A stretch of DNA of 64,000 nucleotides, from positions 1 to 64,000 of the forward strand of contig JAFXVJ010000037.1 of NCBI GenBank assembly GCA_017524615.1. The letters are read 5' to 3'. The translations under genes and the position numbers were made by a program. The notes under the pieces were generated by a model. It saw only the letters and a program-made list of their open reading frames with translations, searched no databases and was not told the DNA's origin. Below, in pieces: positions 1-64,000 of the stretch. Numbering within the stretch: position 1 is the stretch's first letter; every line of letters starts with the position of its first letter. The stretch comes from Clostridia bacterium. GTDB lineage: Bacteria > Bacillota > Clostridia > Christensenellales > Aristaeellaceae.

Positions 1-2
1 CC

Positions 3-1367
3 GGGGCCATGGCGGAGCGCACCAAGTTTTCCGCTTACTGCATCTAGTCCGCCGCCATTTCCCTGTTCATTTACCCCGTCAGCGGACATTGGATCTGGGG
101 CGGCGGATGGCTGGCAGAAATGGGCTTCCATGATTTCGCCGGGTCCACCGCGGTGCATATGGTGGGCGGTGTGTGCGCCCTGATCGGCGCGAAGATGCTG
201 GGCCCCCGCATCGGAAAATACGGCAAGGACGGAAAGCCCCGGGCCATCCTGGGCCACAACCTGTCCATCGCCGCGCTGGGCGTGTTCATTCTCTGGTTCT
301 GCTGGTTCGGCTTCAACGGCGCGTCCACCGTGGGCATGGACAGCGACGATCTGATCGCCTCCGCCGGGCTGGTTTTCTTCAACACCAACCTGGCTGCCGC
401 ATTGGCTACGCTGGTGACCATGCTCTTTACCTGGCTGCGCTACGGGAAGCCTGACGTTTCCATGACATTCAATGCCGCGCTGGCGGGCCTGGTGGGCATC
501 ACGGCGGGCTGCGACGCGGTGAATCCCTTCGGAGCGGCTGTCATCGGCCTCTGCTGCGGGTTTGCCGTGGTGCTGGCGGTGGGATTCTTTGACAAGACCG
601 TGAAAATCGACGACCCGGTGGGCGCGATTTCCGTTCATGGCGTCTGCGGCGCGCTGGGCACGATCCTGACCGGCTTCTTCGCCACCGGCATTTCCACCGA
701 AAAAGGCGTGTTTTACGGCGGCGGATTCCACTTCCTGGGCGTGCAGTGCCTGGGCGTGGTCAGCGTGATTGCCTGGACGGCCATCGTCATCACCGTCGTG
801 TTCACCCTCATCAAAAAGACCATCGGGCTGCGGGCCGACGCCGCGGACGAGGTCATGGGCCTGGATCGTTCCGAACACGGCCTGCCCACCGCTTACGCCG
901 GTTACGCCATGATGCCGGACAGCGCTTATGAAGACGCGGAGCCCGAGGCCATCGCGGTATCCGTCGCGGAAACGGAAGCGCCCCGCAAGGTCAAAGAAAA
1001 GGCGCCGGACGCGCCTGTCTATACCCGGGTGCAGATCATCTGCCGCCCCGCCAGCCTGGAAGCTTTGAAAATCGCCATGAACAAAATCGGCATCACGGGA
1101 ATGACCGTTACCAATGTGATGGGCTACGGCGCGCAGAAGGGCAAGCCCGAATACTACCGCGGAACGCCGGTCGAGGTGACCCTGCTTCCCAAGGTCCAGG
1201 TGGATATCGTCGTCAGCAAGGTACCCGTCCGTCAGGTCATCGACACGGCCCGCAGCGTGCTCCACACCGGCCATATCGGCGATGGCAAGATCTTTGTCTA
1301 TGACGTGGAAAACGTGGTGCGCGTCCGCACCGGCGAGGAGGGCTACGACGCTTTGCAATCCGATTGA
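3..1367 (+). CDS. amt: Ammonium transporter fused to a C-terminal PII domain; 5' end cut by window edge, in-frame TAG at 45-47
   Basis: This is an Amt/Rh-family ammonium channel of the inner membrane. Amt-type sequence is readable from base 3 (AERTKFSAYCI, then TAG at 45-47, then SAAISLFIYPV). The first ATG after the TAG is at 120. Downstream, Amt hallmarks are present: WIWGGGWL, DFAGSTAVHM, GFNGAS and HGVCGALG. From about base 1017 to the end is a PII (GlnB) domain with a T-loop (GYGAQKGKPEYYRG) that keeps the tyrosine uridylylated in classical PII proteins. Amt-PII fusions are known in Clostridia; the fused domain presumably gates the channel by nitrogen and energy state. The TAG sits where family members usually have tyrosine (CIYS). 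The copy is therefore either a pseudogene, a sequencing error, or read through. The N-terminus lies outside the window. Confidence 0.85.
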
Positions 1368-1503
1368 CGCTTTCTTGCCGGCTTTTATCGGATAAGCCCG
1401 GAGAGCAGACTGAGAGCCTGCCTGCCCGCGCAGGGATCATTTTCCGCAAATGTTTCTGCCAGGCCGTTATCTCCATCACACCGAATTGAATTATGTCCCA
1501 TCC

Positions 1504-1549
1504 GCCGCCGCTGTCCGCCTCAGATGCGCTGACAGCGGCGGCCGTTTTT
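1504..1549 (+). terminator. Rho-independent terminator after the Amt-PII gene
   Basis: A perfect 12-bp stem (1504-1515 with 1531-1542) with a 15-nt loop is followed by a T-rich run. The rest of the 1368-1840 gap shows no gene. The only other thing seen is a weak TTGACC/TATAAG pair with a 15-nt spacer near 1713-1739, which is too poor to call a promoter. Confidence 0.8.
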
Positions 1550-1840
1550 CTTTCGGGTTGGATGGAAACCTGTTTGAAACGGAGGATCTGTGCGTTCGGG
1601 CCATCCGAATTGTGGTTTTTGTCCTTTTTTGTAACACGAACCTGATGCATCGGGATGTTTTTTTGATGGTTTTTTTCGATCCGGCGGAATTCTGCCCCGG
1701 GAAAACCGGGATTTGACCTTGACTATCCTGTTATATAAGTCTTTAAAAAACAATGCGGCCATCCGGCACGCCCTTCTGCGATGAAAATAGAAAACGCTGC
1801 GTAATTCACAGCGTCAATGCAGGAGAGGAGGGGGAAGAAA

Positions 1841-2820
1841 GTGCTCAGTGCCAAACAGTAGACCGATATCAAAACATGGGACGGGAAAACGTCTGTGCCC
1901 AAGCGGCAGATTGATTACAAGAAAAGGCGCTCTTATTAGGAATTTCTCTATGTCCTGCCCTTCCTGATCCTTGTGGCGCTGTTTTCCTATTTCCCGCTGT
2001 ACGGCTGGAGATACGCGTTCCACGATTACCGCCCGCCGCTTCCGATCAGCGGGGAAAACTACGTCGGGGTCAAATGGTTCAACTACATCATTTCAAATCC
2101 GACGCGCGTAAAGGATATCTCCGGGTCATCCGGAACACGTTTGCAATGAGCGGCATCTCACTGGCTTTCAGCTGGTTTCCGATGATCTTCGCCGTGTTCC
2201 TCAATGAAATCCGCTGCAAGCCCTACCAAAAATTCGTGCAGACGGTGACCACGCTGCCGAATTTCATTTCCTGGGTGCTTGTGTTTTCCGTTGCATTCAA
2301 CCTCTTTGGCTCATTTGGCGCCGTGAACAGCATTCTGCAGAACCTGGGATGGATTTCAAAGCCCATCTCCTTCCTGAAATCATCCAACCATGTGTGGTTC
2401 CGGATGTGGCTGTGGCTGACATGGAAAAATGCCGGTTGGGCGGCGATCATGTATCTGGCCGCTATCACCGGGATTGACGAGCAGATGATCGAGGCGGCGA
2501 AAGTCGACGGCGCAAGCCGGATGCAGATCATCCGCCGGATCACGATTCCCAGCATCCTGCCCACCTATTTCGTGATTGTCATGCTGAACATCGCCAGCTT
2601 CCTGAACAACGGCATGGAGCAGTACTATGTGTTCAAGAATGCGTTCAACCAGGACTATATCGAGGTGCTGGATCTGTATGTTTACAATATCGCAACCAGC
2701 GGCACCGGCAACTATCCCCTGTCCACAGCCATCAGCATGCTCAAGAGCGTGGTCAGCATCGCGCTGCTGGCCGGAGCGAACGGCCTTTCCAAGCTGATCC
2801 GCGGCGAAGGCTTCATCTGA
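1841..2820 (+). pseudogene. Broken LplB-type sugar ABC transporter permease
   Basis: This is a permease of the LplB/YtcP class (CUT1-like oligosaccharide ABC importers, inner membrane). Reading from GTG 1841 gives a plausible N-terminus, interrupted by TAG at 1859-1861 and TAG at 1937-1939. It continues as EFLYVLPFLILVALFSYFPLYGW up to about base 2118. There the frame is lost: VKDI must join LRVIRNTFAMSG in the next frame, as if one C were missing from ATCCTC. From 2119 the frame is intact to 2820 and contains the permease EAA-type loop (EAAKVDGASRMQIIRRITIPSILP). The ATG at 2074 opens an ORF but gives non-family residues first, so it is not a natural start. Three lesions in one gene argue for decay rather than a single read error. 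Confidence 0.8.
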
Positions 2821-2842
2821 TGCGAAGAGGAGGTGAAAGGCG

Positions 2843-4315
2843 TTGACCGCACATACGAAAGCCAGTAAAATCCACATCAAGCGCAGCTTTGGTGACCGGC
2901 TGATCAGCGTAATCACCTATTTTGTGTACGCAATTTTCGCTTTTGTTTGCGTCTATCCGTTCTATTATCTGATCATTAACTCCATCAGCGCAAACAACCT
3001 GAGCGAGCGCGGCAAGATCCTCTTCTACCCGATGGAGATTCATTTCACGAACTACACAAACCTTTCTCAGATCCCCGGGCTGACGGACGCGGCCCTCATG
3101 TCCGTGCTGCGCACAGTTGTCGGCACGGTCATGACCGTGATCATCGCTGCCTTCCTGGGATATATGTTCACCCGGCAGACCATGTGGAAGCGCAAGTTCT
3201 GGTACCGCTTCGTCGTGATTACCATGTACTTCAGCGCGGGCATTATTCCCTGGTATCTTTCCATGAAAACGCTGGGGATGACCAACAACTTCTTGCTGGC
3301 TGCAGGTCTGGTTCGCGACATCAGCGATAAGCTGCCCGAGTGCGAAAACATCATGCACTTCAAGACCCAGATTGATGTCTACAATAAGGGCCTGACCGGG
3401 GAAGACGGAAAGTATTACGGAATCCCGTCCGAGATGACCGATACTTCTCCCACCACCCTGACGGACGATGTGATCTATTCCAGCCCGATGCTGCGCTGGG
3501 ATCTGTACAAGGAAATCGGATCCCCCGACATCGCTGATCTTGACGGCCTGCTGGATGCCCTGAAGGCGATCCAGGATGCGCATCCCACCAATGCGGACGG
3601 CGATCTCGCCTACGCCTTCACCCTCTGGGCTGACTGGGACGGCAATGACAACATGATCGGTATCGCGAACGTCGTGCAGCTGACCACCTGGTACGGCGAG
3701 AAGATCAAGCAGAGCGCCATCCTCAAGCCCGATAACACCTTCTCTCCGATCTATGACCGGGCAAACGCCTACTACAAGATCACCAAGTGGCTGAACAAAG
3801 CCTATCAGATGGGACTGGTGGATCCGGAATCCGGCGAGCAGGACTGGAACAGCATTATGAATAAGCTGCAGACCGGCCGTGCCTATCTAATGTGGTACAG
3901 CTGGGAAGTCAGCTTCTGGAACAGTGTGGACCGCCTGAACGACGGCACCGCCTTCATCTTCATCCCCGTGGGTGATCAGCTTTACTACGCGGATGCGGAC
4001 CGCTACTATGGCTCCGACCGCATGTTCGGCATCGGCTCCAAGGTGGAAGGCGAGAAGTACGTCCGGATCATGGAATTCCTCGACTGGTATGCCAGTCCCG
4101 AAGGCGTGACCTTCCAGCATGCCGGCATCGAAGGCCTGAACTATACCGTCGGCGAGGACGGCAAGTTCGTTCCCTTCCATGACGATGCGCTGATGGCTAA
4201 TCTGCCCGTGCCGGATGAATATGTCGGCGAAGACGGCGTGGCTGGCCACCATCATCGAATAATCAACCGGACAATCAGCGGGGGCGCTCCGTCAGGAGCG
4301 CCCCCATTTTTGTGA
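2843..4315 (+). pseudogene. Deletion fusion of LplC-type permease N-half to a solute-binding protein lacking its N-terminus
   Basis: The start is TTG after GAGGAGGTGAAAGGCG. Residues 1-150 match the LplC/YtcP permease N-terminus (FVCVYPFYYLIINSIS, then PWYLSMKTLGMTNNFLL). At about base 3295 the sequence changes abruptly into the middle of a large extracellular solute-binding protein (KYYGIPSEMT, AYAFTLWADWDG, YLMWYSWEVSFWNSV). The second half of the permease and the signal peptide plus about 100 residues of the binding protein are missing, consistent with an in-frame deletion of roughly 0.8 kb. Near 4240 the frame also shifts: the next frame ends cleanly at TAA 4260-4262, whereas the open frame runs through the terminator hairpin to 4315. 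The product cannot be a working permease or a secreted binding protein. Confidence 0.8.
4280..4311 (+). terminator. Rho-independent terminator of the decayed ABC operon
   Basis: A perfect 11-bp GC stem (4280-4290 with 4295-4305) with GTCA tetraloop is followed by ATTTTT. It lies inside the artificially extended end of the fusion ORF, which supports a natural stop near 4262. Confidence 0.85.
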
Positions 4316-4335
4316 TCAACAAATTCAGCTTCCCT

Positions 4336-4647
4336 TCATGGCAGCAGGATCAATTCCGTGAGGAATACGACCGCGCAGGAAACAATCGAGGTCAGGATCA
4401 GGCCCTTTCCCCGGAAGGACATCACCATGGCCGTCACAAACCCCGCCACAGCAGACCAAGGGGAATCCGTTGCGCTCAGGATGGCGGGAAACGTCATCAC
4501 CGTCAAGGTCACATAAGGCACATAATACAGGAATGAACGGATAAAGGGACTGGTAATGCGCCTGCGCACCAGCGTCAGGGGCAATACACGGATGAGATAG
4601 GTCACGGCAGCCATGATCAGAATATATACATAAATATTTCCTTTCAT
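4336..4647 (-). CDS. azlD: AzlD-family branched-chain amino acid exporter small subunit
   Basis: A 103-residue protein with three to four hydrophobic segments (YVYILIMAAVTYLIRVLPL at the N-terminus) and the AzlD pattern of an early RxLPL followed by FIRSFLYYVPYVTLTVMTFPAIL. AzlCD pairs export branched-chain amino acids or analogues across the inner membrane. Its ATG overlaps the azlC stop by four bases (ATGA), so the two are translationally coupled. It is the last gene of tsaE-tsaB-rimI-azlC-azlD. The specific substrate cannot be read from sequence. Confidence 0.88.
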   Translation of the reverse strand: MKGNIYVYILIMAAVTYLIRVLPLTLVRRRITSPFIRSFLYYVPYVTLTVMTFPAILSATDSPWSAVAGFVTAMVMSFRGKGLILTSIVSCAVVFLTELILLP

Positions 4648-5375
4648 GGCTTTTCCTCCCGAATGGGGCGAAAATACGCCGCGGCGGCGGAAAGCAGCAC
4701 GGTGAGCAGGATCACCCGCATCCCCTCCGAAATCTGCGCCAGCAGCGGCAGGGCCGAAAAGAGCAGGCTGGCCGCCATGGAGAGGATCACCACGACCAGC
4801 AAGGTGGGGCTTTGCGCGGCAGGCGGAATCACGATGGCGCAGAACATGGCGTACAGGGCAATGCCCAAGGCGCTGAGCACGGAAGCGGGCAGAACGCTGC
4901 CCGCCGCCGCCCCCAGCAGGGTCCCCAGCACCCAGCCCGGAATGGCCATGCTCATCATGCCATATACATAATAGGGCGACAGCGGTTCCTCCGCGGCCGC
5001 GGACAGCGCGAATACCTCATCCGTGTTGCCAAAGGCCATCAGCATCCTGTGGGCCATGGGCGTACGCGGGTCCAGCTTTTGGGACAGGGTGAAGCTCATC
5101 AGACAGTAACGAAGATTGATGATCAGCTGAGACAGCGCCAGTTCCCAGTATCCGCTGCCGGCAAGGATCAATTGCAGGGCGGAAAACTGTCCGGCGGAGG
5201 TAAGGTTCAGCGCGGACATCATCACCGCCTCCCCCACCGTCAGGGCTTTGGCGGCCATGAGACCAAAAGAAAAGGACACGGCCAAATAGCCCAGCCCGAT
5301 GGGCAGGCCATGGCGGATGCCCTGTTGATACCAGCTGCTCCTGCTGCCCATGCTTCCTCCTTCCCGGAAGCTCAT
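4644..5375 (-). CDS. azlC: AzlC-family branched-chain amino acid permease large subunit
   Basis: A 243-residue integral membrane protein with the AzlC signature: GLPIGLGYLAVSFSFGLMA near the N-terminus, then SALNLTSAGQFSALQLI. It works with the adjacent AzlD as an exporter of branched-chain amino acids. The start at 5375 is chosen because its ATGA overlaps the rimI stop; a second ATG eight codons downstream (MGSRSS) is possible. It is embedded in a tRNA-modification/acetylation operon, an association that looks transcriptional rather than functional. Confidence 0.88.
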   Translation of the reverse strand: MSFREGGSMGSRSSWYQQGIRHGLPIGLGYLAVSFSFGLMAAKALTVGEAVMMSALNLTSAGQFSALQLILAGSGYWELALSQLIINLRYCLMSFTLSQKLDPRTPMAHRMLMAFGNTDEVFALSAAAEEPLSPYYVYGMMSMAIPGWVLGTLLGAAAGSVLPASVLSALGIALYAMFCAIVIPPAAQSPTLLVVVILSMAASLLFSALPLLAQISEGMRVILLTVLLSAAAAYFRPIREEKP

Positions 5376-5872
5376 TCCGGCTCGTACACGGTTTCTTCTT
5401 CGGTGAAATCTGGATCGGGAGCAGGCATGTGCTGACAGCAGTACAATAATGCGTCTTCCCCGTTATCCTCGTAATACTTTTTCCGAACGCCCACATATTC
5501 GAAATGCAGGGATTGATACAGCTTCTGCGCGGCAGTATTGCTTCTCCGGACCTCCAGGGTGGTATAGGCGACGCCCAGATTGGCTGCATACTGCATCAGC
5601 GCCGCGGTCAGGCGATGGCCGATGCCCTGTCCCCTGCGGGCTTCCGTCACGGCAATATTGGTCACATGGGCTTCATCCAGCACGATCCACGCTCCGGCGA
5701 ACCCCAGGATCGTTCCGTTTTCCTCTGCCACCAGATAGCGGGCGCAGGCATTGACCGTCATTTCCCGGACAAAATCCTGCCGCGTCCAGGGCCGGGAGAA
5801 GGTAGCGCGTTCGATGGCATAGACGCCGTCTATGTCATCCGCTGTCATTCTTCGAATGATCACGTCATCCAT
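5372..5872 (-). CDS. rimI: Ribosomal protein S18 alanine N-acetyltransferase RimI
   Basis: A GNAT-fold acetyltransferase of 166 residues. It has the RimI pattern IERATFSRPWT near the N-terminus, the acetyl-CoA loop RRGQGIG, and the C-terminal EVRRSN..A..LYQSLHFEYVGVRKKYY..NGEDA signature. RimI acetylates the N-terminal alanine of S18 and is commonly encoded beside tsaB/tsaE, as here. It overlaps tsaB by eight bases and azlC by four. The tail after residue 150 is acidic and not part of the usual domain. Confidence 0.93.
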   Translation of the reverse strand: MDDVIIRRMTADDIDGVYAIERATFSRPWTRQDFVREMTVNACARYLVAEENGTILGFAGAWIVLDEAHVTNIAVTEARRGQGIGHRLTAALMQYAANLGVAYTTLEVRRSNTAAQKLYQSLHFEYVGVRKKYYEDNGEDALLYCCQHMPAPDPDFTEEETVYEPE

Positions 5873-6569
5873 GGCGGGCCTGCTCCTTTAGGTTTTTCTG
5901 CCGTTCCGCTTGGGGCGGCCTGAGATAAAGCGGAGAGAGGGCCAGATAATCCACTGCCTGATCCATCTGGCTCCAGGCCAGCTGAGCTGCTGCGGCCGGC
6001 CGCAGGTAAGCCAGATGCGCAGGGGCAAACACCGCCCTTTCCCCCAGCCTGTCCTCAATGGCCTGACGGTGCACGGGCATACCGTCGCCCAGGAACAGGA
6101 GCGGCTGATGAAAACGGAGCAGCTGATCCAGATAATCCTCCAGACGGATGGGCTGATCGGGCATCAGCCTCTCCAGGGGGGTATTCCCCCGAAACGCCGC
6201 CCCATACACCTGCCCGGCGCGGGCATCCTGAATCGGGCAAATGATCCCGGAGAAGGGCTGAACGCCGGCGGCCATGGCCTCCAGGGCATCCACGGGGATA
6301 CAGGGCTTTCTCAGCGCATGCGCCAGCCCCTTCACAGTGCTCACACCGATCCGGACGCCGGTAAAGGAACCGGGGCCCACCGTCACGGCCAGGTAATCCG
6401 TCTGCTGCATGTCCAGCCCTGCCCGGCGATACGCTTCCTCCGCCATGGGCAGAATGGACTGGGAATGGGTCATGGCATTCACGGTCATGGCTTCATACCG
6501 CACCGTGCCATCCGCCATCAGCGCCACGCCCGCCACCGGCCCCGATGTATCCAAGCAAAAAAGAATCAT
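5865..6569 (-). CDS. tsaB: tRNA threonylcarbamoyladenosine biosynthesis protein TsaB
   Basis: A 234-residue ASKHA-fold protein. It shows the TsaB N-terminus LDTSGPVAGVALM, the conserved MAMTHSQS-like segment (NAMTHSQSILPM) and VGPGSFTGVRIGVSTVKGLAHAL. TsaB partners TsaD and TsaE in making t6A37 on ANN-decoding tRNAs in the cytoplasm. TsaE is directly upstream with a four-base overlap; tsaD is not in this window. The length is normal for the family. Confidence 0.95.
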   Translation of the reverse strand: MILFCLDTSGPVAGVALMADGTVRYEAMTVNAMTHSQSILPMAEEAYRRAGLDMQQTDYLAVTVGPGSFTGVRIGVSTVKGLAHALRKPCIPVDALEAMAAGVQPFSGIICPIQDARAGQVYGAAFRGNTPLERLMPDQPIRLEDYLDQLLRFHQPLLFLGDGMPVHRQAIEDRLGERAVFAPAHLAYLRPAAAAQLAWSQMDQAVDYLALSPLYLRPPQAERQKNLKEQARHG

Positions 6570-7009
6570 TGCAGTCCGTCCTCCGAAAATGGAAAGCCCC
6601 CATGAGGCGTAAAAGTCAATTCCCGTGTTTCTTCATCCAGCGCGCGGATATCCACACGCAAATGCCGTTCCGGCACCGCTTCCGGCGCGCGTTCGCTCCA
6701 TTCGATCAGGGCTACGCCGTCGCCGCCGATTTGCTCATCCATCCCCATTTCACGGATCTCCTCCGGATCCCGGATGCGATACCAGTCAAAATGATACAAA
6801 GGCAGCGTTCCTTCGTCATAGGCGTTCAGAATGGTAAAGGAAGGACTGGGCACCGGGCCGGTTATGCCCAGGCCCCGGGCCACGCCGCGGGCAAACTCGC
6901 TTTTTCCCACGCCCATTTCTCCGTTCAGCACCATCGTGTCCCCCGGCCTGAGCATCGCGGCCAGGCGGGCCCCCAAGGCCTGCGTTTCCTTCGGGGATCG
7001 CGTGATCAT
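6566..7009 (-). CDS. tsaE: tRNA threonylcarbamoyladenosine biosynthesis ATPase TsaE
   Basis: A small P-loop ATPase (147 residues) with Walker A GEMGVGKSEFARG and the TsaE motifs PSFTILNAYDEG and LYHFDWYRI. It drives the TsaBD complex in t6A synthesis. Two ATGs lie six bases apart (7015 and 7009). The Shine-Dalgarno GGGAGG directly abuts the first, so the second with six-base spacing is the better start. It heads the tsaE-tsaB-rimI-azlC-azlD operon. Confidence 0.94.
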   Translation of the reverse strand: MITRSPKETQALGARLAAMLRPGDTMVLNGEMGVGKSEFARGVARGLGITGPVPSPSFTILNAYDEGTLPLYHFDWYRIRDPEEIREMGMDEQIGGDGVALIEWSERAPEAVPERHLRVDIRALDEETRELTFTPHGGFPFSEDGLQ

Positions 7010-7065
7010 GTCCATCCTCCCTTTCCGACCGGTGCATTATACCGCCGTGCAAAGCGCCCTGTCAA

Positions 7066-8187
7066 CTACATAATGGCATAGCCGATCAGATAAAACAAAC
7101 TGTATGCAAAGAACAGCAAACCGCTTCCGAGAAACAGAAGCCCCCGCGCCATGCCCGGCTTGACCTTGCAAAGAATCAGATACATAGGGACGCAGCACAT
7201 CAGATACCGTCCGCCGCTGATCATCCATCCTGACAGGTATGTAAAGCCCAGGTATACGCCGCCGTACACCAATTCGCTGATCCTTTCTTTGCGGCGGACG
7301 CCCCACAGCAGCACGCCCAGTGCGGCGGCATACAGAATGATCTGCGGCCAATAGATAATCCAGTCGAGGCCGCTGTAATCCAAGGCCATTTGAAACTGGG
7401 TGGCAATGTTTTCGCCGATCCAACGGGTGCTTTGATACCAGGGCGCGCCCGCCTCAAACTGCAGAAACTGCAGGCAATTCCCATGGAGACGGTAATTGAT
7501 GAAGAGATACACGCCGAATCCGGCGGGGATCAGCAGGATCAGCGCGTCTTTGCCCCGCAGCTTCCTCTTTTCCGCCCCCAGCCGCCTGGAAACGATATCG
7601 CACACCGCGGGAAACAGCAGCAGCACGCCCTGGGTGCGGGTCAGGGCCGCCAGGAATCCAAGGATCCCGACGGCGATGTATCGCTGCCTGCGCAGCGCGT
7701 ACAGACAGCCAATGGACAGTAACAGGAATAAACCTTCAGAAAACACGCCCATGGCAAACATGGAAAAGGGATAAAGCGCCATCAGCAGCACGCCGTCCCA
7801 GGCGCATCGGCGGTCTCCGTCCAGCAGAATCGTTTCAAACAGCAGGATGGATGCGGCGGCGTAGCTGATTTGCGAAATCAGCACACCGGAGAGCGGCAGA
7901 CTGCCTGTCATGACGGACAGCGCGCGGATCAGGAGGGGATACAGTGGATAAAACACCAGGTTGATGGCGTTTTCACCCGTCGCTGTGTAGCCGTTGCGGG
8001 CAATATCCAGGTATCGGGTGGCGTCTCCCGGCTCCGTCAGGCGGGAGACGGCCATGGTCCACAGTTCCCCGGGGTGAAAAGCGCCCTGGATCACCAAATG
8101 CGCCAGCAGCAGCATCAGCGCGTGGATGCCCAGCACCGCCGCCGCAATCAGCCCCCATGTGCGCGCTTTGCGCTTGAGTGTGCTCAT
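7066..8187 (-). CDS. PIG-V-like mannosyltransferase family membrane protein
   Basis: A 373-residue polytopic membrane protein with about nine hydrophobic segments. The region after the first segment (DATRYLDIARNGY..... INLVFYPLYPLLIRAL) and the later TRTQGVLLLFPAV match bacterial members of the PIG-V / GT-C glycosyltransferase group. In that group an acidic residue in the first extracytoplasmic loop binds the lipid-linked sugar donor. It probably adds a hexose from a polyprenyl-phosphate sugar to a cell-surface acceptor, but the acceptor is unknown. It follows another membrane protein by 15 bases, so the two are likely co-transcribed and may work together. Confidence 0.75.
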   Translation of the reverse strand: MSTLKRKARTWGLIAAAVLGIHALMLLLAHLVIQGAFHPGELWTMAVSRLTEPGDATRYLDIARNGYTATGENAINLVFYPLYPLLIRALSVMTGSLPLSGVLISQISYAAASILLFETILLDGDRRCAWDGVLLMALYPFSMFAMGVFSEGLFLLLSIGCLYALRRQRYIAVGILGFLAALTRTQGVLLLFPAVCDIVSRRLGAEKRKLRGKDALILLIPAGFGVYLFINYRLHGNCLQFLQFEAGAPWYQSTRWIGENIATQFQMALDYSGLDWIIYWPQIILYAAALGVLLWGVRRKERISELVYGGVYLGFTYLSGWMISGGRYLMCCVPMYLILCKVKPGMARGLLFLGSGLLFFAYSLFYLIGYAIM

Positions 8188-8202
8188 GTTCTCCCGCTCC
8201 TT

Positions 8203-8886
8203 TTACCCGATCCATCCGTAGGTCATGCCGGAAATCACCGCGCAGGACAGCATTGCGCCCAGGGCGATCAGGCCTGCCAGCAAGGATCGGGACAGCGGAC
8301 GGATCGTTCTTGGCCTGATTCTCTTTCCCAAGAAGTAAAACAGCAGGGATGCCAGGAATGCCGCCCATGACGCCCATCCCGGCAGCAGCACCAAGGGGGT
8401 GCATGGGAGACAAATGAGCAAAAGCAGCCCATCCTCCGCCCAGGATCGGCCCAGGATTCTGTTCACCCGCGCCGTGATCAGGCACGCGCCGCAGACCGCC
8501 AGGATCAATGCCAGCACCGCGCCGCCCAGGAGATATTGATCAAACAGGGCTTTCCCCAGCGCGTGGCCCGGATACGCCAGCAGTCGAATGGGCCATGAAA
8601 CCGCGGCGGGGTCCTGCAGGGCACTATGCATTTGCCGGAACGAAGGGCCATGAAAAATCACTGCCAGATCAGCCGCGCTCTCCAGATTTCCGTGCGTCAC
8701 GCGGAATATCAGTGCGGCTGTCAGCCATTCCATACAGGCAGCAAACAGCACGGCCGCGGCTGTCCGGCCAATCTGACGGGCTGTTTCCTGCCGCATCGCG
8801 CCGATTTGGCGGAGAAACGCAAACAGGAGCACGCCGATCAATACCAGCATGCCCAGGCCCGCCGCAGATCCCACCAGCTTCGCCAT
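8203..8886 (-). CDS. Polytopic membrane protein of unknown function
   Basis: A 227-residue protein I do not recognise. It has five or six hydrophobic segments (about residues 5-25, 40-60, 118-140, 150-185, 205-225) and a soluble loop near residues 70-110 (HGNLESAADLAVIFHGPSF). A good AGGAGG site lies eight bases before the ATG. It sits just after the galactokinase terminator and immediately before the PIG-V-like glycosyltransferase, so an accessory role in the same surface-glycan step is a reasonable inference only. Confidence 0.55.
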   Translation of the reverse strand: MAKLVGSAAGLGMLVLIGVLLFAFLRQIGAMRQETARQIGRTAAAVLFAACMEWLTAALIFRVTHGNLESAADLAVIFHGPSFRQMHSALQDPAAVSWPIRLLAYPGHALGKALFDQYLLGGAVLALILAVCGACLITARVNRILGRSWAEDGLLLLICLPCTPLVLLPGWASWAAFLASLLFYFLGKRIRPRTIRPLSRSLLAGLIALGAMLSCAVISGMTYGWIG

Positions 8887-8901
8887 GACGCCTTCCTCCT
8901 G

Positions 8902-8937
8902 AAAAAATCATCCGTCCCGTCAGGCGGAACGGATGCA
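8902..8937 (-). terminator. Terminator downstream of galactokinase
   Basis: On the minus strand a seven-bp outer stem (CATCCGT/ACGGATG, 8909-8915 and 8929-8935) with an inner CCG/CGG pairing is followed by six T residues. It separates galK from the two downstream membrane-protein genes, probably with partial read-through because those genes have no clear promoter. Confidence 0.7.
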
Positions 8938-8953
8938 TGCAGCCGAACAGGAA

Positions 8954-10246
8954 TTATGCTTCCTCAGGCGCAAACACGACGGCCGCGCCTTCCGGCCGCA
9001 CATCCAGCACGAAGCAGGCCTTGTCTCCGAAAACGGCCTTCATCTGCTGCACAAAACGGTCGATCATATCATTGGGAACGATATTCAGCGTAGTGCCTGC
9101 GAAACCGCCGCCATGCACGCGCCAGGCCCCTTTTCCCTTCAGCATGACAGACGCCATGGCCAGGGCCAGCGCCAGGGGCTGGTGGATCCCTGCCGGGTAC
9201 AGATTCTGAAGCAGCATCCAGCTGCTTTCGCCGGATTCGATCAAATTGGCCAGCATGGCAGGCAGATCCTTTTCGCGGACAGCGCTCACCATCTGCCTGA
9301 CACGGCGGTTCTCGCCGAAGAAGTGCATCGCACGCAGCACGGCGCGTTCCCCGTATTTTTCACGCAGCGGGCCGATATGCTGCCAGAACTGTTCATTGCG
9401 AACCTGACGCAGCACCTTTTCCCCGAAGAATCCGGCCACCTCTTCCATTTCGCGGCGGACGGCGGCATATTCCGCGGTCAGATTGTCATGGCTGCCGCCG
9501 GTATTGACCACCACCAGGGAATAACCCGCGTCGTTGAAGGAATAGGAAAGCGGCGTCACTTCCGGCTCCGCCTTGAAATCAATGGTCACCAGGCCGCCGG
9601 TGGAGCACGCCATCTGATCCATCAGGCCGGACGGCTTTCCAAAATACACGTTTTCTGCGTACTGGGCGATTTGCGCCCGGGGCGTGCTTTCCATGGTGAA
9701 ACCGTTATACAGGGCGTCGAAAATCGCGCATACCAGCACCTCATAGGCGGCGGAGGAGGACAGGCCGCTTCCGCCCATCACGTCGCTGGTCATCACGGCG
9801 TCAAAGCCTCCCAGCCGGAAGCCCCGATCCTGCATGCCCCGGGCCACACCGCGGATCAGCGCCGCCGATGTGCCCTCCTCCTCCGGACGCATATCCAGAT
9901 CATCCACGGATAACGCGATGCTGGGATAGCCCTGACTGTGCACGCGCACCTGGCTGTCCTGCCGGGGTGAAACGCAGGCTACGCAATCCAGGTTCACCGC
10001 GGCGGCCAGCACCCGGCCGTTGTTGTGATCGGTGTGATTGCCGATGATTTCCGTGCGTCCCGGCGCGCTGATCAGGTACAGCGGCGCATCGGAAGCGTGA
10101 AACAGTTCTTCATGCGCCTTGACAAGCTGGGTATACCGGGTCAGCTGACGGGCCAGTTCCCCCTCCCGGCGTCCGTACAGGCGGGCGAACCGTTCCATGG
10201 CGCCGGGCTTGCTGATCCGGGCAAGCATCGCAGAATAGTTATCCAT
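8954..10246 (-). CDS. galK: Galactokinase (GHMP kinase)
   Basis: Phosphorylates galactose at C1 with ATP (Leloir pathway, cytoplasm). The 430-residue protein has the galactokinase signature APGRTEIIGNHTDHNNG, the GHMP ATP loop VMGGSGLSSSAAYE, and the C-terminal GGGFAGTTLNIV motif. The start at 10246 follows GAGGAGG by about eight bases; an in-frame ATG 33 bases upstream overlaps the preceding gene and has no ribosome site. It lies 13 bases after a solute-binding protein gene, which suggests coupling of sugar uptake and phosphorylation. The N-terminal 70 residues before the signature are longer than in E. coli GalK, as in many clostridial forms. Confidence 0.9.
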   Translation of the reverse strand: MDNYSAMLARISKPGAMERFARLYGRREGELARQLTRYTQLVKAHEELFHASDAPLYLISAPGRTEIIGNHTDHNNGRVLAAAVNLDCVACVSPRQDSQVRVHSQGYPSIALSVDDLDMRPEEEGTSAALIRGVARGMQDRGFRLGGFDAVMTSDVMGGSGLSSSAAYEVLVCAIFDALYNGFTMESTPRAQIAQYAENVYFGKPSGLMDQMACSTGGLVTIDFKAEPEVTPLSYSFNDAGYSLVVVNTGGSHDNLTAEYAAVRREMEEVAGFFGEKVLRQVRNEQFWQHIGPLREKYGERAVLRAMHFFGENRRVRQMVSAVREKDLPAMLANLIESGESSWMLLQNLYPAGIHQPLALALAMASVMLKGKGAWRVHGGGFAGTTLNIVPNDMIDRFVQQMKAVFGDKACFVLDVRPEGAAVVFAPEEA

Positions 10247-10259
10247 TGCATTTTCCTCC

Positions 10260-11768
10260 TCATTGGTGATCCAGCACATCCTGCCAGAATGTCAGGAAAT
10301 CACGGAGCCCCATCTCATTCAGTGTGGATTCAAACTGAGCAAAGGATGCATCGCTGATTTCCTCTTCCCCCAGCACCCAACGGGCCAGCTGCATATCCAC
10401 ATAGGTGGCGATTTTGGCCTGAAGGGGCGTTATTTCTTCCAGCTGCGCCTGCGTCAATGTGTAGTAAGGGAACGGACGGCGCACATACTGGGCAAAATCC
10501 ATCTGGCTTTCTAAGATGGCCCGCACGGATGCATCCGCGCCATAACGGGCCTGAAACGCCACGTTCTCAATCCCGGGGATGCGTCCGCCGCCATCCACAT
10601 TGGCCGATGCCCGATAGGCTTCGTTCTGCTGGCTCTCCGGCATCCGCCAGGTGCCGTCGCCATCCACCAGATAATCCACGTTCTCCTGCCCGACCAGCGC
10701 CAGCGTAGCGCCTTCCTCGGTATACAGCGTATCCACCCAGCGGAGCATGGTTTCCGGATCCTTGCAGGCGCTGGTGATGGCAAACGTGCCCCGGCTGACA
10801 GGCCAGGCGAACTCCCGGTAGATCTGTTCTCCCTGATACGTCATGGGATTGAGGATCACATAATCCGTAGCCCAGGATACCCTGAAGGTGTCTCCCGCCA
10901 GATACGTCATGACAATGCCGCAGTTGGGGGTTGCCTTTGAATCCGTCACTGTCTGAGATACCGTGGTGATGAATCCGTTCTGATCCAGCAGCTTTTCTTT
11001 GTACAGCTCTCTGCACCATGCCACAAACTGCCGGTATTCATCCTCCAGCGGCATGAATTTCACCTGGCCGTTCTCCACGAAAACGTTGTAATCGTTGGCG
11101 ATTAGGCCGAAAGCGTGGGCCAGGAATTTCAAATCAAAGGGGCCCTGGAAGCTGAGGGGGATTTCATCCTGCCTGCCGTTGTGGTTGGGGTCCCGATCCC
11201 GGAAAGCGGTCAGCACCTGCGTCAGCTCTTCCGCGTTGGTGGGAGCGGACAGACGCAGGCTGTCCAGCCATTTCTGATTGATCCACAGATAATTTTGCAT
11301 GGGAATGGGCGTGATATAAGGCAGGGCGGCAATGCTGCCGTCCGGCAGGGTGATGGCCGCCAGGATCTCCGGTTCCTTCTGGATCAGCGCCCACAGATTG
11401 GGACAGCATGATTCCAGATAGGGCTTCAAATCGATCAGCACACCCTTTTCCCGCAGGGCAATGCATTCCTGCGTGGTCAGCGACGCCTTGAACAGCACAT
11501 CCGCCATGCCGTCATCCCCTGCGGCCATGGCGGATTTCACCTGGGCCCAGTCCTCTTCTGTTTTGGACTGACGCAGCACCAGATGGACGCCTGTCTTTTC
11601 TTCCATTCGCAAAAAAAACTGATTGTTCTGCCAATCCCGGTATTGTGTATTATCGAATCCCGCCATGAGGAAGGACGGGGAATCCCCTCCCTCTTCTTCC
11701 GCAGCCGCCCAGCAGGATACACACAGCACACAGGCCAGCAGCAGGCAGAAAACGCGCCATTTTTGCAT
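10260..11768 (-). CDS. Extracellular solute-binding protein (carbohydrate ABC importer type)
   Basis: A 502-residue secreted protein. A signal peptide of about 22 residues (KWRVFCLLLACVLCVSC) contains cysteines that could act as a lipoprotein site, though the lipobox is imperfect. The mature part has the large binding-protein fold seen in LplA/YtcQ relatives: DNTQYRDWQNNQFF, YITPIPMQNYLWINQKWLD, FRDRDPNHNGRQDEIPL. No permease or ATPase genes flank it, so it is an orphan that may use permeases elsewhere. The following galactokinase suggests galactosides as ligand, an inference from context only. A TATAAT box lies at 11798-11803 (minus), with a poor -35. Confidence 0.8.
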   Translation of the reverse strand: MQKWRVFCLLLACVLCVSCWAAAEEEGGDSPSFLMAGFDNTQYRDWQNNQFFLRMEEKTGVHLVLRQSKTEEDWAQVKSAMAAGDDGMADVLFKASLTTQECIALREKGVLIDLKPYLESCCPNLWALIQKEPEILAAITLPDGSIAALPYITPIPMQNYLWINQKWLDSLRLSAPTNAEELTQVLTAFRDRDPNHNGRQDEIPLSFQGPFDLKFLAHAFGLIANDYNVFVENGQVKFMPLEDEYRQFVAWCRELYKEKLLDQNGFITTVSQTVTDSKATPNCGIVMTYLAGDTFRVSWATDYVILNPMTYQGEQIYREFAWPVSRGTFAITSACKDPETMLRWVDTLYTEEGATLALVGQENVDYLVDGDGTWRMPESQQNEAYRASANVDGGGRIPGIENVAFQARYGADASVRAILESQMDFAQYVRRPFPYYTLTQAQLEEITPLQAKIATYVDMQLARWVLGEEEISDASFAQFESTLNEMGLRDFLTFWQDVLDHQ

Positions 11769-11855
11769 AATAGTTCCTCCTTCTTGGGAATGACAGTATT
11801 ATACAAGAAAACTTACCTTTTGACTACCCCAAATTTTCGTCTGCTTTCCCTGCCG

Positions 11856-11884
11856 CACCCATGGCGCATTTGGATCATAGGATG
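11856..11884 (+). promoter_or_regulatory. Candidate sigma-K promoter for dpaAB
   Basis: CACC (11856-11859), a 16-nt spacer, then CATAGGATG (11876-11884) closely matches the sigma-K consensus MACM-N16-CATANNNTA, missing only the final A. It lies 31 bases before the dpaA ATG. In Bacillus the dpaAB operon is read by sigma-K in the mother cell, so function and sequence agree. Confidence 0.5.
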
Positions 11885-11915
11885 CAGTATCCGCGGGAGG
11901 GAGGAGGAAAATGCA

Positions 11916-12659
11916 ATGAAGCTGTATATTGCGGGCGATGGTCCGCGTGAAAAAGAACTGCGGTCATTGTGCGTGCGCCGTGGCCACACGCTGCCCGATC
12001 ATGGGCCCTGGGATATGGTGGCGCTGCCGCTGCCCCGATCATCCATTGCAGAAGAATTGGCAGATCAATTGCCGCCGGGGCAGAAGGTGGCCTGCGGCAT
12101 AACGGACGCTTGCTTCGACCGGCTGGCTGCGCGGCGCGGATGGCGGCTGATGCGCGTTTTGCAGGATGAGAGATACTCATTGGAAAATGCCGCGCTGACG
12201 GCGGAAGGGGCCGTATCCGCCGCCATGAACGCCTGTCCCTTTGCGCTTGGACGCAGCCGCTGCCTGGTGATTGGGTACGGAAGGATCGGAAAACGGCTGG
12301 CCTTCCTGCTTCGGGCGCTGGGTGCTTCCGTCAAAGTGGCCGCCCGCCGGGCGGAAAGCCGGCAGGAGGCTGGCCCGGGCAGCGTCAGCATCGTGGAAAT
12401 TCCGTCTGTTTTGCCGGAAACAGACCTGATTTTCAATACGGTTCCGGCCATGATTCTCGACAGGAAAGCGCTCCTGCTTGTCTCCCCTTCCGCCTGCCTC
12501 ATGGAACTGGCCAGCAAGCCCTACGGCATGGATCTGGATGCTGCAAAAGAATTGGGGCTGCGGGTATTGGTGGAAGGCGGCCTGCCCGGGCGCTATTGTC
12601 CCAAATCGGCAGCCATGGCGCTGCTGGATTGCTTGGAAAGGATGAACCGACATGAGTAA
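11916..12659 (+). CDS. dpaA: Dipicolinate synthase subunit A
   Basis: Subunit A of dipicolinate synthase (SpoVFA), which together with subunit B oxidises the dihydrodipicolinate-pathway intermediate to dipicolinic acid in the mother cell for loading into the spore core. The 247-residue protein has an N-terminal PDH-like half and a Rossmann half with VIGYGRIGKRLAFLLRALG, then the family ending LASKPYGMDLDAA..... EGGLPGRYCPKSAA. The start at 11916 follows GGAGGAGG; the reading frame is open further upstream but has no ribosome site there. It overlaps dpaB by eight bases. This implies a spore former. Confidence 0.93.
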   Translation: MKLYIAGDGPREKELRSLCVRRGHTLPDHGPWDMVALPLPRSSIAEELADQLPPGQKVACGITDACFDRLAARRGWRLMRVLQDERYSLENAALTAEGAVSAAMNACPFALGRSRCLVIGYGRIGKRLAFLLRALGASVKVAARRAESRQEAGPGSVSIVEIPSVLPETDLIFNTVPAMILDRKALLLVSPSACLMELASKPYGMDLDAAKELGLRVLVEGGLPGRYCPKSAAMALLDCLERMNRHE

Positions 12660-13248
12660 TACCCGCGTAGGCTTTGCCCTGACTGGCTCCTTCTGCACAT
12701 TTCAGGCCGTGTTTTCGGTGATTCGGACCCTGAAGGACTTGGGCTATGAAATCACGCCCATTTTGTCCTACAATTCCGCGCTGGAGGACACGCGGTTCTA
12801 TCCCAGTGAGACGGTGTGGAAAACGCTGGAGGATATCACCGGCGTCCATCCCCTGTCCACGCTGCCTGAGGTGGAGCCCATCGGCCCGAAAAAACTGCTG
12901 GACGCATACATCATCGCCCCCATGACCGGCGCCTCCATGGGCAAAATGGCCCATGGGATTTTTGATACCCCGGCGCTGCTGGGCGCGAAATCCCACCTTC
13001 GCAACGGCCGCCCTGTGCTGGTGGCGCCCTCCACCAATGACGGATTATCCACCGCGGCGGAAAATATCGGGAAGATTTTGGCCATGCGCAACGTTTATAT
13101 AGTGCCCTTCGGTCAGGATGATCCGGTGAAAAAGCCCCGCTCCCTGGTTGCGGATTTTTCCAAAATCCCCGAAGCCCTGGCCGCTGCCCTGGCGGGAGCC
13201 CAGATGCAGCCTATTCTGCTGGGCAGCTTGAAAAACGAAGGAAAATAA
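12652..13248 (+). CDS. dpaB: Dipicolinate synthase subunit B (flavoprotein)
   Basis: SpoVFB, a 198-residue flavoprotein of the UbiX/Dfp type. It has GFALTGSFCTF near the N-terminus, APMTGASMGKMAHGI and LVAPSTNDGLSTAAENIG. It pairs with DpaA to make dipicolinic acid. The length is normal. Its start is translationally coupled to dpaA. Unlike in Bacillus, no asd or dapG follows; the next gene, 28 bases on, is a secreted protein. Confidence 0.93.
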   Translation: MSNTRVGFALTGSFCTFQAVFSVIRTLKDLGYEITPILSYNSALEDTRFYPSETVWKTLEDITGVHPLSTLPEVEPIGPKKLLDAYIIAPMTGASMGKMAHGIFDTPALLGAKSHLRNGRPVLVAPSTNDGLSTAAENIGKILAMRNVYIVPFGQDDPVKKPRSLVADFSKIPEALAAALAGAQMQPILLGSLKNEGK

Positions 13249-13276
13249 GGTATACTATAGATGTGGAGGTATTGCC

Positions 13277-14566
13277 ATGAACAAGCTGAACAGAGCCTGT
13301 GCCGCGCTGCTGCTTGCGCTGTGCCTGATTCCCCTGCCTGTTTGGGGCGAGGATGCGGCTTCACAGCCCGGCGCGCTGCCAATCGCCGCGCAGATGCGCA
13401 TTTATTCCGACAACGGGGTAGAAATAACGCCGGATCAATTCGAACCGGGGCACGGGAATTATGTGATGGTTCCTGCGTTTTCTTCATCCGATGAATCCCT
13501 GGTCCCCGCCCTGGAGAGAATCAATCAGGCGATCCTGGAAAAAGCCCGCATACCGGAGTATCTGCAATTGCTCTCCGCCCTGACGCCAGGCGGCGCGGGG
13601 CTCAGGATGGATTGCAGCGTGACCCTGTGCGCATCCGCAGAGAACGGCCAACGCACCGTCACCGACCGGTATGCCTCCATTCTGTTCAGCGCGGAGGGCA
13701 AAATGCTCTCCGGCCGTCCCTCCCAGGTATACTATCCCATGACCTTCGATCTGCTCACCGGCGAGGAAGTGACCTTCGATCAAATGTTCTCCGATCCCGA
13801 CGGGGCCAAAGCCTTCATCGAGGAATATTTGGAAGAAAAGGTGGAGCCGGAGCTTTCCACCTATCTGGAAAACAGTCAGCTTTTCCCCGTGCCCTATGAC
13901 CGGTTCTGGCTGGATGGTTTGGGCAACATGATTCTGTACTGGGAAAACAGCCAATTGTCCTTCCTGTCCGGCTATTCCGGATCGGTCGCTTTCCGGCGCA
14001 GTGAACTGGCCCCCTGGCTGGATCTGACGGAAAACGGCGTCATTCCCCATCTGTCCTATGACCGCTATGCCCTGGGCCAGAGCGTGGAAAAGCAAGCGGA
14101 AAACCTGTGGTATATGCTGCAAACCGGGCGCCTGATCTGGGCCGCCTCCATCGGTACCGGATCCCATCTTTCTGTGAGCGGCAGAAATCTTCGCGTGACC
14201 ACCGATTCGGGCTATTATCCCGGCGGCGCGTATCTGGAAGTGGAGGAGCCCCGCTATCGCGGCACCCTGATCCTGACGGACGACAGCGAAGATTATGTGA
14301 TCGGCCTTCTGTCCGGCAACGCGGATCTGTTCCAGATCCACACCGGAGAAACGGGCCTCGCAGACGCCATCGCTTTCCTGGGCCGGGAGCCGGACGCTCA
14401 AATCCCCATGGATGACGCCGCCGCGGAAATGTACCGCGTATGCCCCGGCACCGCCGCCGTCTATCATCTGGAACCCTGGCTGGACGGCCCGGCCCACGTA
14501 TTTACGCTGTTCAGCGATGAAAATGGCACCGTGCAGTATGTCAGCCTGATTCTGGATCAAGAATAA
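13277..14566 (+). CDS. Secreted protein with DUF3298-like domain
   Basis: A 429-residue protein with a clear signal peptide (ALLLALCLIPLPVWGED, cleavage near residue 26). Residues about 50-270 resemble the DUF3298/RsiV-like fold: paired strands, then FDLLTGEEVTFDQMF, and later LSFLSGYSGSVAFRRSEL. The C-terminal 150 residues carry no motif I know. Function is unknown; DUF3298 proteins are extracytoplasmic, and some bind lysozyme as anti-sigma factors, but no sigma factor is adjacent and no membrane anchor is visible. A GGAGG site lies seven bases before the ATG. It could be part of the dpaAB transcript. Confidence 0.6.
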   Translation: MNKLNRACAALLLALCLIPLPVWGEDAASQPGALPIAAQMRIYSDNGVEITPDQFEPGHGNYVMVPAFSSSDESLVPALERINQAILEKARIPEYLQLLSALTPGGAGLRMDCSVTLCASAENGQRTVTDRYASILFSAEGKMLSGRPSQVYYPMTFDLLTGEEVTFDQMFSDPDGAKAFIEEYLEEKVEPELSTYLENSQLFPVPYDRFWLDGLGNMILYWENSQLSFLSGYSGSVAFRRSELAPWLDLTENGVIPHLSYDRYALGQSVEKQAENLWYMLQTGRLIWAASIGTGSHLSVSGRNLRVTTDSGYYPGGAYLEVEEPRYRGTLILTDDSEDYVIGLLSGNADLFQIHTGETGLADAIAFLGREPDAQIPMDDAAAEMYRVCPGTAAVYHLEPWLDGPAHVFTLFSDENGTVQYVSLILDQE

Positions 14567-14587
14567 ACAATTGGAGATAACGACAGG

Positions 14588-17500
14588 ATGAGTGTAGCCA
14601 CCGCAAAAAAGAAAAGCAACAATCAGCCCGCCCTCACCACCACCGGTCGGGGCGCGGCTTTCTGCGTCACGCTGGGCATTGTGTGCCTGTCTCTGGGCAT
14701 GATCTGGGTGGTGGCTTGTCTGGCCGCCGCGCCGGGCAGCAGGGGCGTGCTGGCCCAGCTGTCCGATATGGTGAAGGGCCTGGGCGGACGGCTGTATTCC
14801 GGTCTGCCTGCGCTGATGATCGTGGGCGGAGCCATGCTGCTGGTTTCCTGCCGCCACCGCGTGTCCGCGCGGAATTTCCTGATGGTGGCTGCGATTTACT
14901 GGCTGGCTCTCGCAGGCTATACGCTGATTGCGCAGGTGTCCCCCCAGGGCGGGATCACCCTCTCTTATCTGGAACACGTGGGATCCCAAACCCTGTCCAC
15001 TGGCTTGAACGCCTATTTGCAGGGCGCTTATCGGCATGGCACTTCCGGCACGGGCGGCATGCTGGGCATGCTGCTGGCCTATCCCCTCTGGCGCACCATT
15101 GGCCGGGTTGGCAGCATCCTGCTGGTGACAGCCGCCCTCATCACGCTGATCCTGGTATTGTTCCGCCTCAATCCCGGCGCCCTGTTCCGCAGCGCCTCCG
15201 ATCTTGGAGAAAAGCGCCGCCGCCGCAAACTGGAAAAATCCCGGCAGCGGGCGGCCCGGCAGCAGGCGCAGGCCATTCCGCAGGCGGGAGAGCCCGTGTA
15301 CCAGGATCAGACTGCACGGCAGCCTGCCGAGGCCCCTGCCCCGCCCGCCTATTACCAGCCCGCGCCTGTTTACGAAGCAAATCCCGTCTGCCAAACGCCA
15401 CAGCCGGACGCGCAGGGCTTCTATCCCGTGCAGCCCGATCTGTATGATGAGCGTTTTCCGCTGCATGATGAAACAGCGGAAGCGCAGCCGCCCGTCGCGA
15501 CGCCCCAGCCCGCTGTGGACGGATATGAACCGGGCCAGAAGCACATCTCTTTGATGGATAAACTCCGCCGGATGCGTCAGGCCGCGCCCCTGCAGCAGCC
15601 GAAGAATGATTCCGCCGTTTCGCCCTCCGCGCGTCCGGCGCCGCTCCGGCCCGTGCACGCTGCCAGGCCGACCGGCGCTGCCGTCCCTGTCGCTCCGCGG
15701 CGGGATACGGTGCAGCCCGCAGCCGCCATGCCCGTTCAGCCTGCTCAGGCGCTGGATGACGACGGGGACGATGTGCCGTGGGAGGTGCCTGAAACGGCCC
15801 ATGTGCCAAAGCAAACCGTTCCAAAGCAGGATAAGGCCGCTGTACCGGCGCCGGCCGCACCTGAACCTGTCCGCGCCTCTGTACCCGCCCCCGCCATCCC
15901 CGCGCCTGCTGATGCGAAAAACGAAGCGACTGCGGAAAAGAAGGCCGATACGTCCGGCAGCTGGGCCGCGCAGGTGCGCGACAAGGCGGCGAAGCTGCAG
16001 CAGGAGCTGCCGGAGCATACCACCCAAAAAGGGGAGCCCAAGCCTGTCTACACGGATCCTGTGATGCCCATTACCGGCGCAAAAATCCCCATCAAACCCG
16101 CCCCCGCAATGAAGGAACTGGATCGTGACCAGCGCTTGGACGGCACCACGGCGCCCATGGTGAAGCAGGAAAAAATGGATTTATCCGTGCCTTACCAGGC
16201 TCCGCCTATCCGGCTGTTGAAGGAAGCAAGGCACGTTCTTCAGTCCGATGCCGCGCAGGAGGATGAGCGCCGCGCGCAGGTGATCGAAGGCACGCTGCGT
16301 TCCTTCGGCGTGGATTCTGAGGTCAAGCAGATCATGCACGGGCCCTCCATCACACGCTTTGCCATCCAGATTGCCCCGGGCGTCAAGGTGAGCCGCGTGG
16401 CCAACACGGCGGACAACCTGGCCTTGGAGCTGAAGACGCAGCATGTTCGTGTGGAAGCGCCCATCCAGGGCACCAATTATATCGGCATTGAGGTGCCGAA
16501 TCAGCTGGTGAGCACCGTATCCCTGCGGGAGGTGCTGGACAGCCCCGAAATGAAGAGCAATCCCTCTCCTCTGCTGGTGGCATTGGGCAAGGATATCGCC
16601 GGTGCGCCGGTGCTTTGTGATTTGAGCAAAATGCCGCATCTGCTCATTGCGGGCGCCACCGGCAGCGGTAAATCCGTGTGCATCAATTCCATCGTTTGCA
16701 GCCTGCTGTATCGCACTTCACCCGATCAGGTGCGCCTGATCATGGTGGATCCCAAGCAGGTGGAACTGAGCGTCTACAACGGGATCCCGCACCTGCTGGT
16801 GCCCGTGGTGAGCGATCCCAGGAAAGCGGCTGGCGCCCTTTCCTGGGTGGTGCAGGAAATGTTCGACCGATACGGAAAATTCAGCGCTCAGAGCGTGCGC
16901 AACATCACCGGATACAATAAGGCTAACCAGGGAACCGATCAGGTACTGCCCAATATCGTGGTGATCATCGACGAAATGGCCGACCTGATGGAGGTATGCC
17001 GCAAGGACGTGGAGGAATCCATCCGCCGTCTGGCCGCCCTGGCCCGCGCCGCCGGCATCTACATGGTGCTGGCCACCCAGCGTCCCTCCGTGGACGTTAT
17101 CACCGGCGTCATTAAAAACAACATCCCCAGCCGCATCGCTTTCGCCGTTTCCTCCGGCACCGACAGCCGCACCATCATCGACATCAACGGCGCGGAGAAG
17201 CTGATGGGCAAGGGCGATATGCTTTACAAGCCTACCGGCACCTCCCCCGTCCGCGTGCAGGGCTGCTTCGTCAGCGATGAAGAGGTGGGCGCTATCACTG
17301 AATACATCAGCAGCCGGTATCAGGCGGACTACGATCCCAACATCGTGGATCATCTGGAGAATACCGGCAAGGATTCCTCCGCTGATGAAATCACCGGCGG
17401 CAATACGGACGATGAGGGCAGCGCCGGCGGCGAAGGAAGCTTCAGCGATCTGCTGCAGCAGGCCATTGAAATGGCCGTAGAGGACGGCCAATCCTCCACC

Positions 17501-17659
17501 AGTATGCTGCAGCGCAGGCTGCGCATCGGCTATGCCCGGGCCGGCCGGCTGATTGACGAAATGGAAAAGCGCGGCATCATCAGCCACTCGGAAGGAAGCA
17601 AGCCCCGGAAAACCCTGGTGACCCGCGAGCAGTATTATGAAATGATGCAGGATCAGTGA
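14588..17659 (+). CDS. ftsK: FtsK/SpoIIIE-family DNA translocase
   Basis: A 1023-residue septal DNA pump. Residues about 20-200 hold four membrane segments. Residues 200-520 form a long Pro/Ala/Gln-rich linker, longer than in B. subtilis SpoIIIE. The motor follows, with Walker A GATGSGKSV near residue 690, Walker B IVVIIDEMADLM near 800, and LATQRPSVDVITGVIKNN. The C-terminal gamma winged helix ends with RAGRLIDEMEKRGII, which reads KOPS/SRS-like sites. It moves chromosomes through division or sporulation septa. The GC-rich linker creates very long open frames on the opposite strand; these are not genes. Confidence 0.95.
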   Translation: MSVATAKKKSNNQPALTTTGRGAAFCVTLGIVCLSLGMIWVVACLAAAPGSRGVLAQLSDMVKGLGGRLYSGLPALMIVGGAMLLVSCRHRVSARNFLMVAAIYWLALAGYTLIAQVSPQGGITLSYLEHVGSQTLSTGLNAYLQGAYRHGTSGTGGMLGMLLAYPLWRTIGRVGSILLVTAALITLILVLFRLNPGALFRSASDLGEKRRRRKLEKSRQRAARQQAQAIPQAGEPVYQDQTARQPAEAPAPPAYYQPAPVYEANPVCQTPQPDAQGFYPVQPDLYDERFPLHDETAEAQPPVATPQPAVDGYEPGQKHISLMDKLRRMRQAAPLQQPKNDSAVSPSARPAPLRPVHAARPTGAAVPVAPRRDTVQPAAAMPVQPAQALDDDGDDVPWEVPETAHVPKQTVPKQDKAAVPAPAAPEPVRASVPAPAIPAPADAKNEATAEKKADTSGSWAAQVRDKAAKLQQELPEHTTQKGEPKPVYTDPVMPITGAKIPIKPAPAMKELDRDQRLDGTTAPMVKQEKMDLSVPYQAPPIRLLKEARHVLQSDAAQEDERRAQVIEGTLRSFGVDSEVKQIMHGPSITRFAIQIAPGVKVSRVANTADNLALELKTQHVRVEAPIQGTNYIGIEVPNQLVSTVSLREVLDSPEMKSNPSPLLVALGKDIAGAPVLCDLSKMPHLLIAGATGSGKSVCINSIVCSLLYRTSPDQVRLIMVDPKQVELSVYNGIPHLLVPVVSDPRKAAGALSWVVQEMFDRYGKFSAQSVRNITGYNKANQGTDQVLPNIVVIIDEMADLMEVCRKDVEESIRRLAALARAAGIYMVLATQRPSVDVITGVIKNNIPSRIAFAVSSGTDSRTIIDINGAEKLMGKGDMLYKPTGTSPVRVQGCFVSDEEVGAITEYISSRYQADYDPNIVDHLENTGKDSSADEITGGNTDDEGSAGGEGSFSDLLQQAIEMAVEDGQSSTSMLQRRLRIGYARAGRLIDEMEKRGIISHSEGSKPRKTLVTREQYYEMMQDQ

Positions 17660-17660
17660 T

Positions 17661-18611
17661 CTATACGAATAACCGCATTCCGCCTTTATGAGGCGGATTT
17701 TTTTGCATGAGCAGAATCAACAGGCTCAAATACCCCAGAACGGGATACGCTTTCGCCACGATTTCCTGAAAGCCGATCATCGCGCATCCTGCGGCAATCA
17801 ATGCTGCCCAGATATGCTGATGCTCCCCGGGGAGCTGCGCTGCCAGCCCCCGCAGAGACGCAATCAGGGTGGTGGACACCGCCAGATACAGCGTGGCGGC
17901 GGAAAGATAAAAGCCGGTTTTCCCGTATCCGCGCAGCAGTATCACCACCGGCAGCGCCGCATCTTTGAGCGATGCCGTGTGCGGCAGCAGCGCCGCGTTT
18001 CCCAGCGATAAGAATCCTCCGAAGAGCAGGCCGGCTGCAATGGCGACGCATAGCCTTTTCTGTCTCTTTTTTTGTCCTTCCGCCTGAACTGTCACCGCGC
18101 CAGCCAGCATGGCGTTCAAGCCGCAATAGCCCGCCGCGTGAATCAAAGAGGGGAAGGACGGCTGGGGATCAGGCGTGTTCGTGCCGGGAACGCGCAGACA
18201 CAGCAAAAACGCGCAAATAATGACCGGGATCAGCACGGTTCCCAGCCAGGCCATCCCCCGCAGGGAACCGCCGCTCATTCCGGCACAGGCCATCAGCGTG
18301 ATCAGCATGCCCACCGTCCGTGCGTGATGCATCGGAAGCGTCAGCGCCGCCAGCTCCCCCGCAGCCGCGGCCATGCCGCCGCCGACAGCGCTGTAAAGAA
18401 GCGCCCGGAATCCACGGATCAAAACGGATTCTTCCCTGTGCAGCGCATGCTCATTTGACCAATAAACCAGCGCGGCCATCAGGCCGCTTGAAAAAGCGAT
18501 CAGTGCCCAGGAAAAAGAGCCGTATTGTGTGAAAAACTGAATGATTTCGCGGCCGGAAGCGAAACCGGCGCCCACCATGGCCCCGATCATGCAGAAAACA
18601 GCGTTTGCCAT
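17661..18611 (-). CDS. YkvI-family membrane protein (APC-fold transporter-like)
   Basis: A 316-residue protein with nine to ten hydrophobic segments. It has the YkvI-type N-terminus GAMVGAGFASGREIIQFF, an unwound helix glycine run typical of LeuT/APC-fold carriers. The substrate is unknown. It ends convergently with ftsK only one base away, and the ftsK terminator lies within its last codons. Its stop codon is TAG. Proximity to dpaAB raises the idea of dipicolinate transport, but nothing in the sequence supports that directly. Confidence 0.7.
   Translation of the reverse strand: MANAVFCMIGAMVGAGFASGREIIQFFTQYGSFSWALIAFSSGLMAALVYWSNEHALHREESVLIRGFRALLYSAVGGGMAAAAGELAALTLPMHHARTVGMLITLMACAGMSGGSLRGMAWLGTVLIPVIICAFLLCLRVPGTNTPDPQPSFPSLIHAAGYCGLNAMLAGAVTVQAEGQKKRQKRLCVAIAAGLLFGGFLSLGNAALLPHTASLKDAALPVVILLRGYGKTGFYLSAATLYLAVSTTLIASLRGLAAQLPGEHQHIWAALIAAGCAMIGFQEIVAKAYPVLGYLSLLILLMQKNPPHKGGMRLFV
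17679..17703 (+). terminator. Terminator of the dpaAB-ftsK strand
   Basis: A seven-bp stem TCCGCCT/AGGCGGA (17679-17685 and 17691-17697) with a five-base loop is followed by ATTTTTTT. It overlaps the coding end of the convergent YkvI-like gene. Confidence 0.75.
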
Positions 18612-18658
18612 CGTCCCTCCCCCTTTTCGGCATTGTATGTTGGAAAAGAGCGGGACAT

Positions 18659-18682
18659 GAAAAAAGCCGGAAGGCTCCGGCT
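18659..18682 (-). terminator. Terminator of the Gx transporter gene
   Basis: A seven-bp stem AGCCGGA/TCCGGCT (18665-18671 and 18676-18682) with a four-base loop, followed on the minus strand by six T residues. The stem begins at the stop codon of the upstream gene. Confidence 0.75.
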
Positions 18683-19217
18683 ATGCAAACGATTTCTTTG
18701 CATTATTGATGGCTCTCATATGCCGCATCACGCTGTATGCGCATACGCCCGTCAGCGCGCCGCAGGCCATGCCGATAAAGATCAGCACCGCCATATAAAA
18801 AACGAGCTGTCCGGTTTGAAAAATCAGCATGGCCATGGCCACCTGGCCCACATTGTGCATGACGCCGCCCACCATGCTCACCGTCACCGGGTGCATACCG
18901 GGCAAGCGACTGAGCAGCGTCATCAGCAGCAGGCTCAGGATCCCGCCTGACAGCGCGTACGGGATGGCGCTGACCCCGAATAAAAGGCCATTCAGCGTCA
19001 CTTTCAGGATCATCAGCAGCCAAGCTGTTTTCACATCCAGCAAATACACCGCGAAGATCAGCACGCTGTTGGAAAGCCCCATCTTTACGCCCGGCACGAT
19101 GCCCACGGCGGGCAACATGCTTTCAATATAGCCCAGTATCATCATGGTGGCGATCAGCATGCCGGAATAGGCGATGCGCAGCGTTCGTTCCCTGCTGGAA
19201 TACGTGTTCAATCCCAT
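18681..19217 (-). CDS. Gx transporter family protein (heptaprenyl diphosphate synthase component I-like)
   Basis: A 178-residue membrane protein with five to six segments and the family pattern LGYIESMLPAVGIVPGVKMGLSNSVLIFAVYLLD. The fold resembles ECF-type S components. In many Clostridia this gene sits beside apbE, NusG-domain-II and Rnf/FMN-binding genes; here that cluster is 42 kb away at the other end of the window. The role is uncertain: it was first named as a heptaprenyl diphosphate synthase subunit, and a transport role is now preferred. Confidence 0.8.
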   Translation of the reverse strand: MGLNTYSSRERTLRIAYSGMLIATMMILGYIESMLPAVGIVPGVKMGLSNSVLIFAVYLLDVKTAWLLMILKVTLNGLLFGVSAIPYALSGGILSLLLMTLLSRLPGMHPVTVSMVGGVMHNVGQVAMAMLIFQTGQLVFYMAVLIFIGMACGALTGVCAYSVMRHMRAINNAKKSFA

Positions 19218-19308
19218 GCCCCTTTCCCGGCAGATTCACCTTCGTTTTCTTCATGATAGCGCGTTCTCGCCCATCCGTCAAGAAAAAATGCATTTCTTTT
19301 GTACTGCG

Positions 19309-19338
19309 TTGGCCATTTATCGGATAATCTGATATAAT
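19309..19338 (+). promoter_or_regulatory. Sigma-A-type promoter for nfnAB, with structured leader
   Basis: TTGGCC (19309-19314), an 18-nt spacer and TATAAT (19333-19338). The roughly 90-nt leader contains overlapping short hairpins (19346-19350 with 19360-19364, competing with 19361-19364 and 19370-19373) and a seven-bp stem 19380-19386 with 19395-19401 ahead of the AAGGAGG site. Confidence 0.55.
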
Positions 19339-19434
19339 AACAAAACAGGGCTTTTACACCCCTGGGTTTCAGGCCAATGCGCGGAACATGCGCCTTCCGC
19401 GTCATGCCGGATTGGGATCAAAGGAGGAGCATCC

Positions 19435-20274
19435 GTGAACAGAATTCTGTACAAAAAAGCGCTGAACCCCACCGTTACCCTGATGAAGGTGGACGCGCCG
19501 CTGGTGGCACGCAAAGCGGAGCCCGGTCAGTTCATCATCCTGCGTACGGACGAAAACGGCGAAAGGATTCCCTTGACGGTGGCGGATTTTGACCGTGAGG
19601 CGGGCAGCGTCACCATTATTTTCCAAATCGTAGGCGCCACCACTGAAAAGCTGAATCATTTGAACGAGGGGGATTTCATTCACGATTTTGTGGGGCCCCT
19701 GGGCCGCGCAACGCATACGGAAGGATTGAAAAAGGTGGCCGTGGTGGGCGGCGGCGTTGGCTGCGCCATCGCCTATCCTGTCACGAAAAAGCTGTTTGAA
19801 CAGGGAGCCGAGGTGCATGCCATCGCCGGCTTCCGCAATCGGGATCTGGTGATCCTGGAGAAGGAATTCGCCGCGCACAGCACCAGATTTGTGCGCATGA
19901 GCGATGACGGCAGCTGGGGCGAAAAGGGCCTGGTGACGGACGCGCTGAAAAAGCTGATCGAATCCGGCGAACAGTATGACGAGGTCATCACCATCGGCCC
20001 GCTGATCATGATGAAATTCGTGTGCCGCCTGACCAAGGAATACGGCATCAAAACCATCGCCAGCATGAATCCTATCATGATCGACGGCACCGGCATGTGC
20101 GGCGGCTGCCGGCTGACGGTGGGCGGGAAAACCAGATTCGCCTGCGTGGACGGCCCGGAATTCGACGGCCATGAAATCGACTTTGACGAGGCCATGGCCC
20201 GCGGCCGCACCTACCAGGATTTTGAACGCCATGCCTATGAGCAAGCCTGCAATCTCTTCAAGGAGGCGAAATAA
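19435..20274 (+). CDS. nfnA: Ferredoxin-NADP reductase subunit alpha (NfnA / sulfide dehydrogenase subunit)
   Basis: A 279-residue FAD/NAD-binding protein of the ferredoxin reductase type with a C-terminal [2Fe-2S] site. Key segments are EPGQFIILRTDENGERIPLTV (flavin binding), AVVGGGVGCAIAYPV (nucleotide binding), and the cysteine cluster GMCGGCRLTV plus RFACVDGPEF. With NfnB it forms the electron-bifurcating NADH-dependent ferredoxin:NADP oxidoreductase; a sulfide dehydrogenase role is the alternative. The start is GTG, seven bases after AAGGAGGAG. The last codons hold the ribosome site of the next gene. Confidence 0.88.
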   Translation: MNRILYKKALNPTVTLMKVDAPLVARKAEPGQFIILRTDENGERIPLTVADFDREAGSVTIIFQIVGATTEKLNHLNEGDFIHDFVGPLGRATHTEGLKKVAVVGGGVGCAIAYPVTKKLFEQGAEVHAIAGFRNRDLVILEKEFAAHSTRFVRMSDDGSWGEKGLVTDALKKLIESGEQYDEVITIGPLIMMKFVCRLTKEYGIKTIASMNPIMIDGTGMCGGCRLTVGGKTRFACVDGPEFDGHEIDFDEAMARGRTYQDFERHAYEQACNLFKEAK

Positions 20275-20275
20275 T

Positions 20276-21661
20276 ATGCCCAACATGGCCATGAAAAAAA
20301 ATCCCATGCCTTCCCAGAAGCCTGAAGTCCGCAATCAGAATTTTGACGAGGTCGCGCAGGGCTATACCGCCGAAATGGCCGTTGACGAGGCGCAGCGCTG
20401 CCTGAACTGCAAAAACAGCCCCTGCGTATCCGGCTGCCCGGTGCGCATCCGCATTCCCGATTTTATCAAGGAAATGGCCAACGGCAATTTTGAGGCCGCT
20501 TATCAGGTCATTGCCCAGTCCTCTTCCCTGCCGGCGGTGTGCGGCCGGGTGTGCCCGCAGGAAAGCCAGTGCGAAAGCAAATGCGTGCGGGGCATCAAGG
20601 GCGAACCGGTGGGCATCGGCCGCCTGGAGCGCTTCGCCGCGGACTGGCACAACGCAAACAGCACAGAAAAGCCTGTCCGTCCGGCCTCCAACGGCCATAA
20701 GGTGGCCGTGATCGGCTCCGGCCCCTCCGGGCTGACCTGCGCGGGCGACTTAGCGAAAAAGGGCTATGATGTCACCGTGTATGAGGCGCTCCACCTGGCG
20801 GGCGGCGTGCTGGTATACGGCATTCCGGAATTCCGTCTGCCCAAATCCATCGTGCAGAAGGAAATCGACACGCTCCGGGATCTGGGCGTCCAGATCGAAA
20901 CCAACGTGGTCATCGGCAAAACCATCACCATCGATGAACTGATGCAGGAATACGGCTTCGAAGCCGTTTTCATCGGCTCCGGCGCGGGCCTGCCCAAGTT
21001 CATGAATATCACAGGCGAAAACCTGAAGGGCGTTTATTCCGCCAACGAATTTTTGACCCGCATCAATCTGATGAAGGCCTACAAGCCCGGCAGCGATACC
21101 CCCATCCAGCGTGGGAAGCACGTGGCCGTGGTAGGCGGCGGGAATGTGGCCATGGATGCCGCTCGGTGCGCCAAGCGCCTGGGCGCGGATGTGACCGTCA
21201 TTTATCGCCGCACGGAAGCGGAATTGCCTGCCCGCCGGGAGGAAGTGGAGCATGCCATGGAAGAAGGCATTGTGTTCAAATTCCTCACCAATCCCCTGGA
21301 GATCCTGGGAGACGAACAGGGATGGGTCAGAGCTGCGAAGTGCCAGGAGATGGAACTGGGAGAGCCGGACGCCTCCGGCCGCCGCCGTCCTGTGCCCAAG
21401 GAGGGCAGCGAATTCGTGATTGATCTGGACTGCGTCATCATGGCCCTGGGCACCAGCCCCAATCCCCTCATCAAATCCACCACGGAAGGGCTGGAAACGG
21501 CCAAGTGGGGCGGCATCATCGTGGCGGAGGACACAGGCAAAACCAGCAGGGAAGGCGTATACGCAGGCGGTGACGCGGTGACCGGAGCCGCCACGGTGAT
21601 CCTGGCCATGGGCGCCGGGAAAACGGCTGCCGCTGCCATCGACGCATACCTGCGCGGGTAA
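20276..21661 (+). CDS. nfnB: NADPH-dependent glutamate synthase-like subunit (NfnB / GltD-like)
   Basis: A 461-residue iron-sulfur flavoprotein homologous to the GltD small subunit. It has N-terminal cysteine clusters (RCLNCKNSPCVSGCPV and CGRVCPQESQCESKCV), FAD-binding VIGSGPSGLTCAGDLAKKG, NADPH-binding AVVGGGNVAMDAARCAKRLG, and the closing GVYAGGDAVTGAATVILAMGAGK. No large GltB subunit is nearby and NfnA is directly upstream, so a bifurcating transhydrogenase is the best reading. The start at 20276 is one base after the nfnA stop and follows AAGGAGG; the open frame upstream of it lies inside nfnA. Confidence 0.88.
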   Translation: MPNMAMKKNPMPSQKPEVRNQNFDEVAQGYTAEMAVDEAQRCLNCKNSPCVSGCPVRIRIPDFIKEMANGNFEAAYQVIAQSSSLPAVCGRVCPQESQCESKCVRGIKGEPVGIGRLERFAADWHNANSTEKPVRPASNGHKVAVIGSGPSGLTCAGDLAKKGYDVTVYEALHLAGGVLVYGIPEFRLPKSIVQKEIDTLRDLGVQIETNVVIGKTITIDELMQEYGFEAVFIGSGAGLPKFMNITGENLKGVYSANEFLTRINLMKAYKPGSDTPIQRGKHVAVVGGGNVAMDAARCAKRLGADVTVIYRRTEAELPARREEVEHAMEEGIVFKFLTNPLEILGDEQGWVRAAKCQEMELGEPDASGRRRPVPKEGSEFVIDLDCVIMALGTSPNPLIKSTTEGLETAKWGGIIVAEDTGKTSREGVYAGGDAVTGAATVILAMGAGKTAAAAIDAYLRG

Positions 21662-21679
21662 AAACCAGTGATTCTGCAT

Positions 21680-21713
21680 GATAAGGAGCGGTCCATCCCT
21701 CCTTATCCTTTTT
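21680..21713 (+). terminator. Terminator of nfnAB
   Basis: A perfect nine-bp stem GATAAGGAG/CTCCTTATC (21680-21688 and 21699-21707) is followed by CTTTTTC. Confidence 0.8.
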
Positions 21714-21728
21714 CATGAGGTGAACAGC

Positions 21729-22400
21729 ATGACCGATCATCAAGCTTTTGCCCTGCGCGGAAAAAAAGTGAGCATTTTGGGCGACAGCTATTCTACCTTT
21801 GCGGGCTGCGTGCCGGAAAACTGCTATGTATTCTATCCTCTGGATATTCTGCCGGATGTGGCTCGGGCAGAGGATACCTGGTGGCATCAGCTGATAACCC
21901 GCACCGGCATGTGGCTGCTGAGCAACAACAGCTCTTCCGGCACCACCATCTGTACCTCCGTGCGTCCGGAGCATTGCGTGGAGGACGCCTTCGTCTGCCG
22001 CATGAAGCATTCCCTTTCCCGAAATGGCATCCAGGGCGAAACGCCCGATCTGATTCTGATATTCGGCGGCACCAACGACAGCTGGACGGACGCGCCCCTT
22101 GGCCGTCTGCAATATGAAAACTGGACGGAAAAGGATTTACAGGCGGTGCTTCCCGCTTTCTGTGATCTGCTGCACTATGTGACAGCGGAAAACCCACATG
22201 CTTTCGTTCTGAACATCATAAACACGGATATGAAGCCGGAAATCGTTCAGGGCATGCGGGAGGCATGCGCCCATTATTCCGTGCATTGTCTGGCGCTTCG
22301 GGAGATTGACAAGGCTTACGGACATCCCACAAAGCTGGGCATGACCCAAATCGCCGATCAGACGGAGGATGCGCTGAACAAGCTGTTCTCATGCGAATAA
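21729..22400 (+). CDS. SGNH/GDSL-family hydrolase
   Basis: A 223-residue cytoplasmic esterase-type hydrolase. Block I (VSILGDSYSTF) carries the nucleophilic serine, block III is IFGGTND, and the C-terminal GHPTKLGM supplies the histidine. No signal peptide is visible, so it acts inside the cell or is exported otherwise. The substrate is unknown: deacetylation of sugars or lipid hydrolysis are both common in this family. The start at 21729 follows GAGGTGAAC; an upstream in-frame ATG would overlap the nfnAB terminator. Confidence 0.82.
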   Translation: MTDHQAFALRGKKVSILGDSYSTFAGCVPENCYVFYPLDILPDVARAEDTWWHQLITRTGMWLLSNNSSSGTTICTSVRPEHCVEDAFVCRMKHSLSRNGIQGETPDLILIFGGTNDSWTDAPLGRLQYENWTEKDLQAVLPAFCDLLHYVTAENPHAFVLNIINTDMKPEIVQGMREACAHYSVHCLALREIDKAYGHPTKLGMTQIADQTEDALNKLFSCE

Positions 22401-22448
22401 ACGGGCGGAGCACGCCGGAATTCTTTCCAAAAGAATGCGGAATGCGGC

Positions 22449-22477
22449 TTGACATCCCCTGCAAAAGCCGCTATAAT
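22449..22477 (+). promoter_or_regulatory. Consensus sigma-A promoter of tRNA-Leu
   Basis: Exact TTGACA (22449-22454), 17-nt spacer, exact TATAAT (22472-22477). Transcription should begin near 22484, about 22 bases before the tRNA 5' end. Confidence 0.9.
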
Positions 22478-22505
22478 AGGCCATGCGGCTCAGCCGCTGG
22501 CGGAT

Positions 22506-22590
22506 GCCGGCGTGATGGAATTGGCAGACGTGACGGACTCAAAATCCGTTGGGCTCATCACCCGTGTGGGTTCGAGTCCCACCGCCGGCA
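22506..22590 (+). tRNA. tRNA-Leu (anticodon CAA)
   Basis: A class II tRNA of 85 nt. The acceptor stem GCCGGCG pairs with CGCCGGC, the anticodon stem-loop ACGGA-CTCAAAA-TCCGT gives anticodon CAA at 22540-22542 (reads UUG), there is a long variable arm, and the T arm GTGGGTTCGAGTCCCAC is perfect. CCA is not encoded; the discriminator A is followed by TAAG. It is monocistronic, with its own promoter and terminator. Confidence 0.97.
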
Positions 22591-22595
22591 TAAGA

Positions 22596-22630
22596 AAAAG
22601 GCTTCCTGATGATTCAAGGAAGCCTTTTTT
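22596..22630. terminator. Bidirectional terminator between tRNA-Leu and the YgjV-like gene
   Basis: AGGCTTCCT (22599-22607) pairs with AGGAAGCCT (22617-22625). The stem is flanked by an A run on the left and a T run on the right, so it can stop transcription from both sides. Confidence 0.85.
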
Positions 22631-22631
22631 C

Positions 22632-23189
22632 TTATACTGCTTTCTCTTGCATTCGTTCCGTCCGTTCCCGATGGATGGCTGACAGCATGGAAGCCATATT
22701 CAGCACTTCTCCCAGGAATCCGCCCAGTGCGCCGATGCCCACATGGCCATTAAACAGCAGCCAGGAAACGGAATCCACCATTTTTACCTGGCGCAATTTG
22801 ATCATATCCGTGTGAACAAACGCATAGGTGCCGAAAAACGCGCCGATCACGGGAATGGCGTTCCACAGGCAGGCGGCCAGCGGCGGCCTGACGATCGCAG
22901 TGTATGCGATGTATACCGCAGCGCACGCGAAAGCAATGATCCCGTACAGGATCTTTCTGGTTCGTTCGGAGGATTTTTCCGCGCGCAGGAACAGTACGCA
23001 CCGGAACAGAAAAACCAGATTCAGCCAAATGCCCATGTCTCCGCCGGAAAAAACGTAGGACACCATATGAAAGCAGGTGCCTGCCGTGTGCAGCAAAAGC
23101 AGCGTGTGCTTTTTTCTGGCATGAAAAGCAATGATATTGAACACCATGCCGATGATGCTCAGCATCATGCCGATGTGTGCGCGTTCCAA
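22632..23189 (-). CDS. YgjV-family inner membrane protein
   Basis: A 185-residue protein with five to six hydrophobic segments. The YgjV pattern is present: an N-terminal IGMVFNIIAFHARKKHTLL, a central NLVFLFRCVLFL, and a C-terminal WLLFNGHVGIGALGGFLGEVLNMASM. The function of the family is unknown. The gene is monocistronic and convergent with tRNA-Leu. Confidence 0.75.
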   Translation of the reverse strand: MERAHIGMMLSIIGMVFNIIAFHARKKHTLLLLHTAGTCFHMVSYVFSGGDMGIWLNLVFLFRCVLFLRAEKSSERTRKILYGIIAFACAAVYIAYTAIVRPPLAACLWNAIPVIGAFFGTYAFVHTDMIKLRQVKMVDSVSWLLFNGHVGIGALGGFLGEVLNMASMLSAIHRERTERMQEKAV

Positions 23190-23230
23190 AAGAAAGTACC
23201 CCTCTATTCAATGCGTGATTGGGAACAGCG

Positions 23231-23482
23231 TCAGCCCTGCAGGCCTCTGGACTGGCGATCCATATCCTCAATGACGATGTCATGGATTTCGCCCAGGGTG
23301 GCGCAGTATTTCAGGGTTTCCCACGGCTCGTTGGTGTGGAAATGGATTTTGATCAATTCATCGTCGCCCACCACCAGCAGGCAGTCCCCCTTCAGGTTTG
23401 CCAGGAAATAATCCCGGATGTCATCTTCGTCCAGGTCGTGGCCTTCAATGAGCAATTGTGTATCGTAACGCGGATCAATCAT
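23231..23482 (-). CDS. Small protein homologous to part of the DAK2/YloV (FakA) kinase
   Basis: An 83-residue soluble protein. The stretch YDTQLLIEGHDLDEDDIRDYF followed by GDCLLVVGDDELIKIHFHTNEPWETLKYCATLGEIHDIVIEDM matches the segment after the DhaL domain in FakA/YloV fatty-acid kinase proteins. The DhaL ATP-binding domain itself is absent. The start at 23482 is 14 bases after the upstream kinase stop and follows AGAGAGGG; an in-frame ATG further up overlaps that gene. It could be a stand-alone accessory domain or a remnant; the intact start and ribosome site favour an expressed protein. Confidence 0.65.
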   Translation of the reverse strand: MIDPRYDTQLLIEGHDLDEDDIRDYFLANLKGDCLLVVGDDELIKIHFHTNEPWETLKYCATLGEIHDIVIEDMDRQSRGLQG

Positions 23483-23498
23483 GTCAATTCCCTCTCTT

Positions 23499-24329
23499 TC
23501 ATTTTTCAATTGCAATCCGGGTGCGGTTTACCTCGCCGGAAAGAATCTTCTGAATAGGATAGCGGGCGTGAGCGATGAGCACCTCCACCCCGGTCCGGGC
23601 AGAGCGCAGGGCAAATTCCAGCTTGGCTCCGGCCCCGTTTGCGCCAGCCCTGGACGAGCCCACACAATGGGTCTGCCAGGATCGCACCTTTTCTTCCAGT
23701 GTCTGGGCGTCCGGCGCGCTGATTTCCCGGACCAGCGTTTCCGGATCCTGAGGATCGGCATAGATGCCCTCGGTGGACGTGAGCAGGATCAGCAGCCGGG
23801 TGTGCACCAATTCCGCAACCACAGCGGCCGTTTCATCGTTATCCACGCATTCCACAACCTGCGCGTCGGGGTTCAGGGCGTGCAGTGTGGTCAATTCCAT
23901 TTTTCTGTTTTCTTCATCGCTGACGCAGTCGTTGTAATTGATGATGGGAATGGCTCCCTGCTCCGCGGCCCGCTGCAGCAGCCCGTAGAGATGCAGACGT
24001 TTTTGAGGATCATTGAAGTGGTTGTGCTCCACCAGCACCTGCCGCACGCCGTACTCCGGCCGCACGAAGCGGCGGTAGGTTTCCATCAGGATGGCCTGGC
24101 CCTGGGCGGAATAATCGGTTTTATTCTGTTCAGGGTCTCCGGTCAGGGCCGTGCCGGTACGTTTCAAGTAATCCAACCGGCCAATCTCCGTAGCGCCGGA
24201 GGAAACCAGCAGCATGCCAGGCCGCAGTTCGCTGCTGAGCCTGGCAAAGATGTTGTAATCGATATCGTTATCCTCCCGGCGGATCAGCGCCATGGAGCCG
24301 ATTTTGATCACCAGGTCAATATTGCTCAT
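23499..24329 (-). CDS. Amino acid kinase related to glutamate 5-kinase, no PUA domain
   Basis: A 276-residue amino-acid-kinase-fold protein. VIKIGSMALIRRE at the N-terminus, LLVSSGATEIGR, PIINYNDCVSDEE, DNDETAAVVAELVHTRLLILLTSTEGIYADP and a glycine-rich loop GSSRAGANGAGAKLEFA follow ProB. It ends where ProB kinase-only forms end. No proA or proC is adjacent. Several positions differ from canonical ProB (SSGATEIG for SSGAVAAG), so the substrate may not be glutamate. Its ATG overlaps the MATE stop by four bases, giving a MATE-kinase-FakA-fragment operon. Confidence 0.72.
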   Translation of the reverse strand: MSNIDLVIKIGSMALIRREDNDIDYNIFARLSSELRPGMLLVSSGATEIGRLDYLKRTGTALTGDPEQNKTDYSAQGQAILMETYRRFVRPEYGVRQVLVEHNHFNDPQKRLHLYGLLQRAAEQGAIPIINYNDCVSDEENRKMELTTLHALNPDAQVVECVDNDETAAVVAELVHTRLLILLTSTEGIYADPQDPETLVREISAPDAQTLEEKVRSWQTHCVGSSRAGANGAGAKLEFALRSARTGVEVLIAHARYPIQKILSGEVNRTRIAIEK

Positions 24330-25723
24330 GCCCTGGCCTCCTTTTTCCCGATGGTGGTTAAATTGTTGATCCATTTTCCGCTAAGGAATCTGGGCAGGCC
24401 TACCGCGATTTTCAGAACTTCTTCCACAAAGGACGCCAAAAAGATGCCTTCGATGGGCAGCCCCAGCGCCTTTGTGGCAATGGCCACGCAGGGAACGCCG
24501 ATGATCCAAACCGATCCTGCGTCCAGCGCCATGGAAAACAGGGTATCGCCTCCGGCGCGCAGCACGCCTACAATGTTGATGGTGTTAAAGAAACGGAACG
24601 GCATAGTGCATCCGGCAATCAGCAGAATGGTGCGGGCGCTGTCGCTGCTGGTCTCCTGGAACAGCTTGCTGTAAACTGCCAGCACAGGCTCCCGCAGCAG
24701 GATGATGCCCAGGGCCGTCACCACGCTCAGCGCTTCTGCGGCGAAGAGCATTCGCCTGGATATCAGGATGGCGTCATTCCGCCGCCCCGCGCCAATCGCG
24801 TTGCCGATCATGATGGCGGAGGCATTGACTACCCCGAACAGCAGCACGGTCATCAGCTGATCGACCGTGTTGTATACGCCGATAGCGTTCACCGCCGCGT
24901 CGCCCCGCATACCGTAAAAAGCGCCGTAGGTGGTGATGCCCAAGGCCCACAGGCCCTCATTCAGCACGACCGTCAGCACGCGCTTCAAGTAATCCAGGGT
25001 GAATTGCCTGCCCGGCATGGCCAATTGATTCAGCCGGATGGCGCCGGGCTGACGCTTCCAATACGTATAGCCGGCGTTCACCGCCAGGGATACGGCAGAG
25101 GCGATCACCGTAGCGATGGCGGCGCCCTTAACTCCCAAGGGAGCAAAGCCAAAGCGTCCGTTGATCAGCGCGTAATTAAAGAAGGTATTGGTTACGATGG
25201 ATACGACGCCTGCCGTCATGGCAACTGTCGGCTTGCCCGTCGACCTGAGGGTATTGGAAAACACAATGTCCAGCGCGATCAATACATAGCTGAACCCCAC
25301 TGTGGAAATATATTCCACTGCCAGGTCGCGGCTTCTGCCCTCCTGCAAAAACAGGCTCATGATGGGCCCCGGCAGCAGCAGGGAACCCAGCAGGAACAGC
25401 ATGGCCAAGCCCACGGTGATCCGGAAACACAGGCTCATCACCTTGTGGATGCCCGAGCGATCCCCCTTGCCCCAGAACTGGGAGATGAAAATCGCGGTGC
25501 CTGAGGACGCGCCGAACAAAAACAGCTGAAACAGGAAGGAATATCGCCCCGCCTGGGTCACAGCGGCATACTCCGCCGGGCCAAGATTCGCCACCATCAG
25601 GCCGTCCACAATGTGAGCGGAGGCAGACACCAGATTCTGCAGCGCCATGGGCAGGGCGATCCGCAGCATCCGGCGGCTGAAGTCCCGATCCCAGTGAAAA
25701 ATCTTCCTAACGCTTTCCTTCAT
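24326..25723 (-). CDS. MATE-family efflux transporter
   Basis: A 465-residue, 12-helix multidrug and toxic compound exporter driven by sodium or proton gradients. N-terminal RMLRIALPMALQNLVSASAHIVDGLMV, QFWGKGD after helix 2, and the internal repeat starting near residue 255 identify the family. The start at 25723 (MKESVRK) precedes the first helix; the frame is open 30 codons further but that part is not family-like. Co-transcription with a ProB-like kinase is unusual. Confidence 0.88.
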   Translation of the reverse strand: MKESVRKIFHWDRDFSRRMLRIALPMALQNLVSASAHIVDGLMVANLGPAEYAAVTQAGRYSFLFQLFLFGASSGTAIFISQFWGKGDRSGIHKVMSLCFRITVGLAMLFLLGSLLLPGPIMSLFLQEGRSRDLAVEYISTVGFSYVLIALDIVFSNTLRSTGKPTVAMTAGVVSIVTNTFFNYALINGRFGFAPLGVKGAAIATVIASAVSLAVNAGYTYWKRQPGAIRLNQLAMPGRQFTLDYLKRVLTVVLNEGLWALGITTYGAFYGMRGDAAVNAIGVYNTVDQLMTVLLFGVVNASAIMIGNAIGAGRRNDAILISRRMLFAAEALSVVTALGIILLREPVLAVYSKLFQETSSDSARTILLIAGCTMPFRFFNTINIVGVLRAGGDTLFSMALDAGSVWIIGVPCVAIATKALGLPIEGIFLASFVEEVLKIAVGLPRFLSGKWINNLTTIGKKEARA

Positions 25724-25840
25724 AGGGTCCCCCACATCCGCAAAATCGGCTCCTATTCTATCATGTTCGCCGGGGAGACGCAAGAGCGGCAGGCGCTTTT
25801 TCGCATTTTTCACGTTTTTTCGTTTTAACGTTTACCTGAG

Positions 25841-26446
25841 TTATGCATCCAGGGCCGCAAGAATGGCGTCAAGCAATTCATCATATCCTTCATAAGCGGA
25901 CAGCTCCGGATGGTCGCGCTTGATTTGCTCTGTACTGCGGAACAGGAAGCCCGCTTTGCTTGCCTGGATCATGCCCAGATCGTTGAAGCTGTCCCCTACG
26001 GCGATGGTATCGAACCCGATGGACTGCAGTGCACGGACGGTGGTCAGCTTGGATTTTTCCACCCGCATGTGAAAACCGGTCACTTCTCCGTCGGACGCCA
26101 CTTCCAAGGTGTTGCAGAAAATGGTGGGCCAGCCCAGCTTCTTCATCAGCGGAGCAGCGAATTGGGTGAAGGTGTCGCTGAGAATGAGCACCTGGGTCTT
26201 TTCCCGCAGGGCATCCAAAAAGGACCGGGCGCCGGGCATGGGATCAATGGTTTCAATCACTTTTTGAATTTCCCTCAGTCCCAGGCCATGCTCTTTCAGA
26301 ATACCGATGCGCCATTTCATCAGTTTATCATAATCCGGCTCATCCCGGGTGGTGCGCTTCAGCTCCGGAATCCCGCTTGCCTCAGCAAAAGCGATCCAGA
26401 TTTCCGGCACCAGCACGCCCTCCAGATCCAGGCAAACAATGTTCAT
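25841..26446 (-). CDS. thrH: Bifunctional phosphoserine phosphatase / homoserine phosphotransferase ThrH
   Basis: A 201-residue HAD-family protein. CLDLEGVLVPEIWIAFAE at the N-terminus, LILSDTFTQF (motif II) and AVGDSFNDLGMI (motif IV) follow Pseudomonas ThrH closely. It removes phosphate from phosphoserine (serine synthesis) and can pass it to homoserine. The start at 26446 follows GCAGGGGAG; the in-frame ATG 84 bases upstream overlaps the -10/-35 region. The gene is monocistronic. Confidence 0.88.
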   Translation of the reverse strand: MNIVCLDLEGVLVPEIWIAFAEASGIPELKRTTRDEPDYDKLMKWRIGILKEHGLGLREIQKVIETIDPMPGARSFLDALREKTQVLILSDTFTQFAAPLMKKLGWPTIFCNTLEVASDGEVTGFHMRVEKSKLTTVRALQSIGFDTIAVGDSFNDLGMIQASKAGFLFRSTEQIKRDHPELSAYEGYDELLDAILAALDA

Positions 26447-26480
26447 GCTCTCCCCTGCCTTTCTCAGATTTCCTCGTTTG

Positions 26481-26509
26481 TTATACCATATCTGAACGTT
26501 TTTTTCAAT
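26481..26509 (-). promoter_or_regulatory. Promoter of thrH
   Basis: On the minus strand: TTGAAA (26509-26504), 17-nt spacer, TATAAC (26486-26481). It lies 34 bases before the thrH ATG. Confidence 0.65.
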
Positions 26510-26664
26510 GGAAATACAAAAAGGAAGCATATCCGCGGGACGAACGCAGGATCATGCATCATTCGACATGTATTTATGAATACCAGAACGAACATTGTAA
26601 AAATGTGGACCAGTTAATACATCGTGCACAATTTCCGCTGGGAAAGTGTGTGCATCCTGCCTAC

Positions 26665-26694
26665 TTGAAATCTGCATGGCGGCAATGCTACAAT
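26665..26694 (+). promoter_or_regulatory. Promoter of the HPr-like gene
   Basis: TTGAAA (26665-26670), 18-nt spacer, TACAAT (26689-26694). Predicted start is near 26701, exactly where a series of hairpins begins. Nothing else is seen in the 333-base thrH/HPr-like gap. Confidence 0.6.
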
Positions 26695-26701
26695 ACGAAA
26701 A

Positions 26702-26766
26702 CAGGCTGGAAGCAGCCTGCCCTATTCTCAGGCGGTATTGCCTGTTCCCGCCGGGCGGTCCCGGCG
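26702..26766 (+). promoter_or_regulatory. Three-hairpin 5' leader of the HPr-like gene
   Basis: Three perfect consecutive hairpins fill the leader: CAGGCTG/CAGCCTG (26702-26708, 26713-26719, GAAG loop), CAGGC/GCCTG (26729-26733, 26740-26744) and CGCCGGG/CCCGGCG (26749-26755, 26760-26766, CGGT loop). The AAAGGAGG ribosome site starts at the next base, 26767. There is no T run, so it is not a terminator; translational control or mRNA protection is more likely. Confidence 0.6.
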
Positions 26767-26779
26767 AAAGGAGGTATCC

Positions 26780-27028
26780 ATGATCGTTCACATTCACGTA
26801 GATTCCATGAAGGCGGCCGAGCAGCTCGCGGGCATCTGCAAGGGATATGCCTGCGAAATGTGTCTGCGTTCGGAGAAATACTGTGTGGATCCCAAATCCA
26901 CCCTGGGCATTTTGGCCATGATGTATTCGTCCAGGGATCAGATGCTGCTGGATACGGGCAGCATGCCGGATAAGGACGTGCCCGCATTCCTGAACACCAT
27001 CGATTCATATGTGATCAAGGAAGATTAG
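26780..27028 (+). CDS. HPr-like protein without the active-site histidine
   Basis: An 82-residue protein with HPr architecture: an N-terminal strand and helix (MKAAEQLAGICKGYACEM), then the Ser-46-region motif VDPKSTLGILAMMYS and a C-terminal helix (DVPAFLNTIDSYVI). The catalytic His-15 loop of HPr is replaced and the region carries cysteines (CEMCLRSEKYC), so it cannot act as a PTS phosphocarrier. The regulatory serine motif is kept, so a Crh-like regulatory role is possible. The start at 26780 follows AAAGGAGG; the stop is TAG. Monocistronic. Confidence 0.68.
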   Translation: MIVHIHVDSMKAAEQLAGICKGYACEMCLRSEKYCVDPKSTLGILAMMYSSRDQMLLDTGSMPDKDVPAFLNTIDSYVIKED

Positions 27029-27173
27029 GGCTCGTTTCAAATTGGGAAAGATGCGTTTCCGGCGTTTCAGGCTGCGTTTCTTACTCCGGCAAACCGTCAT
27101 TAAAGCGCCTTGCATGGCGGCCCGATACGCTTGAAAATGCACATCCCCCCTCACCTTTGATCAGCCAACACGG

Positions 27174-27216
27174 AACAGGCCCGGAGGAATGCCCCGCGCA
27201 TTTCCCCGGGCCTGTT
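27174..27216 (+). terminator. Possible terminator after the HPr-like gene
   Basis: A perfect 11-bp stem AACAGGCCCGG/CCGGGCCTGTT (27174-27184 and 27206-27216) with a 21-nt loop. Only TATAT follows rather than a T run, so termination would be weak. Nothing else is seen between 27029 and 27308. Confidence 0.4.
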
Positions 27217-27308
27217 TATATCACCGTTTTCAGATAAAATACTATTTCATCAGCGGCAAATCCCCGGATGGCTTTGTCGGGAAAGGAGTGAGGGGGCAAT
27301 GGATCCAA

Positions 27309-28676
27309 TCATTCCTCCGCCACGCGCTCCAGGTAATCCGCAAATTCATCGGTGAGCCCCAGATCCCACAGCAGCGAACAGGACATATATTTGTTCCTTG
27401 CGTCCCGGGCGCCGATAAAGGCATTCACGGTATCCTTCACTGAAATGCCGATGTCCGACGGCCGCAGGGGCATGCCCGTTTTTTCCATCAGCGAGCGAAG
27501 TCGGTCGTAATCCGGCAGTTCTTCCGTTACGGCTTGCTGGATTTCTTCCCAGTGATCCACAATCCTGTTCAGCCGCTCTTCATGTCCTTTGCGTTCGTTT
27601 TTTCCGATGGACGCTTCCATGGCGATGATCTCCGGGGCGGTTTTTCCGAAAATGCTCCTGATTCTGCTTTCCCATTTTTCCCGGGTCATGTCATTCCAGT
27701 AAGCTTCGGCCTTGGCGCGGTCCGGGGTGATCTGGCGGAATTTGCGGTACATTTTCAGCGTCAGCATGGTGCCGATGCCCACCTGGATCCCGTGCAGATC
27801 GTAGGGCTGATTTCTTTCCAGCGCCATCATTTCCCACATGTGAGAGAAATAATGCTCCAGGCCGGAGGCGGGCCGGGAAATCTCCGCGAAGGCCATGGCG
27901 ATACCGGATACGATCAGGCCCTCCGCAATGGCCTGGATGGCGTCGGGATCCCGACTGGGAATCCCGTCCGCCGCGTCGATCACGCGCTTGAGCGCGGAGC
28001 GCATCAGCTGCGCCACATCCTCGCAGTAGTATTCCCCCGTCACCAGATGGGAGATCCGCCATTCGCACAGGGCTATGTATTTGGCCGCCATATCCCCCAG
28101 CCCCGCCCACAGCATCCGCATGGGCGCCTGACGCAGAATATCCGTATCCAGCAAAATGCCTTTGGGCGCGCGGTTGAACAGGGTCATTTTCACGTGGTTG
28201 ATTTCCATGGCGGAAGAATTGGAGGCAAACCCGTCCATGGAAGGGGCGGTGCCCACGATCGCGCTCTTGAGCCCGGTGGCGTGACCCAGCACCTTGCAGA
28301 TGTCATTGATGACGCCGCTGCCCACGCCCAGGAACAGGTCGCAGGAGGGATCAAAGTGCATCAGCACGCTGCCCACCTCCCACTCGGCCGGGGCGATTTT
28401 CTGGCCCGCACAGGGAATGATGTACAGCATATGGGGAATGCCGGCGGCGGTCAGCAGGGCATCCACCTGCTTCCCGGCCACTTCGAAGGTATGATCGTCA
28501 CAGACGATAAAGGGCTTTTTGCAGCCCAAAGCCCGCACCATGTCTGAGACGCCCGCCAGGGCGCTGCTTCCGATGCGCAGATCATCCAGCGCGCAGGCGT
28601 GGTGCTTGCCGCAGGGACATGCAAAGCCCTCCTGCCGTGTCAGGGCCTGAATCGACATCCGGTAAAAATCCGGCAT
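27309..28676 (-). CDS. sn-glycerol-1-phosphate dehydrogenase (AraM/EgsA type)
   Basis: A 455-residue iron/zinc-type alcohol dehydrogenase relative that reduces dihydroxyacetone phosphate to sn-glycerol 1-phosphate. Markers are GVGSGVINDICK (nucleotide binding), GTAPSMDGFASNSSAM, the metal-site region SGLEHYFSHMWE and DLHGIQVGIGT. In Bacillus AraM feeds heptaprenylglyceryl phosphate synthesis. An N-terminal cysteine/histidine cluster (CPCGKHHAC) is present. The start at 28676 follows ACGGAGG by eight bases. It is divergent from the DUF4867 gene. Confidence 0.88.
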   Translation of the reverse strand: MPDFYRMSIQALTRQEGFACPCGKHHACALDDLRIGSSALAGVSDMVRALGCKKPFIVCDDHTFEVAGKQVDALLTAAGIPHMLYIIPCAGQKIAPAEWEVGSVLMHFDPSCDLFLGVGSGVINDICKVLGHATGLKSAIVGTAPSMDGFASNSSAMEINHVKMTLFNRAPKGILLDTDILRQAPMRMLWAGLGDMAAKYIALCEWRISHLVTGEYYCEDVAQLMRSALKRVIDAADGIPSRDPDAIQAIAEGLIVSGIAMAFAEISRPASGLEHYFSHMWEMMALERNQPYDLHGIQVGIGTMLTLKMYRKFRQITPDRAKAEAYWNDMTREKWESRIRSIFGKTAPEIIAMEASIGKNERKGHEERLNRIVDHWEEIQQAVTEELPDYDRLRSLMEKTGMPLRPSDIGISVKDTVNAFIGARDARNKYMSCSLLWDLGLTDEFADYLERVAEE

Positions 28677-28857
28677 GGTTTGTTCCTCCGTTTCGCTGCC
28701 ATGTGGAAGGACATGGCTGTTTCCGATCCGCACGGAGAATGAGCATCCCCCTGCGCGTTTTCTGTACAGATTTTATATCAAACGGCGCTTTCCCGTCAAG
28801 CTCTTTCCGTTTCGCAAAGATTGTGCAGGATTTGTTGTAATTTGAACAGGATTTCTC

Positions 28858-28886
28858 TTGCATTTTCTGGGATTATCCGTTACAAT
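28858..28886 (+). promoter_or_regulatory. Promoter of the DUF4867 / isomerase operon
   Basis: TTGCAT (28858-28863), 17-nt spacer, TACAAT (28881-28886), 44 bases before the ATG. Confidence 0.65.
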
Positions 28887-28930
28887 ATATACAATATCCC
28901 GCATACAAAAAAACGAATGGAGAATGCCGT

Positions 28931-29578
28931 ATGAAAATTATTCCTGTAACGGACAAAAGCTTCGCGCCCTATGGCCGCATCGTGGAAGGCTATGATGTGC
29001 AGGGCGTGCTGCAAGCGCTGGAAGATACCACGCCTTGCCCCGAAGGCGTGGTGTATTTTGCCAAAGTGGATTCCCTGCACGCGGCAGCAGGCGCGGAAGC
29101 GCTGGGCGAGGCCCTGTTTGGCGGCATGCCCTATCAGCTGGGCTGCTGCAACGGCCATAATACCAAGCTGAACTGCCTGGAATACCACCGGGACAGCGAA
29201 TTCAATCTGGGCACGGAGGATTTCATCCTGCTGCTGGCCAAGATGGACGATATCGAGGATGACATTCTGGACACGGGAAAAGCCAAGGCGTTTTTCGTGC
29301 CAAAGGGCGTGATGGTGGAGGTGTATGCCACAACGCTGCACTATGCCCCCTGCCATGCCGATCCCGCCAAGGGCTTCCGGGTGCTGGTGGCGCTGCCCCT
29401 GAATACCAACACCGACTACCGGCCCGGCACCGGCAGGAACGTGCTTGACAAATCCCTGTGGGCGCGGAATAAATGGCTGCTGGCCCATGCTGACAGCAGC
29501 GAAGCCAAGGATGGCGCTTATGTAGGACTCAAAGGCGAAAACATCGACATCAAAGACGATGTGCCTTTTCGTCAATAA
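28931..29578 (+). CDS. DUF4867 family protein
   Basis: A 215-residue soluble protein of the DUF4867 family, which has a cupin/ureidoglycolate-lyase-like look: a conserved KLNCLEYHRDSEFNLGTEDFILLL segment (Glu-His-Asp suggests a metal or sugar site) and FFVPKGVMVEVYATTLHYAPCH. The family is uncharacterised and repeatedly found beside fucose/arabinose-type isomerases, as here (37 bases upstream of one). A role as a sugar mutarotase or isomerase partner is an inference. A GGAGAATGCCGT site precedes the ATG. Confidence 0.78.
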   Translation: MKIIPVTDKSFAPYGRIVEGYDVQGVLQALEDTTPCPEGVVYFAKVDSLHAAAGAEALGEALFGGMPYQLGCCNGHNTKLNCLEYHRDSEFNLGTEDFILLLAKMDDIEDDILDTGKAKAFFVPKGVMVEVYATTLHYAPCHADPAKGFRVLVALPLNTNTDYRPGTGRNVLDKSLWARNKWLLAHADSSEAKDGAYVGLKGENIDIKDDVPFRQ

Positions 29579-29615
29579 AGACACCAGAGTATGATTCAAA
29601 GGGAGGAGATTCACC

Positions 29616-31091
29616 ATGCAGAACATTCCCCAGGTAAAGCTCGGCATCATCGCCGTGTCCCGCGACTGTTTCCCCATCAACCTGTCCATCGCTCGCCGGG
29701 AAGCCATCAAAAAGGCTTACAAGGGTGAATTGTACGAGTGTCCTGTCACCGTGGAAAACGAAGCCGATATGCTCAAGGCCGTGGCGGACGTAAAAGCCGC
29801 CGAGTGCAACGCGCTGGTGGTGTTTTTGGGCAACTTCGGCCCCGAGACCCCCGAAACCCTCATCGCCAGGAATTTCGACGGTCCGTGCATGTTCGTGGCG
29901 GCTGCCGAAGGCGACGGCGACCTGATCAACGGCCGCGGCGACGCCTACTGCGGCATGCTGAACTGCTCCTACAACCTGGGCATGCGGCATTTGACGGGCT
30001 ACATTCCCGAATATCCCGTCGGCACTGCGGATGACATTGCCAAAATGATCGCGGACTTCGTTCCCGTGGCTCGGGCCATCATCGGCGTGAAAAACCTGAA
30101 GATCATCACCTTCGGGCCCCGTCCCCAGGACTTCTTCGCCTGCAACGCCCCCATCAAGGGCCTCTATGAACTGGGCATCGAAATCGAAGAAAACAGCGAA
30201 CTGGATCTGCTGGTTTCCTACAAAGCCCATGCCGGCGACAAGCGCATCCCCGACGTATGCAAGGACATGGCTGAGGAAATGGGCGAAGGCAAATACTTCC
30301 CCGACATGCTGGAGCGCATGGCCCAGTTTGAATTGACCCTGCTGGATTGGGCGGAGCAGCATAAAGGCGCCCGGAAGTACGTGGCTTTTGCCGACAAGTG
30401 CTGGCCCGCGTTCCCCGAGCAGTTCGGCTTTGAGCCCTGCTATGTGAACAGCCGTCTGGCTTCCCGTGGCATCCCGGTGGCCTGCGAAGTGGATATCTAC
30501 GGCGCGCTGAGCGAATACATCGGCGCTTGCGTGTCCGAAGACGCCATCACCCTGCTGGATATCAACAATTCCGTGCCCGCCCAGATGTGGGAAAGCCAGA
30601 TCAAGGGCAAGTTCGATTACGCCCTGACCGATACCTTCATGGGCTTCCACTGCGGCAACACCCCCAGCTGCAAGATGTGCGCCGATCGCGCCGTGAAGTA
30701 TCAGCTGATCCAGCACCGTTTGCTGGAGCCGGCCGGCAGCGATCCTGACTTCACCCGCGGCACCCTGGAAGGCGATATCGCTCCCGGCGAAATCACCTTC
30801 TACCGTCTCCAGTGCGACAGCAACGGCGATCTGCGCTCCTACATCGCTCAGGGCGAAGTGCTGCCCGTGGCCACCACCTCCTTCGGCGGCATCGGCGTGT
30901 TCGCCATCCATGATATGGGCCGCTTCTACCGTCACGTGCTGATCCAGAAGCGCTATCCGCATCATGGCGCGGTGGCCTTCGGCCATCACGGCAAGGCCCT
31001 GTTCGAGGTCTTCAAATTCCTGGGCGTCAAGGATATCGCCTGGAACCAGCCCAAGTGCCTGCCCTATCCCACGGAGAATCCCTGGGGCTGA
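29616..31091 (+). CDS. L-fucose/L-arabinose isomerase family protein
   Basis: A 491-residue aldose-ketose isomerase. It begins KLGIIAVSRDCFPINLS, has a central FADKCWPAFPEQFGFEPCYVNSRLA, then ACEVDIYGALSEYIGA (metal-ligand glutamate and aspartate as in FucI) and GFHCGNTPSCKMC, and closes with HHGAVAFGHHG. It interconverts an aldose and its ketose in the cytoplasm; exact substrate (fucose, arabinose or another sugar) cannot be fixed. It has a strong GGGAGGAG site and ends in a perfect terminator, forming a two-gene operon with DUF4867. Confidence 0.85.
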   Translation: MQNIPQVKLGIIAVSRDCFPINLSIARREAIKKAYKGELYECPVTVENEADMLKAVADVKAAECNALVVFLGNFGPETPETLIARNFDGPCMFVAAAEGDGDLINGRGDAYCGMLNCSYNLGMRHLTGYIPEYPVGTADDIAKMIADFVPVARAIIGVKNLKIITFGPRPQDFFACNAPIKGLYELGIEIEENSELDLLVSYKAHAGDKRIPDVCKDMAEEMGEGKYFPDMLERMAQFELTLLDWAEQHKGARKYVAFADKCWPAFPEQFGFEPCYVNSRLASRGIPVACEVDIYGALSEYIGACVSEDAITLLDINNSVPAQMWESQIKGKFDYALTDTFMGFHCGNTPSCKMCADRAVKYQLIQHRLLEPAGSDPDFTRGTLEGDIAPGEITFYRLQCDSNGDLRSYIAQGEVLPVATTSFGGIGVFAIHDMGRFYRHVLIQKRYPHHGAVAFGHHGKALFEVFKFLGVKDIAWNQPKCLPYPTENPWG

Positions 31092-31125
31092 TCGGAAACG
31101 GCATCCCATAACGGCATAAACACAC

Positions 31126-31156
31126 ATCCCGTCGGTTCACACCGACGGGATTTTTG
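31126..31156 (+). terminator. Terminator of the DUF4867 / isomerase operon
   Basis: A perfect 11-bp stem ATCCCGTCGGT/ACCGACGGGAT (31126-31136 and 31141-31151), TCAC loop, then TTTT. Confidence 0.9.
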
Positions 31157-31259
31157 AATGTATATAGTGATGCACTTATGATTTCGGAAGTGCGGCGTCA
31201 GGTGGGATCGCGTGTGTCTGATATGTGCGTGGGTTCATGATGCCGCTCTTTTTTCTCCA

Positions 31260-33083
31260 TCATTCGAAAATCTTTCTTCCCTGGGCATCGTCCACGCCGC
31301 TGAACCGATGGAAAAAGGTATTCACGATATCCCGCCATTCCCTGGCGTTGGCGATTTGCATTTCCATGCGTTCCATGACCTCTGTCCGGTCCGGCTCGGG
31401 GAGGGAAAGGGCGGCCAGGGCATCCCGCATGCGTTCTGTTTCTTCACAGCCTTCAAAATGGTCGTCGTAGATCCGTTGGATCAGGGTACGGCCATCCCGC
31501 ATGATGTGATCATAGGGCAGCCGATGGAAGAACAAAAGCATTTCATCCGGACACTGGGCAGGGTCCTCATACAGTGCTTTCAGTTCCGCGGGATACTGAG
31601 CGGCATAGCCTGTTCCCTTTTCCGTCCGGTCGATGCCGACGGCGTCCCGGCTGGCGCGGTTATAGGTGCCCCAGGCATCGAATTCATATCCGTAGGGGCT
31701 GGGGCCGTAATGATCGCCGGGGCGCACCATCCAGCACAGCCCCAGCGGAGCAGTGTATTTTTCATACACAGTCCGGCTGTTCAGGAGCAGCTTCATCAGG
31801 CTGTTTTCATCGTCGGGGCACATATCATACGTCATTTTTACCCACTGCCGGATGACATCTTCCGCATCTTCATCCGGATTCCAGGCAAACCGGCCGTAAG
31901 CAAACAGATTCAACATGGCGAACGGATGCCCGACCCAGTTTTCATCCCGGCCCAGGTTGCTGACTGCGGCAATGGCGCGCACGCGCTCTTTGCCCATCTG
32001 GTCAAAGACTTCGCGCCACATCGGCGGCATGGCATAAAGGTCGATTTGGTGGCCGGTATATTCCTGCGCCAATTGGAATTCGATGTCCATCGCCGTGTTT
32101 TTCATGCCCAGCAGCAGCGGCGACAGCGGTTCCCGCACCTGGAAATCAAATGGACCGTGCTTCACCTGCAGGATCACATTCCCGTCGAACTGCCCATCCA
32201 GCGGCCTATACAAATCATAAGCCGCGCAGGGCCGGTCGGTTTTCGTGTCCCGCCAGTCCTGCATGCAATTATACACAAAGGCCCGCCATACCAGCACTCC
32301 GCCATATGGCGCGATGGCCCGGGCCAGCATGTTCGCGCCTTCCGCGTGGGTACGGCCGTAAGCGTTGGGGCCTGGGCGATGCTCGCTGTCCGCTTTCACC
32401 AGGAAGCCGGCCAGGTCGGGAATCGCCTGCCACACCGCCCGGGCACGGTCCGCCCACCAAGCGGCAACGGCTGCATCCATTGGATCCGCCGTGGGCAGTC
32501 CGTACTGCAGGGGCAAGGAAAAGTCGATGGAAATCATCAGCCGTACGCCAAAAGGCCGGAGCAGTTCCGCAAAAGCAGCCAGATCCGGCAGCAGCGTATC
32601 CACCAGATGCTGGGCTGGCTGATGCACGTTGACATTGTTGACGCACAGGGTGTTGATGCCGACGCTGGCCAGCAGCCGGCCCAGCTGGCGGATGCGAGCG
32701 GGATCGTAGGAAAATGCGCCGCCCTCAAACCACATGGAGCGCCCGGCGTAACCCCTTTCCACCGTGCCATCCATGTTGTCCCACGCGTTGATCATGCGCA
32801 GGGCATAGAAAGGGGCTTGCCTGCCCTGCGGTATTTTCCCCGTTTTCAAGCCATGGGCCAGGGCATAAACGCCGTACAGCACGCCCGCCTCTCCCCCGGT
32901 AATCTGCCACCCATCGCCGGCTTGCCCGATTGTGTAGCTTTCTCCCGCCGCTTTGTCAACCGTGAAGGACACGGGAGCGCCAACCTGGCGCGCTTCAAAT
33001 TCCGCCGTCTGCAAAGGGGTGTGCAATCCCTCCGGCACAGGTGCCGCCCAATCCTTCAGCCAGGCTTTTCTTGTCTGCCACAT
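31260..33083 (-). CDS. GH67 alpha-glucuronidase
   Basis: A 607-residue cytoplasmic enzyme that removes 4-O-methyl-glucuronic acid from xylo-oligosaccharides. GH67 hallmarks appear in order: RMINAWDNMDGTVERGYAGRS, CVNNVNVHQP, LVKADSEHRPGPNAYGRTHAEGANMLARAIAPYGG, VLVWRAFVYN, NVILQVKHGPFDFQVREP, MDIEFQLAQEYTGHQIDLY and WVKMTYDMCPDDE. No signal peptide. It is shorter than the usual 680-730 residues because the N-terminal domain is trimmed. Last gene of the GH2 operon, 13 bases after the xylosidase, so the two act on the same substrate. Confidence 0.9.
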   Translation of the reverse strand: MWQTRKAWLKDWAAPVPEGLHTPLQTAEFEARQVGAPVSFTVDKAAGESYTIGQAGDGWQITGGEAGVLYGVYALAHGLKTGKIPQGRQAPFYALRMINAWDNMDGTVERGYAGRSMWFEGGAFSYDPARIRQLGRLLASVGINTLCVNNVNVHQPAQHLVDTLLPDLAAFAELLRPFGVRLMISIDFSLPLQYGLPTADPMDAAVAAWWADRARAVWQAIPDLAGFLVKADSEHRPGPNAYGRTHAEGANMLARAIAPYGGVLVWRAFVYNCMQDWRDTKTDRPCAAYDLYRPLDGQFDGNVILQVKHGPFDFQVREPLSPLLLGMKNTAMDIEFQLAQEYTGHQIDLYAMPPMWREVFDQMGKERVRAIAAVSNLGRDENWVGHPFAMLNLFAYGRFAWNPDEDAEDVIRQWVKMTYDMCPDDENSLMKLLLNSRTVYEKYTAPLGLCWMVRPGDHYGPSPYGYEFDAWGTYNRASRDAVGIDRTEKGTGYAAQYPAELKALYEDPAQCPDEMLLFFHRLPYDHIMRDGRTLIQRIYDDHFEGCEETERMRDALAALSLPEPDRTEVMERMEMQIANAREWRDIVNTFFHRFSGVDDAQGRKIFE

Positions 33084-33096
33084 GGTCGCTTCCCTC

Positions 33097-34590
33097 TCAA
33101 TCTTCGCAATAGTACGAATAATCGTAGCCTGGGTCTTCCGTTCGCTGAACGGGCAGAATCCGCAGCCGTGCCAGGGCGTTTTTCTTAAGCTTCAACCGCA
33201 CCGAGATCCCCTCTTGGGTGCTTTCCGATTCCAGAACCGCTTGCCGGGGCTGCCCCGCCGCGCGCAGGAAGCGCAGCTGTTCCGCGGTCAAATGCGCAGG
33301 TTCACCCATCCGGTGCCAGCAGCGGAGAGGATTGCAGCTTTCCTCGTCCACAAGGTCCATCAGCACAGCGGCGTCGGCCTTCATGGGCAGGGTCAGCGAA
33401 AGCTCCGCTTCCTCCCCCAGCGTCCACACCACCGCGTCGTATCCGCCGTCTGTCCGCCTGGTGATCACGGCATGCTCATCCCTGTATACGCATTCGCCGA
33501 TGAGGCCGGAAAAGAAGGAAAAGGCCCACAGGGTCGGCTTGGGGATCAGCCCATTGGCCATCATGCCAAAGCCGCCGTGGAATGGACGGGTGGGAATGCC
33601 CTGTTCTTCAAATACATCGCCGAAGGTCCAGTAGCTGTATCCGTCCGCGACGTCTCCCAGCCGCGCCAGCAGCGCAGCGCAGGTGGCGGCGTTCAGGTTG
33701 GTGTCGTGAATGGGACAGAAAGGATTATAGCTGGTATTGAATTCAGTGATGTACAGGGGGATGCCCTTGTATTCCGGGAAAGAATCGATGATATCCCGGC
33801 TTTCCTGCATTTCCGCGATCAGGTCATCCGGCTTGTTCATGGTATGGTACAGATACCGGCCCTTATGCTCCGGGGTCTGGCCCATGTAGGCATGGCGTGT
33901 AACGAAATCAACAGGCAGGCTTTCTTTTTTGCAGAACGCCAGGAAATCGGCAATCCATTGCTGGCTGCCCATGCCGCCGCAGATGGCCGGGCCGCCCACC
34001 CGCATTTGGGGCAGCGCTTCTTTCACGGCCGACACCGTGGCGCGGTACAGTTCCAGGTATTTGCCCTTATCGGCATGCTCCCAGAATCCGGGCAGATTGG
34101 GCTCGTTCCAGATTTCGCAGGGCCAGGTTTCCACCCGTTCTTTTCCGTAGCGCTCCGACAAGTGGCGAAGCGTGGCCTGAACCAAATCGCGCCAGGCCTG
34201 CATATCCTTTGGCGGCACTGTGTGCGCCTTCCAGTAGAACAGCGTTTGTTCGCTCGCGGCCAGCTTTTCCGGCATGAAGCCCAGTTCCAGGAAGGGCTCC
34301 AATCCGTTTTCCAGGTACGCGTCCATCACCCGGTCCAAGTAGGTAAAGCAGTACCACTGGTTTTTCACGCCGTCCGGCGTGGTGAATTCCTGATAGATGC
34401 CCATCTGATCGCTGAACAGGCCATGCCCGCGGATGTAACGAAAATGGCATGCCTCCTGCACGGCGCGCAGCTGATCCTGGTATTCTTTGTGCAGGGCTAG
34501 ATCCAGCCGCCCCGTACCCACGCAGTAATCCGTCAGGTTACGGAACGGAGCGCTGTCTCCTGCCTTCACGGTGATTTTGATTTCAGCCAT
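33097..34590 (-). CDS. GH39 beta-xylosidase
   Basis: A 497-residue retaining glycosidase releasing xylose from xylo-oligosaccharides. FRYIRGHGLFSDQMGIY, the acid/base glutamate in WPCEIWNEPNLPGFW (near residue 160), and the nucleophile in PLYITEFNTSY (near 260) are intact. A C-terminal beta-sandwich (residues 380-490) is present. No signal peptide, so intracellular. The start at 34590 overlaps the preceding gene by eight bases; an ATG 11 codons upstream lies deeper in that gene. Confidence 0.92.
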   Translation of the reverse strand: MAEIKITVKAGDSAPFRNLTDYCVGTGRLDLALHKEYQDQLRAVQEACHFRYIRGHGLFSDQMGIYQEFTTPDGVKNQWYCFTYLDRVMDAYLENGLEPFLELGFMPEKLAASEQTLFYWKAHTVPPKDMQAWRDLVQATLRHLSERYGKERVETWPCEIWNEPNLPGFWEHADKGKYLELYRATVSAVKEALPQMRVGGPAICGGMGSQQWIADFLAFCKKESLPVDFVTRHAYMGQTPEHKGRYLYHTMNKPDDLIAEMQESRDIIDSFPEYKGIPLYITEFNTSYNPFCPIHDTNLNAATCAALLARLGDVADGYSYWTFGDVFEEQGIPTRPFHGGFGMMANGLIPKPTLWAFSFFSGLIGECVYRDEHAVITRRTDGGYDAVVWTLGEEAELSLTLPMKADAAVLMDLVDEESCNPLRCWHRMGEPAHLTAEQLRFLRAAGQPRQAVLESESTQEGISVRLKLKKNALARLRILPVQRTEDPGYDYSYYCED

Positions 34591-35398
34591 CGTCTTCTGT
34601 CCCCTTTCCGCGGTTCGCTTCATATTTCGCTTTATCGAAAACCAAGATTTGATCCATGGGCAGCCGCGCTTCCGCGGTCATGACGCCGCGTCCTTTCCCA
34701 GTATCCACCGGCGGCGCGGCGGAAAGGCATTCGTCCGAAAGGTACTCAAGGAATTCATCCAATTGGCGGCGGCTGAACAGCTTATGCTGATGGGAGCACA
34801 GCACGCTGCCGAAAGGCAGCTTCAGCACTTTTCGCATATTGCGCCGGTAATCCTGTACGCAGAGCGCTTCCGGGAAAAAAAGCCAGGTGCAGGGGTTCCA
34901 GTCGTCTCCCGTTAACAGCAGTTCCCTTTCCGGTACATAAACCACCGCCGATCCCGGCGTATGGCCGGGGCAGGAAATGATCCGGGCGGTCAGCCCGCCC
35001 AGATCCTCGTCCCCCGGCGCGATGGCCCGGGGCCGCGGCATGTCCGCACTCAGGAACGCCTGTTCATCCACCGGCACCCCTTTTTCCCTGGCGGATTGCA
35101 GCACCATCTTCCGCTGCTCCTGCGCCGTATAGGTCCAGTAAACGTTGTTGTCCTCCGGAAGCAGATACACTTCGTCGAACCAGCGCGCGCCCAAGGCATG
35201 ATCGTGGTGGCCGTGAGTCAAAAGCACCGTGAGCGGCAGGTCCGTCAGGGTGCGGACGAAGGCATATACGTCCTCCGTTCCGTAGCCCGTATCCACCAGC
35301 AGCGCTCTGTCCGCGCCCGTGAGCAGCGTCATGCACACGCCCATGGCATCCTGAATGTGGGTCACTCCCGGGGAAAACTCATGAAATGTAAAAGCCAT
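34583..35398 (-). CDS. Metallo-beta-lactamase-fold hydrolase
   Basis: A 271-residue MBL-fold protein. The zinc motif THGHHDHALGA, the third ligand in SCPGHTPGSAVV, the aspartate in LLTGDDW and the last histidine in SHQHKLF are all present, so both metal sites look complete. The substrate is unknown. It lies inside a hemicellulose operon between a transglutaminase and GH39; lactone hydrolysis (for example of aldonic or glucuronic lactones) would suit the setting but is speculation. The start at 35398 follows AGAAAGGAAAAAC; the upstream open frame lacks family sequence. Confidence 0.8.
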   Translation of the reverse strand: MAFTFHEFSPGVTHIQDAMGVCMTLLTGADRALLVDTGYGTEDVYAFVRTLTDLPLTVLLTHGHHDHALGARWFDEVYLLPEDNNVYWTYTAQEQRKMVLQSAREKGVPVDEQAFLSADMPRPRAIAPGDEDLGGLTARIISCPGHTPGSAVVYVPERELLLTGDDWNPCTWLFFPEALCVQDYRRNMRKVLKLPFGSVLCSHQHKLFSRRQLDEFLEYLSDECLSAAPPVDTGKGRGVMTAEARLPMDQILVFDKAKYEANRGKGTEDDG

Positions 35399-35477
35399 GT
35401 TTTTCCTTTCTCCCGCTTCTGAAGCTTCTTTCCGTGAAGCATCCGGAATTCCAACGTCCTGAAACGGTATCCAGCGC

Positions 35478-37193
35478 TTATTCAAACTCAAAATAGATAC
35501 AATAGAGCTCGGGCATTTCCGAATAGGATTTGAAATGCCTCAGATCGGGCATGATGGAATAGATGCCGCTGGCACACTGCTCCAGCACGCTGTATTCCCG
35601 ATCCCCGTCTGCCCGAATCAGCATTTTTCTTTTTCCGGCGGCGTAGGCGGTGCGGATGGCTTCCTCGAGCCTTTCTTTGGCATGGGGCGTGCCGGATGAA
35701 ATATAAATGCCATCCCGGCAGGTATAGCTGTCGCGGATCTCCGTGCAGACGGGCACGGTGAACCCTTCCGGAAGACTGTATGCGTGACTATCCAGACGCA
35801 GCATCAGCCTGTCCGGAATATTCAGATGCGGCAGGCAATCATCCTGTCCTTCCAGGAATACATTCGCGTTGCCAAGCGGATCATCCCAGGTGGCGTCACA
35901 CTGGTACCACGCTCCGTTGATCCGGACGATGTTCCAGGAATGGTTATCGCTCATGACATACAGGCAAGGGATCCCCGCGCAGCGCAGCAGCAGGTTCAGC
36001 CCTTTCGAATAGCCATCGCACTGGGAATAGCCATACACGATGGATGAATACGCCGTTGTTGTGTTCGGCTCATCGATCAAATACTCACAGTGCTCTGCCA
36101 GATAGCGATAGCAGGCCAATTCTGTCTCATAATCATCGGCGTTTTGGGGCATGGCCTGATTTATCGCCTGCATCGCCTGACGGATTCTTTCGCTGCGGCG
36201 CAGGTATTCCTCCCTGGTGATGTACGGGTTCGACGGAGTAAACGTATAGGTGTATTCCCCGGCGCCGTTTTGCTGATACGAAGTTTGATATGATTCGAAT
36301 TGGAACAGTTCCGGACAGTCATACCAAAGCGAGAAGAAAACGCGCTGTGTTTCTTCGTCCGTGTACGCATGACTGACTTGCAGCGTCACCGGCGCGTAAT
36401 CCATGGCGGATTGATAGATGGCGCGGAACATCTCTTTTTCTCTGGCGGTCAACTGCTGATAATAATACCGCATACTCACGTCATACCAGGAATCCTCAAA
36501 ATTGGCGGAAGGCATTTTGGGCCGGATCCCCTGTCCAGCGGGTATTTCGGTTGGCGCCGGCGTCGCGGTGGGCCGCGGTGTGCTTGTGGGACGATGTGTC
36601 GCGGTGGGGCGCGGCGTAGGCGTCGCGGTAGGCCGCGGTGTGGGCGTCGCGGTAGGCCGCGGTGTGCCCGTGGGACGATGCGTTGCAGTGGAGTGCGGCG
36701 TGGGTGTTGCGGTAGGCTGCGGTGTGCTTGTGGGACGATGCGTTGCGGTAGGACGCGTTGTGGGCGTCGCGGTGGGAAGCGGAGAGGGTGCAGTTGTCTC
36801 TGCCAAGCCTGGCGTGGTCGTAGGCACGCTGACGGGCGTCGCTGTGTCTTTGACCCCGACAGGCGGTGATGCCGGAGACGATCCGCCGCCGGCAAGCAGC
36901 AGGATCAGCCCCACGCCCAGCAGCACGGCCACGGCGCAAATCAGGCCAATGATCCAGCCCCGGCCTGATCTTTTTTGGGGGCCAGCCCCGGATGGAAGCT
37001 GATAAAAGCTGTCAAAGGAATTGGTTTCACCCTGTACGGCCGGATCGGAATAGCCGATGCCCGACGGATCTGTCTTTGAACCGTTCACCGGGGAGGGGCT
37101 TTCATTCCAGGAGTATTCTTCCGAAAAGCCGGAAGAGCCCGCCGATGATGCCGGCGATTGAAAGGACCAATCCGTTCCTTGATCCTTATTCAT
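35478..37193 (-). CDS. Membrane-anchored transglutaminase-like protein with Thr/Pro-rich repeats
   Basis: A 571-residue protein. Residues 1-78 are cytoplasmic and Ser-rich, 79-101 form one membrane segment, about 140-215 are a Thr/Pro repeat stalk, and 230-571 an extracellular domain. Within it the transglutaminase triad is visible: Cys in [11 protein letters not shown] (residue 392), His in DNHSWNIV (418) and Asp in [10 protein letters not shown] (433). Such domains act as cysteine proteases or crosslinkers. The Thr/Pro stalk probably spans the cell wall. It overlaps the GH2 gene by eight bases, so it belongs to the glycosidase operon although its role there is unclear. Confidence 0.82.
36549..36776 (-). 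repeat. Thr/Pro-rich direct repeats inside the transglutaminase gene
   Basis: Degenerate 60-bp units coding PTATPTPxxTATHRPTxTPx, present as two full copies and one copy with an internal ten-residue duplication, then a partial copy. This is a wall-spanning stalk and a site prone to length change by recombination. Confidence 0.85.
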
Positions 37194-40100
37194 GCCCTGT
37201 CTCCTTTTTCCCGAATGTGAAGCCATAGAAATCGAAACGGCTGCCAGGCAGGAAGATGAAGGATACCGTGCACCTCCCTTGCGGAACCGCTACCTGAAAG
37301 CGCTGTTCCTGCCGGCCGGCGCCGCCCCGGAAGGGACACATGGACAGACGCTCTTCTCCTTCTTCGTTGGTTATCTGAACATTCACGGCATTGGTGTCCA
37401 GTTCTGTTGCGCCATCCAGGCAAAGCACCGCTTCACCTGCGCGTTCAAAGAACATATGGGTGAATTGCAGCGTCACATTGTTTCCGATCCCGCAGACCGC
37501 GTCTTCATCCGTGCTGTAACTGTCGCCATAAATCTGATCGGCGTCCAGGGCGCGGTTATAACGCTCCGCCCTGGATTGCCGCGTGAAGGAAAAGCCCTTC
37601 AGGTGAATCTTCCGGTCCAGGGAAAAGGCGATCGTATGCACGCCGCGGAGAATGACGGGCAGCTTGTAGGTCTCCGGCTGATAGGTGTTCCAGATGCTGG
37701 GCTTCTGATAGGCCAGCACGGCGATCAGCTTCCCGCCCTGGCCGGGCATGCCGTCCCACATGGAAAGATCGTACCGGCCGCCGTCCAGGGCAAAAATGGG
37801 CAGCGTGATTTCATCGGATCCAACGGGGCCGAAGTCTACGTGAGAGAATCCCGCCGCGCTGTAATTCTCCCGGGCGAAGGACAGGCCTTGCTCATTCCCG
37901 GCGGCGATTTCCCCTTCGTGCATGTCATAAAGGGAGCCGGCAATAAAGCCATAAGGATCAAGTCCCATAGGGCCGAAACCCTGCGCCGTGATATCCAGAA
38001 GAGAAAGCACCCGGGTATGGCTGTACCCGTTCCTGGCGGCGGCGCGCAAATACACCCGCCCGTCCCCCAAACCGGTGAGACGCGCCAGATTGCCCTCTTG
38101 CTCAACCCGCACGCAGGGCATATCCACGCCCTGCGCATTGGTGATCCGCAGACGGATCTCCTGGGGAGCCGCCTCCTTGGGAAGAGGCGTGATTTCAAAC
38201 AGCGCCTGGGGCTTTTCGGGCGTCAGCACCGTGCCGCTCAAGGGACGGATGCAAATCCGGCGGATGAGCGCCGCGTCTTCCCGCGCCGGAGCCATGGCGA
38301 TCGCCGGCAGTTTTCTTTCTTCTCCTTCTGTGCTGGCCTCCACCCGGAAAGAGACAGAGGCAGAATGCAGTCCGTTCCCTGACACCTTTACGTCGATCGT
38401 ACCTGGTTCGTCTTCCGCCCCGACAATCAGCAGCAGCTTCCCGGAAAACAGCCTACGGCTGTCGGTTTGGTAGCCTTCCCGATCGGTGCTGTCGCCGTTG
38501 TCCATGCCCAGCAGCCGGCCCTTCCCCGTGACCTTTACATGCACCCGATTCACGGCGTTTTCAACGATCCTACCCCGGCGATCCAGCACAGACACCGTCA
38601 CAAACCCCAGGTCCGCCCGGCCGGCGCGCAGCACGGCACGATCCGCTTTCAGGGAGATGCGCTCCCCCTCCTCAAAGGATTCCCGGACGGTTTTGCACAG
38701 CAGCTTCCCCTGACCGTCATAAGCCCGAGCCTCCAGGATGCCCCGCGCAAAAGGAACGCGCCAGACGGGCAGGCTCTTTTCTATGTCGTTTAGATCCACG
38801 GGTTTGACGCCCAGGGATTTTCCGTTCAGGAACAGTTCCGCCGCCGCGCCGTTGGTCATTACCGGCACGTCGATGAGCTGTCCTTCATTCCAATCCCAAT
38901 AGATGCCGATATGGATCATGGGCGCGTCCGTCCACATGGCCTGATAGAAATAGTAGGCGTCTTTGGGAAAACAAGCGGTGTCCGTCTGGCCAAAGTAGCA
39001 ATTTCGGGTATGGTAAGGCGTTGGCTCGCCGATATAATCAATGCCGGACCAAATGAACTGGCCCAGGGTATAGGGATTCAGCCGGTCTTCCACCAGCATT
39101 TTTCGCAGATCCTGGGCGCCCCAGCTGGTGTTGCTGTTGAGCAGAGCGGAGCACTGCAGATCCTCATCGGACAGGATATCCTCGCTGATGGGGAAATGAT
39201 AAATCCCGCGGCTGGCCAGCAGAGAGGCCGTTTCGCTGCCGAAAATCACCCAGTCGGGATGTGCGCGGTGATGCGCGTCATAATACTTTTCCGCGTAGTT
39301 ATATCCCGGCAGCTTCACGATATCGGCGCACTTTTGCGCGCCCTCCCAGGGCATATAATTGCTGCCAAAGGTGACGGCGGCATGGCGGCTGTCATGCTTG
39401 CGCACCTCCTCCATCAGCGCCCTTGTCCACATTTGCCCCCGCTCGGAGGCATTCATATCCTGGATTTCATTGCCGATGCTCCACAGGATCACGCAGGGAT
39501 GGCACCGATCCCGCCGCACCCATTCCGCTACCGTCCGCTGATAGGTATCCGGGAAAAAACGGGCGTTGTCATAGGGCGTTTTGGCCATTTCCCACATGTC
39601 GTAGGCTTCATCCATGACCAAAAGGCCCATGCGGTCGCACAAATCCAGCAGGGAACGGGCAGGGGGATTGTGCGCGGTCCGGATGGCGTTGACGCCCATC
39701 TCCTTCATGATCCGAAGCTGCCTTTCCGCCGCTGCTTCATAAAACGCGGCGCCAAGCGCGCCCAAATCATGATGCAGGCATACGCCGTGGATCTTCAAGG
39801 GCTCCCCGTTCAGGAAAAATCCGTGCTGCGGATCAAACCGCGTTTCCCGAAACCCCACGGAAATTTCATTCGTTTGCTCTCCCAGGGTGAGCACCAGCCG
39901 GTACAGCGCCGGAGAATCCGAAACATCCCACGGCACTATCCCATGCACGCGCAGGGTGATCTGCGCTCCCGAGGCGTTTTTTTCCATATCGCCCTGCGCC
40001 AGGATCACGCCTGCGGGATCCATCAGACACGCATGCGGCAGTTCACCCTCCTCCGATAATTCGGTGCTTGCATCCAATACCCAGCCGTCCGCTTCCCGGA

Positions 40101-40569
40101 TGGTGTTCACCTGAAAGCCGTCCGGCAGCATGTGATGCCTGGGCAAAAACATCAGCCGCACGTCCCGATAAATGCCCGCGCCGGAATACCAGCGGGAATT
40201 GGGGCTTTGATGGCGGATATGAACGGCAATTTCGTTGGTTCCGGCCAGCAGATGATCCTGCAGATAGATCCAAAAAGCGGTGTACCCGTAACGGTGCGTG
40301 AAAACGATCCGGCCATTGACCAGAATGTCCGCGTCCATGTAGATCCCGTCAAAGCTGAGGATCAGCGCCTGATTTTTCATCGTATCCGGGTCATAGCGCA
40401 GATCCTTCCGGTACCAGCCGTCCCCAGAGGCGTACAAGTGATCCGTATCTTTGATCAGCCAATCGTGGGGCAGCGTAACGGGCCGCATCGCGGCGGCTTT
40501 CATATCCTCATATACGCTTCCCAGCGGCAGACAGGCAAACTGCCAGTTATCATTCCACAATCGAATCAT
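37186..40569 (-). CDS. GH2 family glycoside hydrolase (beta-galactosidase-like)
   Basis: A 1127-residue enzyme. The GH2 sugar-binding domain comes first ([27 protein letters not shown]), then an Ig-like domain, then the TIM barrel with [28 protein letters not shown], the acid/base in [12 protein letters not shown] (near residue 400) and the nucleophile in VIFGSETAS (near 470). Additional Ig-like domains and a C-terminal carbohydrate-binding-like beta-sandwich follow. No signal peptide. Substrate could be galactosides, arabinosides or xylan side chains. Start: MIRLW at 40569, eight bases after GGGAGA; first gene after a consensus promoter. Confidence 0.88.
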
Positions 40570-40599
40570 ACGCATTCTCTCCCGCTTCTGTGAATTCAT

Positions 40600-40612
40600 A
40601 TTTGCGGCAAAT
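40600..40612 (-). promoter_or_regulatory. Palindromic operator candidate for the GH2 operon
   Basis: A perfect 13-bp palindrome, ATTTGC-G-GCAAAT, centred about 15 bases downstream of the predicted start of transcription. This is the usual place for a LacI- or AraC-type repressor site. No regulator gene is in the window. Confidence 0.45.
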
Positions 40613-40626
40613 TTCCATACCAAATT

Positions 40627-40655
40627 ATTATACCCTGCTCTGTGATCAATGTCAA
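40627..40655 (-). promoter_or_regulatory. Consensus promoter of the five-gene glycosidase operon
   Basis: On the minus strand: exact TTGACA (40655-40650), 17-nt spacer, exact TATAAT (40632-40627), about 58 bases before the GH2 start. Confidence 0.88.
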
Positions 40656-40827
40656 ACCAGGGAAGCCTTGTTTGCCACGCTTTTTCCCGCATTTTGAGCA
40701 CAATTTTATGGCATGGGAAGGTAAGCTCGGCGCAGCCTTCCGCCTGGGGCCTCTCATGCCCTGCCGCTCCGCGCACCATGTACGGGACAGCACCCCGAAA
40801 AAATCTTTGTTTTTTTGTGAAATGTGC

Positions 40828-40856
40828 TTGCGTTTATCGAAAAAAGAGACTATAAT
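40828..40856 (+). promoter_or_regulatory. Promoter of the structured RNA / zinc-ribbon transcript
   Basis: TTGCGT (40828-40833), 17-nt spacer, exact TATAAT (40851-40856). Predicted start near 40863, which matches the 5' arm of the closing helix of the RNA. Confidence 0.8.
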
Positions 40857-40861
40857 GACGG

Positions 40862-41078
40862 CGGTTGGCAAAAATCGGGTCTGTGGTTGCAAGCCGATGC
40901 CAGTCGCAGGCAAAGCGGTCCACGTAAGCAGGGCAAAGCCCCTGTGAGCATGGTGCGGTCTAGATGTAAGCCCGGCCGCGCAAAAAGCGCGAGAGGATGG
41001 CGTGAGGGCGCAAAGGCGCAGAGCAAAATCCCGGACGGCGAGTGTGGGGTCAAAGACCAGGTCAGCCGATCAGCACCA
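40862..41078 (+). ncRNA. Structured noncoding RNA, possibly raiA-motif class
   Basis: About 210 nt starting at a strong promoter and carrying no credible ORF. A closing helix pairs 40862-40869 with 41061-41068 (eight bp, two G-U). Inside are ATCGG/CCGAT (40874-40878 with 40894-40898), CAGGG/CCCTG (40929-40933 with 40940-40944), CGCGC/GCGCG with an A5 loop (40977-40981 with 40987-40991), GCGC/GCGC (41008-41011 with 41016-41019) and GGTC/GACC with AAA loop (41048-41051 with 41055-41058). TGGTGC (40951-40956) can also pair with GCACCA (41073-41078) as a pseudoknot. Size, dense structure and clostridial setting suggest the raiA motif, but I recognise it by look only; it could be another class. 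Confidence 0.65.
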
Positions 41079-41115
41079 ACCATATATCCTAATTAATCAG
41101 GGGGAAACAAAGACA

Positions 41116-41397
41116 ATGTATCAGGACAAGACGCTGGTGTGCCGTGACTGTGGCAAGGAATTTGTGTTCACTGCCGGCGAACAGGAATTCTACGCCGAAA
41201 AGGGCTTCCAGAATGAGCCCACCCGCTGCCGCGAATGCCGTCAGGCCCATAAGGCCGCCCGCAACAATGGGGCCCCGCGGGAAATGCATGATGCGATTTG
41301 CGCCAACTGCGGCGCCGCGACCCAGGTGCCCTTCCTGCCGCGGGAAGATCGGCCCGTGTATTGCAGCGAATGCTTCGCCGCCATGCAGCGTCGGTAA
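41116..41397 (+). CDS. Small zinc-ribbon protein (probable zinc-ribbon domain family)
   Basis: A 93-residue protein with three CxxC pairs in the order CRDC, CREC and CANC, plus a last YCSEC. The N-terminus MYQDKTLVCRDCGKEFVFTAGEQEFYAEKGFQNEPTRC is the hallmark of a widespread clostridial zinc-ribbon family of unknown function, with zinc or nucleic-acid binding expected. The start at 41116 follows AGGGGGAAACAAAGACA; the frame is open further up through the structured RNA but that is not coding. It shares a transcript with that RNA and ends at its own terminator. Confidence 0.85.
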   Translation: MYQDKTLVCRDCGKEFVFTAGEQEFYAEKGFQNEPTRCRECRQAHKAARNNGAPREMHDAICANCGAATQVPFLPREDRPVYCSECFAAMQRR

Positions 41398-41411
41398 TTG
41401 CGTCACAAAAG

Positions 41412-41440
41412 CGGCTCCGTTTCATCACGGGGCCGTTTTT
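41412..41440 (+). terminator. Terminator after the zinc-ribbon gene
   Basis: An eight-bp stem CGGCTCCG/CGGGGCCG (41412-41419 and 41428-41435, one T-G pair) followed by TTTTT. Confidence 0.8.
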
Positions 41441-41486
41441 ACTTGCCTTCATTGCAAATGAATCACGATCGAAAGGGGATTTGCAG

Positions 41487-42206
41487 ATGGATACCCTGCA
41501 TTTGCCTGCGCCCAAGCCCTGCATGATCGCTCACAGGGGATGCAGCGGCCTGGAAATGGAAAACACGTGTTCCGCCTTCGTGGCGGCCGGAAACCGGTCT
41601 TATTTCGGAATAGAGACCGATGTCCATATTACTTCAGACCGCCGCTTCATCATCATTCATGACGACACCACCGGCCGGGTGGCGGAAAAGGATCTGCCGG
41701 TGGAAGGAAGCGATTTCGAAACGCTTCGCAGCCTGCCGCTACGGGACCGCGACGGGCTGCCGGGCCGCCGGGATCTGATGCTGCCTTCCCTGGCGGAATA
41801 TATCGGCATTTGCAGAAAATACGAAAAAAACAGCGTACTGGAGCTAAAAAACCATATGGAGCCAACAGACATTGACCGGATCATTCAGCTGATCCGGTCA
41901 ATGGAGTGGCTTGAACACACGATTTTTATTTCTTTCGATCTGCCCAATGTGCAGTATGTCCGCCGCTGCCTGCCGGATCAGCAAGTGCAATTCCTGGTTG
42001 AAACAGACATCCCGGACCTGCTGACCATCCTGAAGGACAATGATCTGGATCTGGACATGGATGTGCGGCTGACCACGCCCGAATTGGTGCGCGGCGTGCA
42101 CGCCATCGGCCATAAAATCAATGTATGGACGGTCAACACCCTGGAGGAAGCGGAAAAGCTGACCGCCTGGGGCGTGGATTACATCACCAGCAATATCGTT
42201 GAATAG
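41487..42206 (+). CDS. Glycerophosphodiester phosphodiesterase
   Basis: A 239-residue GDPD-family enzyme. The catalytic motifs are MIAHRGCSGLEMENTCSAF, FGIETDVHITSDRRFIIIHDDTTGR (metal ligands Glu and Asp, catalytic His) and SVLELKNH, and it ends with INVWTVNTLEEAEKLTAWGVDYITSN. It cleaves glycerophosphodiesters to glycerol 3-phosphate and an alcohol. No signal peptide, so cytoplasmic. The start at 41487 follows GAAAGGGG; an upstream in-frame start lies in the preceding gene. The stop is TAG. Confidence 0.92.
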   Translation: MDTLHLPAPKPCMIAHRGCSGLEMENTCSAFVAAGNRSYFGIETDVHITSDRRFIIIHDDTTGRVAEKDLPVEGSDFETLRSLPLRDRDGLPGRRDLMLPSLAEYIGICRKYEKNSVLELKNHMEPTDIDRIIQLIRSMEWLEHTIFISFDLPNVQYVRRCLPDQQVQFLVETDIPDLLTILKDNDLDLDMDVRLTTPELVRGVHAIGHKINVWTVNTLEEAEKLTAWGVDYITSNIVE

Positions 42207-42271
42207 TCCTTCGCTTTTTACAGATCCCCAGGAGTCCATTGCCGGCGATCTGAGCGGTCCGGCGATCCATG

Positions 42272-43015
42272 TCAGCCTTCCCTTTTTTTCAATTCGCCGC
42301 CGATTTCAAAGTGCATTTTTCCGTCATGGAAGCCTGCCACCCGGAACAGGCCGGCCTCCCGCTTCACGTGAAGGCTCACCTCCTGATCGGGCAGCACTTC
42401 GGCGTCATAATTCACGCGGAAGGAGGAAAGCTGGTTTTCCCGCATCAGGTCCACGCCCAGCGCATCGCATGCCCAGTCGGCATAGCGGGTATTGTTGACG
42501 TGCATGTTCATGTCCAAATCAAAATAGGTGGGCATGCGGGCAACAACCGTTTCGTCTCCCCCAATATCCTCCACCGTGCCTGGTAAGCCCATGGGTGGAG
42601 TCAGATCGGAATTATCGGGGATGCAGGCGGCCACATCGCCGGGAGGCGCCATGCGCCTTGTATTTACGTCCAACAGCGCCCACAGCGTGGCTCCGCAGCC
42701 CAGCGGTTCTCCTTTTTGATCGCGGAAAACAAAGTAGCGCGGGAAAAACCACCGGCGGTTGGGCATGGGGAATGTTTCCACCGTCACGGTATCCAGCATG
42801 CGGGGATAGCGGTGCATATGCACCTCACAGCGGGTCAGAATCCAGACGATGCTGTTTTTCAGCAGTTCCTCCCGGCCGCAGCCGAGCAGCTGGGAATGGT
42901 TGCCCGCCGCCTCCTGCATGGCCACCAAAATGGCGCTGGGCCGCCATGTGTTCATAAAATCACAGTCATACGAACGGATGCGGATATCTTCCCGGTGTAT
43001 TTTTATCAGTGCCAT
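42272..43015 (-). CDS. Acyl-ACP thioesterase
   Basis: A 247-residue double-hotdog thioesterase that releases fatty acids from acyl carrier protein. The first hotdog has RIRSYDCDFMNTWRPSAILVAMQEAAGNHS; the second has YFDLDMNMHVNNTRYADWACDAL with the conserved Asn-x-His-x-Asn. The start at 43015 follows AAGGAGGATCGT. The gene is 14 bases downstream of mnmG and likely co-transcribed. Confidence 0.88.
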   Translation of the reverse strand: MALIKIHREDIRIRSYDCDFMNTWRPSAILVAMQEAAGNHSQLLGCGREELLKNSIVWILTRCEVHMHRYPRMLDTVTVETFPMPNRRWFFPRYFVFRDQKGEPLGCGATLWALLDVNTRRMAPPGDVAACIPDNSDLTPPMGLPGTVEDIGGDETVVARMPTYFDLDMNMHVNNTRYADWACDALGVDLMRENQLSSFRVNYDAEVLPDQEVSLHVKREAGLFRVAGFHDGKMHFEIGGELKKREG

Positions 43016-43029
43016 ACGATCCTCCTTGC

Positions 43030-44796
43030 TTATGCCTTTTGCCGCTTCAGCCACACCATCAGCACCGCAATGTCCGCCGGGGATACCCCGGGGACACGGC
43101 TGGCCTGGCCCAGAGACACAGGACGCTGGGCATCCAGCTTCTGCCGCGCTTCCAGCCGCAGGGCATCCATGGACAGATAATCGGCGTCCGGCGGCAGCTT
43201 GGCTTCCTCCATGGCCCGGGTCTGCCTGATCTGGGCCATTTCTTTTTGCAGATATCCTTCATATTTGATTTGAATCTCCGCCTGCTCCCGGGCGGCCGGA
43301 ACGTAATCCCAGCCCGCAGGCAGCGTCAGACATGCGTCCGGGTGGCGCAATTCCTTCGTCATGCCAGCGTCCTCCAGGCGTTTTACCAATTCCGCCGTCT
43401 GCCGCTGCTTTTCCTCCGTTCTGCGCAGCCGTTCATCGGAAATCAGCCCCGTATCCCGGGCGCGGAGGGTCAAGCGCAGGTCGGCGTTATCCTGGCGCAG
43501 GTACAGACGATGCTCCGCCCGGCTGGTCATCATGCGGTACGGCTCATCTGTGCCCTTGGTGGTCAAATCATCTGCCAATACGCCGATATACGCCTGGTCC
43601 CGCGTCAGCAGGAAAGGTTCTTTCTCCTGACAGTACAGCGCTGCGTTGATGGCCGCATACAGCCCCTGGGCCGCGGCCTCCTCATAGCCGGAAGTGCCGT
43701 TGATCTGCCCCGCCATGTACAGCCCCGGAATGTGCCGCGCCCCCAGATACGGCGTCAGCGCCAGGGGATCGATGCAGTCATATTCAATGGCGTAGGCAAG
43801 CCGCGTCAGTACGCAGTGCTTCAGCCCCGGGATCGTGCGATACATTTCCCACTGCACGTCCTCCGGCATGGAGGAGGACATACCCTGCACATACCATTCC
43901 GGATACCCGTCTCCTTCCGGCTCCAGGAAAATCTGATGCCGGTCCTTATCGGCAAAGCGCACGATCTTCGTTTCAATGCTGGGGCAGTAGCGCGCGCCGG
44001 TTCCGTTGATCTGGCCGGTGAACATGGGCGCGCGGTGCAGGTTTTCGCGGATGATCCGGTGGGTTTCCTCATTGGTCCAGGTGAGATAGCAGTTGATTTT
44101 ATTGACGGGCGGCGTGTCCGTCAGGAAGGAAAAGGGCGTCACCGGCTCGTCCCCCGGCTGCACGTCCATTTCGTCAAAATCAATGCTGTTTTCCGCTACG
44201 CGGGCGGGCGTGCCCGTCTTGAAGCGCCGCAAAGAAAAGCCCAGATCCCTGAGGGATGCGCTGAGATAATTCGCGGGCATCAGGCCCTGGGGCCCGGCGT
44301 CCCATTCCGCCTCGCCGATGATGATGCGGCTTTTCAGATACACGCCGGTGCACACCACCGCCGCGCGGCAGGGGATCACGTCCCCCGTCAACGTTTTGAC
44401 GCCGCAGACCGCGCCGCTTTTCGTCAGGATCTCCGCCGCTTCCCCTTGGCGGATGGTCAGGTTTTTCTGGCTGAACAGGGTTTTCAGCATCCGAAGATGA
44501 TAGGCCCGCTTGTCCGCCTGTGCCCGCAGGGAATGCACCGCCGGACCCTTTCCCCGGTTCAGCATCCGGGATTGCAGCGTCACATCGTCCGCCGCCAGGC
44601 CCATTTCCCCGCCCAGGGCGTCCACTTCCCGCACCAGATGGCCCTTGCCCGTGCCCCCGATGGACGGGTTGCAGGGCATCAGCGCCACCGATTCCAGGTT
44701 CAGCGTCAGCAATAACGTATCCAGGCCCATCCGGGCCCCGCACAGCGCCGCCTCGCATCCCGCATGGCCCGCGCCGATCACAACAAGGTCTGCCAA
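43030..44796 (-). CDS. mnmG: tRNA uridine 5-carboxymethylaminomethyl synthesis enzyme MnmG
   Basis: A 588-residue FAD protein that with MnmE modifies U34 of certain tRNAs. It has VVIGAGHAGCEAALCGARMG (FAD), PCNPSIGGTGKGHLVREVDALGG, GTYLKS-like VCTGVYLKSRIIIGE, MFTGQINGTGARYCPSIE and GQINGTSGYEEAAAQGL, and the C-terminal helical domain with QASRVPGVSPADIAVL. The start is TTG at 44796, six bases after AAAGGAGG. It is somewhat shorter than E. coli MnmG because the C-terminus is trimmed. mnmE is not in the window. Confidence 0.95.
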   Translation of the reverse strand: MADLVVIGAGHAGCEAALCGARMGLDTLLLTLNLESVALMPCNPSIGGTGKGHLVREVDALGGEMGLAADDVTLQSRMLNRGKGPAVHSLRAQADKRAYHLRMLKTLFSQKNLTIRQGEAAEILTKSGAVCGVKTLTGDVIPCRAAVVCTGVYLKSRIIIGEAEWDAGPQGLMPANYLSASLRDLGFSLRRFKTGTPARVAENSIDFDEMDVQPGDEPVTPFSFLTDTPPVNKINCYLTWTNEETHRIIRENLHRAPMFTGQINGTGARYCPSIETKIVRFADKDRHQIFLEPEGDGYPEWYVQGMSSSMPEDVQWEMYRTIPGLKHCVLTRLAYAIEYDCIDPLALTPYLGARHIPGLYMAGQINGTSGYEEAAAQGLYAAINAALYCQEKEPFLLTRDQAYIGVLADDLTTKGTDEPYRMMTSRAEHRLYLRQDNADLRLTLRARDTGLISDERLRRTEEKQRQTAELVKRLEDAGMTKELRHPDACLTLPAGWDYVPAAREQAEIQIKYEGYLQKEMAQIRQTRAMEEAKLPPDADYLSMDALRLEARQKLDAQRPVSLGQASRVPGVSPADIAVLMVWLKRQKA

Positions 44797-44813
44797 AGGA
44801 ACCTCCTTTTTCT

Positions 44814-44874
44814 GGGAGAAACCGGTCTTTGGAAGCCAAAGAGCGGTTTCCCCCAGGCCCCCTTCCGAGAAAGC
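44814..44874 (+). repeat. Palindromic intergenic repeat, copy A
   Basis: Contains a long imperfect hairpin, AAACCG-G-TCTTTGG-AAG-CCAAAGA-G-CGGTTT (44819-44849), followed by C5-AGG-C5-TTCCGAGAAAGCT. The reverse complement matches copy B at 46083-46145 at roughly 80 percent identity. The element sits just upstream of mnmG, between mnmG and the GNAT gene. Confidence 0.7.
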
Positions 44875-44916
44875 TGTAAAAGGAGGCTATCTCTTTGACT
44901 GCATGGTTCTTTTGTG

Positions 44917-45351
44917 TTATATCCACTGTACAAAAGCCGTCTTATCGCCGTTGTTGAAGCCAGCTTTTCGGTAAAAATCCAGGGTGCTTTCGTCCTTCGC
45001 GCCGGTGAGCAGCATGATTTTATAGCAATCGTTTCGTTTGGCGATTTCCGTGGCGCAGCGGAGACATTGGGAAGCCAGCCCGCGCTTCCGGTAATCCGGG
45101 TGAGTTACTACGTTTTCAATCAGCGCGTAAGGACGCACGTTCCGCGTCAGGTTCAAAATCACCACGCACACGCAGGAGGAAACGATTTTCCCATCCTCCT
45201 CGCATACGATCAGGTGATGGTTTTCGTCCCGTAGAATACTCTGCCACACCGTCCGCAAATGTTCGCTGTCCTCCGGTACGCGGCTTTCATGCAGATGCAG
45301 ATAGAGCTCCAGAAGCGGCACAAGGTCGCTTTCCCTCGCTTCCCGTATCAT
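44917..45351 (-). CDS. GNAT family N-acetyltransferase
   Basis: A 144-residue acetyltransferase with the acetyl-CoA loop YRKRGLASQCL, ENVVTHPDYR before it, and MLLTGAKDESTLDFYRKAGF at the C-terminus. The acceptor is unknown; small-molecule or protein amines are typical. The ATG follows GGGGAAAAGGAA. The 134-base gap upstream has no supported gene. Confidence 0.85.
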   Translation of the reverse strand: MIREARESDLVPLLELYLHLHESRVPEDSEHLRTVWQSILRDENHHLIVCEEDGKIVSSCVCVVILNLTRNVRPYALIENVVTHPDYRKRGLASQCLRCATEIAKRNDCYKIMLLTGAKDESTLDFYRKAGFNNGDKTAFVQWI

Positions 45352-45485
45352 TTCCTTTTCCCCTTAAAAACTCGGTGTGCGGCGCAGATCACCCATATGA
45401 CCCGGATCCGGCCGTAACACAGGAAACTGATGCCCACATAAAACCGTTTCAGCCGCCGGGACGAGGATCCACTGCTTGCTCATGC

Positions 45486-46031
45486 TTATTTGTACACTGC
45501 CCTTTCCCCGCCTACATAGGGCAGGCGGGACCAGGCGCACACCAGGTTGGCCTGGCCGATCTTCCTGATTTCGCCCCGGTAGGGCACCGCCACGGGCCTC
45601 AGGTGCATGCCGATCAGGGTGTCGCCGATGTCGATCCCCGCGTCAGCCTGGACGGCCATCACCAGGCAGGGCTCCTCCATCATTTTCCACGCCGCGGCTG
45701 GCACGCTGCCCCCAGCCTTGGGCTGAGGCACGGCGTTGACGCGGGTATAGCGGCATTCCTTCGCGGCGGAAAGCGGCATCACCAGGGAGCGGTTCAGATG
45801 CTCGCAGCATTGGAAAATGGGAATGAATTCCCGTTGACTGCATACGTTCAGCACGGCTCCCGCCACCCATTCCCCGATTTCCGGTACGCTGGCCTTGCCG
45901 ATTTGCCCGCCCGCGATTTCGCTGGTGGAGCAGCCGATCACGATTTGCGCGCCGGGCTGCAATTTCGCCGCTTTCGCTAAATCCAGAATCGCTTTCGTTA
46001 CCTGGGCGCGGATCATCTGTTCATCGTTCAA
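45486..46031 (-). CDS. DUF436 / TIGR01440 family protein
   Basis: A 181-residue protein conserved in Firmicutes. It shows GAQIVIGCSTSEIAGGQIGKASVPEIG, FQCCEHLNRSLVM, EEPCLVMAVQADAGIDIGDTLIGMHLRPVAVP. The function is unknown; the fold is alpha/beta and the invariant cysteine-histidine segment QCCEHLNR suggests a catalytic or metal site. The start is probably TTG at 46031 after AAAGGATG; an ATG five codons in is an alternative. Confidence 0.85.
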   Translation of the reverse strand: MNDEQMIRAQVTKAILDLAKAAKLQPGAQIVIGCSTSEIAGGQIGKASVPEIGEWVAGAVLNVCSQREFIPIFQCCEHLNRSLVMPLSAAKECRYTRVNAVPQPKAGGSVPAAAWKMMEEPCLVMAVQADAGIDIGDTLIGMHLRPVAVPYRGEIRKIGQANLVCAWSRLPYVGGERAVYK

Positions 46032-46082
46032 ACTAATTCATCCTTTCATATCGGATAAAAGAAGATTACAGGTTTCCTTGAT

Positions 46083-46145
46083 GGCTTTCTTGGAAGAGGG
46101 CGCAGGGGGAAACGGTTCTTTGTCTTCAAAGAACGGTTTTCCCCT
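46083..46145 (-). repeat. Palindromic intergenic repeat, copy B
   Basis: Inverted copy of the element at 44814-44874: GGCTTTCTTGGAAGAGGGC, then G5, then a hairpin (46105-46145) whose inner stem is GTTCTTTG/CAAAGAAC and outer arms GGGGAAA/TTTTCCCC. Lies between the TrmH-family and DUF436 genes. Confidence 0.7.
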
Positions 46146-46149
46146 GCTT

Positions 46150-46875
46150 TCATCCCCTTCTCCTGAAAGCGTACATCCCAATGGCCGCGGCAACGGCTAA
46201 ATTCAGGGAATCCACCTCGTCGCTGCTGGGGATGCGCACGGGCTGGCCCACCTGCTGAAATTCGGGCGGCAGGCCGGATCCCTCATTGCCGAAGATCAGC
46301 GAGCAGGGATGGCCCGCTTCCGCCGCCGCGTCGTCCATCTGTACGGAGCCGTCCAGCATGAACGGGTACGCCGCGAGATGGGGGAATTCCTGCCGGTACT
46401 CGGAAAAACCGCTGTATTCCGTCACACGAAGCGAAAAAATCGCGCCCATGCTGGCCCGCACCACCTTGGGATCGTACACGTCGGCGGCGGGCCGGATGAT
46501 GGCGATGTCATGATAGCCAAAGCCCAGGGCTGTGCGCAGGATCGTACCCAGATTGCCCTGATCGGAAATGTGATGCAGCACGATATGATCGTCCTGGGCG
46601 CTCAGGGCCCGGGGACACTTTTCAAAAACCGCCGCTGCGAAGCAGTTGTCCTTTCCTGAAATGCGGGAAAGCGCCTTATCCGCGGTTTCGATGCGGATCC
46701 TTTTTTCCTCCGCCAGCGCGCAGAGCTTGTCCACGCCCTCGTGACCTTCTCCTTTGGATGCAATCAACAGACGGCGTACGAATTCCGGATGCTTCGTCAT
46801 CGCTTCCAGGCTGGGATACAGCCCGGGCGCGTAGGAATAATCCAGCTCTCTTCGGTATGCCTCCAGGGATGGCAT
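46150..46875 (-). CDS. TrmH-family (SPOUT) RNA methyltransferase
   Basis: A 241-residue 2'-O-ribose methyltransferase. All three SPOUT knot motifs are present: QGNLGTILRTALGFG, LIFGNEGSGLP and SLNLAVAAAIGMYAF. An N-terminal substrate-binding domain (residues 1-85) resembles RlmB/TrmH relatives. The RNA target cannot be told from sequence. The ATG follows TAAGGAGG. It runs 13 bases after the aldehyde dehydrogenase gene and probably shares its transcript. Confidence 0.9.
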   Translation of the reverse strand: MPSLEAYRRELDYSYAPGLYPSLEAMTKHPEFVRRLLIASKGEGHEGVDKLCALAEEKRIRIETADKALSRISGKDNCFAAAVFEKCPRALSAQDDHIVLHHISDQGNLGTILRTALGFGYHDIAIIRPAADVYDPKVVRASMGAIFSLRVTEYSGFSEYRQEFPHLAAYPFMLDGSVQMDDAAAEAGHPCSLIFGNEGSGLPPEFQQVGQPVRIPSSDEVDSLNLAVAAAIGMYAFRRRG

Positions 46876-46888
46876 GGCGGATTCCTCC

Positions 46889-48250
46889 TTACCGCAGGAA
46901 TTTTCTCACCCAATCCAGCTTTTTCCGGGTGTATGGCGGATAGCGCAGGCGGATATCCGGCCTGAAGCTCCGCAGCACCACGGATTTTTCATGGGTAAAG
47001 GTGTCAAATGAGTTTTTGCCGTGATAGCGCCCCATCCCGCTTTGCCCCACGCCGCCAAAGGGAAGGCGGCTGCTGGCCAGGTGGATCACAGTGTCATTCA
47101 CGCACCCGCCCCCAAAGGGGATCCTCTGCAGCACCTGATCCCGCACGCTGTTCCGCCGGGTGAACAGATACAGGGCCAGGGGCTTTTCGCGGCTGTTGAT
47201 CAGGGAAATCACTTCATCGATTCTGTGAAAGGCGATCACCGGCAGCACGGGGCCGAAAATTTCCTCCTGCATGATCGGCGCGTCCCAGGCCACATTGTTG
47301 AGCAGCGTGGGCGCGATACGCTGACCGTCACCCATACCGCCGCAGTAAATGTCTTCTCCGCCCATCAGGGCCATGACCCTGCTGTAGTGCTTGCCGTTGA
47401 TCATCCGGGGCCATTGGGGAGCGCGCAGGGCGTCGCCGTAGAAATCATCCCAGCAGGCCTTGATCTCCGCCATCAAACGATCCTTCACGCTGTCCTGCAC
47501 CAGCAAATAATCGGGCGCCACGCAGGTCTGCCCCGAATTGAGGGCCTTCCCAAAGGCGATGCGCCGGGCTGCCACAGGAATATCCGCGGAAGCATCCACG
47601 ATACAGGGGCTTTTTCCTCCCAGCTCCAGCGTGACCGGCGTCACATACCGCGCCGCTTTTTCCAGCACATATTTGCCCACATTCACGCCGCCCGTGAAGA
47701 AAATGTAATCGAAGCGTTCCTCCAGCAGCGCCTGGTTTTCCATTCGTCCCCCGGGGACCACCGCGGCACGCTCCGCCGGGAAGCATTCCGAAATCAGGCT
47801 GGCGACCGTCTGACTGGTTGCCGGCGCGTAGGCGCTGGGCTTGAGTACGCAATGGTTGCCGGCGGCAAAAGCCCCCACAAAGGGATTCATGATGAGCTGA
47901 AAAGGATAATTCCACGGCGCCATGATCAGCACCACGCCGTAGGGCTCTTTGAGAATATAGCTTTTGGCGGGGAAATGCACCAAGGGCGTATGCACCCGCC
48001 GGGGGCGTGCCCACTTGCCAAGATGCCGCAGCATGAAGGAGATTTCCGACTGCACCATGCCGATTTCCGTCATATATGCTTCTTCCGGGCATTTGCCCAG
48101 GTCGCTTTCCAGTGCGGCGCAGATGGCGTCCTCCCGGCGGGCAATGGCCTTTTGCAGCATTTCCAACTGATCCATGCGGCTTTCGGCTGTGTCCCGGATC
48201 CCGTCATAAAAGGCCCGCCGCTGGAGCGATACCAATTCATGAATGGTCAT
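46889..48250 (-). CDS. NAD(P)-dependent aldehyde dehydrogenase
   Basis: A 453-residue class-3-like aldehyde dehydrogenase. It has MAPWNYPFQLIMNPFVGAFAAGN, FFTGGVNVGKYV, the general-base glutamate in TLELGGKSPCIVD, and the catalytic cysteine in NSGQTCVAPDY. The hydrophobic C-terminus of membrane fatty-aldehyde forms is lacking. The start at 48250 overlaps the helicase stop by 14 bases and follows GGAGG. Substrate unknown. Confidence 0.92.
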   Translation of the reverse strand: MTIHELVSLQRRAFYDGIRDTAESRMDQLEMLQKAIARREDAICAALESDLGKCPEEAYMTEIGMVQSEISFMLRHLGKWARPRRVHTPLVHFPAKSYILKEPYGVVLIMAPWNYPFQLIMNPFVGAFAAGNHCVLKPSAYAPATSQTVASLISECFPAERAAVVPGGRMENQALLEERFDYIFFTGGVNVGKYVLEKAARYVTPVTLELGGKSPCIVDASADIPVAARRIAFGKALNSGQTCVAPDYLLVQDSVKDRLMAEIKACWDDFYGDALRAPQWPRMINGKHYSRVMALMGGEDIYCGGMGDGQRIAPTLLNNVAWDAPIMQEEIFGPVLPVIAFHRIDEVISLINSREKPLALYLFTRRNSVRDQVLQRIPFGGGCVNDTVIHLASSRLPFGGVGQSGMGRYHGKNSFDTFTHEKSVVLRSFRPDIRLRYPPYTRKKLDWVRKFLR

Positions 48251-50501
48251 TGAGCAGATCCTCCAGCAGCCGTCGGGCCATTTCTTTTCCACGGGAGCCC
48301 ACTTCGCCCACGGGGCCCACGCAAGAGGGACAGCCGCATTCGCATGCGCAGTCCTTCACCAGCGTCAGCGCGTGGGTCAGCAGGATATCCCGCATGCGGA
48401 AGGCTTTTTCCGCCAGGCCCACGCCGCCGGGGCAATTGTCATACAGAATCAGGGTGGGCTTTTCCGTCCATGTGCATTTCACCTGGTAAAGAACGGCGAT
48501 ATCCCGGGGGGAGCACATGAGATACAGCGGTGACAGGATGCGCAGCAGATTGGCAATGCCCAGCATGCCGGACTGCAGATCGTCCTTTTCGTATTTGGAC
48601 GCGATGGCATCGGGCACAGTGCGCCAGACAGCGGTGGTGTGCATTTCCGTTTCAGGCAGGCGCACCGGGCCGAAGCCGACGTTCTCATTGTTATCAAACC
48701 GCATCTTTTTGAAGATTTTCACCAGCGCCACAACCTTCACCTCGCCCAGGGCGGCGCCTTCCTCCTCCTTTTCGATATCCAGCAGGGAAAGGCTCACGTT
48801 CAGATCGGCGTCGGTGTAATAATCCACGTTCACCCGGCGGATAAAGGCCTTGCAGGCGTCAAAATCCAATTGCTCCACCTGGTACGTTTGACCCTCATGC
48901 ATATAAATGGCGTTGGGATGCAGCAGCATGGGCGCGGTGAACCGGTCCATTTCCCCCACGATCCGCGGATGGGCCGGATCGGTAATATCGTTGATCAGGA
49001 AGTTTTCCGTCATGGCAGTGCGCAGGCTCATTTCGCTGGCCGGGAAATCCTCGGACATCCAGTGATAGGTGTCCCCCACCTTGCGCAGGATGTTTCCTTC
49101 CTCCAGGTATTCCAGCATTTCCTCGCTGCCCGCTGCGTTGCCCAGGGTTTCTCCTTCCTTGAAGGGAAGCTCATACGCGGCGCACTTGAAATGGCTTAAT
49201 AGGATATACAGATTGTCCGGATTCAGCAGGGCGTTTTCCGCCGGCTGGGTGAAGAAATATTCCGGGTGGGTGACGATGAACTGGTCCAGGGCGTTGGAGG
49301 AGGCCACCATAAACGTGGCGCTGACGCCGTGCCGGCGTCCGGCCCGGCCGGATTGCTGCCAGGTGCTGGCGATGGTGCCGGGATAACCGCACAGCACGCA
49401 GGCCTCCAGCGCGCCGATATCGATGCCAAGCTCCAATGCGTTTGTAGACACCACGGCCTGGATTTCCCCCGCCCGCAGGCCTTTTTCGATCTCGCGCCGT
49501 TCATGGGGCAGATATCCGCCCCGGTAGCCCCGCACCTTCCCGCTGTTGCCTAGGGAATCGCTGACCAGCTCCTTGAGCTGCCTTGTCATGACCTCCACCT
49601 GCAATCGGCTTTTGGCAAACACGATGCTCTGTATGCCGTTTCTCACCAGCATGGATGCGATGGCCCGTGTTTCCTGCAGCACGCCCTTGCGGATGCCCAG
49701 CTGCCGGTTCACCACGGGCGGATTATAGAAGATATAGTGCTTTTCCCCCGCCGGTGCGCCGTTATTGTCAATCAGCTTCACCGGCCGCCCGATCAGGGTT
49801 TCGGCCAACTCCTGCGGATTCTGGATGGTGGCGCTGCACAGGATGAATTGAGGATGGCTGCCGTAAAAATCGCACAAACGCATCAGGCGCCGCAGCACGT
49901 TGGCCAGGTTGCTGCCGAACACGCCCCGATAGGTGTGGATCTCATCCACCACGATATACTTCAGGTTTTCAAACAGCTTTACCCATTTGGTGTGCTGGGG
50001 CAGGATGCCGCTGTGCAGCATGTCCGGGTTGGTCACCACCACATGCCCGGCCTGACGCACTGCCCTGCGGGCAGCGCCCGGGGTGTCTCCGTCGTAGGTG
50101 TAGGTTTTAATATCGGCGCCCAGCAGCTCGATCAGCTCATACAGTTCGCTCACCTGATCGGCGGACAGGGCTTTGGTGGGAAACAGATACAGGGCCCGGG
50201 CGTCCGGGTTTTTCAGGATTTCCGCCAGTACCGGCAGGTTATAGCACAGCGTTTTCCCGGAGGCCGTGGGCGTGACCACCACATAATCCTGCCCGGCCTG
50301 GGAGGCCGCAAAGCACGCCGCCTGGTGAGTATACAGCTGATGGACGCCGTGCCTGGCAAGGGCCGACGGCAGACGGGGATCCATTCCGTCCGGCCAGGGC
50401 GCGTATTGCGGGGCGCGGGGCGGCACCGTGTGCCATGCGGTCACATTCTCCATAAAGGCGGCATCCTGCTTCAGCTTTTCCAGCAGCTGCGATAAATTCA
50501 C
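48237..50501 (-). CDS. mrfA: MrfA-like DEAD/DEAH helicase with C-terminal DUF1998 domain
   Basis: A 754-residue superfamily 2 DNA helicase similar to B. subtilis YprA/MrfA, which repairs mitomycin-type damage. It contains Q-motif YTHQAACFAA, Walker A TPTASGKTLCYNLP, VVDEIHTYRG, FILCSATIQNP, SIVFAKSRLQVE and QSGRAGRRHG. The C-terminal MrfA/DUF1998 domain carries the four-cysteine signature CACECGCPSC, a probable metal site. The GTG at 50501, seven bases after AGAGGG, is preferred to the ATG eight codons upstream, which has no ribosome site. MrfB (YprB) nuclease is not adjacent. Confidence 0.88.
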   Translation of the reverse strand: MNLSQLLEKLKQDAAFMENVTAWHTVPPRAPQYAPWPDGMDPRLPSALARHGVHQLYTHQAACFAASQAGQDYVVVTPTASGKTLCYNLPVLAEILKNPDARALYLFPTKALSADQVSELYELIELLGADIKTYTYDGDTPGAARRAVRQAGHVVVTNPDMLHSGILPQHTKWVKLFENLKYIVVDEIHTYRGVFGSNLANVLRRLMRLCDFYGSHPQFILCSATIQNPQELAETLIGRPVKLIDNNGAPAGEKHYIFYNPPVVNRQLGIRKGVLQETRAIASMLVRNGIQSIVFAKSRLQVEVMTRQLKELVSDSLGNSGKVRGYRGGYLPHERREIEKGLRAGEIQAVVSTNALELGIDIGALEACVLCGYPGTIASTWQQSGRAGRRHGVSATFMVASSNALDQFIVTHPEYFFTQPAENALLNPDNLYILLSHFKCAAYELPFKEGETLGNAAGSEEMLEYLEEGNILRKVGDTYHWMSEDFPASEMSLRTAMTENFLINDITDPAHPRIVGEMDRFTAPMLLHPNAIYMHEGQTYQVEQLDFDACKAFIRRVNVDYYTDADLNVSLSLLDIEKEEEGAALGEVKVVALVKIFKKMRFDNNENVGFGPVRLPETEMHTTAVWRTVPDAIASKYEKDDLQSGMLGIANLLRILSPLYLMCSPRDIAVLYQVKCTWTEKPTLILYDNCPGGVGLAEKAFRMRDILLTHALTLVKDCACECGCPSCVGPVGEVGSRGKEMARRLLEDLLNDHS

Positions 50502-50631
50502 GGTTCCACCCTCTTTCTTTTCCATGGTTCTGGGATTTACGCTATTATACCTTTATTTCTACCGGAATGCAAGCAGGGGGAACCGTCTCTTCGGCGATTC
50601 CCCCCGGATGAAGCATGCCCCAGTTTCGGCA

Positions 50632-51282
50632 TCATTTCTGCGCGCGGATCCAGCGCAGCAGCCTGCGCCAGTCCATGCGAAGCTGCAGCCAGGCCTGCTG
50701 TCCGAAAAACAGGAAGAAGGGCAGCAGAGACAGCACCATCGCCAGCCTGACGGGCCAGGGGCTCAGCACAAATCCATACACCAGCAGCGCGGCGTCCAGA
50801 TAGCCGATCCACCGCAGCTTTACCGGCAGGATAAAGAACAGCATGATTTCCATGTCCGGGTACAGCACGGCTATCGCCAGCAAAAGCGACAGGTTCAGAT
50901 ACTCGTTGGTGGCGTAGCCCATAATGAACCCTGCCACGATATTTCCAAGGATACCGATGGCGTAGTAGATGTTGAACCGCGCGCTGCCCCAATGGTTTTC
51001 CAGCGTTGTGCCCAGGAAATAATAGAAGTACAGCGACAGCAGGATAAACAGAAAGCTGTGGTTGGGCGGCAGGAAAATAAAGGTGATCGTCCGCCACACT
51101 TCGCCCTGCAGAATCTTATCCTTGCTGAACATCAGCAGTTCACTGGCGCTTCTCGTCAGCATCCGCGCGGAATATAAATAATCCAGCACGAACACGCCGA
51201 GCATGGCAAAGCACAGATATTTCATCAGGTTGGGGATGTAATGCCGCCCGATGGCGCGCTCCAGTTTATTCAGCCATTTCAC
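50632..51282 (-). CDS. Rhomboid-like membrane protein, probably inactive
   Basis: A 216-residue protein with six membrane segments in rhomboid layout: an early EVWRTITFIFLPP, then FYYFLGTTLENHWGSARFNIYYAIG. The catalytic GxSG serine motif and its partner histidine are missing (the region reads GYATNEYLNLSLLLAIA), so it should be a pseudoprotease of the derlin/TMEM115-like type. The start is GTG at 51282 after AGGAGGG. Function unknown. A G/C-rich hairpin near 50576-50608 follows its end. Confidence 0.65.
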   Translation of the reverse strand: MKWLNKLERAIGRHYIPNLMKYLCFAMLGVFVLDYLYSARMLTRSASELLMFSKDKILQGEVWRTITFIFLPPNHSFLFILLSLYFYYFLGTTLENHWGSARFNIYYAIGILGNIVAGFIMGYATNEYLNLSLLLAIAVLYPDMEIMLFFILPVKLRWIGYLDAALLVYGFVLSPWPVRLAMVLSLLPFFLFFGQQAWLQLRMDWRRLLRWIRAQK

Positions 51283-51402
51283 AGCCTATCCCTCCTTTTC
51301 AAGCTTCATTATATCGGTTCAGCATCGGTTCGTCAAGCGGATTGCCGGGCGCAGGCCTACTCTGAATCCCGCCGGTGCGGCCTTTGGGAGAACGGGATGC
51401 GG

Positions 51403-53640
51403 CTACACGCCCATCCGCGCAAATACGTACGCAATCACCGCCACCAGCCCCATCGCCGCCAGGAGCAGGCCAAAGGAAATGGCGTTGGTGAAGGAATTGC
51501 CGTACTGCGGATCCCCCGCTTCCCTGGTGGGCAGCCATTTTTTTGGCAGCATGCCCATCCGGTGCAGTCCCTCCGCCAGGGCTGCGGCCATGCGGTGGAA
51601 GATGCTCCCCTGGCCTGTGCGCTTCAATTCCTGCCGATTGGTGAGAAACAGCTCCCGGCCCAGCAGGATGGCGTGATCCACCAATTCATCAAACAGCCGG
51701 GCCACAGCAACGCAGATGGCGGGCAGCACCTTGCTGAACAGCTTGGATTCAGGCAGCCGGTCCAATGCGGAACCCCCCCCCTGCGCCGCCCGCGGGATCC
51801 ACACGCGGACGAGTTTGCTGTCCGGCAGGCGATCCAGGAAGCGGAAAAGGCCGGTGACCGCGCCGGGGATCCACACCCGGACGAGCCTGCTGTCCGGCAA
51901 ATGATCAAAGAAAGACGCGATGCCGCAGCCCAGCCACGGCAGGAAGCGGCAGAATACCGGGCGATAGAAGAGCGTCTCCAGATCCAGCCACTTGGGCCAG
52001 CGATCCACATACCCTTGCGGGTTTTTATACAGCGCTTTTCGCACAAACAGCAGATACACCGCCGTGCCGATCAGCAGGCTGATGCCGCCGCCCATCAGGT
52101 TTGTCCAGGAAAAGAAAGCCACCTCATGCGCCATGGCCGGACGGTTGAAGAAGGGGGCGCACCGATCCGTCAGCGGCAGCAGCACGCGATTGGGCATCAG
52201 GCCGATGATCAGCAGCGGTACAGCGATCAGGACGAGGGTGACGGCGGAACGGACGGTCATGGGCCGCGCGTTCAGCTTCTCGTACTGCCGCTGCCGTTTG
52301 GCATTCCTGTTTTTTTGCCAGAACAGGCAAATATACAGCTTCAGCATATACGCGGTGGTTAACCCGGCGGCGAACAGAAAAAGCCATTCGCAGGCCCGGT
52401 ACACGGAAAAGCCATTGATTTCCGCCGCCAATTCCACCAGTCCCTCATGGATCATGGTTTTGCTGGTGTAGCCGTTGAAGAGCGGCACGCCGGCCAGGCC
52501 CAATGCGCCGATCAGGAATACCGCATGCAGCAGCGGTTTCCCCCGGCCGTACCCCGTCAGTTCATTCAAATCCAGGGTGTGCGTTTTCATATAAATAGCG
52601 CCCGCGCACAGGAACAGGCACAGCTTGAGCAGGGAATGGTTCACCATGTGCCCCACTGCCCCGGCCGTGGCCAGCGCCCCATGATGGCCCAGCAGCACGG
52701 CGCATGCGAGCCCCACCGTGATATACCCGATCTGGGACAGGGAGGAGCAGGCCAACGTACGCTTCAGGTTCACCGAAAACACACCCAGCACCGCGCCCAG
52801 CGTCATGGTCGTAAGGCCAAATCCCAGCAGCACCTGACCGAACAGCGCATGGCCCTCCATCAGGTTCATGCTGATGGCCACTACTCCGAACAGGCCGGTT
52901 TTCGTCAGCATGCCCGATAAAAGCGCGCTGGCCGGCGCCGGGGCCACGGGATGGGCCTTGGGCAGCCAGATATGCAGCGGCACCATGCCGGCCTTGGCGC
53001 AGTAGCCCACAAGCATCAGGCAGGCGGGCAGGACCAGCCCGGGTTCGTTGGCATGGGCCCGCAGCGCGGAGAAGGACAGATCCCCCGTTTCCTTCCAGCA
53101 CAGGAACATCCCCATCAGCGTCACCATGCCGCATGCGACGGACACGCCCAGATAGGTGGACGCGGCGCGCAGGGCGCCCTTTGTTTCCTCGTGCGCCACC
53201 CAAGGATAGGAGGCGATGGACATGATCTCAAAAAATACAAAGGCTGTATACAAATCATCCGAGAGGAATACGCCCACCGCCCCGCACTCCGTAAGCAGCG
53301 TGAAAAAGGCGTAGCGGCCCAGATGATGTGCGTGACCCGCGAAATACTCCAAAGACAGCTGGCTGGCCATGGCCCACATAAAGCAGGCCAGCAGGGCGTA
53401 CAGCGCCCGGAAAGCGTCCGCGCGGAAGGAGAGCCCCAGACCGCACATCCCAGGCAACGACCAGGCGATTTCATTGCCGCTGTTCCAAATGACCGTGAAA
53501 AGAGAAATGGCCATGGCCGTTTCCAGCAAGGTAAAAAGCCGCAGGGCCGTATCCCGGAATTGAGCCCGGATCCGATCCAGCAGCAGGACGGCCGCCGCCC
53601 CGGCTATGGGAAGCAGCAGCATGCACAGCATCACCGTCAT
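51403..53640 (-). CDS. NuoL/MrpA-like antiporter subunit with C-terminal repeat linker
   Basis: A 745-residue polytopic protein, the last of four antiporter-like subunits. Residues 1-480 form the proton/cation channel fold (FFEIMSIASYPWV, GMVPLHIWLPKAHPVAPAPASALLSGMLTKTG, CSSLSQIGYITVGL). Residues 480-745 extend with two or three more helices, a linker of 24-residue repeats (LPDSxLVRVWIP) and a final helix. Its ATG overlaps the preceding gene stop by four bases. It would conduct H+ or Na+ in the Mrp-like complex. A run of nine Gs lies in the linker. Confidence 0.85.
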   Translation of the reverse strand: MTVMLCMLLLPIAGAAAVLLLDRIRAQFRDTALRLFTLLETAMAISLFTVIWNSGNEIAWSLPGMCGLGLSFRADAFRALYALLACFMWAMASQLSLEYFAGHAHHLGRYAFFTLLTECGAVGVFLSDDLYTAFVFFEIMSIASYPWVAHEETKGALRAASTYLGVSVACGMVTLMGMFLCWKETGDLSFSALRAHANEPGLVLPACLMLVGYCAKAGMVPLHIWLPKAHPVAPAPASALLSGMLTKTGLFGVVAISMNLMEGHALFGQVLLGFGLTTMTLGAVLGVFSVNLKRTLACSSLSQIGYITVGLACAVLLGHHGALATAGAVGHMVNHSLLKLCLFLCAGAIYMKTHTLDLNELTGYGRGKPLLHAVFLIGALGLAGVPLFNGYTSKTMIHEGLVELAAEINGFSVYRACEWLFLFAAGLTTAYMLKLYICLFWQKNRNAKRQRQYEKLNARPMTVRSAVTLVLIAVPLLIIGLMPNRVLLPLTDRCAPFFNRPAMAHEVAFFSWTNLMGGGISLLIGTAVYLLFVRKALYKNPQGYVDRWPKWLDLETLFYRPVFCRFLPWLGCGIASFFDHLPDSRLVRVWIPGAVTGLFRFLDRLPDSKLVRVWIPRAAQGGGSALDRLPESKLFSKVLPAICVAVARLFDELVDHAILLGRELFLTNRQELKRTGQGSIFHRMAAALAEGLHRMGMLPKKWLPTREAGDPQYGNSFTNAISFGLLLAAMGLVAVIAYVFARMGV
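51730..51906 (-). repeat. 72-bp tandem repeat within the antiporter subunit
   Basis: Two near-identical 41-base cores (51794-51834 and 51866-51906) with a 72-bp period and a degenerate third copy (51730-51764) encode LPDSRLVRVWIP, LPDSKLVRVWIP and LPESKLFSKVLP. A C9 homopolymer at 51773-51781 (G9 in the coding strand) interrupts the array. Confidence 0.85.
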
Positions 53641-55106
53641 GCAATCACCCCCTGGGCAAGGCCAGCCAGCATTTCCATAAACCGTCCGGCAAATATGCCA
53701 GCCAGAAGCAGCATCCCGGACAGCGCCACCAGCGTGACCGTCATGCAAACGCCCCCGTCGCGGGGCGCTTTTTCTCCCGGGATGGGCCGGAATTCCATGA
53801 AAAACGCCGGATAGACGATGGTGAAAATGTAGATGGTGGTCAGCACAGCGGCAATCAGCAGCGCCACCGCCCCCGCCACGGCCCACACACCCTGCTGCTC
53901 AAATGCGGCCGTCACCAATGCATATTTGCTCACGAACCCTGGCAGCGGCGGAATGCCCACCAGGGACAGACCCGCCAGCGTAAAACAGCCGAAGGCAAGG
54001 GGCATTTTCCGGCCCAGGCCTTGCATTTGCCTCACCTGCGTGCGGTCGGTCTGCACCAATACGGCCCCGGCGCAGTAAAACAGGATGATTTTCATCAGCC
54101 CGTGAAACACCATATGGGCCATACCCGCCGCCATGCCGCTTTCCGAAAGCAGGCTGAGGCCAAAGAGCATATAGCTCAAATTGCTTACCGTGCTCCAGGC
54201 CAGCCGTTTTTTTACCTGCTGCTCCCGCACGGCCATGACCGCGCCATAGAGGATGGTGGCGGTGCTGAGGATCAGCATCACCGTCTGGGCCCAGGTCCCG
54301 CGGATGCAGGAATTGGGGACCGTATAATACAGCACCCGCGCCACCGCAAACACGCCCGCGTTTACCACAGCCACGGCGTGCAGCAGCGCCGTCACGGGCG
54401 TGGGCGCCACCGACGCCGTGGGCAGCCACCGGCAAAGCGGCAGCACCGCCGCCTTGACCCCGAATCCCAGAAAGCCAAGCAGCACGATCCACACGCACCG
54501 GGGATCCACATAAGAGCTCGGCGTGTATCCGCCGGCCCCGCCCAGACAGAACGTGCCGTCCACTTTCATGAAGGCCGGCACCAGCATCACCGCGGCGAAT
54601 CCCAGCGCGGCGCCGCCGATCAGATAGAGCATATACTGCACCGCCGCCCGGGTGGATTCCCCGTCTTTTCTATGCCACACCAGCGGCACTGTGCACAGCG
54701 TCAGCCATTCATAGAAAATATACAGGGTAAACAGGTTGTTTGCCGCAGACATCAGGATGGCCGCTCCAAACGATACCGTGTACCAGGCAAAAAAGTTCCC
54801 CTCCCGCGCTTCATGCTGCATGTATTCCACCGCGTACAGGGCCGCGAAAGGCCACAGAAGCGCCGCCAGCCCCAAATACACCTTCCCCGCTTGATCCAGG
54901 GCAAGGCGGCAAACGAAACGATCCGACAGCCGGAACAATTCCACCGGATCCATCCGCGGCTGGAACAGGCAATAAAACACCAGCACAGAGGTGAGGCACA
55001 CCGCGGAAACAGCATAGATCATGCGTCCTTTCCGGCGTTGGATCCTCAGAAAAGGCATCGCGCCGCCCAGCACCGTGGGCAGCAGCGCGCACGCAAGCAG
55101 CAGCAT
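53637..55106 (-). CDS. MrpD/NuoM-like antiporter subunit 3
   Basis: A 489-residue, about 14-helix membrane protein. It has YIFYEWLTLCTVPLVWHRK (conserved glutamate on helix 5), GFGVKAAVLPLCRWLPTASVAPTPVTALLHAVAVV and AWSTVSNLSYMLFGL, typical of proton-pumping NuoL/M/N and MrpA/D proteins. The first ATG with a GAGGTGG site is at 55106; a GTG three codons earlier is also possible. It is separated from the previous subunit by about ten bases. Confidence 0.85.
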   Translation of the reverse strand: MLLLACALLPTVLGGAMPFLRIQRRKGRMIYAVSAVCLTSVLVFYCLFQPRMDPVELFRLSDRFVCRLALDQAGKVYLGLAALLWPFAALYAVEYMQHEAREGNFFAWYTVSFGAAILMSAANNLFTLYIFYEWLTLCTVPLVWHRKDGESTRAAVQYMLYLIGGAALGFAAVMLVPAFMKVDGTFCLGGAGGYTPSSYVDPRCVWIVLLGFLGFGVKAAVLPLCRWLPTASVAPTPVTALLHAVAVVNAGVFAVARVLYYTVPNSCIRGTWAQTVMLILSTATILYGAVMAVREQQVKKRLAWSTVSNLSYMLFGLSLLSESGMAAGMAHMVFHGLMKIILFYCAGAVLVQTDRTQVRQMQGLGRKMPLAFGCFTLAGLSLVGIPPLPGFVSKYALVTAAFEQQGVWAVAGAVALLIAAVLTTIYIFTIVYPAFFMEFRPIPGEKAPRDGGVCMTVTLVALSGMLLLAGIFAGRFMEMLAGLAQGVIA

Positions 55107-55116
55107 TCGCTCCACC

Positions 55117-56574
55117 TCACATCAGGGTCCGGGCCAATTGCTCCAGGTATTGAATGATGCCGCCGGAGCAAATGCCCATGCCCACGATCAGCGCCGCATA
55201 GATGCCCATGGGCACCAGCATCCGCCATCCCGCCTCGCACCGGGGACCGATTGTCACGCTTTCGCCGGGGAAGCAGCCCTTAATGACCACCGTCAGCAAA
55301 TAGGCGGCGGTGAGCACTGCGGAAATCAGCAGCACCGTGGGGCCGATCCAGCTGACGCTCATGCCCGTCGCCAGGGCACCCTCCGCCAGGTTCCATTTGC
55401 TGATGAAGCCGCCGGTGGGCGGAATGCCGATCAGGCCCAGGGAAGCCACGGTAAAGAAAGCGTAGGTCCAGGGCATCTGACGGCCCAGGCCTTCCATTTC
55501 TTCCACCCGGGTCTTGCCTGTTTTATGAATGATGCTGCCCGCGCCCATGAACAGCGTGTTTTTCATCAGAGAATGGAACACTACATGCAGCATCGCGCCC
55601 ACAAAGCCCAATTCCGTCAGGGTGAACAGGCCGAACAGCACATATGATACCTGGGACACCGAGGAATAGGCCAGCCGCTTTTTCAGCTTCTTTTCCTTCA
55701 GCGCCAGCAGGGAGCCCATCAGCACCGTCAGCATGCTCAGACTCAGCAGGGTCATCTGTACCCATGTGCCCCGGATCCGATCCGCGCCCACGACGGAAAA
55801 CAGCACGCGCATCACGCCGAGCACGCCCATTTTGGTGATCACGCCGCTGAGCACGGCGCTGGCCGGAGCAGGGGCCACCGGGTGCGCCGTGGGCAGCCAG
55901 CCATGCAGCGGGAACATGCCCGCCTTGACGCCAAAGCCGATCAGCACGGCGAAAAAGATGGCCATGGCCAGGCTTTCCCGCCCCGCCAATTGCTCCGCGG
56001 TCAGGATGCCGGCCGCAAAGTCCCCCGTGCCGCCCACGGAGCCCACAAAGAAAATGCCGATCAGGGCGGCGGAGGCGCCGATCACCGAATACACCAGATA
56101 TTTGATGGCGGCCGCGACAGCCTCCTTGTCCATGTTATGCAGCACCAGCGGCACCGTGAGCAGCGTCATGGCTTCATAGAACATATAGAACGTTACCAGA
56201 TTGCCGCTCATGGACAGTCCGTGCAATACGCCCTGGGTAACGGTATAAAACAGGTAAAACCGTCCTGGATGGGGATCGTGCTCCAGATATTCCGTGGCAT
56301 ACAGCCCCACCCCCGGCCAAATCACCGCAATCAAAAGCAGGTAGACCCGGCTGACACCGTCCACCCGCAGACACAGCGTAAGCATATCGGTCCAGCGGAC
56401 GGAGATTTCCCCCGTTTCCCGCGCCAGGGCGCAGGCGGTTACCAGCCCGGCGCTCAGCAGAATGGTGCCAACCGTTGCGCAGGACAGCGCCTTTCCCCTC
56501 AACCTCGCGCAGCGCCACACAATGGCCAGCGCGATCGGCAGCACAATGGACAGCACCATCAAAGAATTCATCAT
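55117..56574 (-). CDS. MrpD/NuoN-like antiporter subunit 2
   Basis: A 485-residue membrane protein paralogous to its neighbours: VTFYMFYEAMTLLTVPLVLHN, GFGVKAGMFPLHGWLPTAHPVAPAPASAVLSGVITKMG, AYSSVSQVSYVLFGL and PTGGFISKWNLAEGAL. The channel-lining glutamate and lysine are kept. The ATG at 56574 follows ACGGAGGG by eight bases. Part of the ten-gene Mrp-like operon. Confidence 0.87.
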   Translation of the reverse strand: MMNSLMVLSIVLPIALAIVWRCARLRGKALSCATVGTILLSAGLVTACALARETGEISVRWTDMLTLCLRVDGVSRVYLLLIAVIWPGVGLYATEYLEHDPHPGRFYLFYTVTQGVLHGLSMSGNLVTFYMFYEAMTLLTVPLVLHNMDKEAVAAAIKYLVYSVIGASAALIGIFFVGSVGGTGDFAAGILTAEQLAGRESLAMAIFFAVLIGFGVKAGMFPLHGWLPTAHPVAPAPASAVLSGVITKMGVLGVMRVLFSVVGADRIRGTWVQMTLLSLSMLTVLMGSLLALKEKKLKKRLAYSSVSQVSYVLFGLFTLTELGFVGAMLHVVFHSLMKNTLFMGAGSIIHKTGKTRVEEMEGLGRQMPWTYAFFTVASLGLIGIPPTGGFISKWNLAEGALATGMSVSWIGPTVLLISAVLTAAYLLTVVIKGCFPGESVTIGPRCEAGWRMLVPMGIYAALIVGMGICSGGIIQYLEQLARTLM

Positions 56575-56616
56575 GGTTTCACCCTCCGTCGTTCAGAATA
56601 CCATATGCAAAAAGCG

Positions 56617-58116
56617 TTACGCGAACATGGAAATGCCCCGGCGGATCAAATCCATCACCGGATATCCCGCCAGCCCCAGGGCCAGGTTGACGCTCATCAG
56701 GGCGCACATGGCGGCGATAAAAGCGCCGTCATGGGGAAGCCGGCTGATCTTTTGCGGCTGATCAGCGTCGGATCTGTACAGGATCAGCGCTGTACGCAGC
56801 AGATACGCCACATTCAGCGCCGTGCTAACCGCCAGCGTGGCCAGTAGCGCGATCATCCGCCATCCCCCCAGGTCGATGCCCGCCTGGGCCAGATACACCT
56901 TGGATGCAAACCCGCCCAGCGCAGGGATGCCCACCAGCGAACAGGCGCCGACCAGGAATGCCAGCCCGGCTGCCGGGGCCCGAAAGCCTGCGCCCCGGAT
57001 GTCGGCAAAGGAATCTCCGCCGTCAGACGCCGCGCGGAGCTTATTGGCCGACAGAAACAGCATGGTTTTGGCCGCTGAATGAGCCAGGATATGAAACATC
57101 GCCGCAGCCATGCCCGCCTCCGTGCCCAGGGAAATGCCCAGGAAAATGTAACCGATCTGGGACACGGAGGAATGAGCGATCATGCGGCTGAAATGCCGTT
57201 CCCGAATGGCGTTGACAGATCCCAGGATGATGCCGACAACCGCAAAGCCAAACAGCACATCTTCGATCCTGCGGGCAAACACCTGCGCGCCGGAAGCCCT
57301 GAAAAAGATTTTGATGAGCAGAAAAATATAGATTTTCGAAATCACGGAGGACAGCAACGCGCTGGAGGTGGCCGTCGCGCTTGCATAGGCGTTGGGCAGC
57401 CAGGTATGGAAGGGCCACAAAGCGCACTTGAAGCCGATGCCCACCGTCATCAGGATGAAGGACAGGTAAAGCGGCCCCGGATACCTGCCTTCCGCCAGCA
57501 ATGCTTCCACACTTTTTCCCAGCTGCGGAAACAGCAGATGCCCCGTCAGGCCGTACAGCATGGACAGCCCCAGCAAAAACAGGCCGCTTCCCAGCAGATT
57601 CATGATCATGTATCGGGTGGCTGCAAACAGGGTGCGTCCCTTGCCGGTCGCGCTGATCAGAGCGCAGGCGGCAATCGTGGTGATTTCAATGAACACATAG
57701 GCGGTGAACAGGTCGTTGGTGAAGGTCATGGCGGACAGCGCTGCCAACAGCAGGCACAGCATGGCGGCGTACAGGTGCATACGGTTGGGGGCCACATCGC
57801 GCTCCAATTGCGTGCGTCCGCCCAAAATGGCGAAAAACACCACCAGCGAAAAGGCCAGCCCCATCAGCGATTCCAATACGCCCACCCGCAGTTCATTGCC
57901 AAAGGGCGCGCCGATTTCGCCCATGGTGTAAACAAAGCTCTGGCTGTCCCTGACGGTGAAATACAGTAGCGCCGCCATCAGCAGGCAGGCCGCTGCCGAT
58001 AAGCCCGTCATCACCCGGCGAGCTGCCCTCCCATTCAGCACGGAGCAGATCACCGCGCAAATCAGCGGCGCTACGATCAACAGCAGGGGAAGATTCTGCC
58101 ACCATTCCAATCGCAT
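56617..58116 (-). CDS. mrpD: MrpD-like antiporter subunit 1
   Basis: A 499-residue membrane protein starting immediately after mrpC with no gap, the normal MrpC-MrpD order. Markers are DLFTAYVFIEITTIAACALISATGK, GIGFKCALWPFHTWLPNAYASATATSSALLSSVISKIYIFLLIK and AHSSVSQIGYIFLGISLGTE. Of the four antiporter-like subunits it is the closest to true MrpD/MnhD by position and by its YASATATSSALLSS loop. Confidence 0.88.
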   Translation of the reverse strand: MRLEWWQNLPLLLIVAPLICAVICSVLNGRAARRVMTGLSAAACLLMAALLYFTVRDSQSFVYTMGEIGAPFGNELRVGVLESLMGLAFSLVVFFAILGGRTQLERDVAPNRMHLYAAMLCLLLAALSAMTFTNDLFTAYVFIEITTIAACALISATGKGRTLFAATRYMIMNLLGSGLFLLGLSMLYGLTGHLLFPQLGKSVEALLAEGRYPGPLYLSFILMTVGIGFKCALWPFHTWLPNAYASATATSSALLSSVISKIYIFLLIKIFFRASGAQVFARRIEDVLFGFAVVGIILGSVNAIRERHFSRMIAHSSVSQIGYIFLGISLGTEAGMAAAMFHILAHSAAKTMLFLSANKLRAASDGGDSFADIRGAGFRAPAAGLAFLVGACSLVGIPALGGFASKVYLAQAGIDLGGWRMIALLATLAVSTALNVAYLLRTALILYRSDADQPQKISRLPHDGAFIAAMCALMSVNLALGLAGYPVMDLIRRGISMFA

Positions 58117-58491
58117 TTATTTCCCCTCTTTCCGTATCTGCTCGGCAATTTCTTCAATGTCCAGGGTGTGATACCGCTGATACAGGCGCACCGTCAGCCC
58201 CAGCATGATGGCCGTCACGCTGACGGCCACCACAATGCCGGTCAGCACCAGCCCGGCAGGCAGCGGATTGACGTAAGCCCCGGGATCGGTCATATTATCG
58301 GTATAAATGGGGGCCAGACGCGATTCGATATAGCCATATGAGGCCAGGAACAGGTAGATCCCGCTGTCCATCATGGAAAAGCCGATGATTTTCTTGATCA
58401 TGTTCCGGTTCAGCAGCAGCAAGGAAAACCCGATGCCAAACAATGCCATGGCGGTCAATTCATCCAAATGCTCCATCACGCTTTGCAGCAT
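58117..58491 (-). CDS. mrpC: MrpC/NuoK-like antiporter subunit
   Basis: A 124-residue protein with three helices and the MrpC/NuoK pattern GIGFSLLLLNRNMIKKIIGFSMMDSGIYLFLAS, then PLPAGLVLTGIVVAVSVTAIMLGLTVRLY. Its start overlaps the upstream mrpB-like stop by one base (TGATG). A short periplasmic insert near residues 58-75 is typical of MrpC. Confidence 0.9.
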   Translation of the reverse strand: MLQSVMEHLDELTAMALFGIGFSLLLLNRNMIKKIIGFSMMDSGIYLFLASYGYIESRLAPIYTDNMTDPGAYVNPLPAGLVLTGIVVAVSVTAIMLGLTVRLYQRYHTLDIEEIAEQIRKEGK

Positions 58492-59603
58492 CAGAATTCA
58501 CCTCTCCTGAACATGGTATACAGCGCATACATGGTGCACGCTACCACGCCGCCCACCACGATATTCAGCGGCAGCAGCAGGCCGGCGGAAAAAATGCTTC
58601 CGGGCTGCCCGGCAGAAATCCCGTTTTCCAGGTGATTGGCGCCGGTAAAAAAATGGTAGCCCTTCATCAGCGAATAGGACAGCAGGCACACTACGGAAAC
58701 AGCCCGGAATGTTCGATGGGTAAAGAAACGCTCGATCTTTTCGTAGCCAAAGGCGTTCTGATACAGGATCAGGCCCGCCCCCAGCACCGCGCCGCCGGAA
58801 AAACCGCCGCCCGGCGACAGATGGCCGTTGAAAACGATATAGAGACCGAAGACAAAAACGATTGGGGTGAGGATGCGGGCGGCCGATTGCAGGATCACGT
58901 CGTTTTTGGGCTCAAAAAGCTGCTCCATAGCCGCGGAATGCAATCGTTCCTTCTCGTTTTTTTCTCCTTTGATGCTCAGCATCAGCAATACGGCACATAC
59001 GGCGATAAACAGCACGTGAGATTCGCCCAAGGTATCAAATCCGCGGTAATCCAGGATGATGCCGGTCACAATATTGACCGCGCCGGTATCCTTCAAGGTG
59101 TGTTCCACATAATATGCGGACACCTCGCTGTCCACCAGCGTATCGGCGCCGCCAAACTGCGGCATCATCGTCACTACGGCCATCAGCAGCCCAATCACCA
59201 GCAAACAAATGATCACAGACGCCCATCGGTACCACCATTTGCCGTAAAAATCGACAGACCGTGTTCTGTTATCTGCGTTATCCGGTTTGTTTATAGGAGA
59301 ATTTGGTATTATTTTGCCATACTTTGGTGTGTTTACATTAGAATATGGTATGTTATAAGGTGTTTCTGCACCTTTGCCGGCATGCTCGGGGCGCTCATCC
59401 CCCTCGCCGGAAACAGCGCTGCTGTGATCGGGCGCCGCGTCTTCTTCGCTCAGCGTAGCCTCCATTTCCTGCTCCAAGGCTTCATCACCGTTTTCCAGCC
59501 AGTCCATGAGGCGGGAAAAGGCGCTGCTCCGCTTCTTGCCGGAGCCGGTTTCCGTGGAGGACCCGGACGCAGGACTGCGCTTGGCATGTTCTGTTTCGCT
59601 CAC
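58491..59603 (-). CDS. mrpB: MbhE + MrpB (MnhB) fusion subunit with long hydrophilic N-terminus
   Basis: Reading from GTG 59603 gives 370 residues. Residues 1-125 are hydrophilic and Ser/Glu-rich. Residues 125-215 form an MbhE-like part (VNIVTGIILDYRGFDTLGESHVLFI). Residues 240-370 are MnhB (LTPIVFVFGLYIVFNGHLSPGGGFSGGAVLGAGLILY). The GTG has no well-placed ribosome site and the same frame stays open, without any start codon, for 115 codons upstream. The true start is therefore probably earlier, with a frameshift between 59878 and about 59835. A repeat-bearing AT-rich insert lies near residues 75-105. Confidence 0.78.
   Translation of the reverse strand: MSETEHAKRSPASGSSTETGSGKKRSSAFSRLMDWLENGDEALEQEMEATLSEEDAAPDHSSAVSGEGDERPEHAGKGAETPYNIPYSNVNTPKYGKIIPNSPINKPDNADNRTRSVDFYGKWWYRWASVIICLLVIGLLMAVVTMMPQFGGADTLVDSEVSAYYVEHTLKDTGAVNIVTGIILDYRGFDTLGESHVLFIAVCAVLLMLSIKGEKNEKERLHSAAMEQLFEPKNDVILQSAARILTPIVFVFGLYIVFNGHLSPGGGFSGGAVLGAGLILYQNAFGYEKIERFFTHRTFRAVSVVCLLSYSLMKGYHFFTGANHLENGISAGQPGSIFSAGLLLPLNIVVGGVVACTMYALYTMFRRGEF
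59284..59351 (-). repeat. AT-rich 42-bp repeat insert in the mrpB-like gene
   Basis: Two 26-base units (59326-59351 and 59284-59309, 42-bp period) code IPYSNVNTP and IPNSPINKP. The stretch of about 110 bases around them is strikingly AT-rich with ATA and AAT codons rare in the neighbouring genes. Confidence 0.65.
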
Positions 59604-59878
59604 GGAAACGGCTGTTTCCGCCTCTTTTGAAACGACGATAGGACGCGCATTTTTGCCTGGTTGGGCTGAGAGATTTCGCTTCTCAGCCTCGGTGCCCGCC
59701 TGACCTGAGATGTGCTGCTGCGATTGGAGAACGACGGCGGCGTTGGAGGCTTCATCCGCCGGACGGAAAAGGCGATTTGGCTGTTGATTTTGCCCTTGGA
59801 CGGCAGAAGAGACGCTCTTTTTCCCGGTTTCATTCAGCTGAACATGAGCGGCAGGCCGCTTTTCTTTTCGGGTGTCAT
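59604..59878 (-). other. Open in-frame region upstream of the mrpB-like GTG; likely true 5' part of the gene
   Basis: On the minus strand an ATG at 59878 overlaps the DUF4040 stop (ATGA), exactly as other junctions in this operon do. It reads only 14 codons (MTPEKKSGLPLMFS) before a stop. The frame one base away is open from 59948 through the mrpB-like gene with protein-like composition (Gln/Asn/Ala-rich, hydrophilic). The simplest account is one missing or extra base in this stretch. Confidence 0.5.
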
Positions 59879-60171
59879 TCTCCCGGGTTTTCCGCTGACT
59901 TTTCTTTGGCGTTTTCGTCGCGGCTTCCTCCCTTCTTATCGATGGCGTCTATTTTCTTCAGCGCTGCAAACATCAGGATGGAGGAAACCCCCGCCCCCAC
60001 CGACGCCTCGGTAATGGCCAGATCGGGAGAACGAAGCAGGATCCAGATCACCGAAAGAACCAGCCCCTGCGCAGTGAAAATTACCACGGAGGACAGCAGG
60101 TTTTTCGTTAGGCTCACCGCTGCGCCGCAGACGATGACAAACAGAAGCAGGATAACGTTCAGCGCTTCCAT
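59875..60171 (-). CDS. DUF4040 / MbhD-like subunit (MrpA C-terminal part equivalent)
   Basis: A 98-residue protein with three helices: ALNVILLLFVIVCGAAVSLTKNLLSSVVIFTAQGLVLSVIWILL, then the family motif SPDLAITEASVGAGVSSILMFAALKKID. It corresponds to MbhD of membrane-bound hydrogenases and to part of large MrpA. The cytoplasmic tail after residue 75 is charged. The start overlaps mrpG by 13 bases and follows GGAGGCGAAGGA. Confidence 0.9.
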   Translation of the reverse strand: MEALNVILLLFVIVCGAAVSLTKNLLSSVVIFTAQGLVLSVIWILLRSPDLAITEASVGAGVSSILMFAALKKIDAIDKKGGSRDENAKEKSAENPGE

Positions 60172-60482
60172 TCCTTCGCCTCCTTTGAAAAATCATCATC
60201 CGTTTCCCGAATCAGCCGCCCGATCAAATGGCTGCATACCGGGCTGGTGAGCCACAAAAACGCCACCACCAGCAGGATTTTCAGCGTGACGGCGTCAAAA
60301 CCGGTATAGACCACCGCGGCCAGGGCCACCAGCAGCAATCCCAATGTGTCGCCCATGCCCGCCGCATGGATACGGTTCATGGCATAGCGGAACCGGTTTA
60401 CCCCCAGCACCGCCGTCAATTGGATCACCAACCCCGAAAACAGCAGCGCGGCAAAGACGATCAGCCGGAGCGTATCAGGCAT
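60159..60482 (-). CDS. mrpG: MrpG (MnhG/PhaG) antiporter subunit
   Basis: A 107-residue protein with three helices and the MrpG signature GVNRFRYAMNRIHAAGMGDTLGLLLVALA and VAFLWLTSPVCSHLIGRLI. It overlaps mrpF by eight bases and DUF4040 by 13, so all are translationally coupled. Confidence 0.92.
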   Translation of the reverse strand: MPDTLRLIVFAALLFSGLVIQLTAVLGVNRFRYAMNRIHAAGMGDTLGLLLVALAAVVYTGFDAVTLKILLVVAFLWLTSPVCSHLIGRLIRETDDDFSKEAKEWKR

Positions 60483-60780
60483 TGCGGCTTCCCTCCCGTT
60501 CTTTTCGGGCCCGGTGAATGCCGATGTAGATCCTGCACAGCAGCACCACCGCCAGGAAGCTCAGCATGGCGTAAATCAGTGCGATATCGACCAGATACCC
60601 TTCCTGCAGCAGCAAAGCGAGAAACAGAATCAGCATGATGGTCACCGTACCGATCATGTTCACGGCAATCACCCGATCGGCGGTCCGGGGCCCGCGCACC
60701 GCCCGATACAGGCAAACAAACAGGCAGATCCCCAGCACGATCATGGCCGATTGCATCATCAGGGCATAAGGATTATCCAT
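60475..60780 (-). CDS. mrpF: MrpF (MnhF) antiporter subunit
   Basis: A 101-residue, three-helix protein with LYRAVRGPRTADRVIAVNMIGTVTIMLILFLALLL and DIALIYAMLSFLAVVLLCRIYI, the standard MrpF pattern. Its ATG overlaps mrpE by eight bases. Confidence 0.92.
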   Translation of the reverse strand: MDNPYALMMQSAMIVLGICLFVCLYRAVRGPRTADRVIAVNMIGTVTIMLILFLALLLQEGYLVDIALIYAMLSFLAVVLLCRIYIGIHRARKEREGSRNA

Positions 60781-61237
60781 GCAGCGCTTCCTCCACTTTC
60801 AGCAGCCGTCTTTCAAACACCAGATCATCCAGCCCTTGCGCCATTTTCGGCGCCAGGCAGTGCACTGTCAGCGCATTCCCCCGGCAGGCAAGGGTGACGG
60901 TGCCGGGGGTCAGGGTAATGGCATTGGCCAAAAGCATTTTTCCCATGCGCGTTTTCAGCTCCGTATGGATCACCCGTACATACGGCTCGGGCCTGCCCCG
61001 GTAAACGATGCGGCACAGAGCCAGGTTGGCTTTGACGATCTCCCAGATCACCGTGGCCAGGAAGGCCAGGATTCGGGGAACGGCGCGATACAGCCCCATC
61101 TCTTTTTTCAAGCTCCAATCGCAGAACCTGCATAAAAAAATCATGGTCAAAGCGGTGATCGCTCCTCCCAGGCCCATGATTTCCCAGGTGACGCGGCCGT
61201 TCAGTATCACCCAGAACAAAAGAATCAGCAGTGCCAT
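60773..61237 (-). CDS. mrpE: MrpE (MnhE) antiporter subunit, first gene of the operon
   Basis: A 154-residue protein: two N-terminal helices (LLILLFWVILNGRVTWEIMGLGGAITALTMIFL), then AFLATVIWEIVKANLALCRIVY and the soluble C-terminal domain with LLANAITLTPGTVTL, diagnostic of MrpE. The start at 61237 follows AAAAGGGGAAG; the frame continues upstream but that stretch overlaps the promoter. Confidence 0.9.
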   Translation of the reverse strand: MALLILLFWVILNGRVTWEIMGLGGAITALTMIFLCRFCDWSLKKEMGLYRAVPRILAFLATVIWEIVKANLALCRIVYRGRPEPYVRVIHTELKTRMGKMLLANAITLTPGTVTLACRGNALTVHCLAPKMAQGLDDLVFERRLLKVEEALHG

Positions 61238-61307
61238 GCTTTTTCTTCCCCTTTTCGCATTTTCCGCGTTTCCGCAGTACAGGCAGGATATATTTATCAT
61301 CCAGATC

Positions 61308-61336
61308 AGTATACACGAAATCTGACGGGTATACAA
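61308..61336 (-). promoter_or_regulatory. Promoter of the Mrp-like operon
   Basis: On the minus strand: TTGTAT (61336-61331), 17-nt spacer, TATACT (61313-61308), about 70 bases before mrpE. GTATAC occurs in both boxes. Confidence 0.6.
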
Positions 61337-61495
61337 GCCCCGCCCCATGAAAAACGCCCGGGGCATTTGACATTTCCGCATACGCAGCGGGCAGGAAAGG
61401 TCTCCTGTATCGGATTTGCTGCATTTCTTTCTCCCGGGAGCATGATCCTCTATGCGTTTCTTCCTTAATATACCGCAGATTGGCGCAAAATTCTC

Positions 61496-61524
61496 TTGTG
61501 CTTATGCGTTTTCTTTGTTATAAT
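61496..61524 (+). promoter_or_regulatory. Promoter of the apbE cluster
   Basis: TTGTGC (61496-61501), 17-nt spacer, exact TATAAT (61519-61524). The 371-base gap between mrpE and apbE holds only this and the divergent Mrp promoter; no gene is seen. Confidence 0.7.
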
Positions 61525-61608
61525 AGAAGACGACCAAGAGGAATCGCGCTGTTTTCTCCATAAACAGGCGGCTTCCGGATAATTTCAAAATTCCCTGGAG
61601 GATGATGC

Positions 61609-62742
61609 ATGAAACAGAGGAGCCATTCTGCCGTGCTGGCGCTGCTTTTATCTGTCATCATGGCGGCATGCACAGTGTGTGCCGAAAGCGAAGTCTCCCC
61701 ACCAGCCGAGAATTCCCCGGGCGCAGCGGTGTATGCCCGCTTCAACCGGGTGGAAACCGGGGTTTTCGATACCGTCATTTCCCTTACCGCTTTCGCTGCC
61801 AGTCAGGAGGATTTTGACCGGGCAGCTGATGAAGCCATGTCTCTCCTTCGTTCTTACCATCAGCTGCTGGACGGCTATCACGAATATGACGGCCTGCACA
61901 ACCTGTGGTATGTGAATCATCACGCGGCCCAGGAACCGGTGGAAGTGCCGGAAGAATTCTTCCGTCTGCTTTCCTGGTGCCGGGAGCAATGGGATCAGGG
62001 GCAAAGGAAAACCAATATCGCCATGGGCGCGGTGCTGTCCGTTTGGCACGATTACCGCATGGCGGGGATTGACGATCCGCAGCATGCCGAACTGCCGCCC
62101 ATGGAAACGCTTCAGGCTGCGGCGCAGCATACGGACTTTGATTCCCTTATCCTGGACGCGGACAACCGCACCGTGTTTTTTGCCGATCCCCTGCTGCAAT
62201 TGGATCTGGGCGCCGTGGCCAAGGGGTACGCTGCGGATGCCGCCAACGCGTATCTGTCTCAGGTCATGCCGTCTTATCTGCTGAGCTTGGGCGGCAATGT
62301 GTACGCCGGGGAAGCGCCCATGGACGGGCGGGCGAACTGGAGCGTGGGCGTGCAGGATCCCCGCATCAATGCGGGGAATCTGGTCAATGGGACATCGGAC
62401 ATTTTAGATATACTGGACGTGCATTGCAAAACCGTGGTCACCAGCGGCGACTATTGGCGCTATTATGTGGTGGACAATCAGCGATATCACCATATCATCG
62501 ACCCGGATACCCTGTATCCATCGGTCCGGATGCAGTCCGTTTCCGTGGTGTGTGACAGTTCCCTTCTGGCGGACTTCCTGAGCACCACCCTGTTTATCCT
62601 GTCCTATGAGGACGGGCTGCAGCTGGTGGAAAGCATGGAGGGGGTGGAAGCCATGTGGGTGCTGCCGGACGGAACCATTCAGTGCAGCGCGGGCATGGCC
62701 GCTTACGCCCGGTCCCTCAAATCCGCCGATGGAGGAAAATGA
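61609..62742 (+). CDS. apbE: FAD:protein FMN transferase ApbE
   Basis: A 377-residue secreted enzyme that attaches FMN covalently to threonine in FMN-binding proteins outside the membrane. A signal peptide ending near AACTVCAES looks like a lipoprotein site (AAC). ApbE features follow: FDTVISLTAFA, TNIAMGAVLSVWHDYR, LDLGAVAKGYAADAA, SLGGNVYAG, VVTSGDYWRYYVVDNQRYHHIIDPDTLYP and a closing serine-rich ADFLSTTLF. The ATG at 61609 follows CTGGAGG by seven bases. It leads a cluster with its likely substrate at 63364. Confidence 0.92.
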   Translation: MKQRSHSAVLALLLSVIMAACTVCAESEVSPPAENSPGAAVYARFNRVETGVFDTVISLTAFAASQEDFDRAADEAMSLLRSYHQLLDGYHEYDGLHNLWYVNHHAAQEPVEVPEEFFRLLSWCREQWDQGQRKTNIAMGAVLSVWHDYRMAGIDDPQHAELPPMETLQAAAQHTDFDSLILDADNRTVFFADPLLQLDLGAVAKGYAADAANAYLSQVMPSYLLSLGGNVYAGEAPMDGRANWSVGVQDPRINAGNLVNGTSDILDILDVHCKTVVTSGDYWRYYVVDNQRYHHIIDPDTLYPSVRMQSVSVVCDSSLLADFLSTTLFILSYEDGLQLVESMEGVEAMWVLPDGTIQCSAGMAAYARSLKSADGGK

Positions 62743-63248
62743 TGCAAAAAAACAAGCAAGCGGCAAGCAAAACCGCGCGTGTCAATTTTATCGTGATCGG
62801 CTTGCTGGTGATCCTGGCCGTGGGCCTGATCATCGCATGGCGGGCAGGGCTTTTTCAATCGTCCTATGCCGATATGAACCGGGATGAAATCAATTCCATG
62901 ATGCAGGCGGATAGTGAGACGGCCAATGAATCGGTTCCGGAGCCGGAAGCCTATCTCTTCATCATCCTGAATAACCGTGTCTGGGGCATTGAGCCTCTGG
63001 GCGAAGAGCGGGATGTGACGGTGGATCAGGGAAACGGCGTGGTCAATGTGATCCACTTGCTGCCTGACGGCTTCTATATGCTATCCTCCACCTGCGACAA
63101 TCAGCTTTGCGTCACGGAAGGGACCGTTAACACCCAGAATTATCAGATGCGTTTCCTGGGCCCGTGCGTATACTGCCTGCCGCACAATCTGCAGTTGGAA
63201 TTGGTGGTGCCCGGCGCCACGCCCGATCCCAACGCGCCGGATATATAG
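62742..63248 (+). CDS. NusG domain II-containing protein, membrane-anchored
   Basis: A 168-residue protein with one N-terminal membrane segment (IVIGLLVILAVGLIIAWRAGLF). A beta-barrel domain follows with the marker cysteines SSTCDNQLCVTEGTV and GPCVYCLPHNLQLELVV. This family regularly accompanies ApbE and Rnf-type genes in Clostridia; its task is not established. Two ATGs overlap the apbE stop; the second, at 62742, has the better spacing from GGAGG. The stop is TAG. A 14-bp palindrome lies in the 115-base gap after it. Confidence 0.85.
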   Translation: MQKNKQAASKTARVNFIVIGLLVILAVGLIIAWRAGLFQSSYADMNRDEINSMMQADSETANESVPEPEAYLFIILNNRVWGIEPLGEERDVTVDQGNGVVNVIHLLPDGFYMLSSTCDNQLCVTEGTVNTQNYQMRFLGPCVYCLPHNLQLELVVPGATPDPNAPDI

Positions 63249-63363
63249 CGCACTGTCACTCCAGGGGCGAAGGGGCGCCCCTTATCCCTCGCCTGCGGGG
63301 GATTGAAGAACCTTGTTTCCCGTCGATCCGTCGGCAGAAACTAAGCAAGGAGGAAGGAACCAC

Positions 63364-64000
63364 GTGAAGAAACATCTTCCCGGGTGGGCCGTGCTGCTGA
63401 TCATCACCCTGGCAGCGGGACTGGCCCTGGGCGCCACCTACGCCCTCACCAAGGATCCCATCGACGAGCAAACCCGCATCGCCGCGGAAAATGCCCGCAA
63501 GGCCGCGCTGCCTGAGGCCAGCAGGTTTGCTCTGCTCTATCAGGCGGACAAATCCGGCCCGGCCAATTCAGTGGATTGGATTTACGCCGGCCTTGGCAAT
63601 CCCAAGACAATGCCGCTGGATATTCAGGATATCGATGCCATTTCCGGCGCCACCATGACCACGCAGGGCGTGGTGGACGGGCTGAACGAGGCTTATGCCG
63701 CCTATCAGGCTGACAGCCGTTCTCCGGAAGAAAAGAATACCGCCGTATTCTCTGGTGAAGGCAAGGGCTACAAGGGCGATCCCATTTACGTGGAAGCCAC
63801 CTTTGATGATCGTGTCATCACCAGCATTTCCATCGGTGACGACCGTTTTGCCGAAACGCCCACCCTGGGCGGCCAGGCGCTGGAATATGCCTTCCAGCGT
63901 CAGTTTACCGATCCTGTGGGTTATGTGGCCCAGAAGACGGTGAAGGGCTTCGGGGGCGAGGTGGAGGTCATTGCCGGCGTGAACGCCCAAGATCAGGATC
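63364..64000 (+). CDS. FMN-binding (RnfG-like) protein, cut by window end
   Basis: Starts GTG at 63364 after AAGGAGG and stays open to base 64000 (212 residues seen). A membrane anchor (AVLLIITLAAGLALGATYAL) is followed by an extracellular part. The flavinylation site DAISGATMTTQGV near residue 97 is the target motif of ApbE. A second FMN-bind domain begins at about residue 130 (GEGKGYKGDPIYVEATFDD..... ETPTLGGQALEYAF). It would carry electrons on covalent FMN, either as an Rnf subunit or in an extracellular transfer chain; the genes beyond the window would decide. Confidence 0.85.
   Translation, partial: MKKHLPGWAVLLIITLAAGLALGATYALTKDPIDEQTRIAAENARKAALPEASRFALLYQADKSGPANSVDWIYAGLGNPKTMPLDIQDIDAISGATMTTQGVVDGLNEAYAAYQADSRSPEEKNTAVFSGEGKGYKGDPIYVEATFDDRVITSISIGDDRFAETPTLGGQALEYAFQRQFTDPVGYVAQKTVKGFGGEVEVIAGVNAQDQD

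Follow-up and report, generated by a model that had tools for sequence, protein, structure and literature searches.

In C. difficile, the raiA RNA, also called ModT (Rfam RF03072), is a highly abundant and stable molecule; its structures have been solved and its molecular function is open (PMC11706538, PMC11751092, PMC12286853). The cryo-EM structure contains two pseudoknots, pk-1 and pk-2 (PMC11751092). As reported in PMC11706538, C. difficile and C. acetobutylicum that have lost the RNA show disturbed sporulation, and entry into stationary phase is affected as well in C. difficile. The RNA complements in trans in both species, and a longer read-through isoform occurs. The same paper describes raised tRNA and 5S levels in a modT mutant and, separately, a possible protein association. 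Citing Soares et al., PMC11706538 gives comFC (74%) and the raiA gene (66%) as the usual neighbours, and its authors judge gene neighbourhood to be a poor guide. Rfam gives RF03072 the type label ‘Cis-reg; riboswitch’, ribozyme activity has been proposed (PMC11751092, PMC11706538), and the term ‘raiA-hairpin’ occurs in PMC8388888. A second system of relevance is ribosomal protein S15, a single protein gene with unrelated structured autogenous leaders in different lineages (PMC4137082).

The locus described here resembles known raiA/ModT loci in its full-length match to the family model, its conserved sequences and a TATAAT box just upstream. It differs in that the downstream gene encodes a zf_Tbcl zinc-finger protein, which follows at a short distance with no terminator found between them. 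The word ‘zinc’ occurs 0 times in the main text of PMC11706538. The pairing, the shortened RNAs and the replacement leaders reported below are likewise unmentioned in the literature searched, a set to which neither Soares et al. (2024) nor Weinberg et al. (2017) belongs.

The raiA RNA and zinc-finger gene of the window

The window is the whole 64,000-nucleotide stretch of DNA that was analysed. It contains the following features.

40828..40856, + strand: promoter, from the sequence, with TTGCGT at 40828-40833, a 17-nt spacer and TATAAT at 40851-40856
40863..40868, + strand: 5' arm GGUUGG of the outer closing helix, from the fold, outside the Rfam model and in the predicted transcription start region
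40870..41074, + strand: raiA (ModT) RNA, RF03072, model positions 1-209 of 209, 168.4 bits, gathering threshold 101.3, E 1.7e-42
41076..41081, + strand: 3' arm CCAACC of the outer closing helix, from the fold and a flank-pairing permutation test
41099..41104, + strand: ribosome-binding site AGGGGG of the zf ORF, 11 nt 5' of the ATG
41116..41397, + strand: zf ORF, 93 aa, matching PF13451 zf_Tbcl (91.8 bits), PF23477 zf_Tbcl_2 (77.2 bits) and TIGR04272 (CxxC-x17-CxxC)
41411..41444, + strand: terminator-like hairpin GCGGCTCCG-TTTCATCA-CGGGGCCGT with a T-rich tail, from a simple hairpin rule

The RNA is a known family member. Its match to the RF03072 covariance model is full length and exceeds the curated threshold (168.4 vs 101.3 bits), the consensus blocks GGUCUGUGGuuGnAAG and ACCAGGUCAGC are present in its alignment to the RF03072 consensus, and its place in the raiA family is near certain. 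A first-pass annotation of this DNA had described an ornate RNA ‘such as the raiA motif’ and named a covariance-model search against Rfam as the check; the RNA proves to be that motif itself. The same annotation held that a lack of covariation in homologues would count against it, an objection that falls because the RNA fits the covariance model across all 209 positions. The fold energy alone is unremarkable (z -1.15); the case for a structured RNA rests on this match. No second RF03072 match was found in the window's genome, the completeness of which is about 82%. An adjacent raiA or comFC gene, usual though not required for RF03072, is absent beside the RNA, and the S30AE gene found in the genome sits on another contig.

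The closing helix consists of six contiguous pairs (GGUUGG/CCAACC) and not the eight first described. It spans 40863-40868 and 41076-41081, and so lengthens P1 past the limits of the Rfam model. Across 41 zf-linked family loci, a flank pairs better with its own partner than with flanks of other loci (mean longest stem 5.12 vs 4.35; 0/2000 permutations). From the position of the -10 box, we infer that transcription starts in the 40863..40868 region. The view that the RNA contains no credible reading frame stands, as the overlapping ORFs of 77 to 105 aa are mechanical only. The zf frame is itself open upstream as far as a GTG at 41002, and the conserved start with a ribosome-binding site is at 41116.

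Membership of the downstream protein in zf_Tbcl is shown by scores of 91.8 bits against a Pfam cut-off of 24 for PF13451 and 77.2 bits against 27 for PF23477. The protein comprises two treble-clef domains with four CxxC pairs, the cysteines of which are invariant in 17 sequences. Its ribosome-binding site AGGGGG is the commonest form, occurring in 17/61 linked loci.

The promoter had been called ‘near-consensus’, a generous term: its -10 TATAAT is perfect, but the -35 TTGCGT matches at only 3/6 positions, and a consensus promoter scan of the window accordingly does not list it. Among raiA loci with enough upstream sequence, the 45 nt before the RNA contain a TATAAT match of 5/6 bases or better in all 60 zf-linked and all 30 other loci, and the match is exact in 79 of these 90. 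Divergent from the raiA unit, a perfect 12/12 sigma-70-type promoter at 40655-40627 (- strand) points towards a glycoside hydrolase gene.

No terminator was found between the RNA and the zinc-finger gene, either in the window, as first noted, or in the RNA-to-ORF linkers of 61 linked loci, which belong to the family and class samples described below and comprise 41 f1, 10 f24, 6 f45, 2 f53, 1 f5 and 1 f40 loci. Using a simple rule, the count was 0/61 against a shuffle mean of 0.9 and maximum of 3, a result that is weak alone because the linkers are short and so little is expected by chance. A terminator-like hairpin follows the zf stop codon in 55/60 linked loci (shuffle mean 6.9, max 12), under a rule that allows stems running into the T tract; a stricter rule missed such stems, and the window's hairpin at 41411-41444 is missing from the list of a separate consensus scan. 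The 28-50 nt linker also leaves little space for a second promoter outside the RNA. Promoter, raiA RNA, zf ORF and terminator very probably form a shared transcription unit, as judged from their arrangement. Where no zf gene is recognised, a terminator lies behind the RNA in 8/27 loci (shuffle mean 1.6, max 3), under a rule whose 9-nt loop limit loses some hairpins, so that termination of unlinked raiA RNAs by a terminator of their own is only partly supported.

On its upstream side in the window, the unit is next to a glycoside hydrolase family 2 gene of opposite strand; a GDPD gene lies past the terminator. Further along, at 45489-46031 (- strand), lies a DUF436 / TIGR01440 protein of unknown function.

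Distribution of the pairing and shortened RNAs

Three samples of 60 family, 341 class and 348 phylum genomes, each including the window's genome, were searched for both the RNA and the protein profile. Those of more than 40 genomes were scored with stricter filters, and related genomes are not independent in any count given here. The raiA RNA is present in 52/60 family genomes, of which 43 have the zf ORF 28-50 nt downstream. Linkage is seen in 25/68 raiA genomes of the class sample, at 30-41 nt or, in family f24, at 113-120 nt, and in 17/33 raiA genomes over cut-off in the phylum sample, at 34-44 nt. The pairing with a zinc-ribbon gene in place of the raiA gene, first remarked on for the window alone, recurs in many families. 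The long f24 linkers (L091-L100) share conserved blocks such as GAAC..GUUCU and may contain a further structured element; RNAalifold on these ten linkers found almost nothing.

The two partners also occur apart. Of the nine unlinked raiA genomes in the family sample, G017 and G034 are so only through contig ends, the contig ending 3 nt after the RNA in G017 and 82 nt after it in G034, where a matching ORF begins. At least 7/52 have 1500 nt of downstream sequence and no adjoining zf gene. Unlinked raiA genomes number 43/68 in the class sample and 16/33 in the phylum sample. Among class-sample raiA genomes with a two-finger profile match of at least 110 bits among the matches listed, 25/29 are linked, and four class-sample genomes contain both RNA and two-finger gene at separate places. 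Matches to the zf profile are found in 187/341 class-sample genomes, compared with 68 for raiA. A raiA RNA lies upstream in 29 of 80 named loci from the protein-profile search, including that of Pelosinus propionicus DSM 13327 (L197), in which the RNA spans 1732-1955 and zf begins at 2001. Because only the top-scoring protein matches make up the 80, the set is biased towards the window's lineage. Four family loci with no adjoining zf gene (L006, L007, L008, L011) have a P1 variant, GUCCGUGG with AGGUCGGGC, and two of them (L006, L011) share a seemingly related downstream gene that looks HAD-like by eye.

A shortened form of the RNA was found in addition to the full-length one. The phylum sample contains ten sub-threshold raiA matches, scoring 42-59 bits, and each is followed by a zf gene after 40-46 nt; the match is 113-120 nt long in nine cases and 259 nt in the other (G566). 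Shortened RNAs of 110-121 nt are present in 19 of the 22 genomes searched in the order to which G641 belongs (L309-L327), with no raiA match over cut-off in any of the 22. All 19 precede a zf gene, at 32-41 nt, a spacing that differs from the 40-46 nt above through the start codon being set differently in the two comparisons. Nine of the ten sub-threshold phylum genomes are also among the 19. The shortened RNAs retain both P1 strands, conserved sequence on the 5' and 3' sides, GGUCUGUGGUUGAAAGUCGA, ACCAGGUCAGC and a P3-like part, have lost the middle, and have been found so far solely in front of zf.

Gene neighbours were counted by tblastn with one example per gene, whose Pfam assignments supply the names: S30AE hibernation factor, sigma-70 regions 2 and 4, FlgN and, for the comFC-like example, a double zinc ribbon with a phosphoribosyltransferase. 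A comFC-like gene lies upstream in 12/51 family loci, a further likeness to known raiA/ModT loci, and in 5/5 f44, 4/6 f45, 2/2 f34 and 2/2 f61 loci. Downstream of zf, an S30AE gene is found in 9/10 f24 loci, the single f5 locus and 1/6 f45 loci. A set of 71 zf loci shows no raiA match, as judged on the fetched stretch only; the true number is at most 70, since one (L172) begins inside an apparent raiA 3' end cut by the contig end. In this set, S30AE is downstream in 3 and a sigma-70-family factor upstream in 52. The sigma factor accompanies 30/34 loci with the tRNA-like leader described below (three of them classed weakly) and 22/37 others. On our own reading of its sequence, it appears SigH-like. 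These S30AE and sigma-70-family neighbours would fit stationary phase.

Other leaders of zinc-finger genes

Genes for zf_Tbcl without raiA often have structured leaders of other kinds. The first, found in Clostridia (30 aligned loci, e.g. L166:1906-1972), is a tRNA-like leader of about 66-75 nt situated about 30 nt upstream of the gene. It resembles tRNA genes (RF00005) in its acceptor, D, short anticodon-like and T arms, and differs in that the anticodon arm is shortened and ARAGORN mostly calls no tRNA. The alignment consists of 26 of 27 loci chosen by D- and T-arm pattern (L216 was dropped) and four added loci, several rows being trimmed by eye; another alignment, A4, contains ordinary tRNAs and was not used. 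In the 30 rows, 88.2% of cells pair and 11 pairs have changed on both sides, which is covariation. None of the five cloverleaf measures was reached in any of 500 shuffles, a test inflated by kinship among the rows, and slid versions pair at most 57.5%, a comparison that favours the cloverleaf because we drew it on the same alignment. Run alone, RNAalifold recovers no more than the D stem and a portion of the T stem.

A model of this leader, run over the 341 class genomes, gave 15 matches above 50 bits, all 15 beside zf, five being rows of the model (G266, G114, G383, G277, G151). Between there and 43.4 bits lie 17 more, of which 4 adjoin zf; the other 13 are 76-78 nt long and do not. Matches were typed completely to this score, making 32 in total, 19 zf-linked and 13 not. 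Two zf-linked matches score lower, where the unlinked ones (G227, G310, G101, G300, G381, G199 and the rest) were left out of the count. All eight unlinked matches run through ARAGORN are ordinary tRNA genes, so the leader model also finds true tRNAs. The class-sample raiA search found no match in the 21 genomes with a zf-linked tRNA-like leader, and the leader model found none in 40 phylum loci (best 10.8 bits).

Nine leaders match RF00005 weakly, at 29.0-40.2 bits, and such weak tRNA matches are all by which Rfam recognises this leader. ARAGORN called no leader on 20 loci and one of seven run as leaders, L230, which it labelled ‘tRNA-???’ and which lies beside a tRNA-Gly. This call suggests that the tRNA-like leader may descend from a tRNA gene.

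The second kind of leader belongs to unlinked zf copies in the window's family (L292-L307). It is about 110 nt long, has its own promoter-like box and in most cases carries a CCUCC-type stretch complementary to the ribosome-binding site. Among the 16 of 44 listed unlinked copies examined, which are the only zf copy in 5 of the 16 genomes, the unpaired probability of the ribosome-binding site has a median of 0.07 vs 0.34 in shuffled sequences and is lower in 14/16. The leader is predicted to conceal the ribosome-binding site. In two further zf leaders (L280, L291), a closing helix CUUGUUCAGG..CUGAGCA like that of some raiA RNAs was seen with no raiA match; by eye only, these are possibly decayed raiA RNAs.

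Readings of the raiA-zf unit

In the explanation that we consider best, if tentatively and with somewhat less than half our confidence, the raiA RNA is the first half of a two-part unit that consists of its own promoter, the RNA, about 40 nt with the ribosome-binding site, the zf_Tbcl ORF and a terminator. A single transcript of about 580 nt would hold both the RNA and the mRNA, and cleavage, or decay that halts at the closed P1 helix, may free from it a stable RNA of about 210 nt. zf_Tbcl would be an RNA-binding protein that recognises P1/P3, the part retained in the shortened forms, and would tune its own expression through this binding. The raiA RNA would also act in trans at the change from growth to stationary phase, possibly in complex with zf_Tbcl or its relatives. 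In favour of this explanation are the family membership of the RNA, its linkage to zf at a conserved spacing, the terminators placed behind the ORF and not before it, the shortened RNAs that precede zf, the other structured leaders of zf genes, neighbours that fit stationary phase, and the possible protein association and the raised tRNA and 5S levels of PMC11706538.

The idea of self-control draws on the leaders. As its mRNA repeatedly carries unrelated structured leaders, zf_Tbcl resembles an autogenous RNA-binding protein of the S15 type (PMC4137082), a likeness drawn by analogy and from sequence alone. We read the gene as one that may be under leader-RNA control, and infer that its product might bind raiA RNA and control itself. 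In that light, raiA may be one class of zf leader, with a P1/P3 core that serves zf and other parts that serve the trans role. As the protein partner of raiA RNA, zf_Tbcl is the leading candidate, a hypothesis we regard as possible rather than probable. The mode of self-control is unexplained, because there is no sign that raiA hides the zf ribosome-binding site.

An alternative, which we think rather unlikely, is that raiA is a free-standing trans RNA that uses the terminator of the next gene, so that zf would be passively co-transcribed and functionally unrelated. This would agree with trans complementation in two clostridia (PMC11706538), with the varied genes downstream of raiA RNAs and with the 9/52 unlinked family genomes, two of these by contig end. 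It leaves unaccounted for the narrow spacing kept across families, which in the phylum sample is 34-46 nt for each of the 27 linked cases, the restriction of shortened raiA RNAs, so far, to positions before zf, and the other structured leaders on zf genes without raiA.

That raiA is a plain riboswitch, regulating zf in cis in response to a small molecule and with no trans role in this organism, is unlikely. Although the Rfam type label, the 5' leader position with its narrow spacing and the existence of shortened leader forms all suit such an element, no expression platform was seen between RNA and ORF: the linkers lack terminators (0/61), and the ribosome-binding site shows no preferential pairing. 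Compared with shuffled RNA, its accessibility was lower in only 23 of 49 loci, and the median unpaired probabilities were 0.35 for real and 0.33 for shuffled RNA; the test covered 49 of the 51 linked loci outside f24, the 10 f24 loci being left out. Cis control through a ribosome-binding site masked by raiA RNA is accordingly unsupported, as is the ribosome-binding-site part of the 3'-flank pairing suggested in the first-pass annotation. Trans complementation in other species (PMC11706538) also speaks against a purely cis-acting switch.

Cleavage by raiA as a ribozyme, separating the RNA from the zf mRNA or acting on other RNAs, has been proposed for the RNA (PMC11751092, PMC11706538) and would supply the 3' end that a species of about 210 nt needs when no terminator precedes the ORF, but is very improbable given that shortened forms without the middle of the RNA still stay at zf.

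Several observations count against our preferred explanation, the two-part unit with zf_Tbcl as partner. raiA needs no zf in cis, because it complements in trans (PMC11706538) and is unlinked in 43/68 class-sample and 16/33 phylum-sample genomes. Conversely, zf matches are commoner than raiA in the class sample (187/341 genomes vs 68), four genomes of that sample have the two partners apart, and at least 7/52 family raiA genomes lack an adjoining zf gene. A broader history, which we regard as speculative and rather doubtful, would have raiA begin as the protein-binding self-control leader of zf_Tbcl, remain so in many lineages, and acquire a further role in trans. The P1/P3 core of about 115 nt before zf would be what is left where this trans part was lost, and other lineages would have swapped the leader for a decayed tRNA or for one in which the ribosome-binding site is hidden. 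On this view, the protein partner long sought for raiA would be zf_Tbcl, which would bind tRNA or ribosomes as growth gives way to stationary phase.

Together, the zf unit, the shortened RNAs and the replacement leaders provide a named candidate partner for raiA RNA. The shortened forms offer a natural map of which part of raiA serves zf, and the raiA-zf pairing gives a concrete lead to the function of this RNA.
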